A DNA stretch of 64,000 nt from Azohydromonas caseinilytica. GTDB lineage: Bacteria; Pseudomonadota; Gammaproteobacteria; Burkholderiales; Burkholderiaceae_C. The notes under the pieces are model-generated. The model was not told the origin of the DNA. It searched no databases and saw only the letters and a list, made by a program, of their open reading frames with translations. Both the position numbers and the translations under genes were made by a program. The stretch's first letter is position 1; each line of letters begins with the position of its first letter. This document shows positions 1-64,000 of this stretch, one piece after another. The stretch covers positions 248,001 to 312,000 of the forward strand of contig NZ_JABBFW010000003.1 in the NCBI RefSeq assembly GCF_012927045.1, written 5' to 3'.

Positions 1-1077
1 CGCTTCAAGCGCTTCAGCGACGACCTGCAGGCCCTGACCGCCATGAAGGGCCAGCCCACGGTGCTGGTGGTGGCGCCGCTGTCGGGCCACCACTCGACGC
101 TGCTGCGCGACACGGTGCGCGCGCTGCTGCACGACCACAAGGTCTACATCACCGACTGGACCGACGCGCGCATGGTGCCCGCCGAGGCCGGCGCGTTCCA
201 CCTCGACGACTACGTGGCCTACGTGCAGGACTTCATCCGCCACATCGGCCCGGACGTCCACGTGATCTCGGTGTGCCAGCCCACGGTGCCGGTGCTGGCT
301 GCGGTGTCGCTGCTGGCCAGCCGCGGCGAGGCCACGCCGCGCACCATGACCATGATGGGCGGCCCCATCGACGCCCGGCGCTCGCCCACGGCCGTGAACA
401 ACCTGGCGATGAACAAGCGCCACGAGTGGTTCGAGAACAACGTGATCTACCGCGTGCCGCCCAACTACCCCGGCGCCGGCCGCCGCGTGTACCCGGGCTT
501 CCTGCAGCACACGGGCTTCGTGGCCATGAACCCCGATCGCCACCTGAGCTCGCACTACGACTACTTCCTCGACCTCATCCGCGGCGACGAGGACAGCGCC
601 GAGGCGCACCGCAAGTTCTACGACGAGTACAACGCCGTGCTGGACATGCCGGCCGACTACTACCTGGAAACCATCAAGACCGTGTTCCAGGACTTCGCGC
701 TGGTCAACGGCACCTGGGTGGTCAACGGCGAGCTGGTCAGGCCGCAGGACATCACCAGCAGCGCGCTGCTGACGATCGAGGGCGAGCTCGACGACATCTC
801 CGGCGCCGGCCAGACCCGCGCCGCGCACGACCTGTGCACCGGCATCCCCAAGGAGCGCCAATTCCACTACGACGTGGAAGGCGCCGGCCACTACGGCATC
901 TTCTCGGGCCGGCGCTGGCGCGAGAAGGTGTACCCGCAGGTGCGCGACTTCATCGCCCGTTACGACGGCGACGCCCCCGCCCAGGCGCAGCAGCCCGCCG
1001 CCATCGCCGACACGTCCGCCGAGCCACTGCCGGCGCCCACGCGCTCCAAGCGCTCCACCACGAAAGCCGGTGCCTGA
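1..1077 (+). CDS. phaZ: Intracellular polyhydroxyalkanoate depolymerase, 5'-truncated by window edge
   Basis: Hydrolyses stored PHA/PHB granules in the cytoplasm. The reading frame is open from base 1 (R-F-K-R-F...), so the N-terminus lies outside; 358 residues are visible of a family length near 400-420. An alpha/beta-hydrolase fold is seen. The nucleophile motif is SVCQP with Cys at visible residue 92, in place of the usual Ser, as is typical of intracellular PhaZ enzymes. A late LDDISGAGQT segment carries the acid and GHYGIFSG carries the catalytic His. The C-terminal 40 residues are Ala/Pro-rich and end in a basic tail. Its stop overlaps the GTG start of rnfB by 8 bp, so the two are probably cotranscribed although functionally unrelated. 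The family call is firm. Confidence 0.9.
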   Translation, partial: RFKRFSDDLQALTAMKGQPTVLVVAPLSGHHSTLLRDTVRALLHDHKVYITDWTDARMVPAEAGAFHLDDYVAYVQDFIRHIGPDVHVISVCQPTVPVLAAVSLLASRGEATPRTMTMMGGPIDARRSPTAVNNLAMNKRHEWFENNVIYRVPPNYPGAGRRVYPGFLQHTGFVAMNPDRHLSSHYDYFLDLIRGDEDSAEAHRKFYDEYNAVLDMPADYYLETIKTVFQDFALVNGTWVVNGELVRPQDITSSALLTIEGELDDISGAGQTRAAHDLCTGIPKERQFHYDVEGAGHYGIFSGRRWREKVYPQVRDFIARYDGDAPAQAQQPAAIADTSAEPLPAPTRSKRSTTKAGA

Positions 1078-1765
1078 AGTTCTGACTGAAACCGGCGCGC
1101 TGCTGCCGCTGCAGGGCCTGGCCGCGGCCATCGACGCGGCCCTGCCGCAGACGCAGTGCACGCGCTGCGGCTACGCCGACTGCCGCGCCTACGCCCAGGC
1201 CGTGGCCGAGGGCACGGCCGCCATCGACCGCTGCCCGCCCGGCGGCGCCGAGGGCGTGCGCCGCCTGGCCGAGCTCACCGGCCAGGCGCCGCGCCCGCTG
1301 GACGCGGCCTGCGGCAGCGAAGGGCCGCGCCAAGTGGCCTTCATCGACGAGGCCTGGTGCATCGGCTGCACGCTGTGCATCAAGGCCTGCCCGGTGGACT
1401 GCATCGCCGGCGCCACCAAGCGCATGCACACCGTCATCGAGAGCGAGTGCACCGGCTGCGCGCTGTGCCTGCTGGCCTGCCCGGTGGACTGCATCGTGAT
1501 GGAGCCCGTGACCACCGCCACCGGCTGGGCCGCCTGGAGCCCGGCGCAGGCCGAGCATGCGCGCCGGCGCTATGCCGCGCACCGCGCCCGCCTGGCGCAG
1601 GCCGAGGAAGACACGCGCGAGCGCCTCATCGCCAGGGCGGAGCTGAAGCTGGCCGACCTGCCCGCCCACAGCCAGCACCAGGACCCGGCCACGCTGGACA
1701 AGAAGCGCGCCGTGATCGAGGCCGCGCTGGCCCGGGCCCGCGCGCAGCGCGCATCCAGGGTGTGA
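1070..1765 (+). CDS. rnfB: RnfB-like iron-sulfur electron-transfer protein
   Basis: 231 residues starting at GTG 1070. An N-terminal 4Fe-4S motif (C30-X2-C33-X4-C38-X16-C55) matches the RnfB/Fes module. Two ferredoxin-type clusters follow: C97-X2-C100-X2-C103-X3-C107 and C127-X2-C130-X2-C133-X3-C137. In classical Rnf/Rsx complexes RnfB has an N-terminal membrane helix; none is present here and no rnfACDGE genes are adjacent. It is therefore probably a soluble ferredoxin-like protein. The C-terminal 80 residues are charged and helical. It lies directly before nth, echoing the rsxABCDGE-nth order of E. coli. The electron partner is unknown. Confidence 0.85.
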   Translation: MPEVLTETGALLPLQGLAAAIDAALPQTQCTRCGYADCRAYAQAVAEGTAAIDRCPPGGAEGVRRLAELTGQAPRPLDAACGSEGPRQVAFIDEAWCIGCTLCIKACPVDCIAGATKRMHTVIESECTGCALCLLACPVDCIVMEPVTTATGWAAWSPAQAEHARRRYAAHRARLAQAEEDTRERLIARAELKLADLPAHSQHQDPATLDKKRAVIEAALARARAQRASRV

Positions 1766-1773
1766 CGAGTCCC

Positions 1774-2409
1774 ATGAACGATCAGGCGGTCGAGCGCCTC
1801 TTTGCCACGCTGCGCGCGGCCAATCCGCAGCCCACCACCGAGCTGGAATTCACCAACGTGTTCGAGCTGCTGGCGGCGGTGCTGCTGTCGGCGCAGTCCA
1901 CCGACGCGGGCGTCAACAAGGCCACGCGGCGGCTGTTCCCCGTGGCCAACACGCCGCGCAAGATGATGGCGCTGGGCATCGAGGGCATCGCCGGCTACAT
2001 CCGCAGCGTGGGCCTGTACCCGACCAAGGCCAAGAACCTCTGGAACACCAGCCGCATCCTGGTGGAGCAGCATGGCGGGCGCGTGCCGCGCAGCCGCGAG
2101 GCGCTGGAGGCCCTGCCCGGCGTGGGACGCAAGACGGCCAACGTGGTGCTCAACGTCGCCTTCGGCGAACCCACCATGGCGGTGGACACGCACATCTTCC
2201 GCGTCGGCAACCGCACCGGGCTGGCGCCCGGGCGCACGCCGCTGGAGGTCGAACAGGGGCTGCTGCGCCGGGTGCCCGAGCCGTACCGCGTCGATGCGCA
2301 CCACTGGCTCATCCTGCATGGCCGCTACGTGTGCCAGGCAAGGCGCCCGCTGTGCGAGCGTTGCGGTGTGACCGACTGCTGCGACTTGTTCCAGAGCGCC
2401 CGGGCCTGA
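1774..2409 (+). CDS. nth: Endonuclease III, DNA glycosylase/AP lyase
   Basis: 211 residues, normal family length. Removes oxidised pyrimidines and cleaves abasic sites in base-excision repair. The helix-hairpin-helix segment LPGVGRKTANVV contains the catalytic Lys120, and VDTHIFRV contains catalytic Asp138. The C-terminal 4Fe-4S cluster ligands are C187-X6-C194-X2-C197-X5-C203. ATG 1774 is chosen because the family begins shortly before the E-F-x-N-x-F-E-L-L helix; the frame is also open far upstream but that part is an rnfB shadow. It starts 8 bp after rnfB, suggesting one transcript. Confidence 0.97.
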   Translation: MNDQAVERLFATLRAANPQPTTELEFTNVFELLAAVLLSAQSTDAGVNKATRRLFPVANTPRKMMALGIEGIAGYIRSVGLYPTKAKNLWNTSRILVEQHGGRVPRSREALEALPGVGRKTANVVLNVAFGEPTMAVDTHIFRVGNRTGLAPGRTPLEVEQGLLRRVPEPYRVDAHHWLILHGRYVCQARRPLCERCGVTDCCDLFQSARA

Positions 2410-2455
2410 GGGTGCTGCCGCCTACAATCCCCGGCCTCGTCCCGCCCTCCGAACC

Positions 2456-2662
2456 ATGCCGACCCTGGAAGAACTTGCCGAGCGCATCGAGCTGCTTGCG
2501 CGCCGACATGAGCAGCTCCAGCACGCCCATGCCGAGCTGCAACGCCAGCATGCCGAGCTCAGCACCGAGCGCGACCAGTTGCGCTCCCGCCTGAACGCCG
2601 CGCGTTCGCGCATCGATGTCCTCATCGAGCGGATCTCCGCCACCGACACCCGCCAGGGTTGA
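2456..2662 (+). CDS. Short coiled-coil protein, zapA-associated
   Basis: 68 residues, almost entirely heptad-patterned and rich in Glu, Arg, Gln and Leu, with repeated Q-x-A-E-L units. This is a coiled coil of the type commonly found just upstream of zapA in beta- and gammaproteobacteria (TIGR02449/DUF904-like). A TACAAT box at 2423-2428 could be a -10 element for it. It is followed 26 bp later by zapA, so a role in the Z-ring region is a reasonable guess from context only. No enzyme motif is present. Confidence 0.75.
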   Translation: MPTLEELAERIELLARRHEQLQHAHAELQRQHAELSTERDQLRSRLNAARSRIDVLIERISATDTRQG

Positions 2663-2688
2663 TCCCGCCGCTGCCGCGCCCCGAACCC

Positions 2689-3018
2689 ATGAAACAGCTC
2701 GAAGTCACCATCCTCGGCCAGAGCTACCTGCTGGGCTGCCCCGACGGCGGCGAGCAGGCGCTGCAGGCTGCCGTTGCCCAGGTGGACCGCGAGATGACGG
2801 CCATCCGCGATGCCGGCCGCATCAAGGCGCGCGAGCGCATTGCCGTGCTGGCCGCGCTCAACCTGGCCTACCAGCTGGTGCAGCGCCCGGCACAGGCGCC
2901 GAGCCCGGCACCGGCCGCGCCGGCCGGTGACAGCGCCACGGCCGCGCAGTTGCAGGCGCTCATCGACCGCATCGACCGCGCGCTGGAGGCGGACGAAGCG
3001 GTTTCGCGCACGACTTGA
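2689..3018 (+). CDS. zapA: Cell division protein ZapA
   Basis: 109 residues. ZapA bundles FtsZ protofilaments at the septum. The N-terminal K-Q-L-E-V-T-I-L-G-Q-S-Y strand and the DREM...RIKARERIAVLAALNLAYQL helix match the family; the C-terminal helix is the dimerising coiled coil, interrupted by an Ala/Pro insert at about residues 70-82. ATG 2689 is preferred over an in-frame TTG at 2659 because the conserved domain begins immediately after it. The downstream 6S RNA gene confirms the usual zapA-ssrS order. Confidence 0.93.
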   Translation: MKQLEVTILGQSYLLGCPDGGEQALQAAVAQVDREMTAIRDAGRIKARERIAVLAALNLAYQLVQRPAQAPSPAPAAPAGDSATAAQLQALIDRIDRALEADEAVSRTT

Positions 3019-3069
3019 CAGGGTTGATGCGCGGCCTCCTCCGAAGCTGGTGGAGGCAGGGCGTAAAAT

Positions 3070-3252
3070 CCACCTCGTCCGCCGCGTTCGCGTGGGTTCT
3101 ATATTTCCTTGAACCGATGCTCTCGCGAGCAAGGGCCTGGAAAATTGCTGGATGGGCGCGATCGTCTCGCGTCAGACGAACCCGAAGTCCTGCTGACCGG
3201 ACCCACCTGAATCCCCTGGGTTCAGGAATGCGGCCCACGGCTCGCGGTGGAC
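3070..3252 (+). ncRNA. ssrS: 6S RNA
   Basis: 6S RNA mimics an open promoter and sequesters sigma-70 RNA polymerase. The ends pair: CCACC near 3070 with GGTGG at 3246-3250, and GTGGGTTC (about 3100) with GGACCCAC (about 3207). The 3' side of the central bubble carries the diagnostic hairpin CCTGAA-(9 nt)-TTCAGG, following ACCCA, as in the E. coli 6S segment ACCUUGAACC...GGUUCAAGG. The 5' side has a TTCGCGTGGG block like the E. coli UUCGCAAGCGGG block. A TAAAAT box at 3064-3069 is a plausible -10. Position directly after zapA is the conserved location. Both ends are approximate (within about 10 nt). Confidence 0.85.
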
Positions 3253-3367
3253 ACCCCTTCTTCTCTCCTCACACGGGTTCAGCCCTTGCGGCAGCTGGTG
3301 CGGTTCCGGCCAGTGCAGCGCCTGCTTGCGCGTTGCCGCGGCCAAGCCCGTTGGTTTCCTCTGCACC

Positions 3368-4177
3368 ATGGACCTGACTCTCGCGGCCGAGCTGCTGCTG
3401 CTGGGCTGCTGCACCGGCTTTCTGGCCGGATTGCTGGGCATCGGCGGCGGCATGCTGCTGGTGCCCTTCCTGAGCTTCATCCTGTCGCATCGCGGCGTGC
3501 CGTCGGACATGGCGGTGAAGATGGCGATCGCCACGTCCATGACCACCATCGTGTTCACCTCGCTGTCGAGCGTGCGCGCGCACCACAAGCGCGGCGCGGT
3601 GCGCTGGCCCCTGGTGCGCAACATGGCGCCGGGCATCGTGCTGGGCGGCATGCTGGCCGGCGCGGGCGCCTTCGCCCTCATCAAGGGGCAGGCGCTGGCG
3701 CTGTTCTTCGCGGCCTTCGTCGCCTTCTCGGCCACGCAGATGCTGCGCGCGCGCGCGCCGCACCCCGACCGTGACATGCCGGGCCGGCTCGGCCAGGCCG
3801 CCGCGGGCAGCGGCATCGGCTTCCTCTCCGGCCTGGTGGGCGCGGGCGGGGGCTTCGTGTCGGTGCCCTTCATGACGCGCTGCAACGTGCCCATCCACCA
3901 GGCGGTGGCCACCAGCGCGGCGCTGGGCTTTCCGATCGCGCTGGCCAACACGGCCGGCTATCTCATCGGCGGCATCGGCCTGACGCCGGCACTGCCCGGC
4001 GCGGTGGGCTACCTGTACCTGCCGGCGCTGGGCGTCATCGCGGCCGCCAGCGTGATGCTGGCCCCGCTGGGCGCGCGCACCGCGCACGCGCTGGACGTGC
4101 GCCAGCTCAAGCGCGCCTTCGCCGTGCTGCTGTACCTGCTGGCCGCCTACATGCTCTACAAGGGCCTGCAGGGCTGA
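3368..4177 (+). CDS. TSUP-family (TauE/SafE) membrane exporter
   Basis: 269 residues with about eight hydrophobic segments. The two homologous halves each carry the glycine-rich signature: GLLGIGGGMLLVPF near residue 22 and GLVGAGGGFVSVPF near residue 156. This family moves sulfite, organosulfonates or related anions across the inner membrane; the substrate cannot be read from sequence. ATG 3368 is chosen because the first membrane segment begins right after it; the frame extends upstream to 3326 without added conserved sequence. No sulfur-metabolism genes adjoin. Confidence 0.88.
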   Translation: MDLTLAAELLLLGCCTGFLAGLLGIGGGMLLVPFLSFILSHRGVPSDMAVKMAIATSMTTIVFTSLSSVRAHHKRGAVRWPLVRNMAPGIVLGGMLAGAGAFALIKGQALALFFAAFVAFSATQMLRARAPHPDRDMPGRLGQAAAGSGIGFLSGLVGAGGGFVSVPFMTRCNVPIHQAVATSAALGFPIALANTAGYLIGGIGLTPALPGAVGYLYLPALGVIAAASVMLAPLGARTAHALDVRQLKRAFAVLLYLLAAYMLYKGLQG

Positions 4178-4258
4178 GGACGCGGGCCATGCCGGTGCGG
4201 ACGCAACCGCCCCGGCACGCCGGCACGCCGGCACAGGCCGCGCGCCACGCGCGGCGGC

Positions 4259-5284
4259 TCAGCGCCTGGGCTCGAACGGCACGCGCGCCAGCACGGCCTG
4301 ATTGCCCCCGCGCTGCTGCGCCTCGGCCAGCGCCGCCTCGCAGGCCGCCACCAGCGCGCCGCCCTCCGGGGCGGTGTGCGGACAGCTCGCCACGCCCATG
4401 GAAACCGTAAAGCGCAGCTCCTGGCCCGCGCTGACCACGATCTGCGCCGCGCACTCGCGCCGCAGCTGCTCCATGCGGCCGTAGGCCAGCGCCAGCCCCA
4501 TGTTGGACATCAGCACCGCGAAGCGCTGGCCGTCGAGGCGGCAGGTCGAATCCGCCGCCCGGGTGTTGCCGCGCAGCAGCCGCGCCAGCGCCGCGCGCAC
4601 GCTGGCCAGCGCCGGCTCGTCCCAGGAGCGCGTGCCGGGCGGGTCCAGCGCCACCCACACCAGCGCGAACTCGCGCTGCTCCTGCCTGAAGGCGCTCAGC
4701 GCGCGCTCCAGCTGCTCGTCGAAGTAGGCGCGCAGGTGCAGCCCGGTGCTCCGGTCCAGCGCGCCGCTGTTCATGCCCTGGCGCGAGAGCTCGTCATTCA
4801 GGCGCTGCTGCTGCTCCAGCTGCTGCAGCAGCTCGCGCAGCCGCTGCTGATCGCGGCGCCGCGGCGCCAGGTCGGTCCAGAGGCTGCACAGCAGCCGCCG
4901 CCCATCGGGCAGCAGCAGGATTTCGCGCCAGACGCTGAACTCGTGCTGCTCGCCGCGCCACTCGAAGCGGTGCTCGCTGTGCAGCGGCTTGTCCGGCGGC
5001 AGCTGCAGCGCGTGCGTCTCGGCGGCGCGCAGCGGCGCCGGCAGCGGCGGGTCCAGCGCCGCATCGCCCTGCGCCAGCAGCTCGGCCCAGTCGCAGCGCA
5101 GCCACTGGGCCATGGCCTCGTTGACGTGCACGTAGGCGCCGCTGTTGACGTCCTTGACCGCCAGCAGCGTGCCCTGGCGCGACAGCCAGGCCGGCAGCAG
5201 CCGGCCCAGCTCGGCGGCCAGGGCCGTGTCGGCCGGTGCGGGAGCGCCGGGCGTGGCGGCGAGTGAGGAAGGTTCAATGTCCAT
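4259..5284 (-). CDS. PAS-GGDEF domain protein with degenerate cyclase motif
   Basis: 341 residues, no signal peptide or membrane segment. A PAS-like region (about 30-140) contains VKDVNSGAYVHVNEAM and is followed by a Gln-rich coiled coil (about 145-175). A GGDEF-fold domain fills the C-terminal half (about 180-335), including DRSTGLHLRAYFDEQL and FTVSMGVASC. The active-site GGDEF is replaced by DGQRF (in R-L-D-G-Q-R-F-A-V-L), so diguanylate cyclase activity is unlikely. It may be a GTP- or c-di-GMP-sensing or partner protein (inference). It points away from the ANTAR regulator and is separated from it by an inverted repeat. Confidence 0.8.
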   Translation of the reverse strand: MDIEPSSLAATPGAPAPADTALAAELGRLLPAWLSRQGTLLAVKDVNSGAYVHVNEAMAQWLRCDWAELLAQGDAALDPPLPAPLRAAETHALQLPPDKPLHSEHRFEWRGEQHEFSVWREILLLPDGRRLLCSLWTDLAPRRRDQQRLRELLQQLEQQQRLNDELSRQGMNSGALDRSTGLHLRAYFDEQLERALSAFRQEQREFALVWVALDPPGTRSWDEPALASVRAALARLLRGNTRAADSTCRLDGQRFAVLMSNMGLALAYGRMEQLRRECAAQIVVSAGQELRFTVSMGVASCPHTAPEGGALVAACEAALAEAQQRGGNQAVLARVPFEPRR

Positions 5285-5376
5285 GCGGGATCGGATCGGG
5301 ACGCCGTCGATGCAGCGAGGGTACGCCGTGGCGACGGGGTTTCATTCCAGGTCGTCGTTCGCCCTGAAAAAACCTC

Positions 5377-5456
5377 GTCACACCTGCGTAGGCGGGTGTC
5401 CACGAACTCCGGGCTGCATCCCGGCCCGCGTGGATGCCCGCCTGTGCGGACATGAC
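5377..5456. repeat. Imperfect inverted repeat of the GTCAT...AGGCGGG...TCCACG type
   Basis: The left arm GTCACACC-TGCG-TAGGCGGG-TGTCCACG is mirrored on the right by CGTGGATGCCCGCCTGTGCGGACATGAC, with a CCGGG/CCCGG inner stem. It resembles the dispersed intergenic palindromes common in Burkholderiales (consensus like GTCATTCCCGCGAAGGCGGG). It differs from the CCGTTCG family found elsewhere in this window. It lies between two minus-strand genes and could act as a terminator or REP element. Confidence 0.65.
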
Positions 5457-5491
5457 ACAGAAATATTTCAGCTTCGATGGAGAAAGCCGAA

Positions 5492-6817
5492 TCAGTCGAA
5501 GAGCTGCTGCGCGCTGCGCTCGTAGTCGCTGGTGAGCTCCTCGAAGCGGGCCAGCAGCGCCTCGGCCGCAAGCGCCAGCTGGCGGCGTCCGGTCGGGTGC
5601 CCGGCCTCGCGCACGCCCTGCTGCATGCGCAGCCACTCGCGCGCGGCGGCATCCAGCGCGATGCGGATGGCCGGCGAGCTCAGCGGCAGCTGCTGCAGCC
5701 GCTGCAGCGCCTGGTCGAACTCGCGCGCCGTGGCCGCGGCCTGCGACAGCGCCTGCGCGCCTTCGGATGTGTCCAGCAGCGCCCCCATCAGCACCTGCTT
5801 GAGCAGGCGCTGGCCCAGCATGCGCTGGCGCCCGGCCAGGTTCACCGCGGACAGGGTCTGCAGCGCGCTGTTGGCTTCCAGCGCGCGCGTGAGCCGTTCG
5901 GCCGCCCCGAGCAGCGCCTCGGCCGCGGTGTCGAGCGCACCCAGGTCGGGGAGCTGCGGCGCGGCATCGAGTGAGCGCTCCAGCAGAGTCCAGGCCGACT
6001 GCAGCGGCTGCAGCAGGTCGCCCAGCGTGGCCTGCGACAGCGTGCGGTCCAGGTGCTCCAGGTTGCGCTGCGCCTGCTGGCGCGCGGCGGCCTGGGCCGC
6101 GGCGGCTTCGAAATCGGGCGCGGGCGCCAGCCGCAGCGCCTGCAGCGCCACCAGGCGCTGCGACAGCATGCGCAGCTGCCCGGCACGATTGATGGCCTCG
6201 GCATCGCGCGCCGCGTCGATGAGATGCTGCGACAGCCGCCCGACGCGCAGCTTGCCCTGCATGGCCGCGCCGCGCAGGCGGCGGAAGGCCTCGTCCTCCG
6301 ACAGCCCGTGCGAGCGCATCAGGATGCCCTTGGCCCGGTCCACCAGCTTGCGCTCCTCCAGCCGCTGCTGCGCCTCGTCGCGCTCGCCGCGCAGGCGCTG
6401 CTCATGCTCGAAGCGCGTGCGCGCGAGCTGCAGCAGCGCGCGCAGCCGCGTCGGCGCGTAGCCGTGCACCACCCAGCCCGCCACGCCCAGCGCCAGCGCG
6501 CGCTGCGCGCCCTCCACGCTGGCATCGGCGGTGAACACCAGCACCGGCATGGGCTGCGTGCGCGCCAGCAGCTCCAGGGCCTCGAACAAGCCGCCTTGCG
6601 CCGGCTGCGGCTCCCAGCACACGACCACGTCCGGTGCACAACGCAGGGCCTGCTGCACCAGCTTGTCGCACTCGCAGGCACCAAGGACGTGAATGCCGGC
6701 GGCCTGGAGCTCTTCGGACAGCGGCGGCGCGGAGGTGCCGGGGGCGCAGACGACGAGGGCGGAAGTCATGGAGCGGGCCGGCGCAGCGGCCGGGCGGCTA
6801 GAGGAGGAAGACAGCAT
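5492..6817 (-). CDS. Nitrate-responsive ANTAR antiterminator: pseudo-receiver, ANTAR and tandem PilJ/NarX-like sensor motifs
   Basis: 441 residues from ATG 6817, which has a GGAG 10 nt upstream; ATG 6769 (425 residues) is an alternative. Numbering from 6769: a receiver-like domain (1-120) with PDVVVCWEP where the phospho-Asp should be and His instead of the conserved Lys, so not a normal phosphoacceptor. Next is an ANTAR RNA-binding domain (138-188, ERKLVDRAKGILM...GLSEDEAFRRLR). Then come two PilJ-type helical units, each starting with a P-box-like motif: INRAGQLRMLSQRL (193-206) and VNLAGRQRMLGQRL (309-322). These resemble the nitrate-binding P-box of NarX/NarQ. It is divergent from narK, whose leader carries ANTAR-type hairpins. 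I infer that nitrate or nitrite binding drives antitermination. Confidence 0.85.
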   Translation of the reverse strand: MLSSSSSRPAAAPARSMTSALVVCAPGTSAPPLSEELQAAGIHVLGACECDKLVQQALRCAPDVVVCWEPQPAQGGLFEALELLARTQPMPVLVFTADASVEGAQRALALGVAGWVVHGYAPTRLRALLQLARTRFEHEQRLRGERDEAQQRLEERKLVDRAKGILMRSHGLSEDEAFRRLRGAAMQGKLRVGRLSQHLIDAARDAEAINRAGQLRMLSQRLVALQALRLAPAPDFEAAAAQAAARQQAQRNLEHLDRTLSQATLGDLLQPLQSAWTLLERSLDAAPQLPDLGALDTAAEALLGAAERLTRALEANSALQTLSAVNLAGRQRMLGQRLLKQVLMGALLDTSEGAQALSQAAATAREFDQALQRLQQLPLSSPAIRIALDAAAREWLRMQQGVREAGHPTGRRQLALAAEALLARFEELTSDYERSAQQLFD

Positions 6818-6884
6818 GGGAAAGGCTCCGCAAGCTTCGGGCCGCCCGCAGGCAGCCGGGCCTGCGCCGACCCGGCTCTCGGGG

Positions 6885-6901
6885 TTGGCACGGATGGTGC
6901 A
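6885..6901 (+). promoter_or_regulatory. Sigma-54 (RpoN) promoter for narK
   Basis: TTGGCACGGATGGTGCA matches YTGGCACG-N4-TTGCW with one mismatch. The GG (6887-6888) and GC (6899-6900) doublets have the required 10-nt spacing. The predicted start is near 6911, at the 5' edge of the first leader hairpin, giving an untranslated leader of about 197 nt. A sigma-54 promoter fits NtrC-type control of nitrate assimilation. No clear NtrC site was identified upstream. Confidence 0.72.
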
Positions 6902-6910
6902 GAAAGGCCG

Positions 6911-6978
6911 CCGGGCGCACCGCTGCGCCCGGACCGCCGGCCCCGCACGCCCGGTCCTGGCCACAGCGTCGTGACCAG
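6911..6978 (+). promoter_or_regulatory. Tandem hexaloop stem-loops, ANTAR-type RNA target
   Basis: Hairpin 1 (6911-6932): CCGGGCGC / GCGCCCGG, perfect 8-bp stem, loop ACCGCT at 6919-6924. Hairpin 2 (6957-6978): CTGGCCAC / GTGACCAG, 8 positions with one C-A mismatch, loop AGCGTC at 6965-6970. Both hexaloops have A at position 1 and G at position 4, the known signature of RNAs bound by ANTAR proteins. They lie in the narK leader, facing the divergent ANTAR gene. An alternative pairing GGACCG (6931-6936) / CGGTCC (6952-6957) would compete with both hairpins and could form part of the switch. Confidence 0.7.
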
Positions 6979-6996
6979 CATGTGCCTCCGTTGCCC

Positions 6997-7013
6997 GCGC
7001 CCGCCGCGGGCGC
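6997..7013 (+). promoter_or_regulatory. GC-rich hairpin in narK leader, candidate attenuator
   Basis: GCGCCC-GCCGC-GGGCGC forms a very stable stem 19 nt after ANTAR hairpin 2 and before the ribosome-binding sites. No U-run follows, so it is not a textbook intrinsic terminator. It could pause polymerase or fold with flanking CCAG/CTGG segments to mask the GGAG at 7030-7033. Confidence 0.45.
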
Positions 7014-7040
7014 CCAGCAGTACCCCCCTGGAGAAGCCAC

Positions 7041-7094
7041 ATGAGACCGCTGTCGTCATCTGCCTTCACGTCCTCCCGCCTCACGCGCCGCTGA
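7041..7094 (+). CDS. Possible 17-residue leader peptide upstream of narK
   Basis: ATG at 7041 with a GGAG Shine-Dalgarno at 7030-7033 (7-nt spacer) opens a frame encoding M-R-P-L-S-S-S-A-F-T-S-S-R-L-T-R-R and stopping at 7092-7094. The narK ATG is 13 nt downstream in another frame and has no good ribosome-binding site of its own. Translation of this small frame may feed narK by reinitiation. It might instead be chance; only the well-placed ribosome-binding site supports it. Confidence 0.4.
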   Translation: MRPLSSSAFTSSRLTRR

Positions 7095-7107
7095 GCGCCT
7101 CGCCACG

Positions 7108-8382
7108 ATGTCGAGCTTCAAGACCTTTGCCCGCGCCGGCCACTGGCCCACGCTGGCCGCCTCCTTCCTCTACTTCGACTTCTGCTTCGCGGTCTGGGTG
7201 CTCAACGGCGCCATGGGCCCGTTCATCAGCGAGGCCTACGGCCTGTCGGCCGCGCAGAAGGGCTTCATGGTGTCGGTGCCGATCCTGGCCGGCGCGCTGA
7301 TGCGCTTCCCGCTGGGCGTGCTGGCCCAGTACATCGGCCGCAAGAACGCCGCCATGGTCGAGATGACGCTGATCATCGCGGCGCTGCTGTTCGGTTTCGT
7401 GTTCGTGGACAGCTACGACGGCGTGCTGGCCATGGGCGTGCTGCTGGGCATCGCCGGCGCGAGCTTCGGCGTGGCGCTGAGCCTGGGCAGCGGCTGGTTC
7501 CCGCCGCAGTACAAGGGCCTGGCCATGGGCATTGCCGGCGCGGGCAACTCCGGCACCGTGCTGGCCGTGCTGTTCGCCCCGCCGCTGGCCACGGCCTACG
7601 GCTGGCAGACGGTGTACGGCCTGGCCGCGGCCACCATGCTGCTGCCGCTGGCGGTGATGTGGTTCGCCGCCAAGGAGCCGCCGGACCGCGAGCACCAGAG
7701 CTTCCGCGAGCACATCAGCTGCCTGTTCGAGAAGGACGGCTGGGCCTTCAGCCTGATCTACGTCGTCACCTTCGGCGGCTTCATCGGCCTGGCCAGCTTC
7801 CTGCCCACCTACTTCCACGACCAGTTCAAGGTCACCAAGGTCGAGGCCGGCCAGCTCACCATGCTGGCCACGCTCATGGGCTCGGCGGTGCGCGTGCTCG
7901 GCGGCTGGATCTCCGACCGCATCGGCGGCGTCAACACGCTCTCCGGCGTGCTGCTGCTGGTGGCGGCCACGCTGGCGGCCTGCGGCTTCGCCGGCACCTC
8001 GCTGGTGGGCACCACGCTGCTGTTCATGCTCTGTTTCGCCGCTCTGGGCGCGGGCAACGGCGCCCTGTTCCAGCTCGTGCCGCTGCGCTGGCCGCTGGCC
8101 ACCGCGGTGGCGGGCTCGATGATCGGCGAGGTCGGCGCCCTGGGCGGCGGCTTCCTGCCCAACGCCATGGGCCTGTCCAAGGAGTTCACCGGCAGCTACC
8201 TCGGCGGCTTCCTGGCCTTCACGGCCCTGGCGCTGGTGATGCTGGCGATGCTGCGCGTGGTGCAGATCCGCTGGACCCGCACCTGGGCCGAGAAGGGCGG
8301 CCGTGCCCGCGCCACCGCGACGCCGGCGGCCCAGCCCGCCGCCCCGCGCGTGACCCGCGTCGGCGCCCGCCGCCGCGCCTGA
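7108..8382 (+). CDS. narK: NarK/NasA-type nitrate (nitrite) transporter, MFS
   Basis: 424 residues with about 12 membrane segments. Imports nitrate across the inner membrane for assimilation. The two nitrate-signature regions are visible: GIAGAGNSGT near residues 142-151 and GEVGALGGGFLPNAMG near 339-354, together with the RFPLGVLAQYIGRKNA MFS loop. The C-terminus is a basic Ala/Pro tail. ATG 7108 is the earliest start in frame and lacks a clear Shine-Dalgarno. Expression is probably controlled by the sigma-54 promoter and ANTAR-type leader described above. It is separated from nirB by a gene on the opposite strand. Confidence 0.92.
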   Translation: MSSFKTFARAGHWPTLAASFLYFDFCFAVWVLNGAMGPFISEAYGLSAAQKGFMVSVPILAGALMRFPLGVLAQYIGRKNAAMVEMTLIIAALLFGFVFVDSYDGVLAMGVLLGIAGASFGVALSLGSGWFPPQYKGLAMGIAGAGNSGTVLAVLFAPPLATAYGWQTVYGLAAATMLLPLAVMWFAAKEPPDREHQSFREHISCLFEKDGWAFSLIYVVTFGGFIGLASFLPTYFHDQFKVTKVEAGQLTMLATLMGSAVRVLGGWISDRIGGVNTLSGVLLLVAATLAACGFAGTSLVGTTLLFMLCFAALGAGNGALFQLVPLRWPLATAVAGSMIGEVGALGGGFLPNAMGLSKEFTGSYLGGFLAFTALALVMLAMLRVVQIRWTRTWAEKGGRARATATPAAQPAAPRVTRVGARRRA

Positions 8383-8427
8383 GGCTGCACTCACCAAGTG
8401 ACGATGCCGAGGATGGCCATGGCTTCG

Positions 8428-10155
8428 CTAGCGCGGCAGGAACAGCAGCCACACGACCAGCAGCGCGTTGAAGAGCAGCGACACCGCCAGCGCCGCCTTC
8501 CACAGCGCCAGCGGGTCGCGCACGGCCAGCGGCGTGGCCGGCGGCGCGCCCACGCCGCCGCGCGAGGCGCCGCGCTGCAGCGCCAGCAGCAGCTCCTCGG
8601 CGGTCTCGAAGCGCTGGCGCGGGTCGCGCGCCACGGCCTTGAGCACCACGTGGTCCAGCCAGATCGGCACGTCCGGCCGCAGCCGCGACGGCGGGCGCGG
8701 GTCGCGCCGGTAGCGGCCGCTCTGGTAGGGCTCGACCTCGCCGTAGGGCAGCCGGCCGCCGAGCCACTGGTACAGCGTCGCGCCCAGCGCGAACAGGTCG
8801 CTGCCGGCGTCGGCCGGCGCACCCTCCCACTGCTCGGGGTTCATGTAGCTGGGGGTGCCCGCGTGCAGCTCGCGCTGCGCCTCGGGGGCATGCGCGCTCA
8901 GCGCGGCGCCCAGGTCCAGCAGGCGCCAGCGCCCGTCCTCGCCCAGGTGCAGGTTTCCGGGCTTCAGGTCACGGTGCACCACGCCCAGCCGGTGCAGCCG
9001 GCCCACGGCGCGCGTGACGGCGATGGCGCCGCGCACCACCTCATCGACCGTGAAACGCCGGCCCGCCGCCAGCATCTGCTCCAGCGTCTGCCCGCCATGC
9101 CAGTCGAACACCGTGTACAGCGCGCTGGCATTGGGCACCTCGTGCACGCCAATGAAACCTTCGGCGTCGGCCTCGGCGAGGCGTTGGCCCAGCCAGGCCT
9201 CGTGAGCGAGCATGGCGCGCTCCTCGGGGTCGCTGGCGCGGGCCTCGTGCAGCGTCTTGAGCGCCACCAGCGCGCCCTGCGGGCCGCGCGCCTGGTAGAG
9301 GCGGTGCACGCCGTTGTCGGCCACCAGCGCCGTGATGGTGAAGCCGTCGAGCCGATCCCCCACCTTCAGACGGCCCGGCGCGGCGAGCTGGCGCCCACGG
9401 GTGAGCTCGTCCTCCAGCCGGCCCGCGTCCAGCCCCAGCACGCGCACCACCAGCGCGCTGGCGTTGTCGCGCCCGCCGGCGGCGATGGCCGCCTCGACGA
9501 TGGCCTCGCTGGCCGCCTGCGCGCTGCCCTGCCCGGCCAGCGCCGCCAGCCGCGCGGGCTTGAGCACGCCGTGCACGCCGTCGGTGCTGAGCAGGAACAG
9601 GTCGCCCACGCGCAGCGGCCCCTGCGCGTAGTCCACGCTCAGCGCCTCGTCCAGGCCGACGGCGCGGGTGAGGCGGCTGCGCTGGTCGGGGTGGTCGAAG
9701 GCATGGTCCAGCGTCAGCGGCGCCAGCTCGCCGCCACTGAGCAGCCAGGCGCGCGTGTCGCCCACGTGCGCCACGGTGTAGCCGCGGCCCTCCAGCGCCA
9801 GCACCGTGAGCGTGGTCAGCGCCGTGGTGGGCTCGTCCACGCGGCCGGCCTCGCGCCGGTGCCAGCCGCCGCCGAGCTGGCGCTGGCGGTTCACGGCCAC
9901 GAGCCAGTTGTTCTGCGCGGCAATGAGGCGGTCCAGCACCACGGTGGTGTCCCAGGTGGCCGGCGCGGCGAAGAAATCCGACAGCAGCCCCATCACCGTG
10001 GTCTGCGCCGCCTCGCGCCCGCCCCCGCCGGTGGACACGCCGTCGGCGATGGCCGCCACCAGGCCGCGCTTCTCGCGCAGCGCGCCGGCGAAATCCTCGT
10101 TGACCGCCCGCGGGCCGCGCCGGCTGGCGTGCCCGATGTCCACCTCGAAGCTCAT
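8428..10155 (-). CDS. Fused PP2C phosphatase / Ser-Thr protein kinase with C-terminal membrane anchor
   Basis: 575 residues. The N-terminal PP2C domain (about 1-245) shows the metal-binding motifs VNEDFAG, AIADGVSTGGGG, STDGVHG and GGRDNASA. The kinase domain (about 268-530) has VALKTL (ATP Lys), VVHRDLKPGN (catalytic loop), LLDLGAA in place of DFG, and GTPSYMNPEQW (activation/APE region). A hydrophobic segment (about 548-572) ends the protein, placing both domains in the cytoplasm on a tail anchor. It sits between narK and nirB on the opposite strand, so a role in controlling nitrate assimilation by phosphorylation is plausible but unproven. Confidence 0.9.
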   Translation of the reverse strand: MSFEVDIGHASRRGPRAVNEDFAGALREKRGLVAAIADGVSTGGGGREAAQTTVMGLLSDFFAAPATWDTTVVLDRLIAAQNNWLVAVNRQRQLGGGWHRREAGRVDEPTTALTTLTVLALEGRGYTVAHVGDTRAWLLSGGELAPLTLDHAFDHPDQRSRLTRAVGLDEALSVDYAQGPLRVGDLFLLSTDGVHGVLKPARLAALAGQGSAQAASEAIVEAAIAAGGRDNASALVVRVLGLDAGRLEDELTRGRQLAAPGRLKVGDRLDGFTITALVADNGVHRLYQARGPQGALVALKTLHEARASDPEERAMLAHEAWLGQRLAEADAEGFIGVHEVPNASALYTVFDWHGGQTLEQMLAAGRRFTVDEVVRGAIAVTRAVGRLHRLGVVHRDLKPGNLHLGEDGRWRLLDLGAALSAHAPEAQRELHAGTPSYMNPEQWEGAPADAGSDLFALGATLYQWLGGRLPYGEVEPYQSGRYRRDPRPPSRLRPDVPIWLDHVVLKAVARDPRQRFETAEELLLALQRGASRGGVGAPPATPLAVRDPLALWKAALAVSLLFNALLVVWLLFLPR

Positions 10156-10172
10156 GCGGCGATTGTCCGCAT
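10154..10172. promoter_or_regulatory. Perfect 6-bp inverted repeat between kinase gene and nirB
   Basis: ATGCGG-(7 nt)-CCGCAT overlaps the kinase start codon and lies in the only 57 bp separating the divergent kinase and nirB genes. It could be an operator or an RNA hairpin. No convincing -10/-35 or sigma-54 element for nirB was found in this gap, so its promoter may lie inside the kinase gene. Confidence 0.35.
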
Positions 10173-10212
10173 CCCGATGTCCCGTCCTTGTGCCGCCTGA
10201 AGGAACGCAGCC

Positions 10213-12699
10213 ATGAAGAAGATGAAACTGGTGTTGATCGGCAACGGCATGGCCGGCGTGCGCACGCTCGAAGAGCTACTGAAGATCGCACCCGATCTCT
10301 ACGACATCACGGTGTTCGGCGCCGAAGCGCATCCGAACTACAACCGCATCCTGCTGTCGCCCGTGCTCGCGGGCGAGCAGACGCTCGACCAGATCATCCT
10401 CAACCCGCTGTCCTGGTACGAGGAGCACGGCATCACGCTGCACCTGGGCTGCGAGGTCACCGGCGTGGACCGCGCCCGGCGCATCGTGCGCGGCACCACC
10501 AAGGCCGGCGAAACCATCGAGGCGCCTTACGACCGGCTGCTGATCGCCACCGGCTCCAACCCGTTCATCCTCCCGGTGCCGGGCAAGGAGCTCGACGGCG
10601 TCATCGCCTACCGCGACATCGCCGACACCGAGTTCATGATCGAAACGGCCAGGACGCACCGGCACGCCGTGGTCATCGGCGGCGGCCTGCTCGGCCTGGA
10701 GGCGGCCAACGGGCTGATGCTGCGCGGCATGCAGGTGAGCGTGGTGCACCTCGCGCCCACGCTGATGGAGCGCCAGCTCGACGACGTGGCCGGCCGGATG
10801 CTGCAGAAGTCGCTGCAGGAGCGCGGCCTGCGCTTCGAGATGGGCGCGCAGACGCAGGCGCTCATCGGCGACCAGCAAGGCCGGGTCATGGCGGTGCAGT
10901 TCAAGGACGGCCGCGAGATCCCGGCCGACCTGGTGGTGATGGCCGCGGGCATCCGCCCCAACACCGCGCTGGCCGAGAAGATCGGGCTGCACGTGAACCG
11001 CGGCATCGTCGTCACCGACACGCTGCAGACCGTCACCGACCCGCGCATCTACGCCGTGGGCGAATGCGCCGCGCACCGCGGCGTGGCCTACGGGCTGGTG
11101 GCGCCCCTCTTCGAGCAGGGCAAGGTGTGCGCGACGCACCTGGCGCAGTTCGGCATCGGCCGCTACCAGGGCAGCCAGACCAGCACCAAGCTCAAGGTCA
11201 CGGGCATCGACCTGTTCTCCGCCGGCGACTTCAACGGCGGCGCGGACTGCGAGGAGATCGTGCTGAGCGACCCCTTCGGCGGCGTCTACAAGAAGCTCGT
11301 GCTCAAGGACGACAAGCTCGTGGGCGCCTGCCTCTACGGCGACACCGCCGACGGCGCCTGGTATTTCAAGCTGCTGCGCGAAGGCCGCAGCGTCGCCCAG
11401 ATCCGCGACAAGCTGATGTTCGGCGAGGACCACCTCGGCGACGCCGGCCACCAGGGCCACAACAAGGCCGCCGCGATGGCCGACGGCGACGAAGTGTGCG
11501 GCTGCAACGGCGTCACCAAGGGCACGATCTGCAAGGCCATCAAGGACAAGGGCCTGTTCACGCTGGAGGAAGTGCGCAGGCACACCAAGGCCAGCGCTTC
11601 CTGCGGCTCCTGCACCGGGCTGGTCGAGCAGATCCTGATGTTCACCGCCGGCGGCGACTACTCCGCCACGCCGCAGCAGAAGGCGATGTGCGGCTGCACC
11701 GACCGCAGCCACCAGGAGGTGCGCGACGCCATCCGCCAGGACCGGCTGCTGTCCATCCCCGAGGTCTGCCAGCACCTGGGCTGGCGCAACCCCAACGGCT
11801 GCGCCAGCTGCCGCCCGGCGCTGAACTACTACCTGATCAGCACCTGGCCCAAGCTGGCCAAGGACGATCCCCAGAGCCGCTTCGTCAACGAGCGCTCGCA
11901 CGCCAACATCCAGAAGGACGGCCGCTACTCGGTGATTCCGCGCATGTGGGGCGGCGAGACCAGCGCCGCCGACCTGCGCCGCATCGCCGACGTGGTGGAC
12001 AAGTACGCCATCCCCACCGTCAAGGTCACCGGCGGCCAGCGCATCGACCTGCTGGGCGTGAAGAAGGAGGACCTGCGCGCCGTCTGGCGCGACTTGGGGC
12101 TCCCCAGCGGCCTGGCCTACGCCAAGTCGCTGCGCACGGTGAAGACCTGCGTGGGCAGCGAGTGGTGCCGCTTCGGCACCCAGGACAGCACGCAGCTGGG
12201 CAAGGACCTGGAGCACGCGCTGTGGGCGATGTACTCGCCGCACAAGGTCAAGATGGCCGTCAGCGGCTGCCCGCGCAACTGCGCCGAGTCCGGCACCAAG
12301 GACGTGGGTGTCATCGGCGTCGATTCCGGCTGGGAGATCCATGTCGCCGGCAACGGCGGCATCAAGACCGAGGTGGCGCAGTTCCTCGTCAAGGTCAAGA
12401 CGGCCGCGGAGGTGCTGGAGCACGCCGGCGCCTTCCTGCAGCTCTACCGCGAGGAAGGTGTCTACCTGGAGCGCACGGTGCACTTCGTCGCGCGCGTGGG
12501 GCTGGACTACGTGAAGAAGCGCGTGCTGGAGGACGCCGAGGGCCGCCAGGCGCTGTGGGCGCGGCTGCAGTTCGCGCTCGACGGCCAGCCCGACCCCTGG
12601 CACGAGAGCGTGCAGGCCGGCGTGGACACGCGCCAATTCGAGCCGCTGCGCCTGCCCGTCCCCACCCCGGCCGAAGCTCAGACGCCGGCCCAGGCCTGA
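10213..12699 (+). CDS. nirB: Assimilatory nitrite reductase [NAD(P)H], large subunit
   Basis: 828 residues. Reduces nitrite to ammonium with six electrons from NAD(P)H in the cytoplasm. Order: FAD/NAD-binding reductase (about 1-400, GNGMAG and VVIGGGLLGLE); two BFD-like [2Fe-2S] modules, the first from about 429 (CGCNG...CGSC) and the second from about 493 (CGCTD...CASC); then nitrite/sulfite reductase half-domains. Siroheme/4Fe-4S ligands are C-V-G-S-E-W-C near 646 and GCPRNC near 685. ATG 10213 has an AGGA ribosome-binding site. nirD follows after 34 bp. Confidence 0.96.
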   Translation: MKKMKLVLIGNGMAGVRTLEELLKIAPDLYDITVFGAEAHPNYNRILLSPVLAGEQTLDQIILNPLSWYEEHGITLHLGCEVTGVDRARRIVRGTTKAGETIEAPYDRLLIATGSNPFILPVPGKELDGVIAYRDIADTEFMIETARTHRHAVVIGGGLLGLEAANGLMLRGMQVSVVHLAPTLMERQLDDVAGRMLQKSLQERGLRFEMGAQTQALIGDQQGRVMAVQFKDGREIPADLVVMAAGIRPNTALAEKIGLHVNRGIVVTDTLQTVTDPRIYAVGECAAHRGVAYGLVAPLFEQGKVCATHLAQFGIGRYQGSQTSTKLKVTGIDLFSAGDFNGGADCEEIVLSDPFGGVYKKLVLKDDKLVGACLYGDTADGAWYFKLLREGRSVAQIRDKLMFGEDHLGDAGHQGHNKAAAMADGDEVCGCNGVTKGTICKAIKDKGLFTLEEVRRHTKASASCGSCTGLVEQILMFTAGGDYSATPQQKAMCGCTDRSHQEVRDAIRQDRLLSIPEVCQHLGWRNPNGCASCRPALNYYLISTWPKLAKDDPQSRFVNERSHANIQKDGRYSVIPRMWGGETSAADLRRIADVVDKYAIPTVKVTGGQRIDLLGVKKEDLRAVWRDLGLPSGLAYAKSLRTVKTCVGSEWCRFGTQDSTQLGKDLEHALWAMYSPHKVKMAVSGCPRNCAESGTKDVGVIGVDSGWEIHVAGNGGIKTEVAQFLVKVKTAAEVLEHAGAFLQLYREEGVYLERTVHFVARVGLDYVKKRVLEDAEGRQALWARLQFALDGQPDPWHESVQAGVDTRQFEPLRLPVPTPAEAQTPAQA

Positions 12700-12733
12700 C
12701 CGTGGCCCGCATCCCCACCCAGCGAGAGAACCG

Positions 12734-13141
12734 ATGAGCACCTGGATTCCCGTCTGCACCGTGGACGACCTGCCCGTGCTGGGCGCCCGCCGCCTGGAGC
12801 GCACCCAAGGCCCGGCCGTGGCCCTGTTCCGCAATGCCGAGAACGACGTGTTCGCCCTGCTTGACCGCTGCCCGCACAAGGGCGGCCCGCTGTCGCAGGG
12901 CCTCGTCAGCGGCCGCCGCGTCGCCTGCCCGCTGCACAACTGGAGCATCGGCCTGGACGACGGCCAGGCCGCCGCGCCCGACGAGGGCTGCACGCCCGCC
13001 TTTGCCGTGAAGGTGGACGGCGGCGTCGTGTACCTGGACCAGCACCAGATCGACACCCTGGGCATCGACCTGCCGCTGCCCCAGGCCGGCCCCTGCCGCG
13101 GCGCGCGCCCCGGGCAGCAGCCCGCTCCGCAAGCCACCTGA
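12734..13141 (+). CDS. nirD: Nitrite reductase small subunit, Rieske type
   Basis: 135 residues. Partner of NirB. The Rieske [2Fe-2S] ligands are complete: C46-P-H48 and C65-P-L-H68. This contrasts with the E. coli NirD form, which lacks ligands, and resembles assimilatory NasE-type subunits. It lies between nirB and nasA in the same direction, 34 and 35 bp from its neighbours, so one operon is likely. The C-terminal 20 residues are Pro/Gln-rich and probably disordered. Confidence 0.93.
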   Translation: MSTWIPVCTVDDLPVLGARRLERTQGPAVALFRNAENDVFALLDRCPHKGGPLSQGLVSGRRVACPLHNWSIGLDDGQAAAPDEGCTPAFAVKVDGGVVYLDQHQIDTLGIDLPLPQAGPCRGARPGQQPAPQAT

Positions 13142-13176
13142 CCGCCCCACCCCGCATCACCACACACGGCTTCGCC

Positions 13177-15987
13177 ATGGCTGAAACCCGTTCCACCTGT
13201 CCCTACTGCGGCGTCGGCTGCGGCGTGATCATCGAATCCGACGGCACGCAGATCAGCGGCGTGCGCGGCGACCCGCTGCACCCGGCCAACTTCGGCCGGC
13301 TGTGCAGCAAGGGCAGCACGCTGCACCTCACCGCCGCCGCGCCCGTGACGCTGCGCCAGCGCCTGCTGCACCCCCTGCGCCGCCCCGAGCGCGGCGCGGC
13401 GCCGCAGCGCCTGGGCTGGAACGAGGCGCTGTCGGAGGCGGTGGACGCCTTCGAGGGCGTGATCCGCCGCCACGGCCCGGACGCGGTGGGTTTCTACCTC
13501 TCGGGCCAGCTGCTCACCGAGGACTACTACGTCTTCAACAAGCTGGCCAAGGGCCTGGTCGGCACCAACAACGTCGACACCAACTCACGCCTGTGCATGA
13601 GCTCGGCCGTGGCCGGCTACAAGGCCACGCTGGGCGCCGATGCCCCGCCCGCCTGCTACGAGGACCTGGCGCACGCGCGCACGCTCTTCATCGCCGGCTC
13701 CAACACCGCCTGGGCGCACCCCATCCTCATGCGCCGCATCGAGGACGCCAAGCGCGCCAATCCGGCGCTGCGGCTGATCGTGGTCGATCCGCGTCGCACC
13801 GAGACGGCTGCCCTGGCCGACCTGCACCTGGCGCTGCAGCCGGGCACCGACGTGGCCCTGTTCCACGGCCTGCTGCACCAGATGCTGTGGGAGGGTTTCA
13901 CCGACAACGCCTACATCGCCGCCCACACCAGCGGCTTCGAGGCGCTGAGGAGCCGGGTGCGCGAGTTCACCCTGCGCGAGACGGCCCGCATCACCGGGCT
14001 GCGCGAGGCGGACATCGTGACGGCCGCCAAGTGGTTCGCCGGGCTGGACAGCGGGGACGGCCGGCGCGCGCCCACGCTGTCCCTGTACTGCCAGGGCCTG
14101 AATCAGAGCCGCAACGGCACGGCCAAGAACGCGGCGCTCATCAACCTGCACCTGGCCTGCGGCCAGATCGGCCAGCCCGGCGCCGGGCCCTTCTCGCTCA
14201 CCGGCCAGCCCAATGCCATGGGCGGGCGCGAGGTGGGCGGCCTGTCGAATCTGCTGTCCGCGCACCGCGACCTGGCCAACCCCGCGCACCGCGCCGAGGT
14301 GGCGCGGCTGTGGGGCGTAGACGACGTGCCGGCGCAGCCGGGCCGGACGGCGGTGGAAATGTTCGAGGCGGCGGCCGACGGCGAGATCAAGGCGCTGTGG
14401 ATCGCCTGCACCAACCCGGCGCAGTCGCTGCCCGACCAGGCCACCGTGCGCCGCGCCTTGCAGCGCGCGGAGTTCGTGGTGGTGCAGGAGGCTTTCAGGG
14501 ACACCGCCACCGCCGCCTTCGCCGACCTGCTGCTGCCGGCCGCTTCGTGGGGCGAGAAGGAAGGCACCGTCACCAACAGCGAGCGCCGCATCAGCCGCGT
14601 GCGCGCCGCGGTGCCGGCGCCGGGCGAGGCGCGCACCGACTTTTCGATTGCCACCGAGTTCGCGCAGCGGCTGGAGGCGCGGCTGCGTCCGGGTAAACCC
14701 TCACTATTCCCCTATGCCGGGCCGGAGGCCGCCTGGCTGGAGCACCGCGAGAGCACGCGCGGGCGCGACCTGGACATCACCGGCCTGAGCTGGGCGATGC
14801 TGGAGGGCCAGGGCCCGCAGCAGTGGCCGCTGCCCGAAGGGGCCACCGAGGGCCGGCAGCGGCTCTACGAGGACGGCGTGTTCCCCACCGCCGACGGCAA
14901 GGCGAAGTTCGCCGACCTGGCTTATGAGCCGGTGGCCGAGCCGCGCGACGGGCGCTTCCCGTTCAGCCTCAATACCGGGCGCCTGCGCGACCAGTGGCAT
15001 GGCATGAGCCGCACCGGCGTGCTGGGCCGGCTGTTCGGGCATGTGCCCGAGGCGGCGGTGGAGCTGCATCCGCAGGAGATGGCGCGACTGAAACTGGCCG
15101 AGGGCGAGCTGGTGCATGTCACCTCGCGGCGCGGCTCCATCGTGCTGCCGGCCGTGGCCAGCGAGGCCGTACCGCTGACGCAGGCGTTCATCCCGATGCA
15201 TTGGGGCTCGGAGTTCGTCTCCGGCCGCAGCAGCCGCGGTGAGCCGCTGGCTGGCGTGAACGTCCTGACCTCGCCCACGTTTTGCCCCATCTCCAAGCAG
15301 CCCGAACTCAAGCACGCCGCGGTGAAGTTGCTGAAAGCCGAGCTGCCGTGGCGGCTGCTGGGGCTGGCCTGGCTGCCTCAGGAGGACGCGTACGCGGCGC
15401 GCGCGGGCCTGCGCGCGCTGATGGAGCGCTTCGACTACGCCAGCTGCGTGCCCTTCGGCCACGCGCGCAGCGGCCTGCTGTTCCGCGCCGCGGCCGACAG
15501 CCCGCCGCCGCTGGAGCTGGTCGACGAGGTCGAGCGGCTGCTGGGCCTGTCCGGCGCGGGCGTGCGCGCGCTGCGCTACGAGGACCGCAAGCGCGGCCAG
15601 CGCCGCAGCGTGCGGCTGGCCACCGTCGATAGCGACAGCCGCCTCGAAGCCGTGCTGCTGGCTGGCGACGCCAGCGCCGAGGGCTGGATCAAGGCGCTGC
15701 TGCAGGACGAGCTGCCGGCGCAGGCCTACGGCCGGCTGCTGCTGGCGCCGGGATCGAAGGCGCCGGTGGCGCTGGCGCCGCGCGGCAAGCAGGTGTGCGC
15801 CTGCTTCAACGTCAGCGAGCCGCAGATCCGCGAGACGCTGGCGAGCTGCAGCGGCGGCGCGGGCGAGCGGCTGGCGCAGCTGCAGTCGCGGCTGCGCTGC
15901 GGCACCAACTGCGGCTCCTGCGTGCCCGCGCTCAAGACGCTGGTCGAAACCACGCCCGCGGGCGTCGCGCCCGCGGTGGCGGCTTGA
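13177..15987 (+). CDS. nasA: Assimilatory nitrate reductase, catalytic subunit with C-terminal [2Fe-2S] domain
   Basis: 936 residues. Reduces nitrate to nitrite in the cytoplasm using a bis-MGD molybdenum centre. The N-terminal 4Fe-4S motif is C8-X2-C11-X3-C15-X27-C43, followed by molybdopterin oxidoreductase domains and the MGD-binding C-terminal domain (about 590-700). A BFD-like [2Fe-2S] module closes the protein, with C-A-C near 873-875 and C-G-T-N-C-G-S-C near 908-915. No twin-arginine signal is present, consistent with a cytoplasmic enzyme. No separate NasB-type reductase subunit is adjacent, so the electron donor may be encoded elsewhere. Confidence 0.95.
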   Translation: MAETRSTCPYCGVGCGVIIESDGTQISGVRGDPLHPANFGRLCSKGSTLHLTAAAPVTLRQRLLHPLRRPERGAAPQRLGWNEALSEAVDAFEGVIRRHGPDAVGFYLSGQLLTEDYYVFNKLAKGLVGTNNVDTNSRLCMSSAVAGYKATLGADAPPACYEDLAHARTLFIAGSNTAWAHPILMRRIEDAKRANPALRLIVVDPRRTETAALADLHLALQPGTDVALFHGLLHQMLWEGFTDNAYIAAHTSGFEALRSRVREFTLRETARITGLREADIVTAAKWFAGLDSGDGRRAPTLSLYCQGLNQSRNGTAKNAALINLHLACGQIGQPGAGPFSLTGQPNAMGGREVGGLSNLLSAHRDLANPAHRAEVARLWGVDDVPAQPGRTAVEMFEAAADGEIKALWIACTNPAQSLPDQATVRRALQRAEFVVVQEAFRDTATAAFADLLLPAASWGEKEGTVTNSERRISRVRAAVPAPGEARTDFSIATEFAQRLEARLRPGKPSLFPYAGPEAAWLEHRESTRGRDLDITGLSWAMLEGQGPQQWPLPEGATEGRQRLYEDGVFPTADGKAKFADLAYEPVAEPRDGRFPFSLNTGRLRDQWHGMSRTGVLGRLFGHVPEAAVELHPQEMARLKLAEGELVHVTSRRGSIVLPAVASEAVPLTQAFIPMHWGSEFVSGRSSRGEPLAGVNVLTSPTFCPISKQPELKHAAVKLLKAELPWRLLGLAWLPQEDAYAARAGLRALMERFDYASCVPFGHARSGLLFRAAADSPPPLELVDEVERLLGLSGAGVRALRYEDRKRGQRRSVRLATVDSDSRLEAVLLAGDASAEGWIKALLQDELPAQAYGRLLLAPGSKAPVALAPRGKQVCACFNVSEPQIRETLASCSGGAGERLAQLQSRLRCGTNCGSCVPALKTLVETTPAGVAPAVAA

Positions 15988-16015
15988 TGGCGATTCGCCG
16001 CTGGGGATGAGTCTC

Positions 16016-16096
16016 CCGTTCGCCCTGAGCTTGTCGAAGGGCAGGCGCTGGCCCGCGGGCATGGCAGGGGCTTCGACAAGCCCAGCCCGAACGGGG
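16016..16096. repeat. Dispersed inverted repeat, CCGTTCG family, copy 1
   Basis: The left arm CCGTTCGCCCTGAGCTTGTC and right arm GACAAGCCCAGCCCGAACGG face each other around a GC-rich centre with its own GCCCGCGGGC palindrome. It lies between nasA and ybiB, inside the apparent operon. The same arms recur five more times in this window, always between genes. Confidence 0.85.
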
Positions 16097-16183
16097 CTCT
16101 TCCAGTCCGAGAAGCAAATTCATCGCCCCGGGCGCGACATGCCGGCCCGCTTCTTGCGAAACCGGGCCGGGGGACAATGGCAC

Positions 16184-17134
16184 ATGAGCATTTCGAGCTA
16201 CATCAAGGAAATCGGCCGCGGCGCTGCCGGTGCGCGCTCACTCAGCGCCGAGCAGGCGCAGGACCTCATGGCGCAGGTGCTGGACGGCAGCGTCAGCGAC
16301 CTGGAGATCGGCGCCTTCGCCATCGCCATGCGCATGAAGGGCGAGACGGCCGTGGAGCTGGCGGGCTTCCTGGCCGCGGTGCACGAGCGCTGCGTGCCCA
16401 TCCCCTCGGACCGGCCCGTGGTGATGCTGCCCAGCTACAACGGCGCGCGGCGGCTGCCCAACCTCACGCCGCTGCTGGCGTTGCGCCTGGCCCAGGAAGG
16501 CGCGCGCGTGCTGGTGCACGGCCCGATCCAGGACCCCAAGCGCGTCACCAGCGCCGAGGTCTTCCATGACCTGGGCCTGCCCGTGGCGCAGGGCGTGAAG
16601 GACGTGGAGCGCGCCTGGGCGCGGCACGAGCCGGCCTTTTTGCGCATCGATGCGCTGTGCCCCTCGCTGGCGCGGCTGCTGGATGTGCGCTGGGTGCTGG
16701 GCCTGCGCAACTCCGGGCACACCATCGCCAAGATGCTCGACCCGGTGAGCGGCGCGCGCGGGCTGCGGGTGTGCAACTACACCCATCCCGAGTTCGGCCA
16801 GCTGCTGGCGCAGTACGCGCAGGCCGAGGGCGCCGACATGCTGCTGCTGCGCGGCACCGAGGGCGAGCCGGTGGCCGACGCGCGCCGGCTGCCGCGCATG
16901 GACCTCACGCTGCGCGGCGTGCCGCACCCGGCGCTGTCCTGCGCGCCCCAGGAAGGTGCGCTGGCGCAGTTGCCGGTGCTGCCGCGCGAGAACGACGCCG
17001 CCACCACGGCGCTCTACATCCAGTCCGTGCTCAGCGGCGAGAAGCCCGCGCCCGCGCCGCTGGAGCGCCAGGTGGAGTTGCTGATGGGCGCGCTGGCCGC
17101 CATGCAGGACGAAGCACTGGCTCCCAGCGCCTGA
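16184..17134 (+). CDS. ybiB: YbiB/TrpD2-like protein (anthranilate phosphoribosyltransferase fold)
   Basis: 316 residues. Similar in fold to TrpD: an N-terminal helical domain (about 1-75, with SLSAEQAQDLMAQVLDG and EIGAFAIAMRMKGET) and a glycosyltransferase-3 domain. YbiB proteins are described as nucleic-acid-binding and do not make tryptophan. The phosphoribosyl-pyrophosphate motif of true TrpD is not recognisable here. ATG 16184 is the family start; upstream frame is repeat sequence. It lies between nasA and cobA (16 bp before cobA), a context that suggests an unknown role in nitrate assimilation. Confidence 0.85.
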   Translation: MSISSYIKEIGRGAAGARSLSAEQAQDLMAQVLDGSVSDLEIGAFAIAMRMKGETAVELAGFLAAVHERCVPIPSDRPVVMLPSYNGARRLPNLTPLLALRLAQEGARVLVHGPIQDPKRVTSAEVFHDLGLPVAQGVKDVERAWARHEPAFLRIDALCPSLARLLDVRWVLGLRNSGHTIAKMLDPVSGARGLRVCNYTHPEFGQLLAQYAQAEGADMLLLRGTEGEPVADARRLPRMDLTLRGVPHPALSCAPQEGALAQLPVLPRENDAATTALYIQSVLSGEKPAPAPLERQVELLMGALAAMQDEALAPSA

Positions 17135-17150
17135 ACAACGTTGCAGATCC

Positions 17151-18062
17151 ATGACCGACCGGACCGACCCCGCCTCCTCCGCTGCCGCCACGACGGCCTC
17201 CCCGCTGCAGGCCCTGTCCGGGCACAGGCGCACGAGCCGCCGCGCGGTGGGCGACTGCACCCTGGTGGGCGCCGGCCCGGGCGACCCGCAGCTGCTGACG
17301 CTGGCGGCGCTGCGCGCCATCCGCCGCGCCACGGTGCTGCTGGTCGATGACCTGGTGCCGCAGGCGCTGGTGGAGTTCGCGCTGCGCGGGTTGAAACGCC
17401 CGCCGCGCCTCGTGCCGGTGGGCAAGCGCGGCGGCTGCGAGAGCACGCCGCAGGCCTTCATCGAGCGGCTGATGGCCGCCGAGGCGCTGGCCGGCGAGCG
17501 CGTGGTGCGGCTCAAGGGCGGCGACCCGTTCATCTTCGGCCGCGGCGGCGAGGAGGTGCAGACGCTGCAGGCGCAGGGCATCCCGGTGCGCGTGGTCAAC
17601 GGCATCACTTCCGGCCTGGCGGCGGCCACCGCCATCGGCGTGCCGCTGACGCACCGCGCGCATGCGCAGGGCGTGATCTTCGTCACCGGCCATGCCAAGC
17701 CGGGCGGCAGCACGCCGGACTGGGCCGTGCTCGGCGCCGCGGCGGCGCAGGGGCTGACGCTGGTGATCTACATGGGCGTGGCGCAGGTGGGCGGCATCCA
17801 CGCCGGGCTGATGCAGGGCCTGCCGGGCGACACGCCGGCGGCCGTGATCCAGCACGCCAGCCTGCCGCAGCAGCGCGAGCTCGTCACCACGCTGGCCGAG
17901 CTGCCGCAGGCGCTGCAGGCCTCCGGGCTGGGCAGCCCGGCGGTGATGGTCATCGGCGAGGTGCTGCACGCGCGCACGCTGGCGCTGCAGGCTGAAAACC
18001 AGGTCGAGGCTGCGCAGGCCGTCACGGACGGCGCACTGCAAAGCACCCGCCGCAGCGCCTGA
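17151..18062 (+). CDS. cobA: Uroporphyrinogen-III C-methyltransferase
   Basis: 303 residues. Methylates uroporphyrinogen III twice to precorrin-2, the first step to siroheme. Motifs: VGAGPGDPQLLTLAALRA near residue 37, RLKGGDPFIFGRGGEE near 119, and THRAHAQGVIFVTGH near 167. Only the methyltransferase domain is present; the CysG dehydrogenase/chelatase part is absent and must be encoded elsewhere. Its place after nasA/ybiB fits supply of siroheme for NirB. The N-terminal 35 residues are Ala/Ser-rich and not conserved. Confidence 0.93.
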   Translation: MTDRTDPASSAAATTASPLQALSGHRRTSRRAVGDCTLVGAGPGDPQLLTLAALRAIRRATVLLVDDLVPQALVEFALRGLKRPPRLVPVGKRGGCESTPQAFIERLMAAEALAGERVVRLKGGDPFIFGRGGEEVQTLQAQGIPVRVVNGITSGLAAATAIGVPLTHRAHAQGVIFVTGHAKPGGSTPDWAVLGAAAAQGLTLVIYMGVAQVGGIHAGLMQGLPGDTPAAVIQHASLPQQRELVTTLAELPQALQASGLGSPAVMVIGEVLHARTLALQAENQVEAAQAVTDGALQSTRRSA

Positions 18063-18090
18063 CAGCGCCCTGCCGCGACAATCGCGCCCC

Positions 18091-19296
18091 ATGTCTGAAC
18101 CATGGGATTGCGTCATCGTCGGCGCCGGCGCGGCCGGCTTGTTCTGCGCCGGTATTGCGGGCCAGCTGGGCCTGCGGGTGCTGGTCATCGACCACGCCCC
18201 GAAGGTGGCGGAGAAGATCCGCATCTCCGGCGGCGGGCGCTGCAACTTCACCAACCGCGACGCCGCCCCCGCCAACTACCTGGGCGAGAACCCGCATTTC
18301 TGCCGCTCGGCGCTGGCGCGCTACACGCCGGCGGATTTCATCGACCTGCTCAAGCGCTACGCCATCCCCTTCCACGAGAAGCACAAGGGCCAGCTCTTCT
18401 GCGACCGCTCGGCCGAGGACGTGATCGAGATGCTGCTGGCCGAGTGCGAGGCCGGGCGCGTCACGCGCTGGCAGCCGTGCAAGGTGCTGGACGTGCGCGC
18501 CACGCCCACCGGCTTCGAGATCGACACCGACCGCGGCACCCAGAGCGCCGCGCGGGTGGTGGTCGCCACGGGCGGGCTGTCCATTCCCAAGATCGGCGCC
18601 ACGGACTTCGGCTTCCGGCTGGCGAAGCAGTTCGGGCATCGCGTCATCGAGCCGCGCCCTGCCCTGGTGCCGCTGACCTTCGACGCACCGACCTGGGCCG
18701 CCTTCGCGCCGCTGTCGGGCATCGCGCTGGAAGTCCACATCGAGACCGGCAGCGGCAAGAAGCCCATGCGCTTCCTGGAGGACCTGCTGTTCACGCACCG
18801 CGGCCTGAGCGGCCCGGCGGTGCTGCAGATCAGCAGCTTCTGGCAGCCGGGGCAGCCGCTGCGCATCGACCTCGCGCCCGGGCGCGACGTGGGCGCCCTG
18901 CTGCGCGAAGCCAAGGGCAAGTCCAAGCGGCAGCTCGGCAACGAAGTCGCCGCGCTGCTGCCGCAGCGCCTGGCTGACGCCTGGCTGGCGCGCGCGGATG
19001 TCGATGCCAGCACACCCATGCCGCAGACGCGCGACAAGGAGCTCGCGGCGCTGGGCGCGGCGCTGTCGCGCTGGGAGCTCACGCCCGACGGCAGCGAGGG
19101 CTGGCGCAAGGCCGAGGTCACGGCCGGCGGCGTGGACACGCGCGAGCTGAATCAGCAGTCGATGGAGAGCAAGCGCCAGCCGGGGCTGCACTTCATCGGC
19201 GAGGTGGTGGACGTCACCGGCTGGCTCGGCGGCTACAACTTCCAGTGGGCCTGGGCCAGCGCCGCGGCCTGCGCGCGGGCGATGGCGGGGCAGTGA
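18091..19296 (+). CDS. NAD(P)/FAD-dependent flavoprotein, HI0933/YhiN family
   Basis: 401 residues. The N-terminal Rossmann motif VIVGAGAAGLFCAG (FAD) and ISGGGRCNFTN are family hallmarks. The C-terminal GEVVDVTGWLGGYNFQWAW closes the FAD site. The reaction and substrate of this family are not known. It starts 28 bp after cobA with a GACAAT box between them, so it may have its own promoter. The family call is confident; function is open. Confidence 0.88.
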   Translation: MSEPWDCVIVGAGAAGLFCAGIAGQLGLRVLVIDHAPKVAEKIRISGGGRCNFTNRDAAPANYLGENPHFCRSALARYTPADFIDLLKRYAIPFHEKHKGQLFCDRSAEDVIEMLLAECEAGRVTRWQPCKVLDVRATPTGFEIDTDRGTQSAARVVVATGGLSIPKIGATDFGFRLAKQFGHRVIEPRPALVPLTFDAPTWAAFAPLSGIALEVHIETGSGKKPMRFLEDLLFTHRGLSGPAVLQISSFWQPGQPLRIDLAPGRDVGALLREAKGKSKRQLGNEVAALLPQRLADAWLARADVDASTPMPQTRDKELAALGAALSRWELTPDGSEGWRKAEVTAGGVDTRELNQQSMESKRQPGLHFIGEVVDVTGWLGGYNFQWAWASAAACARAMAGQ

Positions 19297-19342
19297 GCCG
19301 CCGGGGGTGATAAGTGCCCCATGAAGTTCCGAAACCCGTATT

Positions 19343-19434
19343 CCGTTCGCCCTGAGGTATCGAAGGGTGGACGGCCCCGGCTGCGCGGCAGGCCGCAGCG
19401 CCCGTTCGTACTTCGATACCTCAGCACGAACGGG
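19343..19434. repeat. Dispersed inverted repeat, CCGTTCG family, copy 2
   Basis: CCGTTCGCCCTGAGGTATCG on the left and CGATACCTCAGCACGAACGG on the right. This copy uses the GAGGTATCGAAG arm variant. It lies in the 416-bp gap between the flavoprotein gene and rpsU. Apart from this repeat and the rpsU promoter region, I see nothing else in that gap. Confidence 0.85.
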
Positions 19435-19580
19435 CTTTCAGCGTTCGAGAACCAAATGAGATCCATATGAGCGGCTGAGATGACGCCGCGGCGTGATGGA
19501 TCACAGTCGCGGCACGGGCGCATCACCGGACCGGGCACTTGCGGATCGCGCGCTTTCTGCAGGTCTTGATACTCATCATC

Positions 19581-19611
19581 TTGCCGAGCACCGGTTCACG
19601 TGGGTTATACT
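19581..19611 (+). promoter_or_regulatory. Candidate sigma-70 promoter for rpsU
   Basis: TTGCCG (19581-19586) and TATACT (19606-19611), spacing 19 nt (18 if TTATAC is used). It is about 100 bp before the rpsU start. The spacing is longer than ideal and the -35 is weak, so confidence is limited. Confidence 0.4.
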
Positions 19612-19712
19612 CCGCGTTTTGCTGGCAAACCTGCGCGTGTCGATCCGGTTCTCGGACTCCGGAACATCCGGTGCTGGACACCGAGCGCAACTACCGAAGG
19701 AAATCCCTTTTC

Positions 19713-19925
19713 ATGACCACGATTCGCGTCAAAGAGAACGAGCCGTTCGATGTGGCCCTGCGCCGCTTCAAGCGCACCATTGAGAAGCTGGGCCTGTTGA
19801 CCGAGCTGCGTGCGCGCGAGTTCTACGAGAAGCCCACCGCCGAGCGCAAGCGCAAGAAGGCTGCCGCCGTCAAGCGCCACTACAAGCGCGTGCGCAGCAT
19901 GCAGCTGCCCAAGAAGCTGTACTGA
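19713..19925 (+). CDS. rpsU: 30S ribosomal protein S21
   Basis: 70 residues, highly basic, normal length. Part of the 30S subunit, involved in mRNA start selection. The sequence [20 protein letters not shown] at the N-terminus and the Arg/Lys-rich C-terminus are diagnostic. An AAGGAA ribosome-binding site lies upstream. A hairpin and terminator follow, then a yqeY-like gene, the common rpsU-yqeY order in proteobacteria. Confidence 0.97.
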
Positions 19926-19965
19926 TCCGGCGCGAGCCTCGCGGCTCGTCACTGTGGAGACAGTC

Positions 19966-19996
19966 AAGCCCGCGCGGGACGCCGTCGCGGGCTTTT
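19966..19996 (+). terminator. Intrinsic terminator after rpsU
   Basis: AAGCCCGCG (19966-19974) pairs with CGCGGGCTT (19986-19994), followed by TTTT. A smaller CGAGCC/GGCTCG hairpin lies just upstream at about 19933-19948. It may be partial, allowing read-through to the next gene. Confidence 0.75.
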
Positions 19997-20028
19997 GCAT
20001 TTCCGGAACCGAATTTGGAGATTCGACG

Positions 20029-20475
20029 ATGGCCTTGAAGGACCAGATCACCGAGGACATGAAGTCCGCCATGCGCGCCAAGGACACGGCGCGGCTGTCC
20101 ACCATCCGGCTGCTGCTGGCGGCGATCAAGCAAAAGGAAGTGGACGAGCGCATCACGCTGGACGATGCGCAGGTGGTGTCGGTGGTGGACAAGCTGGTCA
20201 AGCAGCGCAAGGACTCCATCGCGGCCTACACCCAGGCCGGGCGCCAGGACCTGGCCGACGTCGAGAGCGCCGAGATGGCGGTGCTGCAGGGCTACCTGCC
20301 GCAGCGCCTGAGCCAGGCCGAGGTGCAGGCCGAGGTCGATGCGCTGGTGGCCGAGCTCGGCGCCGCCGGCCCGGGCGACATGGGCAAGGTGATGGGCGCG
20401 GCCAAGGCGCGGCTGGCCGGCAAGGCCGAGATGGCGCTGGTGTCCGCCGCCGTGAAGCAGGCCCTCAGCCGCTAA
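20029..20475 (+). CDS. GatB/YqeY domain protein
   Basis: 148 residues, normal for YqeY. Shares the C-terminal helical domain of GatB, proposed to contact tRNA; stand-alone role unclear. MALKDQITEDMKSAMRAKD and the QLxxxYLPQRLS-type segment (GYLPQRLSQAEV) match. ATG 20029 has a GGAG ribosome-binding site. It follows rpsU, the usual neighbour. Confidence 0.92.
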   Translation: MALKDQITEDMKSAMRAKDTARLSTIRLLLAAIKQKEVDERITLDDAQVVSVVDKLVKQRKDSIAAYTQAGRQDLADVESAEMAVLQGYLPQRLSQAEVQAEVDALVAELGAAGPGDMGKVMGAAKARLAGKAEMALVSAAVKQALSR

Positions 20476-20484
20476 GCTGGCGCG

Positions 20485-20844
20485 ATGAGCACCCCCACCG
20501 AACTCCCCGTGCGCGCCCTGACCGCCGAGCTGTGCGTGGCGCCGCAGCTGCCGCCCGAGGCGATGGCCGAGGTCGCGCGCGCCGGCTTCCGCAGCGTGAT
20601 CAACAACCGTCCCGACTTCGAGGGCGGCCCCGAGCAGCCCACCAGCGCCGCCGTCGAGGCCGCGGCCCGCGCCGCCGGCCTGGAGTACCGGCACCTGCCG
20701 GTGGCGCCGGGCTACCAGTCGCCCGAGGAGGCCGCGGCTTTCGGCCAGTTGCTGCAGGAGCTGCCCAAGCCCGTGCTGGCCTTCTGCCGCACCGGCACGC
20801 GCAGCACCAAGCTGTTCGTGCAGGCCCAGCAGCAGCAGGGCTGA
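20485..20844 (+). CDS. DUF442/TIGR01244 rhodanese- or phosphatase-like protein
   Basis: 119 residues. The C-x5-R loop FCRTGTRSTKL (Cys near residue 97) is that of the cysteine-based phosphatase/sulfurtransferase superfamily, and GFRSVINNRPDFEG is typical of the DUF442 family. In other bacteria this domain is found alone or fused to sulfide-related hydrolases. It starts 9 bp after yqeY, so it is probably in the same transcript. The true substrate is unknown. Confidence 0.82.
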   Translation: MSTPTELPVRALTAELCVAPQLPPEAMAEVARAGFRSVINNRPDFEGGPEQPTSAAVEAAARAAGLEYRHLPVAPGYQSPEEAAAFGQLLQELPKPVLAFCRTGTRSTKLFVQAQQQQG

Positions 20845-20850
20845 GCTGAC

Positions 20851-20887
20851 GGCGCCAGGCCCGCCGCGGGCGGGCCTGGACGGCGCC
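20851..20887. terminator. Strong GC hairpin, probable terminator
   Basis: CCAGGCCCGCC (20855-20865) pairs with GGCGGGCCTGG (20869-20879), an 11-bp stem with a 3-nt loop, framed by GGCGCC on both sides. No T-run follows. It lies just after the DUF442 gene. Confidence 0.5.
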
Positions 20888-21129
20888 TCCAGCGCCGGCA
20901 TTTCGTCTCATCCGCCGGCCTCGTTTCGCGGCAATAGTGCGCAACCGGCCCGGTTGCAGCGGCTGGCGCCACAAGGTCCGCGTCGATTCCATCAGCGACA
21001 CTGAGCCGGTGCTGCGCCGCACCATGGGGCCGCCGCGCGTCGCGCCGCCGCGACCGGCAGCACGGCCCCGCCGCAGCGGCACGCCTTCGCCTTTCTCCCG
21101 TCCAACATCGCCGGCCGCCCCGCGCCCTC

Positions 21130-24100
21130 ATGCCTCGCACCGCCTTGTTCGCCTCGTCCCCGGGCCGTCTGGCCTGGTGCGTGCTGGCAGCCGGCATGCT
21201 CCTGTCGATCGCCGCCTTCGCCTGGCTGCGCACCCAGGCGCAGGAGGCGCTGGAGCATCGCCTGCAGGCCCAGTCGCGCGAGGCGCGCGATGCCATCGAG
21301 ATGCGGCTGCGCGCCTACGCCGACGTGCTGCACGGGCTCTCGGCCTTCTTCAACGGCTCCGACACCGTCTCGCGCGCGGATTTCCGCCGCTACGCCCACA
21401 GCCTCGACCTCGCCCGGCGCTACCCGGGCCTGCAGCTGCTGAGCTTCACCGAGCTCGTGCGCCACGAGGAGCGCGACGCCTTCGAGCGCGCGGTGCGCCA
21501 GGACCACAGCCTGCAGCCCGGCGGCTACGCGGCGTTCCGCATCCATCCCGAGATCCGGCGCGAGGCGTACTACGTGGTCAAGTACATCGAGCCGCACGAG
21601 GGCATGGAGCCCAACCTCGGCTTTGACCTGGCCAGCGACGGCGCCCGCCGCGCGGCGCTGGAGCGGGCCCGCGACAGCGGGCGCCTCTCCGCCTCGGGCC
21701 GCGTGCTGCCGGCCAGCCCCACCACCACCACGTCCAACTTCCAACTGCGCATGGCGGTCTACCAGGCCGGCATGCCGCTGGACAGCGTGGAGCAGCGCCG
21801 CCAGGCCTTCCTTGGCGTGGTCGGCGCCGGGCTGAACATGAACAGCTTCGTGGCCGCCACGCTCTCGCCCGGCATGCGGCGCAACCTGCAGCTGCGCATT
21901 TACGACAACGGTCCCATCGACGGCGCGCCGCTGCCCGCGGACCCTGATTCGCTGCTCTACGACAGCGCCAACCCCGACGCGGACGCGGCCATGCCGGCGG
22001 ACCTGCGCGCCGAGCACCTGCTGGAGATCGGCGGACGGCGCTGGCTGCTGCAGGTCGGCCCCACCGAGATCTTTGCCGATGACTACGCCTCCAACGTCGC
22101 CCTGCCCTGGACGGTGCTGGCGGCGGGTCTGGGCATGTCGCTGCTGATGTTCGCGCTGGTGCACACCCTGTCCAGCGCGCGCGGACGCGCCATCGCGCTG
22201 GCGCAGACCATGACGCAGGAGCTGCGCCACAGCGAAGCCGAGCTGGCCGAGGCCCAGCGCGTGGCACGCCTCGGGAGCTGGCGCTTCGACGTGGACACCG
22301 ACGAGTTCCAGGCCTCCACGCAGGCGCAGCGGCTGCTCGGCGCCCCGGCCCTGGAGCGGCTGCATCCCGCCGACCGCGCGCTCTTCAACCAGCGCCTGCG
22401 CGAGGCGGCCGCCGACGGCGCCGGCTTCGAGCTGGAGCTGCGGCTGCTGCCCTGGTCGGGCGAGGCGGACACCGACGCGCCGCCGGGCCCGGGCGAGCAT
22501 GCCGAGCAGCGCTGGCTGCACGCCATCGTGCGGGCCGAGCGCGACGCAACGGGGCGCGTGCGCCAGCTGCGCGGCACGCTCATGGACATCAGCGAGCGCA
22601 AGCACGGCGAGCTGCGCCTGGCCGTGGAGCACGCCACCACGCGCATCCTGGCCGACAGCAGCGACGAGGCCCGGGCGCTGCAGCAGCTGTTCCACATCTG
22701 GTGCGAGACGCTGGACTGGCAGGCCGCGGCCCATTGGCAGTGGGACGGCTCTGCCCTGCGCTGCACCCAGCGCTGGTGCGCGCCGGGCGCCGAGGCCAGC
22801 GCCGTGCCCTCCGACACGCCCGGCGAATGGGTGCAGCGCGCCTGGCACCAGCGCGAGCCGGCCTGGACGGCGCGGGCACTGCCCGACGACGCGGGCGCCG
22901 CGGCGGCCGCCTCGACGCCGGGCGCGCTGGCAGTGCCGGTGGCCTTCGCCGGCACGGCGGCCGGGGTGCTGGAGTTCCGCCGCGCCAGCAGCGTGCGCGC
23001 CCCCGACGCCGGGCTGGTGGCGCTGGCGCGCACGCTGGGCTCGCAGTTCGGCCAGTTCCTGCAGCGCCGCCGGGCCGAGCAGGAGCTGCTGCACGCCGCG
23101 CACCACGACCCGCTCACCGGCGCCATCAACCGCAACCTGTTCGTGACGCAGCTGCAGCACGCCATCGAGCGCAGCCGCCGCGCCCAGGCGCGGCTGGCGG
23201 TGTGCTTCGTCGATCTGGACCGCTTCAAGGCCATCAACGACACGCTGGGCCACACCGCCGGCGACCAGCTGCTGCGGCAGATGGCCGCGCGGCTGCGCGC
23301 CAACCTGCGCCGCGCCGACCTGGTGGCGCGCCACGGCGGCGACGAGTTCGTGGTGCTGGCCGAGGACGTGGGCAGCCCCGAGACGCTGGAGAAGCTGGCG
23401 CGCAAGCTCGTGAGCGTGCTGGCCGTGCCCTACCTGGTGCAGGGCCACGAATGCCCCGTGACCGGCAGCGTGGGCGTGGCGGTGTACCCCGAGGACGGCC
23501 AGGACGCCGCCACGCTGCTGCGCCATGCCGACATCGCCATGTACCGCGCCAAGGAGGCGGGCAAGAACCGCTACGCCTTCTACGCCGCGCGCATGGACGC
23601 GCAGGCGCAGCGCCGCCTGGCGCTGCAGGCGGCGCTGCGCCGGGCCGTGGACCGGCGCGAGCTGACGCTGGCCTACCAGCCCAAGATCGCCCTGGCCGAC
23701 GGCCGCGTCACCGGCGTGGAGGCGCTGGCGCGCTGGGTGCATCCGGAGTGGGGCGCGATCAGTCCGGGCGAGTTCATCCCGCTGGCGGAGGACGTCGGCC
23801 TCATCGCCGAGCTCGGCCGCTGGGTGCTGTCGCAGGCGCTGGCGGACGCGGCGGCCTGGCACCAGCGCGGCCTGGGGCCGCTGCGGGTGGCGGTGAACCT
23901 GTCGGTGAGCCAGTTCGCCGACGGCGAGCTGCTGGCCAACGTGCGCCGCGCGCTGCACGACAGCGGCGCGCCGCCCAGCCTGCTGGAGCTGGAGCTCACC
24001 GAAAGCATGGTGATGCGCGACCCGGAGGAGGCGGCGCGGCTGCTGCAGGCGCTGCGCGCGCTGGGCGTGCAGGTGTCCATCGACGATTTCGGCACCGGCC

Positions 24101-24414
24101 ATTCCTCGCTGGCCTACCTCAAGCGGCTGCCGCTGGACGCGGTGAAGCTGGACCGCTCCTTCGTGCAGGACCTGCCCGACGCGCCCAAGGACGCCGCCAT
24201 CGCCACCGGCGTCATCGCGCTGGCGCAGCAGCTGCGGCTGGAGGTGGTGGCCGAGGGGGTGGAGACGCAGGCGCAGCGCGACTTCCTGCGCCAGGCCGGC
24301 TGCGACCAGGCGCAGGGCTACTTCTTCAGCCGCCCGCTGCCGGCGGCGGCCCTGGTGGAGTGGCTCCAGGCCTACCGGCGCGAGGGCGCGGGGGTGGAGC
24401 GGGAGGCGGTTTGA
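21130..24414 (+). CDS. Membrane CHASE-PAS-(GAF-like)-GGDEF-EAL c-di-GMP enzyme
   Basis: 1094 residues. First membrane helix about 10-33, then a periplasmic CHASE sensor (about 60-300, with GLQLLSFTELV and AYYVVKYIEPHEGMEPNLGFD), second helix about 320-342. Cytoplasmic parts: PAS (about 375-490), a GAF-like region (about 500-640), GGDEF (about 655-815, intact RHGGDEF near 733-739) and EAL (about 835-1085, GVEALARW near 862, DDFGTGHSSL later). Both catalytic motifs are intact, so it could make or break c-di-GMP in response to an extracellular ligand; which dominates cannot be told. It stands alone transcriptionally. Confidence 0.92.
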   Translation: MPRTALFASSPGRLAWCVLAAGMLLSIAAFAWLRTQAQEALEHRLQAQSREARDAIEMRLRAYADVLHGLSAFFNGSDTVSRADFRRYAHSLDLARRYPGLQLLSFTELVRHEERDAFERAVRQDHSLQPGGYAAFRIHPEIRREAYYVVKYIEPHEGMEPNLGFDLASDGARRAALERARDSGRLSASGRVLPASPTTTTSNFQLRMAVYQAGMPLDSVEQRRQAFLGVVGAGLNMNSFVAATLSPGMRRNLQLRIYDNGPIDGAPLPADPDSLLYDSANPDADAAMPADLRAEHLLEIGGRRWLLQVGPTEIFADDYASNVALPWTVLAAGLGMSLLMFALVHTLSSARGRAIALAQTMTQELRHSEAELAEAQRVARLGSWRFDVDTDEFQASTQAQRLLGAPALERLHPADRALFNQRLREAAADGAGFELELRLLPWSGEADTDAPPGPGEHAEQRWLHAIVRAERDATGRVRQLRGTLMDISERKHGELRLAVEHATTRILADSSDEARALQQLFHIWCETLDWQAAAHWQWDGSALRCTQRWCAPGAEASAVPSDTPGEWVQRAWHQREPAWTARALPDDAGAAAAASTPGALAVPVAFAGTAAGVLEFRRASSVRAPDAGLVALARTLGSQFGQFLQRRRAEQELLHAAHHDPLTGAINRNLFVTQLQHAIERSRRAQARLAVCFVDLDRFKAINDTLGHTAGDQLLRQMAARLRANLRRADLVARHGGDEFVVLAEDVGSPETLEKLARKLVSVLAVPYLVQGHECPVTGSVGVAVYPEDGQDAATLLRHADIAMYRAKEAGKNRYAFYAARMDAQAQRRLALQAALRRAVDRRELTLAYQPKIALADGRVTGVEALARWVHPEWGAISPGEFIPLAEDVGLIAELGRWVLSQALADAAAWHQRGLGPLRVAVNLSVSQFADGELLANVRRALHDSGAPPSLLELELTESMVMRDPEEAARLLQALRALGVQVSIDDFGTGHSSLAYLKRLPLDAVKLDRSFVQDLPDAPKDAAIATGVIALAQQLRLEVVAEGVETQAQRDFLRQAGCDQAQGYFFSRPLPAAALVEWLQAYRREGAGVEREAV

Positions 24415-24492
24415 GGAGGTGGCGACGCGCCGCTCAAGGAGGCCGTCCGGGCCCGCCCGCCTCATACCGATTCCACTTTGGTCGTGAAATGA

Positions 24493-24590
24493 CCCGTTCG
24501 TACTGAGGTATCGAAGTACGAATCCGACAGGCTGCGATGGCGGCACCGCGGTAGGGGCCGTTCATCCTTCGATATCTCAGGACGAACGGG
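24493..24590. repeat. Dispersed inverted repeat, CCGTTCG family, copy 3
   Basis: Left CCCGTTCGTACTGAGGTATC, right GATATCTCAGGACGAACGGG, between the convergent GGDEF-EAL and livF genes. The flanking GAAATGA before the left arm recurs, inverted, after copy 6 (TCATTTC). Confidence 0.85.
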
Positions 24591-24619
24591 ATGACTTCAC
24601 TCACAAGCCAGAAGTGGGA

Positions 24620-25347
<728 letters not shown>

Positions 25348-25351
<4 letters not shown>

Positions 25352-26142
25352 GCCCGTGCCTCCTGCGTGGCTTCCTGGAGCGGGTCCTCGTCGCGGCCCA
25401 GGTAGGCCTCGATCACCTGCGGGTCGTTCTGCACCACCTCGGGCGTGGCGTCGCAGATGATGCGGCCGAAGTTCAGCACCGCCACGCGCTCGCACAGCCC
25501 CATCACGAAGCGCATGTCGTGCTCGATCATGAAGATGGCGTAGCCGCGGCCGCGGATGTTGCGGATCTCGTGCATGAGTTCCGTCTTCTCGCTGGCGTTC
25601 ATGCCCGCCACCGGCTCGTCCAGCAGCAGCAGCTTGGGCTCGGTGGCCAGGGCGCGCGCCAGCTCCAGGCGGCGCTGCTCGCCGTAGGACAGGCTGTCGG
25701 CGGTGGAGCCGGCCTTGTGGTCCAGCCGCACCCAGCTCAGCAGCTCCAGCGCGCGCTCGCGGGCGCGCTTTTCCGCGGCGCGCACGCCGGGGCTGGACAG
25801 CAGCGTGCCTAAAGCGCCGTAGCCCAGGTGGCGGTGCATGCCCACCACCACGTTGTCGAGCAGGCTCATCTCCTTGAACACGCGGATGTTCTGGAAGGTG
25901 CGCGCGATGCCGGCGCGCGTGACCTCGTGCGGCTGCAGCCCGATGAGGCTTTGGCCGCCGAAGGTGATGGCGCCGCCCGTGGGCCGGAACAGCCCGGTGA
26001 TGAGGTTGAAGACGGTGGTCTTGCCGGCGCCGTTGGGGCCGATCAGACCGAAGATGCTGCCCTCGGGGGGCAGCTCGATGTTGACGTCCTGCAGCACGTG
26101 CAGGCCGCCGAAGCGCATCGAGACGTTGGCGAGCTTCAGCAT
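25348..26142 (-). CDS. livG: Branched-chain amino acid ABC transporter, ATPase
   Basis: 264 residues. Walker A GPNGAGKTT, signature LSYGEQRRLELARAL, Walker B LLLLDEPVAGMN, then the H-loop IEHDMRFVMGL and the C-terminal LivG-type extension ending in an E-A-Y-L-G segment. The start at 26142 has a GGGAGGG ribosome-binding site, and the livM stop lies 4 bp upstream. Pairs with LivF in the ABC dimer. Confidence 0.94.
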
Positions 26143-26146
26143 CGCA

Positions 26147-27001
26147 TTACCCTCCCCGGCCCAGCAGGCGGCGGAACCGCATCGGGTCCCACAGCCCACG
26201 CGGCAGGAACAGCGTGATCACGACCAGGATCAGGCCGTTGACCACGAGGCGGAAATCCTTGAGCCCGCGCAGCAGCTCGGGCAGCAGCGTCAGGATCACC
26301 GCGCCCAGCACCGGGCCGCTCAGGCCGTTGATGCCGCCCAGGATCGCCATGGTCAGGATCTCCACGCCGCGGTCGAAGCCGTACTCGTTGGGCCCGATGA
26401 AGAAGGTCAAGTGCGCATTGAGCGCGCCGGCCAGGCCGGCCAGCGCCGCGCCCAGCACGAAGGCCAGCATCTTGTGCGCGGCCACGTCGATGCCCATCAG
26501 CGCCGCGGCGGTCTCGTCTTCCTTGATCGCTTCGAACGCCCGCCCGATGCGCGTGCGCCGCAGCTGCCACAGCGCGAACAGCGCCAGCACCACGGCCAGC
26601 GCCACATGCCACCACTGCGTCAGCTGCGGAATGCCGTTGAGGCCCAGCGCGCCGCCGGTCCAGTCCTCGGTGTTGAGGATGAGGATGCGCACCACCTCGC
26701 CGAAGCCCAGCGTGGCCATGGCCAGGTACACGCCCGACAGCCGCAGCGTGGGCTTGCCGATGAGGAAGGCCACCAGCGAGGGCGCCACCATGCCGGCCAG
26801 CAGCGCCAGCGGGAACGGCGTGGCGGTGTTCATGGTGAGCAGCGAGGCGGTGTAGGCGCCGATGCCCATGAACGCGGCGTTGGCCATGGCCAGCAGCCCG
26901 CAGGACAGCGTGAGGTAGATGGACAGCGCCAGCAGCGCGTTGGTGCCCAGCGTGAGCACCAGGTTGCTGTAGACGGCCCAGAAGTTGTCGAAGGCATCCA
27001 T
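26147..27001 (-). CDS. livM: Branched-chain amino acid ABC transporter, permease
   Basis: 284 residues with about eight membrane segments. SGVYLAMATLGFGEVVRILI and the GPNEYGFDRGVEILTMAILGG region are typical of LivM. The C-terminus after the last helix contains the cytoplasmic coupling segment. It lies 7 bp after livH. Confidence 0.93.
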   Translation of the reverse strand: MDAFDNFWAVYSNLVLTLGTNALLALSIYLTLSCGLLAMANAAFMGIGAYTASLLTMNTATPFPLALLAGMVAPSLVAFLIGKPTLRLSGVYLAMATLGFGEVVRILILNTEDWTGGALGLNGIPQLTQWWHVALAVVLALFALWQLRRTRIGRAFEAIKEDETAAALMGIDVAAHKMLAFVLGAALAGLAGALNAHLTFFIGPNEYGFDRGVEILTMAILGGINGLSGPVLGAVILTLLPELLRGLKDFRLVVNGLILVVITLFLPRGLWDPMRFRRLLGRGG

Positions 27002-27008
27002 CGGGTCG

Positions 27009-27890
27009 TCACGCCTTGCGCTGTTGCATCTTGCCGAACAGGCCCGTGGGCCGCACCAGCAGGATCAGGAACAAGAGGCCGAAGGCCACGGCGTCGCGCA
27101 TGGTCGAGCCGATGTAGGCCACCGACATCACCTCGGCGAAGCCCAGGAACAGCCCGCCCAGCAGCGCGCCGCGGATGTCGCCCATGCCGCCCAGGATGAT
27201 CACGGCGATGCCCTTGTGCAGCATGGGCTGGCCCATGAGCGGAAAGATGGCGTTGGAGGACAGCCCGATCAGCACGCCGGCCAGCCCGCCCAGCCCCGCC
27301 GCCACGAAGGAGGTCAGCATGAACAGGCCTTCGACGTTGATGCCCAGCAGCCACGCGGCCTTGGGCGACTCGGCGATGGCGCGCAGCGCGCGGCCCAGCT
27401 GCGTGCGCTGGATACCCAGCAGCAGCACGGCCATCAGCGCGAAGGACAGCAGGATGATGCCCAGCTCCAGCACCGTCAGGTGCAGCCCGCCCAGGTCCAG
27501 CGCCGACTCCGGCACCACCTCCTGCGGGAAGCGCTTGTTCTCGGCGCCGAAGAGGCCCTGCATGGCGCTGGTCACGGCGATGCCGATGCCGATGGTGGTG
27601 ATCATCGGGATCAGGTGCGGCGCGTTGTTGGCACGCAGCCGGCGCAGCACCAGGCGGTCGATGAGCAGGCCGAACACGCCGCTGACCAGCGCCGCCGCCA
27701 GCGTGGCGGCCCACAGCGGCAGCTGGAACTGCTCCACGAACACCAGCGCCGCGTAGGCGCCCACGGTGAACATGGCGCCGTGCGAAAGGTTGATCACGCC
27801 CAGCACGCCGAAGACCAGCGTGAAGCCCAGCGCGAACAGGGCATACACGCAGCCCAGCGAGAGCGCGTTGATGAGTTGTTGTTCAAGCAT
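27009..27890 (-). CDS. livH: Branched-chain amino acid ABC transporter, permease
   Basis: 293 residues with about eight membrane segments. LINALSLGCVYALFALGFTL, the GVINLSHGAMFTVGAY segment and the later LLGGLFLGFAEVM are LivH hallmarks. First of the four clustered transport genes; a hairpin and repeat separate it from its binding protein. Confidence 0.93.
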   Translation of the reverse strand: MLEQQLINALSLGCVYALFALGFTLVFGVLGVINLSHGAMFTVGAYAALVFVEQFQLPLWAATLAAALVSGVFGLLIDRLVLRRLRANNAPHLIPMITTIGIGIAVTSAMQGLFGAENKRFPQEVVPESALDLGGLHLTVLELGIILLSFALMAVLLLGIQRTQLGRALRAIAESPKAAWLLGINVEGLFMLTSFVAAGLGGLAGVLIGLSSNAIFPLMGQPMLHKGIAVIILGGMGDIRGALLGGLFLGFAEVMSVAYIGSTMRDAVAFGLLFLILLVRPTGLFGKMQQRKA

Positions 27891-27916
27891 GAAAAGTCCT
27901 TGAGGCCAAAGTGAGC

Positions 27917-27940
27917 GCGGCGCGCCTTGGGGCGCGCCGC
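27917..27940 (-). promoter_or_regulatory. Perfect 10-bp hairpin between livK and livH
   Basis: GCGGCGCGCC-TTGG-GGCGCGCCGC, just before livH on the minus strand. No T-run follows. It could terminate most livK transcripts or block exonucleases, raising binding-protein over permease levels. Confidence 0.55.
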
Positions 27941-27980
27941 TGGCTCAAACGCAGCTCAAGAAGTCCAGGATCTGATGAAT

Positions 27981-28112
27981 CCGTTCGTCCTGATGCTTCG
28001 ATACCTCAGCACAGGGTGCGCCTTGCGGCGCATCGAAGGATGAACGGCCCCGGCTGTGCGGTTGGCGTTCGAGCCTGACGGATTCGTCCTTCGATACCTC
28101 AGGACGAACGGG
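27981..28112. repeat. Dispersed inverted repeat, CCGTTCG family, copy 4 (composite)
   Basis: It begins CCGTTCGTCCTGATGCTTCG and ends CGATACCTCAGGACGAACGG, with a second arm CATCGAAGGATGAACGG inside. It looks like two overlapping copies or an internally rearranged one. It lies within the liv operon between livK and livH. Confidence 0.8.
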
Positions 28113-28151
28113 TCAGTAAGGGCCCGGAACTTGGTAGCGCCCTATTCCCTA

Positions 28152-29291
28152 TTACTTCTCGATGGTGAACTTGCCGCCGCGCGTGACACTGACGATGGCC
28201 GTCTGCTGCGCGTCATAGCCCGCGGGGCGGCCGGCCTTGTCGGTGGCGCGGCGGAACTGGAAGGCACCGGTGACGCCGTTGTGCTTCACGTCGGGCAGCG
28301 CGTTGCGCAGCGCCACGCGGTCGGCGGCGATGTTGCCGCTGAGCTTGATCTTCTTCATCGCCTGCGAGGCGATGTAGAGGCCGTCATAGGCCTGGGCGGC
28401 GAACTGGTCGGGCGCGGTCTTGAACTTGGAGGTGTAAGCCACCACGAACTTGCGGTTGGCTTCCGACTGGTTCTCGATGGACCAGGGGCTGCCCACCCAC
28501 AGGCCTTCGGCGCGCTCCTTGGCCAGGTCGAAGACCTTGACCGAGTTCATGCCGTTGCCGCCGATGATGGGCACGTTCAGGCCCAGCTGGCGGGCCTGCA
28601 CCATGATCGGCGCGCCCTCGGCCAGCAGCGCCGACAGCACGATGGCGTCGGGGTTGGTGGCCTTGATCTTGGTGAGCTGCGCCTTGAAGTCCACGTCGCC
28701 CTTGGCGAAGGTCTCGGTGGTGGTGACGGGGATGTTGAGGTCGCTCAGCGCCTTCTTGAAGTTGTCGTAGCCGCTCTTGGTGAAGACGTCGTCGTTGCCG
28801 TAGAGCACGGCCACCTTTTTCACGCCCGCCTTCTTGACCGCCATCTTCAGCGTCTCGGGCAGCACGTCGGCCTCGGTGACGGAGTTGCGAAACACGAAGT
28901 CGCCGATGGAGGTGATGCCGTCGGCGGTGTTGGAGGTGCCGAACACCACGGTCTTGGCGCCCTGCGCGATCGGGTCGGCGGCCTGCGCGGAGTTGGAGAG
29001 CGTCGGGCCGAAGACCATCAGGACCTGGTCCTGGAAGATGAGCTTCTTGAAGACGTTGATCGCCTCTTCCTTCTTGCCCTGCTCGTCTTCGATGACCAGC
29101 GCAATCTTGTTGCCGTTGATGCCGCCCGCGGCGTTGATCTCGTCGGCGGCCAGCTGGAAGCCGTTGCGGATGGCCGTGCCGTACTGGGCGGCGCCGCCGG
29201 ACAGCGCCTCGGCCACGCCAACCTTGATGTCGGCCGCCTGCGCGAAGGTCGCGGCCAGCGCCGCACTCAGGAGGGTGAGCAGTTTCTTCAT
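28152..29291 (-). CDS. livK: Branched-chain amino acid-type ABC substrate-binding protein
   Basis: 379 residues. Periplasmic binding protein of the type-I fold. A signal peptide (about 1-19, MKKLLTLLSAALAATFAQA) is followed by DIKVGVAEALSGGAAQYG. The later VAVLYGNDDVFTKSGYDNFK and DAIVLSALLAEG match family strands. The ligand may be an amino acid, amide or aromatic compound; family members vary. It is the first gene of the minus-strand liv set. Confidence 0.9.
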   Translation of the reverse strand: MKKLLTLLSAALAATFAQAADIKVGVAEALSGGAAQYGTAIRNGFQLAADEINAAGGINGNKIALVIEDEQGKKEEAINVFKKLIFQDQVLMVFGPTLSNSAQAADPIAQGAKTVVFGTSNTADGITSIGDFVFRNSVTEADVLPETLKMAVKKAGVKKVAVLYGNDDVFTKSGYDNFKKALSDLNIPVTTTETFAKGDVDFKAQLTKIKATNPDAIVLSALLAEGAPIMVQARQLGLNVPIIGGNGMNSVKVFDLAKERAEGLWVGSPWSIENQSEANRKFVVAYTSKFKTAPDQFAAQAYDGLYIASQAMKKIKLSGNIAADRVALRNALPDVKHNGVTGAFQFRRATDKAGRPAGYDAQQTAIVSVTRGGKFTIEK

Positions 29292-29450
29292 GAGCTTGTC
29301 TCAGCGGTAGGGGTAATGCGCGTGACGGACCCGCCGCGCGGGCCAACCGGCAAGTGTACGCCGGCAACCAAATGCGTCAGAAGCGCGTAAGTGCAAGCGA
29401 AGCGCGAGCCGTTCCACAGGCTGGGCGACCCGGATCGAGGTTGAAAGTTT

Positions 29451-29490
29451 CCGTTCGCCCTGAGCCTGTCGAATGGCCCAGCCCGAACGG
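29451..29490. repeat. Dispersed inverted repeat, CCGTTCG family, copy 5 (short)
   Basis: CCGTTCGCCCTGAGCCTGTC followed closely by GGCCCAGCCCGAACGG. A deleted form in which the two arms nearly touch, between pmbA/tldE and livK. Confidence 0.8.
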
Positions 29491-29522
29491 AATGCCTTCG
29501 ATGCGAAGAACGAGAACCAGGC

Positions 29523-30893
29523 TCAGAGCCCGGCGACCTTCATGCGCTCGATCAGCACCGAGCCGGTGGTCTTGCTGCCCATGGTGTACTCGTCGGCACC
29601 CACGGCCACGATCTGCTTGAGCATCTCGGCGAGGTTGCCGGCGATGGTGATCTCCTGCACCGGGTGCACGATGCGACCGTCCTCGACCCAGAAGCCGGTG
29701 GCGCCGCGCGAGTAGTCGCCGGTGACGAAGTTGACGCCCTGCCCCATCAGCTCGATCACGAACAGGCCGCGGCCGAGCTTGCGCAGCATCGCGTCGAGGT
29801 TGTCGCCGGGCTGGGTGAGGCGGCTGGTGAAGTGCAGGTTCTGCGAGCCGCCGGCATGGCCGGTGGTGCGCAGGCCCAGCTTGCGCGCCGAGTAGCTGGA
29901 GAGGAAGTAGCCCTGCGTCACGCCGGCCTCGACCACGGTGCGCCGGCGCGTGGCCACGCCCTCGTCGTCGAAGGGCGCACTGCCCTTGCCGCGCAGGATG
30001 TGCGGGTCCTCGACGAGGTCCAGGTGCTCGGCCATGGTCTGCTTGCCCAGGCTGTCGTGCAGGAACGTGGCCTTGCGGTAGAGCGCGCCGCCGCTGGTGG
30101 CCTGCACGTAGCCGCCGATCAGGCCAGCGGCCAACGTGGACTCGAACAGCACCGGCACCTCGCAGGTGGCGATCTTGCGGGCCTTCAGGCGCGAGAGCGC
30201 GCGCTCGGCGGCGTAACGGCCCACGGCCTCCGGGCTGGCCATCTCGGAGGCGTTGCGCATCGAGGTGTACCAGTGGTCGCGCTGCATGCCGTCGCCGCGC
30301 CCGGCGATGGGCGCGACCGACAGCGAGTGGCGCGAGCTGGCGTAGCCGCCCTTGAAGCCGCGGGTGTTGGCGGACAGGAAGTGTGCCTGCTGCGCCGACA
30401 CGCCGGCGCCTTCGGAGTTGGTGATGCGGCGGTCGGTGTCGAAGGCGGCCTGCTCGCAGCGGCGCGCGAGCTCGGCGGCGGCCTCGGCGTCGATGTCCCA
30501 GGGGTGGAACAGGTCCAGGTCGCGCGCGGCGTCCTCGGCCGAGACCAGGTCCTGCTCGTCGGGCAGGCCCGCGGCCGGGTCCTCGGCGGTGAAGCGGGCG
30601 ATGTCGAAGGCCGCGCGCACGGTCTGCTCCAGCGCGGCGGGCGAGAAGTCGGAGGTGCTGGCGTTGCCGCGGCGCTGGCCGATGTAGACGCTGATGCCCA
30701 CGGACTTGTCGCGGTTGCGCTCGACGTTCTCCAGCTCGCCCTTGCGCACCGACACCGACAGGCCCACGCCCTCGGAGACCTCCACACCGGCATCGCTGGC
30801 GCCGAGCTTCTTGGCAAGCGCCAGGGCGTCATCAACGATCTGCTCGAACTGCTCGCGCGTGTAGGCAAAAACCGGGGCGTTGGAACGGGTCAT
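29523..30893 (-). CDS. pmbA: TldE/PmbA family protease subunit
   Basis: 456 residues. PmbA (TldE) forms a heterodimer with TldD, a metalloprotease that matures peptides such as microcins and degrades unfolded segments. The DAGVEVSEGVGLSVSVRKGE start and the EITIAGNLAEMLKQIVAVG end are typical. The HExxxH metal motif lies in TldD, not in this subunit, and is absent here. No tldD is adjacent. Divergent from darP. Confidence 0.93.
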   Translation of the reverse strand: MTRSNAPVFAYTREQFEQIVDDALALAKKLGASDAGVEVSEGVGLSVSVRKGELENVERNRDKSVGISVYIGQRRGNASTSDFSPAALEQTVRAAFDIARFTAEDPAAGLPDEQDLVSAEDAARDLDLFHPWDIDAEAAAELARRCEQAAFDTDRRITNSEGAGVSAQQAHFLSANTRGFKGGYASSRHSLSVAPIAGRGDGMQRDHWYTSMRNASEMASPEAVGRYAAERALSRLKARKIATCEVPVLFESTLAAGLIGGYVQATSGGALYRKATFLHDSLGKQTMAEHLDLVEDPHILRGKGSAPFDDEGVATRRRTVVEAGVTQGYFLSSYSARKLGLRTTGHAGGSQNLHFTSRLTQPGDNLDAMLRKLGRGLFVIELMGQGVNFVTGDYSRGATGFWVEDGRIVHPVQEITIAGNLAEMLKQIVAVGADEYTMGSKTTGSVLIERMKVAGL

Positions 30894-30958
30894 GGAGGGC
30901 TTGCTGCAGGGGTGTGTAGAGGGGCCGGGGCTATCATACCCAGCGCTTTTGAATCGCT

Positions 30959-31492
30959 ATGTCCATCCCTGAATCCGATTTCCAGCCCGACGAGGGCGAG
31001 GGCGAACGCCCCAGCAAGTCCGCGCTCAAGCGCGAAGCCCATGAGCTGCAGAAGCTTGGGCAGGACCTGATCGAGCTGCCCGACACGCGGCTGGCCGCCA
31101 TCCCGATGGACGAAGGCCTGCTCACCGCGCTGCGCGAGCTCAAGAAGACGCGCTCGCACGAGGGGCGCCGGCGCCAACTGCAGTACGTGGGCAAGCTCAT
31201 GCGCTCGGCCGACGTGGAGCCGCTGCGCGAGGCCGTCGCGGCCTTCAAGCTCGGCCACGCGCAGGACGCCGTGAAGCTGCACCGCGCCGAGCGCTGGCGC
31301 GAGGAGCTGGTCGCCGACCCCGAGGCCGTCACGCGGTGGATGCGCGCGCATCCGGACAGCGACGTGCAGCGGCTGCGCAGCCTCATCCGCGCCGCGCAGA
31401 AGGACGCCGCCGCCCCGCCCGAGCAGCGCCATGGCCGCGCCTGGCGTGAGCTGTTCCAGTTCATCAAGCCGGAGATCCGCGACGATGAGTGA
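30959..31492 (+). CDS. darP: Ribosome biogenesis factor DarP (YjgA, DUF615)
   Basis: 177 residues. Assists late 50S subunit assembly. SKSALKREAHELQKLGQDLIELPDTRLAAIP is split here as a family-diagnostic block starting KREAHELQKLG; the C-terminal FQFIK motif (LFQFIKPEI) is also conserved. Divergent from pmbA, its frequent neighbour in proteobacteria. Its stop overlaps the next gene by 8 bp. Confidence 0.93.
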   Translation: MSIPESDFQPDEGEGERPSKSALKREAHELQKLGQDLIELPDTRLAAIPMDEGLLTALRELKKTRSHEGRRRQLQYVGKLMRSADVEPLREAVAAFKLGHAQDAVKLHRAERWREELVADPEAVTRWMRAHPDSDVQRLRSLIRAAQKDAAAPPEQRHGRAWRELFQFIKPEIRDDE

Positions 31493-32099
31493 GCCTGCTA
31501 ACGCCACCGGCAACGAGTTCGACCCGGTCCGCATCGGGCTGGTGTCCATCAGCGACCGCGCCTCCGCCGGCGTCTACCAAGACCAGGGCCTGCCCGCGCT
31601 GCGCGACTGGCTGTCGCGCGCGCTGCGCAACCCGGTGCAGTGGGTGGAGCGGCTCATTCCCGACGAGCAAGAGGGCATCAGTGCCACGCTGCGCGAGCTG
31701 GTCGATGAGCAGCGCTGCGACCTGGTGCTGACCACCGGCGGCACCGGCCCCGCGCCGCGCGACGTCACGCCCGAGGCCACGCTGGCCGTGGCGCACAAGG
31801 AAATGCCGGGCTTCGGCGAGCAGATGCGCCAGATCAGCCTGCGCTTCGTGCCCACGGCCATCCTCTCGCGCCAGGTGGCGGTGATCCGCGGCCAGGCGCT
31901 GATCATCAACCTGCCCGGCCAGCCCAAGGCCATTGCGGAAACGCTGGAAGGCCTGCCCCAGGCCACGCCCCCGGCGCCGGGCATCTTCGCCGCGGTGCCC
32001 TACTGCATCGACCTCATCGGCGGGCCGTACCTCGAAACCGATCCGGCCGTTTGCAAGGCGTTCCGGCCCAAGTCGGCGATCCGGCCGCCCAAGGCCTGA
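31485..32099 (+). CDS. mogA: Molybdopterin adenylyltransferase-like protein (MogA/MoaB)
   Basis: 204 residues. Activates molybdopterin with ATP for molybdenum insertion. The strand VRIGLVSISDRASAGVYQDQG and the TTGGTGPAPRDVTPEATLAV loop are the family hallmarks. ATG 31485 overlaps darP by 8 bp, implying coupling. It could serve NasA, the molybdoenzyme encoded 16 kb away. A terminator follows. Confidence 0.92.
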   Translation: MSEPANATGNEFDPVRIGLVSISDRASAGVYQDQGLPALRDWLSRALRNPVQWVERLIPDEQEGISATLRELVDEQRCDLVLTTGGTGPAPRDVTPEATLAVAHKEMPGFGEQMRQISLRFVPTAILSRQVAVIRGQALIINLPGQPKAIAETLEGLPQATPPAPGIFAAVPYCIDLIGGPYLETDPAVCKAFRPKSAIRPPKA

Positions 32100-32121
32100 A
32101 GGCTCGCTTCCGGACGTGACG

Positions 32122-32145
32122 ACGGCGCCCGCGGGCGCCGTTTCT
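32122..32145 (+). terminator. Intrinsic terminator after mogA
   Basis: ACGGCGCCC (32122-32130) / GGGCGCCGT (32133-32141), then TTCTC. It lies between the convergent mogA and cysE genes. Confidence 0.72.
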
Positions 32146-32184
32146 CATGCGGGCTGGCGTTTTGGGCGCGCGGCCTTCAAAACC

Positions 32185-32967
32185 CTACTTCACCAGCCGG
32201 TTCAGCCGCTCGGCGTCGAACTGCTCGGTGGTGTGGGCGTCGCGCGGCAACTCGTCGGCGGGCAGCTCGCGGGCGCGGGACGAGAGTTTTTCAATCGCCT
32301 GCCACAGCAGCGCGATCTGGTGCTCGTGGCTGGAGGCGTTGTCGATCAGGCCCTTCATGGCCTGCGCCACCGGGTCGTCGCCCTGCGTCACGCCGTAGGC
32401 CGAGAAGCCCATGCGCGCGGCGGCGGCTTCGCGCGCGGCCTCGACCTCGGCCTGCAGCACGCGCGCCGGGTTGCCCACCGCCGTGGCGCCCGGCGGCACC
32501 GGCTTGACCACCACAGCGCCGGAGCCGATGCGCGCACCCGCACCCACGGTGAAGCCGCCCAGCACCTGCGCATTGGCCCCCACGATCACGCCCGGCTCCA
32601 GCGTCGGGTGGCGCTTGGAGCCGCGCGTCAGCGAGGTGCCGCCCAGCGTCACGCCCTGGTAGATGGTGCAGCCGTCGCCGACCTCGGCTGTCTCGCCGAT
32701 GACCACGCCCATGCCGTGGTCGATGAACACGCGCCGGCCGATCTTCGCGCCCGGGTGGATCTCGATGCCGGTGAAGAAGCGCCCCAGGTGCGAGACGAAG
32801 CGGCCGAGCCAGCGCAGCCCGTGCCGCCAGCACCAATGCGACAGCTGATGAAACATCAGCGCATGCACGCCCGGATAACAGGTGAGCACCTCCCAGTTGG
32901 AGCGCGCGGCAGGGTCGCGCTCCCGGATGCAGGAGATGGTTTCACGCAGGCGGCTGAACATGGTCAT
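32185..32967 (-). CDS. cysE: Serine O-acetyltransferase
   Basis: 260 residues. Makes O-acetylserine from serine and acetyl-CoA for cysteine synthesis. N-terminal helical domain, then left-handed beta-helix hexapeptide repeats including [20 protein letters not shown] and GVTLGG. The catalytic His of FIDHGMG is present. The C-terminal tail after the helix is about 75 residues. Adjacent to trmJ, a common betaproteobacterial order. Confidence 0.94.
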
Positions 32968-33045
32968 GACTTCCCGAGGGGGTAGCGAAGTGTAGGCAAC
33001 GCGGGCGGACCCTGTTGCGCACGCAGCGCCACCACGAATGCAAAT

Positions 33046-33846
33046 TCAGTGGCGACCCTTGCGCGCGGCGCGCTGCACGGCGCGCGCGATGCCGCGCAGG
33101 ATGTGGATTTCTTCCGCCGTCGGCTGGGCCCGGTTGACGAGCTGCTGCAGCCGCGGCAGCAGCTTCTTGGGCGCGGCCGGGTCGAGGAAGCCGATCTCCA
33201 CCAGCGCCTCGCGCCAGTGCTCCAGCGCGCCCTGCACCGCCACGCCGTCGGCCAGCGTGGCGTCCGGCACGCGCGGCTGCACGCCGAAGCCGCCCAGCGC
33301 CTGGCGCCAGTCGTAGGCGACGAGCTGCACCGCCTGCGAGAGGTTGAGCGAGCCGTACTCGGGATGCGTGGGCACGCTGATGCAGGCGTGGCAGCGGTAC
33401 ACCTCCTCGTTGCTCATGCCGTAGCGCTCGCTGCCGAAGACGAAGGCCACGCGGTGCGGCCCGGCGGCCAGCCGCGGCAGCAGCTCGCGCGGGGCGTGGG
33501 TGGGCGGGCCGAAGTCGCGCGGCGTCATGGCCGTGGCGCAGGCGAAGGACACGCCCTCCAGCGCCTCGGCCAGGCTGTCCACGATGCGCGCGCGCGCCAG
33601 GATGTCGGCCGCGCCGCTGGCCATGGCCACGGTCTCCTCGCGCGCGAGCACGTCCGCGAAGCGCGGGCGCACCAGCACTAGGTCGGCAAAGCCCATCACC
33701 TTCATGGCGCGCGCGGCGGCGCCGACGTTGCCGGGATGGCTGGTGTGGAGCAATACGAAGCGGGTCGTGTCAGGCGTCACGGCGCGCGCGGATTCGCCTT
33801 GGCCCGGGCTGGGCGTGGGGCTTGCTGGCGCTGCGGAATCGGGCAT
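33046..33846 (-). CDS. trmJ: tRNA (cytidine/uridine-2'-O-)-methyltransferase TrmJ
   Basis: 266 residues. SPOUT-fold enzyme methylating ribose 32 of tRNAs. [20 protein letters not shown] (substrate/Arg motif), [16 protein letters not shown] and the [14 protein letters not shown] knot region are diagnostic. The first 25 residues are Pro/Ser-rich. Divergent from suhB. Confidence 0.93.
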
Positions 33847-33977
33847 CGGCTCTAGAATTCAGGGTTTTGCGCAGCGCGGATTGTCGCTGCCCGCTCTTTC
33901 CTTCCCGCAGCCGTCTCCCGCGCCGCCGCCGTGCCTTTGGCATGGCGCCCACCCGATCTCATTTTCAAGGCCGATCC

Positions 33978-35012
33978 ATGTCCCAAGCGCTACACCCCAT
34001 GCTCAACATCGCCATCAAGGCGGCTCGCGCGGCGGGGGCGATCATCAACCGCGCCTCGCTGGACCTGGACCTGCTGCGCATCAACACCAAGGGCCCCAAC
34101 GACTTCGTCAGCGAGGTGGACCAGGCCGCGGAGCAGGTGATCATCGAGACGCTGCTGCAGGCCTATCCCGGCCACGGCATCCTGGCCGAGGAGTCGGGCC
34201 GTGAGCATGGCGCGCGCAACAGCGAGTACGTCTGGATCATCGACCCGCTGGACGGCACCACCAACTTCATCCACGGCTTCCCGGTCTACGCGGTGTCCAT
34301 CGCGCTGGCGCACCGCGGCGTGGTGCAGCAGGCCGTGGTGTACGACCCCACGCGCAACGACCTCTTCTACGCCACCAAGGGCCGCGGCGCCTACCTCAAC
34401 GACCGCCGCCTGCGCGTGTCCAAGCGCACGCGCATGCAGGACGCGCTCATCGGCACGGGCTTTCCCTTCCGCCGCGGCGACAACTTCAAGCGCTACCTGA
34501 AGATGTTCGAGGAGGTGATGCAGCAGTGCGCCGGCCTGCGCCGCCCCGGCGCCGCCGCGCTGGACCTGTGCTATGTCGCCGCGGGCTACTACGACGCCTT
34601 CTTCGAGACCGGCCTGAACCCCTGGGACGTGGCCGCGGGCTCGCTGATCATCACCGAGGCCGGCGGCCTCATCGGCAACTTCACCGGCGAGAGCGACTAC
34701 CTGTTCCAGCGCGAGGTCGTGGCCGGTACGCCGCGCATCTTCGGCCAGCTGGTGCAGACCCTGGCGCCCTATTCCCGCGTCATCAAGGCCGACGAGACCG
34801 AAGGCGCGCAATCCGCCCCGGCCGACCTGCCCACGCCTGAGCAGGCGCTGGCCGACAGCCTGAAGGCCGAGCCCGCCGCGGCGGCCGAGCCCACGCCCAA
34901 GAAGGGCCCGGTGCGCATCCGCAAGGGCGACGCCAGCGCGCCGGCCGCGCCTACCGCTGCGGCCGCGCCGGCGGCCCCGGCCACGCCGCCCGGCGAAGAC
35001 GCCCCGTTCTGA
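33978..35012 (+). CDS. suhB: Inositol-1-monophosphatase SuhB with long Ala/Pro-rich tail
   Basis: 344 residues; typical SuhB is about 265. Mg-dependent phosphatase, and in E. coli also a component of rRNA antitermination complexes. EESG (about 69-72), [14 protein letters not shown] (about 84-97) and NPWDVAAG form the metal site. The last about 75 residues are Ala/Pro/Glu-rich with a basic [11 protein letters not shown] patch. ATG 33978 is the family start; a downstream ATG is possible. Followed by mutS. Confidence 0.92.
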
Positions 35013-35029
35013 TCGAGGCCCACTGCGCA

Positions 35030-37624
35030 ATGGCCCTGGACGAGAAGGCACTGGCCGGCCACACGCCGGTGATGCAGCAGTACCTCCGCATCAAGGCGGA
35101 GTTTCCGGAAGCGCTCGTGCTGTTCCGCATGGGTGACTTCTACGAGCTGTTCTACGAGGACGCCCGCCGCGCCAACCGGCTGCTCGACGTCACGCTGACC
35201 AGCCGCGGCCAGAGCAACGGCGAGCCGGTGCTCATGGCCGGCGTGCCGGTGCACGCGCTGGAGACCTATCTCGCCAAGCTCATCCGCCTGGGCGAGGCCG
35301 TGGCCATCGCTGAGCAGGTGGGCGACGTCAACGCCAAGGGCCCGGTGGAGCGCAAGGTGGTGCGCGTGGTCACGCCCGGCACCGTCACCGACACCGAGCT
35401 GCTCAACGAGCGCCAGGACACGCTGCTGCTGGCCGCGCACCGCAAGGGCAACGTCTGGGGCCTGGCCTGGCTGGGCCTGTCCAGCGCGCAGCTGGGCCTG
35501 ACCGAGTGCAGCGAGCGCGAGCTGCCGGGCTGGCTCACAAGGCTGGCGCCGGCGGAGATCATCCACGGCGCCGAGGGCGAGGCGCCGGCCGCGCTGGTGG
35601 CCGCGGGCGCGGCGCTCACCCGCCGCCCGGCCTGGCAGTTCGACAGCGCCGGGGGCCTGCGCAAGCTGTGCACGCAGCTGCAGGTGCAGAGCCTGCAGGC
35701 CTTCAATGCCCAGGAGCTGAGCGTGGCCCAGGCTGCGGCCTCGGCGCTGCTGGCCTATGCCGAGCACACCCAGGGGCAGGCGCTGTCGCACGTGGCGACG
35801 CTGCGCGTGGAGCGCGCCGACGAGCTGCTGGACCTGCCGCCGGCGACGCAGCGCAACCTGGAGCTGGTGCAGACCCTGCGCGGCGACGACGGCCCTACCC
35901 TGCTGTCGCTGCTGGACTGCTGCCGCAGCGGCATGGGCAGCCGGCTGCTGCGCCAGTGGCTGACGCAGCCGGCCCGCGCGCGCGACGCCGCCAAGGCGCG
36001 CCACGAGGCCATCGCCGAGCTGCACACCCAGGGCTTCGAGCCGCTGCGCGAGCGGCTGCGCCACATCAGCGACGTGGAGCGCATCGCCTCGCGCATCGCG
36101 CTGCGCCAGGTGCGCCCGCGCGAGCTGGCCGGGCTGCGCGAGACGCTGCTGTCACTGCCCGCGCTGGAAGCCACCGTGCCCGAGGGCGCGCCGCTGCTGC
36201 TGATGCTCAAGGCCGCGCTGCAACCCCCGCCCGACATCGCCGGGCTGCTGCAGGGCTCGCTGCTGGCCGAGCCCGCGGCGCTGCTGCGCGACGGCGGCGT
36301 GATCGCGCCGGGGCTGGATGCCGATCTCGACGAGCTGCGCGGCATCAACGAGCACTGCGACGCCTTCCTGCTGGCGCTGGAGACGCGCGAGCGCGAGCGC
36401 ACCGGCATTTCGAACCTGCGCGTGCAGTACAACAAGGTGCACGGCTTCTACATCGAGGTCACCACCGGCCAGCTCGGCCGCGTGCCCGACGACTACCGCC
36501 GCCGCCAGACGCTCAAGAACGCCGAGCGCTTCATCACGCCGGAGCTGAAGGCCTTCGAGGACAAGGCCTTGTCGGCGCAGGAGCGCGCCCTGGCGCGCGA
36601 AAAGTGGCTTTACGAGCAGCTGCTGGACCAGTTGCAGCCGCACCTGCCGGTGCTGCTGGCGCTGGCGCGCGCCCTGGCGCAGCTGGACGTGCTCTCCACC
36701 CTGGCCGAGCGCGCCGCCACGCTCAACTGGTGCCGGCCGCAGTTCGTGCCGCAGCCCTGCATCGACATCGAGGCCGGGCGCCACCCGGTCGTCGAGGCCC
36801 GCCTGGCGGAAACCGGCGGCGGCGCCTTCATTTCGAACCACTGCCGGCTCGATGCGCGCACGCGCATGCTGGTCATCACCGGCCCGAACATGGGCGGCAA
36901 GAGCACCTACATGCGCCAGGTGGCCCTGATCGCGCTGCTGGCGGCCATGGGCTCCTACGTGCCCGCCAAGAACTGCCGGCTGGGTCCGATGGACGCGATC
37001 CACACCCGCATCGGCGCGGCCGACGACCTGGCCAACGCGCAGTCCACCTTCATGCTGGAGATGACCGAGGCGGCCGCGATCGTGCACGGCGCCACCGAGC
37101 ACAGCCTGGTGCTGATGGACGAGATCGGGCGCGGCACCTCCACCTTCGACGGCCTGGCGCTGGCCGGCGCCATCGCCAGCCACCTGCACGACCGCAACCG
37201 CGCCTTCACGCTGTTCGCCACGCACTATTTCGAGCTCACGGCCTTCCCGGAGAAGCACCCGCAGGCCCTCAACGCGCACGTCAGCGCCGTGGAGGGCAGC
37301 GGGCACGACATCGTGTTCCTGCACGAGATCCAGAGCGGGCCGGCCAGCCGCAGCTACGGCGTGCAGGTGGCGCGGCTGGCGGGCATGCCCGCCTCGCTGA
37401 TCCGCCAGGCGCGCGCGACGCTGGAGGCGCTGGAAGCGCAGCAGCGCAGCGGCCAGACGCAGGTGGACCTGTTCGCCGCGCCGCCCGCGATCCCTGAAGA
37501 GCCCGCCCGCGAGCCCTCGGCGCTGGAGGAGGCGCTGGCGGGCATCGACCCCGACGCGCTCACCCCGCGCGAAGCGCTGGACGCTCTGTACCGATTGAAA
37601 ACTCTCCTCGCGGAGGCGACATGA
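35030..37624 (+). CDS. mutS: DNA mismatch repair protein MutS
   Basis: 864 residues, normal length. Recognises mismatches. [10 protein letters not shown] contains the Phe-x-Glu mismatch wedge; Walker [14 protein letters not shown] near residue 618, [16 protein letters not shown] Walker B/D-loop, and a C-terminal tetramerisation region (about 830-864). Its stop overlaps the Anbu-type gene as ATGA. The partner mutL is 20 kb downstream. Confidence 0.97.
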
Positions 37625-38454
37625 CCTACTGCATCGGTATCCGGCTCGACGCCGGCCTCGTCTTCCTGTCCGATTCGCGCACCAACGCGGGCATGGACCA
37701 GATCAGCACCTTCCGCAAGATGATGGTGTACGAGCGCCCGGGCGACCGCTTCATGACGCTGCTGTCGGCGGGCAACCTCAGCATCTCGCAGTCGGTGCGG
37801 GAGCTGCTGCAGGTCGAGCGCATCGAGGGCCCCGCGGGCGAGCCGCCGATCACGATCTGGAACGCGCGCAGCATGTTCGACGCGGTGCGCGTGCTCAGCG
37901 CCGCGGTGCGCCGCGTCTACGAGCAGGACGGGCATTCGCTCAAGCGCCACGGCATCGACTTCAACACCTCGCTGATCTTCGGCGGCCAGATCGGGCGCGA
38001 GCCGATGCGCATGTTCCTGATCTATTCCGAAGGCAACTTCATCGAGGCCACGCGCGAGACGCCCTATTTCCAGATCGGCGAGAGCAAGTACGGCAAGCCG
38101 GTGCTGGACCGCCTGATCAACCCGCGCACCACGCTGGACCAGGCCGCCAAGTGCGCGCTGGTGTCGATGGACTCCACGCTCAAGTCCAACCTCTCGGTGG
38201 GGCTGCCGCTGGACCTGCTGGTCTACCGCGCCGGCGAGCTGCGCTGCGACCGCATGATCTGCATCGACGAGCACAACCCCTATTTCGAGATGGTGCGCGG
38301 CACCTGGGGCCAGCGGCTGCGCGAGGTGTTCGACGGCATGGACAACCCGCGCTGGGACGGCGGCGACAGCGCCCACCCGCTGCTGGCGAGCTCGGCGCGC
38401 TACGACCCGCTGACCAAGGTCGTCGGTCCCGAGACGCGGCTGGCCGCGGGATGA
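37621..38454 (+). CDS. Anbu-type proteasome homologue (putative Ntn peptidase)
   Basis: 277 residues. The start [20 protein letters not shown] with [14 protein letters not shown] is characteristic of Anbu, the ancestral beta-subunit relative of HslV and proteasome beta subunits. After removal of Met the nucleophile would be Thr at position 2. Anbu forms open helical rings; its substrate is unknown. It is usually linked to ATP-grasp, alpha-E and transglutaminase genes, none of which are here. Here it is overlapped by mutS (ATGA) upstream and by a hydrolase (ATGA) downstream, so translation is coupled. Confidence 0.87.
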
Positions 38455-39254
38455 GCGACGGCAAGCGCTGCATCGTCTTCGCCCACGGCAACGGCTTCCC
38501 GGCCGGCACCTACGCGCGGCTGTTCGAGGCCTGGCGCGCGGCCGGCTACGAGGTGCTGGCGCCGCGGCAGTTCGGCCATGACCCGCACTTCCCGGTCGGC
38601 GACGGCTGGGGCCGGCTGCGCGACGAGCTGGCGCACTTCATCGAGCAGCACGCCAAGGCGCCGGTGTTCCTGGTCGGGCATTCGCTGGGCGGGCTGCTGT
38701 GCCTGAAGACCGCCTCGCGCCGCCCGGGGCTGGCGCGCGGCGTGGTGGTGCTGGACTCGCCGATCTTCGCCGGCTGGCGCGCGCAGGCCGTGCGCCTGGT
38801 CAAGCTCACCGGGCTGATGCAGCGCATCTCGCCGGGGCGGGTGTCGCGCCGGCGCCGGCGCGAGTGGCCCACGCGCGAGGCCGTGCGCCAGCACTTCGTG
38901 AGCAAATCGGTGTTCAGCACCTGGGACCCGCGGGTGCTGGCCGATTACGTGCAGGCCGGCTTCGTCGAGCGCGAGGGCCGCGTGCGGCTGGCCTTCGAGC
39001 CCGAGGTGGAGACGCGCATCTACGACACGCTGCCGCACGACCTGGCGCGCACGCTGCGCCGCCATCCGCTGCAATGCCCCATGGGCTTCGTCGCGGGCAC
39101 GCGCTCGCAGGAGATGCGCCAGGGCGGCGTCGAGCTGGCCCGGCGCCTGGCCGGCGCGCGCTTTCGCTGGATCGAGGGCACGCACCTGTATCCGATGGAA
39201 AGCCCCGAAGACACCGCGGCACTCGTGCTCGAATTGCTGGCCGACATGCCCTGA
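38451..39254 (+). CDS. Alpha/beta hydrolase
   Basis: 267 residues. IVFAHGNGFPAGTY is the oxyanion-region strand; the nucleophile elbow is GHSLGG with Ser78; a late H in EGTHLYPMESP is the likely catalytic His. The substrate is unknown. ATG 38451 overlaps the Anbu stop by 4 bp. A basic stretch (VSRRRRREW) follows the cap. Confidence 0.85.
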   Translation: MSDGKRCIVFAHGNGFPAGTYARLFEAWRAAGYEVLAPRQFGHDPHFPVGDGWGRLRDELAHFIEQHAKAPVFLVGHSLGGLLCLKTASRRPGLARGVVVLDSPIFAGWRAQAVRLVKLTGLMQRISPGRVSRRRRREWPTREAVRQHFVSKSVFSTWDPRVLADYVQAGFVEREGRVRLAFEPEVETRIYDTLPHDLARTLRRHPLQCPMGFVAGTRSQEMRQGGVELARRLAGARFRWIEGTHLYPMESPEDTAALVLELLADMP

Positions 39255-41021
<1,767 letters not shown>

Positions 41022-41032
41022 AGGAGACCCGC

Positions 41033-41890
41033 GTGAAGTTGTGCGGATTCGAGGTCGGCCTCGACAAGCCTTTCTTCCTCATGGCCGGCCCCTGCGTGGT
41101 CGAAAGCGAGGACCTGCAGATCGAGGTGGCCGGACGGCTCAAGGAGATGACGGGCGAGCTCGGCATCCCCTTCATCTTCAAGAGCAGCTACGACAAGGCC
41201 AACCGCTCCAGCGGCACCAGCTTCCGCGGCCCCGGCATGGACAAGGGCCTGGAGATCCTGGCCAAGGTGCGCTCGCAACTGGGCGTGCCCGTGATTACCG
41301 ACGTGCACAGCGAGGCCGAGGTCGAGCGCGTGGCCGCGGTGGTGGACGTGCTGCAGACGCCGGCCTTCCTGTGCCGCCAGACCGACTTCATCCGCGCCGT
41401 GGCCCAGTCGGGCAAGCCGGTGAACATCAAGAAGGGGCAGTTCCTGGCGCCCCATGACATGAAGAACGTGATCGACAAGGCCCGCGCCGCCGCGCGCGAG
41501 AAGGGCCTGGACGAGGACGCCTTCATGGCCTGCGAGCGCGGCGTGAGCTTCGGCTACAACAACCTCGTCTCCGACATGCGCAGCCTCGCGATCATGCGCG
41601 AGACGGGCGCGCCGGTCGTCTTCGACGCCACGCACTCCGTGCAACTGCCCGGCGGCCAGGGCACGAGCAGCGGCGGCCAGCGCGAGTTCGTGCCGGTGCT
41701 GGCGCGCGCGGCGGTGGCGGTGGGCATCTCCGGCCTGTTCATGGAGACGCACCCCGACCCGGCCAAGGCGCTGTCGGACGGCCCCAATGCCGTGCCCCTG
41801 AAGCACATGCGCGCGCTGCTGGAGCAGCTGCTGGCGCTGGACCGCGTCATCAAGTCGCAGCCCCTGCTCGAAAACGACTTCAGCTGCTGA
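41033..41890 (+). CDS. kdsA: 3-deoxy-8-phosphooctulonate synthase, metal-dependent class
   Basis: 285 residues from GTG 41033, with AAGGAG just upstream. Condenses PEP and arabinose 5-phosphate to KDO-8-phosphate for lipopolysaccharide. The MAGPCVVES motif carries Cys where metal-independent enzymes such as E. coli KdsA have Asn, indicating a metal-dependent (class II) enzyme. The [11 protein letters not shown] and [11 protein letters not shown] motifs are conserved. Starts 11 bp after pyrG. Confidence 0.95.
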
Positions 41891-41907
41891 GAAGAAGAGC
41901 CCTGCCC

Positions 41908-43582
<1,675 letters not shown>

Positions 43583-43651
43583 AGGTCCGCCGCGCCATGA
43601 AGTCCCTGCTCCGCCACCGGGCGGACGGCCGTTGAGCACCAGGAGCCCGTC

Positions 43652-43930
43652 ATGCGGTTGGTGACCCTCGTGCTGCTGGCGCTGCTGGCGCTGGTGCATT
43701 ACGAGCTGTGGTGGAGCAAGGGCGGCGTGCGCAACGTGGAAGCGTTGCGCGCGCAGGTCCAGGCGCAGCAGCAGGCCAACGCGCAGGCGCGCGAGGTCAA
43801 CCAGCGCATGGCCACCGAGGTGGCCGACCTGCGCGAAGGCCTGGAGATGGTCGAGGAACGCGCCCGCGCCGAGCTGGGCATGCTCAAGCCCGACGAGATC
43901 CTGGTGCAGCTCAGCCCGGCGCGGCACTGA
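43652..43930 (+). CDS. ftsB: Cell division protein FtsB
   Basis: 92 residues. Divisome protein linking FtsL and FtsQ. One N-terminal membrane helix (about 3-20) followed by a coiled coil (about 28-75, AQVQAQQQANAQAREVN) and the short periplasmic C-terminal segment RARAELGMLKPDE. Position after eno is the conserved one. GGAG-like ribosome-binding site. Confidence 0.92.
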   Translation: MRLVTLVLLALLALVHYELWWSKGGVRNVEALRAQVQAQQQANAQAREVNQRMATEVADLREGLEMVEERARAELGMLKPDEILVQLSPARH

Positions 43931-43940
43931 CGGCACCGTG

Positions 43941-44573
43941 ATGGACTGGCTGCAGGCGGCGGCGTTCACGCTGTGGGGCGTGGCGGTCAGCCGCGCCGAG
44001 GTGCTGGCCTTCGTGCTGGCGCTGTGGATGGTGCACTGCAACCTGCGCGTGAACCCGCTGGCGTGGCCGCTGGCCATTGCCAGCAGCGCGCTGTACGCCC
44101 TGCTCTTCGCCGGCAACCGCCTCTACGGCGAGGCGCTGCTGCAGTTCGTCTTCATCGCCGCCGCCTTCTGGGGCTGGTGGCAGTGGCTGCGCGGCACGCA
44201 GGACGACGGCCGCGCGCTGCAGGTGCGCGACCTCGGCCGCCGCGGGCTGTTGCGGCTGGGCGCCGTCACGCTGGCGGCCTGGCCGCTGGCAGGATGGCTG
44301 CTGCACAGCGTCACCGACTCCGACGTGCCCTACGCCGACGCCTTCACCACCGTCGCCAGCCTGGCCGGCCAATGGCTGCTGGGGCGCAAGTACGTGCAGA
44401 ACTGGCCGACCTGGCTGGTGGTCAACATCGCCAGCGTCGCGCTCTTCGCCTTCAAGGGCCTGTGGCTCACCGTGCTGCTCTATGGCGTGTTCGCGGTGCT
44501 CTCGGCCGTGGGCTGGCGGCGCTGGGCGCGCCTGGCGCGGCGGCCGCAGGGGCTGGAACCCGCTTCCGCCTGA
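43941..44573 (+). CDS. pnuC: Nicotinamide riboside transporter PnuC
   Basis: 210 residues from ATG 43941 (a GTG at 43938 gives one more), about seven membrane segments. FVFIAAAFWGWWQW is the PnuC W-x-x-W-x-x-W type substrate motif; NWPTWLVVNIASVALFAFKG is typical of the C-terminal half. Imports nicotinamide riboside by facilitated diffusion, trapped by phosphorylation. A kinase-like gene follows after a repeat. Confidence 0.9.
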   Translation: MDWLQAAAFTLWGVAVSRAEVLAFVLALWMVHCNLRVNPLAWPLAIASSALYALLFAGNRLYGEALLQFVFIAAAFWGWWQWLRGTQDDGRALQVRDLGRRGLLRLGAVTLAAWPLAGWLLHSVTDSDVPYADAFTTVASLAGQWLLGRKYVQNWPTWLVVNIASVALFAFKGLWLTVLLYGVFAVLSAVGWRRWARLARRPQGLEPASA

Positions 44574-44600
44574 TCATTTCTGCGCTCACAGTGAAGTATT

Positions 44601-44697
44601 CCGTTCGTCCTGAGGTATCGAAGGATGAACGGCCCCCGCTGTGCGACCGCCATTGCAGCCTTGCCGATTCGCCCTTCGATACCTCAGGGCGAACGGG
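44601..44697. repeat. Dispersed inverted repeat, CCGTTCG family, copy 6
   Basis: CCGTTCGTCCTGAGGTATCG ... CGATACCTCAGGGCGAACGG, between pnuC and the NadR-like gene. The trailing TCATTTC is shared with copy 3. Confidence 0.85.
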
Positions 44698-44760
44698 TCA
44701 TTTCAAGATCAAGGCGAGATTGCAATGAACTTTGCCGGGCTGCTGGCCGGTCCTTAACTC

Positions 44761-45450
44761 ATGTCCGATCGCCTCAACGTCATCGCCCTGCTCGGCGCCG
44801 AAAGCACCGGCAAGACCGCGCTGGCGCAGGCGCTGGCCGAGCGGCTGGCGCGCGACACCGGCCTGCGCACCGCCTGGGTGCCGGAGGTGCTGCGCGAGTG
44901 GTGCGAGCGCGAGGGACGCACGCCGCGCGCCGACGAGCAGGCCGCCATCGCCCTGGCGCAGCAGCGGCGCATCGAGGAAGTCGCCGCCGCGCACGACCTG
45001 GTGGTGGCCGACACCACGCCGCTGATGACCGCCGTCTACAGCGAATACCTCTTCGACGACCGCTCGCTGCACGCGATGGCGGCCGATTTCCAGCGCCGCT
45101 GCGCCGCGACGCTGCTGACCGCGCTGGACCTGCCCTGGGTCGCCGACGCCCACCTGCGCGACGGCGCGCAGGTGCGCGCGCCGGTGGACCGCCTCGTGCG
45201 CGGCCTGCTGCTGGCCCAGGGCCTGTCGTGGTCGGTGGTGCACGGCGCAGGCGAAGCGCGCCTGGAGCACGCGCTGGACGCGCTCTCGCCCTGGCTGCGC
45301 ACGCTGCCCGCGCCGCGCGCGGGCCTGTTCACGCGGCTGCAGCAGCGCGAAGCGGCCCAGCCGGCCTGGCAGTGGGTGTGCGAAGACTGCGACGACCCGC
45401 AGTGCGAGCACGCGCTGCGGGCGACGGGGCACAAGGCCAGCGACGTCTGA
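44761..45450 (+). CDS. NadR-like P-loop ATPase, probable ribosylnicotinamide kinase
   Basis: 229 residues. AAA_28/NadR C-terminal domain: Walker A LLGAESTGKTALAQAL near residues 10-25, then VVADTTPLMTAVYSEYLF and a C-terminal Cys/His-containing EDCDDPQCEH segment. In other bacteria this protein phosphorylates nicotinamide riboside. Linkage to pnuC supports that function. It lacks the N-terminal DNA-binding and adenylyltransferase domains of full NadR. Confidence 0.82.
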   Translation: MSDRLNVIALLGAESTGKTALAQALAERLARDTGLRTAWVPEVLREWCEREGRTPRADEQAAIALAQQRRIEEVAAAHDLVVADTTPLMTAVYSEYLFDDRSLHAMAADFQRRCAATLLTALDLPWVADAHLRDGAQVRAPVDRLVRGLLLAQGLSWSVVHGAGEARLEHALDALSPWLRTLPAPRAGLFTRLQQREAAQPAWQWVCEDCDDPQCEHALRATGHKASDV

Positions 45451-45476
45451 GTCGCTGGATTGTCAACTCAGAGAAC

Positions 45477-45516
45477 ACCGTTTTCGCACAAACAGCGTGC
45501 CGGTTGCGAAAACCGT
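45477..45516. terminator. Inverted repeat in convergent gap
   Basis: ACCGTTTTCGCA (45477-45488) / TGCGAAAACCGT (45505-45516), one mismatch, in a relatively AT-rich patch between the NadR-like gene and hslO. Could terminate both transcripts. The stem contains T/A runs on both sides. Confidence 0.4.
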
Positions 45517-45547
45517 AAACCCGCTGGAAACAGTCTTGGGACCGATC

Positions 45548-46513
45548 TCACTGCACCGCCGTCGATGACGGCGGCTGGTCGCGCTCCGGCGTGAACAGCT
45601 CGCCCACGTCCACCACGTCGAAGTGGTACTGGCGCCCGCAGAAGTCGCAGCCGATCTCCACCTCGCCGCGCTCCTCCACGATGGAGTCGATCTCCTCGCG
45701 GCCCAGGCTCTTGAGCATCGAGCCCACGCGCTCGCGCGAGCAGGTGCAGGCAAAGCGCGGCTGCTGCGGCTCGAAACGGCGCACGTCCTCTTCCCAGAAC
45801 AGGCGGTGCAGGATGGTCTCGGCGTCCAGCGTCAGCAGTTCCTCGGCCTTGAGCGAGCTGGCCAGGTGCGCGATGCGGTTGAAACCTTCGGCCAGCAGCT
45901 CGGCCTCGGCCCGCTTCTCGCGCTTTTCGAGGTTGCCCTCGCCCTCGATGGGCAGGCGCTGGATCAGCAGCCCGGCGGCGACCTCGTCGTTGGCGGCCAG
46001 CACCAGGCGCGTCTCCAGCTGCTCGGACTGGCGCATGTACTGCTCCAGCACGGCCGAGATGCTCTGCAGCGCGTGGAACTCCTCGCCCATGGCGGAGAGC
46101 GGCACCACGCCCTGGTAGGGCTGCTGGCCCGGCTGGCGGTCGCGCGGGTCGAGCGTGATGGCGCAGCGGCCGCGGTTGTGGACGTTGAGCATGGCCTCCA
46201 GCTGCGCGCCTTCGGGCACCTCGCCCACCACCTTGGCCGTGGCGCGGAAATGCAGCTCGGGCTGCACCTCGACCACGGCCATCTTGACCGGGCCGTCGCC
46301 GAAGATCTGCATCACCAGGGCGCCGTTGAACTTGATGTTGGACTGCATCAGCACGGCCGCGGCCGTCATCTGGCCCAGCAGCTCGCGCACCGGGGCCGGG
46401 TAGCCGCCGCTGGCTTCGCGACGCTGCAGCACCTCGCGCCAGCTGTCGGTGAGCCGCACCAGCATGCCGCGCACGGGCAGGCCCTCGAACAGGAATTTGT
46501 GCAGATCGCTCAT
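45548..46513 (-). CDS. hslO: Redox-regulated chaperone Hsp33
   Basis: 321 residues. Holdase activated by oxidation. The C-terminal zinc switch is intact: C-T-C, then after about 30 residues C-D-F-C-G-R-Q-Y-H-F. The N-terminal RGMLVRLTDSWREVLQRR segment is typical. ATG 46513 (MSDLHKFLFEG) is the family start. The C-terminus extends about 25 residues after the zinc motif. Confidence 0.94.
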   Translation of the reverse strand: MSDLHKFLFEGLPVRGMLVRLTDSWREVLQRREASGGYPAPVRELLGQMTAAAVLMQSNIKFNGALVMQIFGDGPVKMAVVEVQPELHFRATAKVVGEVPEGAQLEAMLNVHNRGRCAITLDPRDRQPGQQPYQGVVPLSAMGEEFHALQSISAVLEQYMRQSEQLETRLVLAANDEVAAGLLIQRLPIEGEGNLEKREKRAEAELLAEGFNRIAHLASSLKAEELLTLDAETILHRLFWEEDVRRFEPQQPRFACTCSRERVGSMLKSLGREEIDSIVEERGEVEIGCDFCGRQYHFDVVDVGELFTPERDQPPSSTAVQ

Positions 46514-46755
46514 GGTGTCGTGATTGGGGTTTGTGTACTGCGGAAGCCGCGCCGGGCCGGGGCTCGGGTGCGGACGATGCGCTCGCCGGGGGCGCGGCAC
46601 GGCAAAGGGGCGGCCGGAACGAGCCCGGCCTGCCGCGAGCCGATAATTCTAGGAGCCGCCTTCACCCCCGCCCCGAGGGCAAGACTTGCGCCCGGCCGCG
46701 CCGCCCCCTTCGGCGCCGCCTGAACGCCACCACCGCCGCGCCTGCCGCCACCGCC

Positions 46756-47559
46756 ATGACCGATCTGCCCTGCCTGCGCCGCGCCGCGCTGCGCGCCCTG
46801 TGCGAGCCCGATCCCGCCGCCAAGTGCGCTCTCGCCAGCGCGCTGCATGACGACTTCGACGCGTTCGCGCTGGACCCGGCCGTGCAACTGCAGGAACCGC
46901 CGGGCCTGCCCGGGCGCCCGGCGCGGCCGCGCCTGGTCGAGCCCAAGCAGGTGCCCCTGCGCTCGCCCTTCACCCCGGCCGGCCGCGCGGCGCTGCTGCA
47001 CGCGGTGGCGCACATCGAGTTCAACGCCATCAACCTGGCGCTGGACGCGGTGTGGCGCTTTGCCGACCTGCCGCCAGCCTTCTATCGCGACTGGACGCGC
47101 GTGGCGGCCGAGGAGGCGCTGCACTTCAGCCTGGTGCGCGAGCACCTGCACAGCCTGGGCCACGACTACGGCGACTTCGAGGCCCACGACGGCCTGTGGC
47201 TGATGACGCAACGCACCGCGGGCGACGCGCTGGCGCGCATGGCGCTGGTGCCGCGCACGCTCGAAGCCCGCGGGCTCGACGCCACGCCGCCGATGCAGGA
47301 GAAATTCCGCCGCGCCGGCGATCCGCGCGCAGTGGAGATCCTGAGCGTGATCCTGCGCGACGAGGTTGGCCATGTCGCAGTGGGCAACCGCTGGTACCGC
47401 TGGCTGTGCGCGCAACGGGGCCTGGACCCGATCGCGCACTATCCCGTGCTCACCGAGCGCTACCAGGCGCCGCGCCCACGCCCGCCTTTCAACCATGCCG
47501 CGCGGCTGGCGGCCGAGTTCACGCAGGCCGAGCTGCTGGCGCTGGAGCAGCAGGGCTGA
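46756..47559 (+). CDS. DUF455 ferritin-like protein
   Basis: 267 residues. Ferritin-like helical bundle with probable metal ligands: VAHIEFNAINLALD, AAEEALHFSLVREHL and ILRDEVGHVAVG contribute Glu/ExxH residues. Function unknown; some family members are thought to be di-iron proteins. Divergent from hslO. Confidence 0.85.
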   Translation: MTDLPCLRRAALRALCEPDPAAKCALASALHDDFDAFALDPAVQLQEPPGLPGRPARPRLVEPKQVPLRSPFTPAGRAALLHAVAHIEFNAINLALDAVWRFADLPPAFYRDWTRVAAEEALHFSLVREHLHSLGHDYGDFEAHDGLWLMTQRTAGDALARMALVPRTLEARGLDATPPMQEKFRRAGDPRAVEILSVILRDEVGHVAVGNRWYRWLCAQRGLDPIAHYPVLTERYQAPRPRPPFNHAARLAAEFTQAELLALEQQG

Positions 47560-47732
47560 GCGTGCCGGGCTCATGCCCTGAAGACGGCACGCCCGGGTAA
47601 ACGCGGCCCGGGACTGCCTTGCGCCGTGAACTTTCGCCCGGCAGGCTTGACGCCGGGCGGGCATGGTGCGTGCACGCAAGGCCTACACTCCCGCCCCACA
47701 TTCCACAACACCATTTTCGGACAGGTCACGCC

Positions 47733-48593
47733 ATGAGCCGACTTTCCACCCGCCGCACCTTTCTGAGCGCCGGCATGCTGGCTACCGCCATGCTGCTGGG
47801 CGCTTGCGGCAAGCAAGAAACCGCCACCTCCACGGCACCCGCGGCGTCGGGCCCCGCCGCCACCGCCTCGGCCCCGGCCAAGGTCTATGTCGTCGGCACC
47901 GACGCGGCCTACGCCCCCTTCGAGTCGCAGAACGAGAAGGGCGAGATCGTCGGCTTCGACATCGACGTCGTCAGCGCCATCGCCGCCAAGGCCGGTGTGC
48001 AGGTGAAGTTCGTCAACACGCCCTGGGAAGGCATCTTCAACGCCCTGCAGCAGGGCGACCGCGACGTGCTGGTGTCGGCCATCACCATCACCGACGAGCG
48101 CAAGCAGACCATGGACTTCACGGCGCCCTACTTCGACGCCGTGCAGCTCATCGCGGTCAAGCAGGGCTCCAAGGTCGCGAAGTTCGACGATCTCAAGCCG
48201 CTGAAGGTCGGCGTGCAGACTGGCACCACCGGTGACGAGGTCGTGACCAAGCTGCTGGGCAAGAACAGCGCGGCCATCAAGCGCTTCGAGTCCACGCCGC
48301 TGGCGCTCAAGGAGCTGGAATCCGGTGGCGTGGACGCGGTCGTGGCCGACAACGGCGTGGTCATCCACTACGTGGCCAACAACGCCGGCGCGGGCTTCAA
48401 GACCGTGAGCGACCCGAGCTTCACGCCCGAGCAGTACGGCATCGCCGTGCGCAAGGGCAACACCGCGGTGCTGGAGATGATTAACCAGGGCCTGGCCGGC
48501 ATCCGCGCCGACGGTACCTACGACCGCATTTACGCCAAGTATTTCGGCAGCGCCCCGGCCGCCGCCAACGCGGCCCCGGCCGCTTCGAAGTAA
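47733..48593 (+). CDS. Amino-acid ABC transporter substrate-binding lipoprotein
   Basis: 286 residues. A lipobox LLGACGK (Cys near residue 26) after a twin-Arg-containing signal predicts an outer-leaflet inner-membrane lipoprotein, followed by a Thr/Ala/Ser linker. Type-II binding fold, family 3: KVYVVGTDAAYAPFESQNEKG, GFDIDVVSAIA, and DVLVSAITITDERKQTMDF. Probably binds a polar amino acid. The permease gene follows 12 bp later. Confidence 0.9.
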   Translation: MSRLSTRRTFLSAGMLATAMLLGACGKQETATSTAPAASGPAATASAPAKVYVVGTDAAYAPFESQNEKGEIVGFDIDVVSAIAAKAGVQVKFVNTPWEGIFNALQQGDRDVLVSAITITDERKQTMDFTAPYFDAVQLIAVKQGSKVAKFDDLKPLKVGVQTGTTGDEVVTKLLGKNSAAIKRFESTPLALKELESGGVDAVVADNGVVIHYVANNAGAGFKTVSDPSFTPEQYGIAVRKGNTAVLEMINQGLAGIRADGTYDRIYAKYFGSAPAAANAAPAASK

Positions 48594-48605
48594 GGCCGGG
48601 CCGAA

Positions 48606-49358
48606 GTGGATTTACGTTGGGAGATCCTGGCGGGCTACGGCCCGCTGTTCGCGTCCGCGCTGTGGATGACGGTCAAGCTCGCGCTGGTGGCCGTGGGCGC
48701 CGGGCTGGTGCTGGGCGCGCTGCTGGGGCTGGTGAGCAGTTCCGCGGACGCGCCCGAGCCCAAGGCGCCGGTGGTGCGCTGGCTGATGAAGCTCGCGCGC
48801 GCCGTGACGCTGGGCTACGTCACCTTCTTCCGCGGCACGCCGCTGTTCGTGCAGATCCTGCTGGTGCACTTCGCGCTGATGCCCACGCTGATCCATCCGG
48901 AGACCGGGCTGCTGCTCACGGGTGACGCCGCGCGCGAGTTCCGCCAGGAGCATGGCGCCTTCTTCTCCGGCGCGCTGGCGCTCACGCTCAACGCCGGGGC
49001 CTACATCAGCGAGATCTTTCGCGCCGGCATCCAGAGCATCCACCGCGGCCAGACCCAGGCCGCCTACAGCCTGGGCCTGACGCATGCGCAGGCCATGCGC
49101 GAGGTGATCCTGCCCCAGGCCTTCCGGCGCATGGTGCCGGCGCTGGTCAACGAGGGCGTCACGCTCATCAAGGATTCGTCGCTGGTGTCGGCCATCGGCC
49201 TGGCCGAGCTCGCGCTGGCCGCGCGCACCGTGGCGGGCGCGTACTCGCGCTACTGGGAGCCCTATCTCGCCATCTCGGCGCTGTACCTGGTGCTCACGCT
49301 GCTGCTGTCCACGCTGGCCAAGCGGCTGGAAGCGCCGGCCCACCTGCGCGGCCGCTGA
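48606..49358 (+). CDS. Amino-acid ABC transporter permease, HisM/GlnP family
   Basis: 250 residues from GTG 48606. About five membrane segments; FFRGTPLFVQILLVHF is the His/Glu/Gln/Arg permease motif, and AYSLGLTHAQAMREVILPQA is the EAA coupling loop. The cognate ATPase gene is not in the window next to it; a porin follows instead, so the ATPase must be supplied from elsewhere. Confidence 0.9.
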   Translation: MDLRWEILAGYGPLFASALWMTVKLALVAVGAGLVLGALLGLVSSSADAPEPKAPVVRWLMKLARAVTLGYVTFFRGTPLFVQILLVHFALMPTLIHPETGLLLTGDAAREFRQEHGAFFSGALALTLNAGAYISEIFRAGIQSIHRGQTQAAYSLGLTHAQAMREVILPQAFRRMVPALVNEGVTLIKDSSLVSAIGLAELALAARTVAGAYSRYWEPYLAISALYLVLTLLLSTLAKRLEAPAHLRGR

Positions 49359-49486
49359 GCTGCCGGCAAGCTGGTTGTGCGGACATCCAATGTCCGCATC
49401 CCACTGTTGCGCCGAAGTCACAGAAAACGCCCGCCGGGCGGTCGGCTCCGGAGGAATGCAGGAAGGCCTTTTTAGAATGAGTGACA

Positions 49487-49506
49487 TCGGGTCGAAACAG
49501 ACCCGA
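49487..49506 (+). promoter_or_regulatory. Stem-loop in porin 5' leader
   Basis: TCGGGTC-GAAACA-GACCCGA, perfect 7-bp stem 9 nt before the AAAGGA ribosome-binding site (49516-49521). A TAGAAT box at 49473-49478 could be the -10, which would put this stem near the mRNA 5' end. Such 5' stems often stabilise porin mRNAs. Confidence 0.5.
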
Positions 49507-49528
49507 ATCACATTCAAAGGATTCTTCG

Positions 49529-50563
49529 ATGAAGCGTTCCCTCATCGCCGTGGCCGCCGTGCTGGCCGCCGGCACCGCTTTCGCCCAGAGCTCGGTCCAG
49601 GTCTATGGCCGCGTCAACACGTCCGTCGAGCGCTTGAAGGACGGCGACGCGACCTCGACGCAGATGGTCAACAACTCCTCGCGCTGGGGCCTGCGCGGCA
49701 CCGAAGACCTGGGCAGCGGCCTGAAGGCCCTGTTCCTGCTGGAGAGCGGCTTTAACTCCGACGATGGCCGCCAGACGCAGACTGGCGCGATCTTCGGCCG
49801 CGAGTCGTGGGTCGGTGTGGAAGGCAACTTCGGCCGCGTGCGCCTGGGCAACATGGGCGCCACCGCCGCGTACTACGCGACGGCCGACTACATCAGCCTG
49901 CACAACCATGACACCGGCACGTCTTCGGACGCCCTGTATCTGGGTTCGGGCTTCAAGCAGAACACCATCTCCTACAACACGCCCAGCTTCGGCGGCCTGG
50001 TGGTCGAGGCCCAGTTCGGCCTGAAGGAAGCCGGCGCCAAGAACACGGCTCAAGTCGTCGCGAACTATGATCGCGGCCCGCTGCACCTGGGTGCGTCCTA
50101 TCTTGACGGCACCGCCCCGGACTTCGTGACGGACGCGATCGGCGGGACCCCTGGCCTGTCGGTTGAAGCCAAGCAACTGGGCCTGCGCGCCCTGTACGAG
50201 CTGGGCCCCGTCACCGTCGGCGCCTACTACATCCGCGACAAGTTCGACGTGGAAGTGGCTGGCGCGGGCTCGGGCGATGTCAAGCGCGACTCCTATCGCG
50301 TGGCGGCCATGTACACCTTCGGCGGCAGCGAGCTGCATGCCAACGTGGGCTATGCCAACAAGCTCAAGGTCAACGGCGTCAAGCAAGACGACACCAGCGC
50401 CCTGCAGTACACGCTGGCCTACAACTACAACCTGAGCAAGCGCACCAAGGTCTACGCCTTCTACACGCGCATCAACAACAAGGACAACGTCGACTACGGC
50501 GGCGTGTCTGCGCTGGGCAACGACTTCTCGTCCTTCGCCGTGGGCGTGCGCCACAACTTCTGA
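49529..50563 (+). CDS. General porin, gram-negative outer membrane
   Basis: 344 residues. Signal peptide MKRSLIAVAAVLAAGTAFAQ (cleavage after AFA), then SSVQVYGRVNTSVERLKDG, and the terminal strand SSFAVGVRHNF ending in Phe. A typical Burkholderiales 16-strand trimeric porin, with LFLLESGFNSDDG and AIFGRESWVGVEG motifs. ATG 49529 follows AAAGGA. Ends in a strong terminator. Confidence 0.95.
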   Translation: MKRSLIAVAAVLAAGTAFAQSSVQVYGRVNTSVERLKDGDATSTQMVNNSSRWGLRGTEDLGSGLKALFLLESGFNSDDGRQTQTGAIFGRESWVGVEGNFGRVRLGNMGATAAYYATADYISLHNHDTGTSSDALYLGSGFKQNTISYNTPSFGGLVVEAQFGLKEAGAKNTAQVVANYDRGPLHLGASYLDGTAPDFVTDAIGGTPGLSVEAKQLGLRALYELGPVTVGAYYIRDKFDVEVAGAGSGDVKRDSYRVAAMYTFGGSELHANVGYANKLKVNGVKQDDTSALQYTLAYNYNLSKRTKVYAFYTRINNKDNVDYGGVSALGNDFSSFAVGVRHNF

Positions 50564-50596
50564 TCGCAGCTTCCCGCTGCCTCGGCAAGCATGAAG

Positions 50597-50624
50597 AAGG
50601 CCGGTCGCGAGACCGGCCTTTTTT
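50597..50624 (+). terminator. Intrinsic terminator after porin
   Basis: AAGGCCGGTC (50597-50606) - GCGA - GACCGGCCTT (50611-50620), followed by TTTT. Textbook form; could serve the convergent xerD too. Confidence 0.9.
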
Positions 50625-50674
50625 CATGGGCGGTTGAGCCGGCAACTGGCCCGTGCGTTTTGGTGCGGCGCGGC

Positions 50675-51619
50675 TCAGGCGCGCGGGTGGTGCGCCGCGT
50701 GCAGCGCGCGCAGCCGCTCGCGCGCGACGTGGGTGTAGATCGTGGTGGTGGAGATGTCGGCGTGCCCCAGCAGCAGTTGCACCGCGCGCAGGTCCGCGCC
50801 GTGGTTGAGCAGGTGCGTGGCGAAGGCATGGCGCAGCGTGTGCGGCGACAGCGGCACGTCGATGCCCGCGGCGCGCGCGTGCTTCTTCACCAGCTGCCAG
50901 AACATCTGCCGCGTCATGGCCTCGCCGCGCACCGTCACGAACAGCGCGTCGCTCTGGCGCGCACCCAGGATGGCCGGGCGCGCCTCGGCCAGGTAGCGCC
51001 GCAGCCAGCCGTGCGCCTCCTCGCCGAAGGGCACCAGCCGCTCCTTGGCGCCCTTGCCGGCCACGCGCAGCACGCCCTCGGCCAGGCCCACCGACAGCAT
51101 CCCCAGCTGCACCAGCTCGCTCACGCGCAGCCCGCTGGCGTACATCAGCTCCAGCATCGCCCGGTCGCGCAGGCCCAGGGGCTCGGCCACCGGCGGCGCA
51201 GCCAGCAGCGCCTCCACCTGCGCCTCCGACAGCGACTTGGGCACGCGCAGCGGCTGGCGCGCGGCCAGCAGCTTGAGCGTCGGGTCCTGCTGCAGCCGGT
51301 GCTCGCGCAACGCCCAGCGGAAGTAGCGCTTGAACACCGTCAGCCGCCGGTTGGCGGTGGCGGCGCGCGTACCCTCGTGGCGCGCGGCGATGTAGCCGCG
51401 CAGGTCGGCCTCGGTGCTGGCGTCGAGCGCTCGCCCGGCCTCCCCGGCCAGCCAGTCGGCGTACAGCGAGAGATCGCGCCGGTAGGCCTCCAGCGTGTTG
51501 GCCGAGAGGCCGTCCTCGACCCACAGCGCCTGCACGAAGCGCTCGATGGCCACGCGGCTGGCCTCGCGCGGCGCGGAGGCCGCCGCGGCGGCCGCGATGT
51601 CGGGTACTGCTGCTGTCAC
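50675..51619 (-). CDS. xerD: Tyrosine recombinase XerD
   Basis: 314 residues from GTG 51619. Resolves chromosome dimers at dif with XerC. Catalytic residues: R165, K189, H260, R263, H286 and nucleophile Y295, within HTLRHAFATHL and LLGHADISTTTIYTHV. N-terminal SAM-like DNA-binding domain (about 20-110). The Bug gene stops 2 bp upstream, so they may share a transcript. Confidence 0.93.
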   Translation of the reverse strand: MTAAVPDIAAAAAASAPREASRVAIERFVQALWVEDGLSANTLEAYRRDLSLYADWLAGEAGRALDASTEADLRGYIAARHEGTRAATANRRLTVFKRYFRWALREHRLQQDPTLKLLAARQPLRVPKSLSEAQVEALLAAPPVAEPLGLRDRAMLELMYASGLRVSELVQLGMLSVGLAEGVLRVAGKGAKERLVPFGEEAHGWLRRYLAEARPAILGARQSDALFVTVRGEAMTRQMFWQLVKKHARAAGIDVPLSPHTLRHAFATHLLNHGADLRAVQLLLGHADISTTTIYTHVARERLRALHAAHHPRA

Positions 51620-51620
51620 G

Positions 51621-52595
51621 TCACTCCAGGCGCAGGTTCTGGCGTGCGACCACGCCCTTGTAGACCTCGTACTCGGCGCGGATCTGCTCCGCGAACTGCT
51701 CGGGCGTGTTGCTCACGACCAGCGAGCCGGTGTCCTCGATGCGCTTCCTCACCGCCGGATCGGCCAGCGCCTGCTTGGCCGCGGCCGACACCTTCTCGAC
51801 GATGTCCTTGGGCAGCCCCTTGGGGCCGACGATGCCGTAGTAGGCCATGCGGTTGACCGGCTCCAGCCCGACCTCCTTGAAGGTCGGCACGTTGGGCAGC
51901 ACGGCCAGGCGCTGTGGCGCGGCCACCACGATGGGAATGAGCTTGCCCTCCTTCACGAACGGCAGGGCCGAGGGCATGTTGTCGAAGATGATGGGCACCT
52001 GCCCCGCCACCGTGTCGTTGAGCGCCGGGCCCGCGCCGCGGTACGGGATGTGCGTGATGAACACGCCGGTGAGGCTCTTGAACAGCTCGGTCTGCAGGTG
52101 GCCGATGCCGCCGGTGCCCGAGCTGGAGTAGCTGAACTTGCCCGGGTTCTTCTTGAGCAGGTCCATGAAGGCGACGTAGTTGTGCGCCGGGAAGCTCGGG
52201 TGCACTGCGATCAGGTTGGGCGTGGCCGCCAGGTTGATGATCGGCGTGAAGTCGGTGAGCGGGTTGTAGCCCGCGCGCGGGTTGATGGCCGGATTGGCCG
52301 CCGTGGTGGAGACGGTGGCCACGCCCAGCGTGTAGCCGTCCGGCGCGGACTTCACCAGCTCCATCGCCCCGACGATGCCGCCGCCGCCGCCCTTGTTCTC
52401 GACCACGACGGTCTGGCCCAGCGCCGCGCCCAGCCGCTCGGACACGGTGCGCGCAATGATGTCGGTGGTGCCGCCGGGCGCGAAGGGCACCACCAGCCGC
52501 ACCGGCTTGGCGGGATAGCCCTGCGCCATCAGCAGCGGGCTGGCCGCGGCCAGGCCCAGCAGCGCGCCCAGCATCCGCAGACGTTGTCTTTTCAT
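51621..52595 (-). CDS. Bug-family periplasmic binding protein (tripartite tricarboxylate transport)
   Basis: 324 residues. Signal peptide (about 1-24) then YPAKPVRLVVPFAPGGTTD, GGGGGIVGAMELV and PDGYTLGVATVST, typical of the large Bordetella/Comamonadaceae Bug family. Binds carboxylates; no TctA/TctB genes nearby, so it is probably an orphan. Confidence 0.92.
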   Translation of the reverse strand: MKRQRLRMLGALLGLAAASPLLMAQGYPAKPVRLVVPFAPGGTTDIIARTVSERLGAALGQTVVVENKGGGGGIVGAMELVKSAPDGYTLGVATVSTTAANPAINPRAGYNPLTDFTPIINLAATPNLIAVHPSFPAHNYVAFMDLLKKNPGKFSYSSSGTGGIGHLQTELFKSLTGVFITHIPYRGAGPALNDTVAGQVPIIFDNMPSALPFVKEGKLIPIVVAAPQRLAVLPNVPTFKEVGLEPVNRMAYYGIVGPKGLPKDIVEKVSAAAKQALADPAVRKRIEDTGSLVVSNTPEQFAEQIRAEYEVYKGVVARQNLRLE

Positions 52596-52764
52596 CCGCT
52601 CGTCTCCATCCAAGGGCCGGACCGTCCGGCCTCCGGGTGATTGTGGCCGATGGTTACAGCCACGCGCCCGACGCCGCGCGGCCCGTCCCGTATCGCGGGC
52701 TGCCGTGCCGGCCCACGCCGCCCCGCTGCCGGCCCCGTGAAAACCGCGCTGGCACACTGCCGGG

Positions 52765-53670
52765 ATGAACGAAGCCTTGTTGTTGCTGCCCGACTTCCTG
52801 CTGATCGCCACGGGCTTCGTGATCTGCCGCTACACCGCGCTGAACCGCCCGGTGTGGGAAGCGACCGAACGGCTGGTGTACTACCTGCTGTTCCCGGTGC
52901 TGCTGTTCAACGCCATCGTGCGCAACCCGCTGCAGCCCGGCGCGATGCTGTCGCTGGTGTTCAGCGGCATGGCGGTGGTGGGCTGCGGCATCGTGCTGGC
53001 CTACGCGCTGGGCCTGCTGCGCGGCGTGGACCGCATTGCCCACGCCTCGGGCGCACAAACGGCCTTCCGCTTCAACTCCTACATTGGCCTGGCGCTGGCC
53101 GAGCGCCTGGGTGGTGCGCCGGCGGTGGCGGCCATCGCGCTGGTGATCGCGTTCTGCGTCCCGCTGTGCAACGTCGCCGCGGTGTGGCCGCTGGCGCGCC
53201 ATGGCGGCCAGCACTTCGGACGCGAGCTGATGCGCAACCCGCTCATCCTCAGCACCGTGGCCGGGCTCGCCGGCAACCTGATCGGCCTGAAGTTCCCAGA
53301 CGCGGTGGCCACCAGCCTGCACCGCGTCGGCACCGCGGCGCTGCCGCTGGGCCTGATGGCGGTGGGCGCCGGGCTGCAGCTGGGCGCGCTGCGCGAGGCG
53401 CCGCGGCTGGCCACGGCCTTCCTCTCCATCCGCCACGCGGTGCTGCCGCTGGTGGCGCTGGGGCTGGTGCAGCTGCTGGGCCTGCCGCCGGTGCAGCAGC
53501 TGGTGGTGGTGGCCTTCGCCGCATTGCCCACGGCCTCCACCTGCTACGTGCTGGCGGCCCGGCTGGGCGGGCACCCGGGCTTCGTCGCCGGGCTGGTGAC
53601 GCTGTCCACGCTGCTGGGCATGGTCAGCGTGCCGGTGGCGCTGTGGTCGCTGGCCAGGCTGCAGGGTTAA
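52765..53670 (+). CDS. AEC (auxin efflux carrier) family transporter
   Basis: 301 residues, about ten membrane segments, duplicated five-helix halves. ELMRNPLILSTVAGLAGNLI and QTAFRFNSYIGLALAERLGG are typical. Substrate unknown (organic acids or amino acids in relatives). Divergent from Bug, convergent with queG (overlapping by 4 bp at their 3' ends). Confidence 0.87.
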   Translation: MNEALLLLPDFLLIATGFVICRYTALNRPVWEATERLVYYLLFPVLLFNAIVRNPLQPGAMLSLVFSGMAVVGCGIVLAYALGLLRGVDRIAHASGAQTAFRFNSYIGLALAERLGGAPAVAAIALVIAFCVPLCNVAAVWPLARHGGQHFGRELMRNPLILSTVAGLAGNLIGLKFPDAVATSLHRVGTAALPLGLMAVGAGLQLGALREAPRLATAFLSIRHAVLPLVALGLVQLLGLPPVQQLVVVAFAALPTASTCYVLAARLGGHPGFVAGLVTLSTLLGMVSVPVALWSLARLQG

Positions 53671-54794
53671 GCGACGGCTTCCAGGCCTTCGGCTGCCGCC
53701 GCGCCGGCCTGTGCCAGCGCCCAGTCGATGTGCTCGCGCACCAGCTCGCCGGCCGCCTCGCGCCGCGCCCTGAGCGCCTGCACCACGGCGGCCTCGTCCG
53801 CCGCGCCCAACCCCGAGCGCAGTGCATTACCCAGCGCCACCGCCAGGTTGCGCTGCCAACGGTCGAAGCCGATGCGCCGGATCGGGCTGCCCTCGGTGCG
53901 CGACAGGAACTCGGCCTCGCTCCAGCCCCACAGCTGCAGCAGCGTGGGCGCCTCAAAATGCGCGCGCACGTCGAAGTCCGGCAGCGGCGAGCGCCGGGCG
54001 AACTTGTTCCAGGGGCACACCAGCTGGCAGTCGTCGCAGCCGTAGATGCGGTTGTCCAGCAGCGGCCTCAGCTCGACGGGGATGGGCCCGTCGTGCTCGA
54101 TGGTCAGGTAGGAGATGCAGCGCCGCGCATCCAGCCGGTACGGCGCGACGATGGCCTGCGTCGGGCAGGCGTCCACGCAGGCGCTGCAGGCGCCGCAGTG
54201 CCCCGAGGCCGGCTCACTCTCGGGCAGCGCCAGGTCCACGTAGATCTCGCCCAGGAAGAAGGTCGAGCCCGCGTCGCGCGCCAGCGTCAGCGTGTGGCGC
54301 CCGCGCCAGCCCAGCCCGGCGCGGGTGGCCAGCTCCACCTCCAGCACCGGCGCCGAGTCGGTGAAGACGCGGTGGCCGAACGGGCCGACGGCCGCGGCGA
54401 GCCGGTCGGCCAGCTTCTGCAGCCGCGCGCGCAACACCTTGTGATAGTCGCGACCGCGCGCATACATCGACACGCCCGCGGCCAGCGGCTGGTCGAGCCG
54501 TTCGAACTCGATGCGCTGCCAACCATCGGGCGTGGCGCGCGGCAGGTAGTCCATGCGCGCCGTGATCACGCTCACCGTGCCCGGCACCAGCTCCGCGGGC
54601 CGTGCGCGCTTCATGCCATGCGCAGCCATGTAGTGCATGCCGCCGTGGAAGCCCGCCTCCAGCCAGGCGCGCAGGCCCGGCTCGGCATCGTTCAAGTCCA
54701 CGCCGCTGATGCCGATCTGGGAAAATCCCAGCTCGCGCGCCCAGCCGCGCAGTGGCTCCAGCAATGCGAGCGCTTCATGACCCTGCAATCCCAT
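53667..54794 (-). CDS. queG: Epoxyqueuosine reductase
   Basis: 375 residues. Last step of queuosine synthesis in tRNA, using cobalamin and two 4Fe-4S clusters. CGACSACVDACPTQAIV and CDDCQLVCPWNKFA are the cluster motifs. ATG 54794 overlaps the tsaE 5' end by 18 bp head-to-head; an in-frame TTG at 54764 would remove the overlap and still precede the conserved LRGWARELGFSQIGIS. Confidence 0.95.
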   Translation of the reverse strand: MGLQGHEALALLEPLRGWARELGFSQIGISGVDLNDAEPGLRAWLEAGFHGGMHYMAAHGMKRARPAELVPGTVSVITARMDYLPRATPDGWQRIEFERLDQPLAAGVSMYARGRDYHKVLRARLQKLADRLAAAVGPFGHRVFTDSAPVLEVELATRAGLGWRGRHTLTLARDAGSTFFLGEIYVDLALPESEPASGHCGACSACVDACPTQAIVAPYRLDARRCISYLTIEHDGPIPVELRPLLDNRIYGCDDCQLVCPWNKFARRSPLPDFDVRAHFEAPTLLQLWGWSEAEFLSRTEGSPIRRIGFDRWQRNLAVALGNALRSGLGAADEAAVVQALRARREAAGELVREHIDWALAQAGAAAAEGLEAVA

Positions 54795-55268
54795 CCCCCA
54801 ATTCTAGAAAGCCGCCTTTTCCACTGGCCGACGGAGGCCGATGCCGCCGCCTGCGCGCAGCGCCTGGCGGCCGCGCCCGCGCTGCGTGACGCCTTCATCG
54901 AGCTGCACGGGCCGCTGGGTGCGGGCAAGACCACCTTCGTGCGGCACCTGCTGCGCGCGCTGGGCGTGAGCGGGCGCATCAAGAGCCCCAGCTACGCCGT
55001 GCTGGAGCCGCACGAGGCGCAGGGGCTGGCCATCTCGCACTTCGACTTCTACCGCTTCGAGGACCCGCGCGAGTGGGAGGACGCGGGCTTCCGGGACGTC
55101 TTCGCCGCGCCGGGGCTCAAGCTCGCCGAGTGGCCCGACAAGGCCGCGGGCGTGCTGCCGCCGGCCGACCTGGTGCTGACGTTGCGCATATGCGACGACG
55201 ACTCGCGCGAACTGCAAGCCCGGGCGCAAAGTGCGCGCGGATTGGAACTGCTGGAGGTGCTGGCATGA
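54777..55268 (+). CDS. tsaE: tRNA t6A synthesis ATPase TsaE
   Basis: 163 residues. P-loop ATPase of the t6A37 complex. Walker A HGPLGAGKTTF (residues 44-54), then SPSYAVLEPHE-like SPSYA and HFDFYRFEDPREWEDAGF, all family hallmarks. Stop overlaps the amiC ATG (ATGA), so the two are coupled. Confidence 0.95.
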   Translation: MTLQSHPPILESRLFHWPTEADAAACAQRLAAAPALRDAFIELHGPLGAGKTTFVRHLLRALGVSGRIKSPSYAVLEPHEAQGLAISHFDFYRFEDPREWEDAGFRDVFAAPGLKLAEWPDKAAGVLPPADLVLTLRICDDDSRELQARAQSARGLELLEVLA

Positions 55269-56698
55269 GCGACTTCAAGCCGCGCTGTATTCCGCATCCC
55301 TCCTTCGACCGCCGCGGGCTGTTGAAGCGCGGCGGCGCGCTGGCGCTGCTGCTGGGCGCGGGCGAGCTGGCCTGGGGCGCGGGCATCGTGGCCGTGCGCG
55401 TGTGGCCCGCGGAGGCATACACGCGCGTGACCATCGAGGCCGACCAGGCGCTGGTGGCGCGGCATCAGCTGATGGAGTCACCCGACCGGCTGGTGATCGA
55501 CATCGACAACCTGGAGCTCAGTCCCGAGCTGCGCGAGCTGGTGGGCAAGGTGCGCGCGGACGATCCTTTCATTGCCGGCGTGCGCGTGGGCCAGAACCAG
55601 CCGCGCACGGTGCGGCTGGTGGTGGACCTCAAGCAGCCCACGGCGCCGCAGGTGTTCCGCCTCACGCCCGTGGCGGCCTACCAGCACCGGCTGGTGTTCG
55701 ACCTGTACCCGACCCAGGCGCCCGACCCGCTGCTGGCGCTGCTGCGCGAGAAGACGCAGGCCGAGCAGCAGGCCGCGCGCTCGGTGCAGGACGCGCTGGG
55801 CGAGTTCATCGGCCGCATGGATCGGCCCGGCATTCCCGAAGCGCCGCCCGTCGCCGCCGCCAAGCCGCCCGCGCCCAAGCCGGCGAACCCGGCAGGCCGG
55901 CCGCCGCAGGTGGCCGCCGCGCCCCCGGCACCGCCGATGACGCCCGCCCCGCCCCCGCCGCCCACGGCCGAGCAGCTCAGGAAGATCGACCGGCTGATCG
56001 TGGTCGCGCTGGACCCGGGCCATGGCGGCGAGGACCCGGGCGCCGTCGGCCCCAGCGGCCTCAAGGAGAAGGACGTGGTGCTGTCCGTGGCGCGGCAGCT
56101 GCGCGACCGGCTCAACGCCATTCCCGGCATGCGCGCCATGCTCACGCGCGACGACGACTTCTTCGTGCCGCTGCACGAGCGCGTGAACAAGGCGCGCCGC
56201 GTGCAGGCCGACCTGTTCGTCTCCATCCACGCCGACGCCTTCTTCACGCCCGAGGCGCGCGGCGCCAGCGTGTTCGCGCTCAGCGACAAGGGGGCGTCCA
56301 GCGCCGCGGCGCGCTGGATGGCGCAGAAGGAAAACGCCTCGGACCTGATAGGCGGCACCAACCTCAAGAACGGCGACGCGCACGTGATGCGCGCGCTGCT
56401 GGACATGAGCACCACGGCGCAGATCAAGGACAGCCTCAAGCTCGGCGACGAGGTGCTGGGCCAGATCGGCAAGGTGGGCCGGCTGCACAAGCGCCAGGTC
56501 GAGCAGGCGGGCTTCGCGGTGCTCAAGGCGCCCGACATCCCGAGCATCCTGGTGGAGACGGCCTTCATCTCCAACCCGGAGGAGGAGCGCAAGCTCGCCA
56601 GCGCCGATTACCAGGCCGAGCTGGTGCAGGCGGTGAGCACCGGCATCCGGCGCTACTTCGCCAAGAACCCGCCGCTGGCGCGCAACCGCACGCTGTAG
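55265..56698 (+). CDS. amiC: N-acetylmuramoyl-L-alanine amidase, AMIN plus Amidase_3
   Basis: 477 residues. Splits septal peptidoglycan. A twin-arginine-type signal (FDRRGLLKRGG, Arg16-Arg17) directs Tat export. AMIN domain about 45-140 (VRVWPAEAYTRVTIEAD), Pro/Ala linker about 185-238, then the zinc amidase: DPGHGGEDPGAVG near 250, SIHADAF, and VETAFISNPEEERKL (catalytic Glu). Coupled to tsaE. Confidence 0.94.
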   Translation: MSDFKPRCIPHPSFDRRGLLKRGGALALLLGAGELAWGAGIVAVRVWPAEAYTRVTIEADQALVARHQLMESPDRLVIDIDNLELSPELRELVGKVRADDPFIAGVRVGQNQPRTVRLVVDLKQPTAPQVFRLTPVAAYQHRLVFDLYPTQAPDPLLALLREKTQAEQQAARSVQDALGEFIGRMDRPGIPEAPPVAAAKPPAPKPANPAGRPPQVAAAPPAPPMTPAPPPPPTAEQLRKIDRLIVVALDPGHGGEDPGAVGPSGLKEKDVVLSVARQLRDRLNAIPGMRAMLTRDDDFFVPLHERVNKARRVQADLFVSIHADAFFTPEARGASVFALSDKGASSAAARWMAQKENASDLIGGTNLKNGDAHVMRALLDMSTTAQIKDSLKLGDEVLGQIGKVGRLHKRQVEQAGFAVLKAPDIPSILVETAFISNPEEERKLASADYQAELVQAVSTGIRRYFAKNPPLARNRTL

Positions 56699-56719
56699 GC
56701 CGTTCGCGCCTTCAAAACG

Positions 56720-56743
56720 AAAGCGGCCCCTCGGGGCCGCTTT
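56720..56743. terminator. Intrinsic terminator between amiC and dedA
   Basis: AAAGCGGCCCC - TC - GGGGCCGCTTT, perfect stem with A- and T-runs at either end. It suits both convergent genes. Confidence 0.82.
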
Positions 56744-56761
56744 GTCATTGATGGCCGAGCC

Positions 56762-57406
56762 TCAGGCCGTCCCGGCCCGGCGCGCCTTCCACGCGCCCAG
56801 CAGCGCAATGGCGGCGGGCACGAGGATCAGGGCGTAGATGATCAGGTTCAGGTTGGCCTGGACCCACGGGATGTTGCCGAACAGGTAGCCCGCCAGCGTC
56901 AGCGACGCCACCCACAGCGCGCCGCCGGAGACGTTGTAGAAGCTGAACTTGGCCCGGGTCATCTCGGCCACGCCGGCCACGAAGGGCACGAAGGTGCGGA
57001 TGAACGGCATGAAGCGCGCCAGCACGATGGTGATGCCGCCATGCCTCTCGTAGAACCGGTGCGCGGCGTCGAAGGCGGCCTTGTTGAAGAAGCGCGAGTT
57101 CTCCCAGCGGAACACCTGCGGGCCGAACCAGCGCCCGATGCTGTAGTTGAGCTGGTCGCCCAGCACCGCCGCCACGAACAGCAGCACCATGGCCAGCGGC
57201 AGGCTCATCAGGTCCAGGCCGCACAGCGCGCCCACCACGAACAGCAGCGAGTCGCCGGGCAGGAAGGGCATCACCACCACGCCGGTCTCGACGAAGATGA
57301 TCAGGAACAGCAGCGCGTAGACCCACGCGCCATAGGCCTGCACGAAGGCCATCAGGTGCACGTCCACGTGCAGGATGAAATCGAGGAGCTGGGCGAACAT
57401 GTCCAT
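56762..57406 (-). CDS. DedA family membrane protein
   Basis: 214 residues from ATG 57406; ATGs at 57415 and 57400 are alternatives. About five membrane segments. ETGVVVMPFLPGDSLLFVVG, the YFIGRWFG-like YSIGRWFGP and RFMPFIRTFVPFVAGV are DedA hallmarks. Members affect lipid-carrier recycling and membrane energetics. Divergent from mutL. Confidence 0.9.
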   Translation of the reverse strand: MDMFAQLLDFILHVDVHLMAFVQAYGAWVYALLFLIIFVETGVVVMPFLPGDSLLFVVGALCGLDLMSLPLAMVLLFVAAVLGDQLNYSIGRWFGPQVFRWENSRFFNKAAFDAAHRFYERHGGITIVLARFMPFIRTFVPFVAGVAEMTRAKFSFYNVSGGALWVASLTLAGYLFGNIPWVQANLNLIIYALILVPAAIALLGAWKARRAGTA

Positions 57407-57455
57407 GGAGCCCATTATCCCGGGCGCCCGCGGCCCGCTTCCTACAATCCCGGCA

Positions 57456-59459
57456 ATGAATGCCCCTGCCGCCCTGGCCCCGCGCCGCCCCATCCGCGAA
57501 CTGCCCGATGCCCTGGTGAGCCAGATCGCCGCCGGCGAGGTGGTGGAGCGCCCGGCCTCGGTGGTGCGCGAGCTGGTGGACAACGCGCTCGATGCCGGCG
57601 CCACGCAGGTGACGGTGCGGCTCACCGGCGGGGGCTTGCGCGCCATCGTGGTCGAGGACGACGGCGGCGGCATCCCGTCGCCGCAGCTGGCGCTGGCCGT
57701 CAAGCGCCACGCCACCAGCAAGATCGCCTCGCTCTCCGAGCTGGAGCACGTGCGCAGCATGGGCTTCCGCGGCGAGGCCCTGGCGGCCATCGCCTCGGTG
57801 GCGGAGCTGTGCATCGCCAGCCGCGCCCTGGAAGCCGCGCATGCCCACCGGCTGGACGCGCGCACCGGCGAGCTCACGGCCGCGGCGCGCGCGGTGGGCA
57901 CCACGGTGGAGGTGCGCGAGCTGTTCTTCAACACGCCGGCGCGGCGCAAGTTCCTCAAGAGCGAGGGCACCGAGTTCGCGCATGCGCTGGACGCCGTGCG
58001 CCGCCACGCGCTGGCGCGGCCGGACGTGAGCTTTTCCGTCTGGCATGACGGCAAGCTCGCCGCGCAGTGGCGCGCCGCCGGCGCCGGGCTGCTGCCCGAG
58101 GACAACCCGCTGACGCAGCGCATGCGCGAGGTGCTGGGCATCGACTTCATCGCCGCCAGCCGCGGGGTGCAGGCCGCCGCCGGGCCGCTGCGCATCGACG
58201 GCCGCGCCGGCAACCCCGAGGCCGCGCGCAGCCGCGCCGACGTGCAGTACCTCTACGTCAACGGCCGTTTCGTGCGCGACCGCCTGGTCGCCCATGCCGT
58301 GCGCTCGGCCTACGAGGACCAGCTCCACGGCAGCCGCCAGCCGGCCTACGTGCTGTTCCTGGACATCGCGCCGGAGCTGGTGGACGTGAACGTGCACCCG
58401 ACCAAGATCGAGGTGCGCTTCCGCGACAGCCGCGCCGTGCACCAGGCGGTGCGCCAGGCGCTGGTGCAGGCGCTGGCGCTCACGCGCGCGTCCGACGAGG
58501 TGGACGTACCGCGCCCGGTCCACGCCGGCCTGGCGATGGCGGCCGCGCCGGGTGGCGTGTCCATCACCGCGCCGCGCATCGAGTCCGCCCCGCCGCTGCG
58601 GCACCAGGCCGGCCTGGCCCTGGCCGACGCGCCCACGCCGCGGCGCTGGGACGACGGCCCCTGGCGCACGCCCTCGGGCAGCGGCGGCCTGGCGGCCTGG
58701 GGCGCGCTGCGCGGCGAATCGGCCGTGCCGCCGCGCGCGTCCGCCCCGGCTTTCGTTCCCGCGGCGGCAGCGGCCGGCGCCGTGCCGGCGTCCATGGGCG
58801 GCAGTGCCGCCGCCACCGCGCTGCGCGAGGCACCGCGCGCCGCGCCGGTGGAGCGCGGCGCGGAGCCCGCGGCCTGGCCGCTGGGCCGGGCGCTGGCGCA
58901 GGTGGGCGGCGTGTACGTGCTGGCGGAGAACGCCCAGGGCCTGGTGATCGTGGACATGCACGCCGCGCACGAGCGCATCGTCTACGAGCGTCTCAAGCGC
59001 TCGCAGGCGCTGGAGGGCCGGCTGCCCGCGCAGCCGCTGCTCATTCCCGAGGCCATGCCGGCCACGCCCACCGAGATCGCCACCGCCGAAGGCGAGCGCG
59101 AGGCGCTGCTGGCGCTGGGGCTGGACGTGGCGCCGCTGTCGGCCACCTCGCTGTCGCTGCGCAGCCGCCCGGCCGCCCTGCCCGACGCGGACCTGCCCGA
59201 GCTGGTGCGCTCGGTGCTGGCCGAGCTGGCGCAGGTGGGCTCCAGCCGCGTGGTGCAGCGCGCCCGCGAGGAGATGCTGGCCACCATGGCCTGCCACGGC
59301 GCGGTGCGCGCGAACCGGCGTCTCACTCTCGAAGAGATGAACGCCCTGCTGCGCGAGATGGAAGCCACCGAGCGCGCCGACCAGTGCAACCACGGCCGGC
59401 CCACCTGGCGGCAGGTGAGCATGAAGGAGCTGGACGCGCTGTTCCTGAGAGGGCGCTGA
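57456..59459 (+). CDS. mutL: DNA mismatch repair protein MutL
   Basis: 667 residues. N-terminal GHKL ATPase: IAAGEVVERPASVVRELVDN, VVEDDGGGI, MGFRGEAL. C-terminal dimerisation domain about 470-660. No endonuclease motif DQHAx2E-x4-E; instead VDMHAAHERIVYERL is seen, close to the endonuclease-lacking E. coli type (inference). A TACAAT box at 57443-57448 may be a -10. Works with MutS. Confidence 0.96.
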   Translation: MNAPAALAPRRPIRELPDALVSQIAAGEVVERPASVVRELVDNALDAGATQVTVRLTGGGLRAIVVEDDGGGIPSPQLALAVKRHATSKIASLSELEHVRSMGFRGEALAAIASVAELCIASRALEAAHAHRLDARTGELTAAARAVGTTVEVRELFFNTPARRKFLKSEGTEFAHALDAVRRHALARPDVSFSVWHDGKLAAQWRAAGAGLLPEDNPLTQRMREVLGIDFIAASRGVQAAAGPLRIDGRAGNPEAARSRADVQYLYVNGRFVRDRLVAHAVRSAYEDQLHGSRQPAYVLFLDIAPELVDVNVHPTKIEVRFRDSRAVHQAVRQALVQALALTRASDEVDVPRPVHAGLAMAAAPGGVSITAPRIESAPPLRHQAGLALADAPTPRRWDDGPWRTPSGSGGLAAWGALRGESAVPPRASAPAFVPAAAAAGAVPASMGGSAAATALREAPRAAPVERGAEPAAWPLGRALAQVGGVYVLAENAQGLVIVDMHAAHERIVYERLKRSQALEGRLPAQPLLIPEAMPATPTEIATAEGEREALLALGLDVAPLSATSLSLRSRPAALPDADLPELVRSVLAELAQVGSSRVVQRAREEMLATMACHGAVRANRRLTLEEMNALLREMEATERADQCNHGRPTWRQVSMKELDALFLRGR

Positions 59460-59486
59460 GGCTGCGCGGCCTCCCTCACACGGGCC

Positions 59487-60086
59487 TCACAGCCCCGGCA
59501 TCGGCACGAAGCCCGGCAGCGCCCTGATGCGCTCCATCCACCGCCCGATGTGAGGGAAGTCCTCCAGCGCCACCCCGCCCTCGGGCGCCAGGGCCACGTA
59601 GGGGAACACCGCGCAGTCGGCGATGGTGGGCCGCCCCAGCGCCAGCCAGTCGTGGCGCGCCAGGTGGGCGTCGATCAGCCCCAGGAGCCGCGCCGCGCGC
59701 CGCAGCGCGTCCTCGTGGTCGAGGTCGTAACCGAACTTGCGCACCAGGCGCGCCGCGCCGGGGCCGTTCTGCACCTCGTTGGCGGCCGTGGACAGCCACT
59801 GCATCACCGTCCCCAGGCCGGCCGGGTCGCGCGGCAGCCAGCCTTCGTCGGCTTGGCGCGAGGCCAGGTAGACCAGGATCGCCTGCGAGTCGCGCAGCAC
59901 CACCTCGCCATCGACCAGGACCGGGACCTGGCCCCAGGGATTGAGCCCGATCAGCGGCGCTTGCTTGTGCTCGCCGGCGCGCAGATCGACCGGGATCAGC
60001 TCCAGCGCAATGCCGGCCAGCGCGGCAAAGAGCCGGACCTTGTAGCAGTTGCCGGACAGGGGAAAGTCGTAGAGCTTCGCGGTCAC
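59487..60086 (-). CDS. Glutathione S-transferase family protein
   Basis: 199 residues from GTG 60086. Thioredoxin-fold N-terminal domain with LSGNCYKVRLFAALAGI, NPWGQVPVL and RDSQAILVYLA (glutathione site), helical C-terminal domain with RPTIADCAVFPYVAL. Overlaps the PPOX-like gene stop (GTGA). Substrate unknown. Confidence 0.9.
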   Translation of the reverse strand: MTAKLYDFPLSGNCYKVRLFAALAGIALELIPVDLRAGEHKQAPLIGLNPWGQVPVLVDGEVVLRDSQAILVYLASRQADEGWLPRDPAGLGTVMQWLSTAANEVQNGPGAARLVRKFGYDLDHEDALRRAARLLGLIDAHLARHDWLALGRPTIADCAVFPYVALAPEGGVALEDFPHIGRWMERIRALPGFVPMPGL

Positions 60087-60667
60087 AGGGCGCCTCCTTG
60101 GCGTGATGGGAAATCGGGCAGTGGCACGCCCAGCGCCGCCAGCTCGGCCTGCGAGTAGCGCGGCGTGATGTGCTGGGAGCAGTTCCAGTCGAAGGCCGCC
60201 AGGCGCAGCACCATGACGCGCTCCGCGGCGGGCGCGCCGGGGCGCAGCACGGCCTCGCGCAGCCCGAGTGAAGCCGCTTCCAGGTCGAAGACTTCCATCT
60301 CGGCCAGCAGCTTCAGGCGCCGGCGCTCAGGGTAGTCCACCAGGATCAGCGCCGCGCGCGGCTGCGCCTGCAGGTTGCCGACGCTGACGAACTGCCGGTT
60401 GCCGCCGTAGTCGGCGAAGGCCAGCGTGGTGTCATCCAGCACCCGCAGGAAGCCGGCGGGCCCGCCGCGGTGCTGCACATGCGGCCAGCCCGTCTCGCTC
60501 ACGGTGGCGAGGAAGAAGCTGTCGCGCGCGGCGATGAAGTCCCGTTCGCGCGAGCCCAGCACCGCCTCGGCCGGGCCGGGGTGCGGGGGCGCCTCGCGCC
60601 CGGCGTAGCGGCGCTGCATGGCGCGCACGCCGGGGGTGTAGGCGATGTCGGCGAAGTGTCTGGACAT
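60083..60667 (-). CDS. Pyridoxamine 5'-phosphate oxidase-like flavin-binding protein
   Basis: 194 residues from ATG 60667 (MSRHFADIAYTPG). Split-barrel fold: DFIAARDSFFLATVSETGWP, HVQHRGGPAGFLRV, FADYGGNRQFVSVGNL and a late NCSQHITPRY. Members bind FMN or F420; reaction unknown. First of a two-gene operon with the GST, divergent from a LysR regulator that may control it. Confidence 0.87.
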   Translation of the reverse strand: MSRHFADIAYTPGVRAMQRRYAGREAPPHPGPAEAVLGSRERDFIAARDSFFLATVSETGWPHVQHRGGPAGFLRVLDDTTLAFADYGGNRQFVSVGNLQAQPRAALILVDYPERRRLKLLAEMEVFDLEAASLGLREAVLRPGAPAAERVMVLRLAAFDWNCSQHITPRYSQAELAALGVPLPDFPSRQGGAL

Positions 60668-60777
60668 GGCGGCGGACTCGGCGGGTGGCGGGAGCCCCGA
60701 TGCTCGACCCAACGCCGAGTGCAATAAATAGAGGCGAGCGCACTTCATTACTGCGCCTTGCGGTTCAATGCACGGCC
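60668..60777. promoter_or_regulatory. Divergent promoter region with LysR-type dyad
   Basis: An AT-rich patch near 60720 includes GTGC-(17 nt)-GCAC and the candidate minus-strand -10 sequence TATTTATT. This is the only place for PPOX/GST and LysR promoters, so the dyad may be a regulator site. Confidence 0.35.
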
Positions 60778-61668
60778 ATGGACAAGCTCAAGGCCATGAC
60801 CGCGTTCGTGCGCATCGTCGAGTCCGGCAGCCTGACGGCGGCGGCGCAGCGGCTGGACGTGTCGCTGACCGCCGTGGTGCGCAGCCTGGCGGCGCTGGAG
60901 CGCGCGCTGGGCGTGCGGCTGCTCAACCGCACCACGCGCCGCCTGGCGCTCACCGACGAGGGGCGCGAGTACTTCGAGCGCTGCCGCCGCGTGCTGGCCG
61001 AGGTGGAGGAGATGGAAAGCGCCCTCACCGAGCGCCGGCTGCAGCCCGGCGGGCGGCTGGTGATCACGGCGCCGGTGATGTTCGGCCGCCTGCACGTGGC
61101 GCCGCTGGTGGCCGGCTTCGTGGCCGCGTACCCGGCGCTGCGCGCCGAGCTGCTGCTGCTGGACCGCGTCATCGACCTGCTGGAGGAAGGCGTGGACCTG
61201 GCCATCCGCATCGCCCCGCTGCCGGACTCCTCGCTGGTGGCGGTGGCGCTGGGCCACACCGCGCGGGTGCTGTGCGCCAGCCCCGAGTACCTGGCGCGGC
61301 ATGGCGAGCCGCGCCATCCGCGCGAGCTGGCCAGCCACCGCGCCGTGCGCTTCACCGGGCTCAGCGGCGCGGAATGGGGCTTCGCGCGCGGGGCGGAGAG
61401 CCTGCGCGTCGCTGTGCCGGAGGTTCTTGCGTCCAACCAGGTCGATGCCGTGCTGGAAGCCTGCCGGCAGGGCCTGGGGCTGGGCCGCTTCCTGGGCTAC
61501 CAGTCGCGCGCGCTGGAGGACGCGGGCCAGCTGGTGCGCGTGCTGCGCGAGTGGGAGCCGCCGCCGGTGCAGGTCAGCCTCGTGCATGCGCAGGCGCGGC
61601 TGCTGTCGCCGCGCATCCGCGCCTTCATGGACTGGGCCGTGCCGCGGCTGCGCGAGCGGCTGGCTTGA
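60778..61668 (+). CDS. LysR-family transcriptional regulator
   Basis: 296 residues. N-terminal winged HTH (about 1-60, [20 protein letters not shown], then [16 protein letters not shown]), effector-binding domain about 90-290. Divergent from the PPOX-GST operon, a typical arrangement for its targets. Effector unknown. Confidence 0.93.
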
Positions 61669-61778
61669 GCCGGGGTGGCCGCTCCGCCCAACGCCTGCTC
61701 GCCGTCAACGCCCGCGACCCGCCGCGCAGGCGCGGCACTTGCCGGCATTTGCGGCTCACAACCCCGGGAGTCCTGGCC

Positions 61779-64000
<2,222 letters not shown>

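Follow-up and report, generated by a model that had tools for sequence, protein, structure and literature searches.

The intergenic region 6886-7107, which separates a regulator gene (5492-6769, minus strand) from the divergently transcribed narK (7108-8382, plus strand), raises the question of how narK is controlled in the window, i.e. the whole stretch of 64,000 nucleotides that was analysed, part of a genome of 6.65 Mb. The initial annotation proposed a sigma-54 promoter followed by an ANTAR-type RNA switch, on which nitrogen limitation and nitrate would act as two inputs. The promoter, the hexaloops, the divergent regulator and the covariation held up, and we have little doubt that narK has a leader dedicated to ANTAR binding, with Ntr and nitrate as its inputs. 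The idea of two inputs is sound, but its logic is already known from Klebsiella: the nitrate-assimilation genes of Klebsiella oxytoca are under Ntr plus nitrate/NasR control (PMC5424462). What goes beyond the annotation is a middle hairpin, an anti-Shine-Dalgarno element, a small ORF and a sensor of the PilJ instead of the NIT type. The features of the locus are:

5492-6769, minus strand: regulator with a pseudo-receiver, an ANTAR and two PilJ domains (Pfam, profiles, structure model)
6886-6901, plus strand: sigma-54-type promoter TGGCACGGATGGTGCA, GG-N10-GC (pattern and relatives)
6911-6932, plus strand: hairpin P1, CCGGGCGC[ACCGCT]GCGCCCGG, hexaloop 6919-6924 (covariation, relatives)
6931-6957, plus strand: middle hairpin Pm, GGACCG 6931-6936 with CGGTCC 6952-6957 (swapped-arm test)
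6957-6978, plus strand: hairpin P2, CTGGCCAC[AGCGTC]GTGACCAG, hexaloop 6965-6970 (covariation)
6979-6989, plus strand: anti-Shine-Dalgarno/anti-AUG element CATGTGCCTCC, directly after P2 (complementarity, relatives); its first part is CATGTGCC, 6979-6986
about 6990-7018, plus strand: GC hairpin, which the proposed sequestering helix would enclose and which no U-run follows (folding)
7030-7043, plus strand: Shine-Dalgarno sequence GGAG (7030-7033) and AUG (7041-7043) (predicted pairing)
7041-7094, plus strand: small upstream ORF of 17 codons, MRPLSSSAFTSSRLTRR and stop (reading frame, relatives)
7108-8382, plus strand: narK, NarK-family nitrate/nitrite MFS transporter (TIGR00886, PF07690)

The locus and its promoter

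The narK product matches TIGR00886 at 1.1e-71, yet below the family cut-off, and a clear Shine-Dalgarno sequence of its own was not seen by eye. The gene is followed by a kinase/phosphatase gene on the minus strand, nirB, a small gene that by eye is Rieske-like, and a gene resembling molybdopterin nitrate reductases. Elsewhere in the window, a 6S RNA gene lies at 3073-3257 on the plus strand (Rfam RF00013, 56.5 bits).

Relatives were compared in a set of 42 leaders, from which the duplicates L034, L036 and L048 were left out, as was L033 (a congener, not a duplicate), while loci of the fusion regulator with no divergent target in reach were dropped (L015, L037, L042, L046 and L058). Azohydromonas aeria is probably a congener, judging from L132 (genome G168, same genus) and L033 (A. 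aeria), which have the same regulator/narK match. All p-values given here flatter the result, because the sequences are related.

The pattern TGGCAC-N6-TGCA has a single match in the 64 kb, at 6886-6901 (expected 0.26; at least one match in 24 of 100 shuffles). When the best-scoring sigma-54 site was taken in each leader, it reached 9-11 of 11 in 42/42 leaders, the window included. The predicted transcript start, 12 bases past the -12 C (6900), falls at about 6912, in agreement with the annotation, which had placed it at the first hairpin (P1 begins at 6911). The P1-Pm-P2 leader RNA would thus start right where transcription from a sigma-54 promoter begins, and would therefore be made when nitrogen is short.

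NtrC enhancer sites upstream of narK are only weak candidates. Scored against a 12-letter NtrC consensus, NtrC-like sequences occur at 6654 (10/12 letters) and 6677 (9/12), both inside the regulator gene, and six sites in the whole window score at least as high as the former and 81 at least as high as the latter. This pair (6654-6693) is 23 bp apart and about 210-230 bp upstream of the promoter, and among 15 relatives compared, most have similar-scoring sites between about -165 and -260. At 6/11 nirB loci (L012, L013, L039, L041, L044 and L045), a second sigma-54-like site (9-10 of 11) was observed between the element and nirB, so that the ANTAR element may there be bypassed or reside on a separate short transcript.

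Three hairpins at the start of the leader

The paired hexaloop hairpins of the annotation are present, i.e. ACCGCT at 6919-6924 and AGCGTC at 6965-6970, both with A at position 1 and G at position 4, and each loop is closed by a C:G pair (C6918-G6925 and C6964-G6971), which is the preference of NasR in SELEX. In the set A2 of 20 relatives, the loops carry A or G at position 1 and G at position 4, it being understood that these relatives were picked partly by this very loop pattern (L009, with a loop distance of 38, was left out of A2, and L114 was dropped as chance); the P1 closing pair is U-G in 13/20 of them. Across the larger set, a hairpin with an R1/G4 hexaloop stands at the predicted start of 39/42 leaders against 1.3 expected with the same bases shuffled, and in 1.7% of 120 other windows further down. 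This rule fails in L009, L044 and L089, of which L009 and L044 have imperfect hairpins by eye. The loop-to-loop distance is 44-46 nt among 20 leaders selected for a good P2.

Covariation is the evidence that carries the element. The 40 elements were reduced to 32 representatives by dropping eight near-copies (L135 was re-read by hand). When pairing between a hairpin's own arms was compared with that between swapped arms, P1 and P2 each gave p 1e-5 in 15 representatives, which is the floor of the test, and the RNAalifold consensus on the MAFFT alignment had changes on both sides in 8/12 predicted pairs. Absence of covariation in relatives had been named in advance as grounds for abandoning the annotation; the hairpins passed. 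Folding 6911-7107 by itself, as the annotation had suggested, gave no unusual stability (z -0.78), and folding energy alone is uninformative in such GC-rich DNA: the minimum-energy fold is without P1 and P2, the centroid retains P1, and the hairpins are instead recovered by comparison with relatives. In unconstrained ensembles, P2 has a probability of 0.00-0.02 once the RNA ends at 7060 or later. P2 therefore appears to form poorly unaided in the longer RNA, as would suit a protein-dependent hairpin. A search of the site against Rfam gave no match to an ANTAR family.

The annotation's two tandem stem-loops are both there, but they are not simply tandem, as a third hairpin, Pm, lies between them, its outer letters overlapping the outer pairs of P1 and P2. 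Pm is not shown in the RNAalifold consensus, because gap placement in the alignment shifts its register; it was therefore tested without alignment, by own- versus swapped-arm pairing, with p 2e-5 in 15 representatives and p 5e-5, the floor, in 32. Its predicted probability in the window is 0.75-0.99 at each 3' end tried. The linker between the 8-bp stems is 24 nt long and folded as a hairpin. This exceeds the 5-12 nt of EutV leaders, where antitermination is impaired by a linker of 14 nt and lost when 20 nt are added (PMC3369931, PMC8934654), but falls within the 2-25 nt allowed by a later search criterion for ANTAR targets. Folding of the linker would account for the tolerance of 24 nt.

A pseudoknot between the Pm loop and the sequence after P2 (GCAC/GTGC, ATAC/GTAT, GTAC/GTAC) is striking by eye, but the test gave p 0.015 for one search range, 0.15 after this was widened and 0.17 when the common pair was left out, and the pairing clearly fails in L142, L144 and L136. 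As a separate observation, the pairing of linker loops with the P2 3' arm is weaker within a species than between species (z -4.0, 32 representatives), as if misfolding were selected against.

A covariance model of the element, R1, has one clear match in the genome (62.3 bits; the next, at 31.9 bits, lies inside a 788-codon open frame), and matches 36/299 genomes of the family in 18/141 genera. In a wider sample of the order it was found in 2/250 genomes, namely that of the window and another from the same family. Among the best 30 of the 36 family matches, 15 stand before narK and 13 before nirB, and the remaining two before a narK remnant beside nirB (L148) and another MFS gene (L139). Twelve of these 30 loci trained the model and 18 did not, and those 18 follow the same rule of gene context. 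The element at these 30 loci thus stands before nitrate-assimilation genes, with another transporter as the one exception. At L148, narK and the kinase gene are apparently fragments between the regulator and nirB, with the RNA element kept. Taken together, the leader element is real and has the defining features of an ANTAR target.

The ribosome site and the output of the leader

The only good ribosome site of the leader, GGAG...CACATG (7030-7043), is the complement of CATGTGCCTCC, the element at the foot of P2. Our preferred reading, with somewhat less than even confidence, is that the leader controls initiation of translation by masking this site rather than by an intrinsic terminator. The annotation had left the choice between terminator and ribosome-site masking open; the evidence leans, not strongly, towards the latter.

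Across the group, the case for sequestration is good. CTCC occurs within 18 nt after P2 in 12/31 representatives (L037 was too short to be counted) against 8.9% of 372 other windows (p 7e-6), is absent in the other 19/31, and co-occurs with a recognisable ribosome site (Fisher p 0.028). In 19 representatives with such a site, the predicted pairing between it and the 18 nt that follow P2 averaged 0.58 against 0.27 for shuffled sequence (Wilcoxon p 8e-4; singly below 0.05 in 7/19), and 0.50 against 0.22 with 60 nt more of downstream RNA (p 0.006; singly 4/19). The bare duplex of element and site has z -4.36 relative to shuffled elements, while the own- versus swapped-arm test of this helix was not significant (p 0.20).

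Within the genus of the window, the case is only fair. Pairing with 6979-6989 is predicted at 0.87-1.00 for RNA ending at 7045-7070, and for RNA ending at 7080-7160 at 0.01-0.19 when free and 0.27-0.85 with P1 and P2 enforced. Sequestration in this genus would have to act during transcription. The ribosome site itself stays paired at all 3' ends tried (GGAG 0.76-0.97, AUG 0.97-1.00), at ends 7080-7160 mostly with bases other than 6979-6989. Among congeners, the helix between element and site has a probability of 0.00 in four settings in L127 and L128 and of 0.51-0.96 in L132, compared with 0.02-0.95 in the window, and in L129 and L130, a pair from one other genus, it reaches at most 0.07. The sequestering helix is compatible with all three hairpins P1, Pm and P2, and these alone therefore do not open it.

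The AUG of the site opens the 17-codon ORF, whose stop lies 13 nt before narK. ORFs at the same place are found in three congeners (L127, L128 and L132) and in two members of one other genus (L129 and L130). In some relatives, the site facing the element is the gene's own (e.g. L131, L135, L138, L139, L140 and L141); in others it opens a small ORF with its stop near the gene start, four of them as ATGA overlaps. The stop lies within -20 to +10 of the gene start in 6/11 cases against 2.65 expected (p 0.006, for a range chosen post hoc). Several nirB leaders have a layout different from this sequestering arrangement.

The best characterised relatives act by antitermination, and to our knowledge the ANTAR systems characterised so far in proteobacteria work as terminator switches. 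An attenuation of transcription, at the GC hairpin or at some other hairpin resembling a terminator, that the regulator relieves as in EutV and NasR would accordingly follow the mechanism known for the family (PMC3369931, PMC8934654), and the window does contain a stable GC hairpin. As the annotation had seen, however, this hairpin (about 6990-7018) has no U-run: no hairpin of the window's leader has a U-rich tail under either a TTTT rule or a looser one, and the GC hairpin does not overlap P2, i.e. the terminator overlapping P2 that marks antiterminator leaders is absent from the window. With P2 status assigned by hand and not by the automated R1/G4 rule, hairpins followed by TTTT were found in 0/13 narK leaders with P2 against 9/18 without it (Fisher p 0.0036), and, after adding nirB loci, in 1/20 against 10/21. 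Under the looser rule, a U-tailed hairpin is present in 15/18 P1-only leaders and still in 4/14 narK leaders bearing P2 (L004, L005, L006 and L038), where the tail is weak. For the window, we consider attenuation rather unlikely.

Two observations on leaders of relatives stand apart from this comparison. In L022, L023 and L060, narK is preceded by a single hairpin (loop AATGGC) together with a clear terminator that has a U-tail, and in the P1-only leaders L016, L020, L049, L050, L052, L053, L055, L057 and L059 the 3' arm of P1 could, by eye, alternatively pair with a downstream GGTG (CACCGCTTTGGTG and variants).

Another route to altered transcription would be through Rho: a closed ribosome site would leave a long untranslated GC-rich leader exposed to Rho, and the regulator, by restoring translation, would restore transcription. 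This possibility, which we regard as unlikely, shares its parts with translational control, notably a ribosome site predicted to be paired whatever the 3' end and the coupling of a small ORF to the gene, and it would show as a change in mRNA level; the data do not separate it from purely translational control.

The regulator, its rivals and related systems

The genome has two ANTAR genes, one of which is divergent from the narK leader. That this neighbour is an ANTAR gene, as annotated, is confirmed by a PF03861 match (3.3e-17) in 5492-6769. Its frame is open further upstream and 6817 was used in the searches, whereas relatives conserve the ATG at 6769 as the start; several of them begin with MTS. 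The Pfam scan further gave PF13675 at 1.6e-19 in two stretches and PF00072 below the cut-off, and profile matches comprised Rv1626 (1s8n), EutV (6wsh/6ww6), NasR (4akk, ANTAR part) and McpN (6gcv, second PilJ). The structure model (pLDDT 90.4, pTM 0.74) has RNA-bound EutV (6ww6) as its best fold match. The 50 fold matches listed cover receiver and ANTAR, with no PilJ domain among them, so the PilJ assignment comes from sequence matches. A NIT domain was absent from the Pfam scan, and the NasR structure was matched only in or near the ANTAR part. Where Rv1626 has a D, the regulator has a W, and the pseudo-receiver thus lacks the phospho-acceptor.

Each PilJ domain of the regulator has 11/12 letters of the N-box [IVL][ND]xAGxQRML[ST]Q, one short of a full match, which is complete in the second PilJ of L005. 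The McpN study (PMC6381276) describes the PilJ domain of McpN as binding nitrate through this N-box, and PilJ domains without a conserved N-box as not binding nitrate. Nitrate sensing by the regulator is likely.

The second ANTAR gene (L150:6145-6795) lies about 13 kb before the window and about 19 kb from the narK leader; its product is NasT-like and stands alone, with D where the fusion protein has W. It is followed by a sigma-54-like site (L150:6885) and the hexaloops AAAGGC and AAGGCC, 35 nt apart, and this candidate target (within L150:6145-7000) precedes a nitrate ABC transporter. Differing in loops and spacing, the two circuits may be insulated from each other. That the narK leader is bound by the NasT-like protein, rather than by the divergent fusion protein, seems quite unlikely: it is encoded about 19 kb away, and 6 of the best 30 loci have the element before nirB and lack a fusion gene within the 1.5-kb flank, but it has a candidate target of its own, and in the other 24 loci the element has the fusion gene as its divergent neighbour. 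The six nirB elements concerned (L133, L142, L143, L145, L146 and L147) have three hairpins; with no fusion regulator beside them, another ANTAR protein may use the element there. A more elaborate scheme, which we hold to be somewhat improbable, has the three-hairpin scaffold at the 5' end holding the loops at a fixed distance while the element at the foot of P2 toggles between a pseudoknot with the Pm loop (ON) and the ribosome-site helix (OFF), with one genome carrying two insulated ANTAR circuits that are distinguished by loop letters and spacing.

Under the preferred reading, i.e. masking of the ribosome site, the element after P2 would pair with GGAG...AUG (7030-7043) in the absence of nitrate, once these are transcribed, and keep the site shut. 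With nitrate, the divergent pseudo-receiver-ANTAR-PilJ-PilJ protein would bind and stabilise the P1 and P2 loops, keeping the element at the foot of P2 out of the helix and thereby freeing the site; ribosomes would translate the 17-codon ORF and start narK by coupling, and their passage may also keep Rho off the leader. Comparison of sequences supports the promoter, P1, Pm, P2, the anti-Shine-Dalgarno enrichment and the domain make-up of the regulator; nitrate as the ligand, binding by the divergent protein, the direction of the switch and translation over termination are inferred. That the bound regulator instead represses narK is very unlikely, as the translational repression by ANTAR proteins shown in mycobacteria and proposed for other actinobacteria concerns, in the examples of PMC8164766, ribosome sites inside the paired hairpins, while the site lies about 50 nt after P2 here, and nitrate regulators of this type activate (PMC5424462).

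Among the closest known systems, nasF/NasR of K. oxytoca likewise combines Ntr control with a nitrate-responsive one-component ANTAR protein on a two-hairpin leader, which precedes nitrate-assimilation genes. NasR, however, is a NIT-ANTAR protein, which senses through NIT and has a terminator as output, whereas the window has a PilJ pair behind a pseudo-receiver, a linker that is itself a hairpin, and more probably the ribosome site as output. NasS-NasT of Paracoccus, Azotobacter and Pseudomonas resembles it in having a receiver-ANTAR protein, nitrate-assimilation targets and leader hairpins, but NasT works with a separate sensor, NasS, while the fusion protein carries its own sensor domains. 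A nitrate-requiring step at translation is part of nas control in Paracoccus (PMC5424462). With EutV and the eut leaders of Enterococcus, the locus shares the paired A1/G4 hexaloops and the receiver-ANTAR fold; the terminator of the eut leaders overlaps P2 and lengthening of their short linkers impairs control, in contrast to the arrangement in the window. Mycobacterial and actinobacterial ANTAR RNAs are similar in that ribosome-site control is shown or proposed there, but there the site is in the hairpins and binding represses, while the window has a separate downstream helix. The system thus has neither the terminator that marks antiterminator leaders nor the NIT domain that NasR uses, and searches of a library of open-access papers gave no paper on PilJ-ANTAR regulators or a three-hairpin ANTAR RNA.

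For the family, this means that leaders with P1 and P2 and without clear terminators exist beside P1-only leaders with terminators under one type of regulator, and, with both kinds in one bacterial family, the choice between translation and termination is directly testable. The locus also suggests that a long ANTAR linker can be tolerated by folding, and its regulator is a further compact protein in which a likely nitrate sensor is joined to an RNA-binding part. Finally, the genome may hold two orthogonal ANTAR pairs, which would be useful for RNA engineering.
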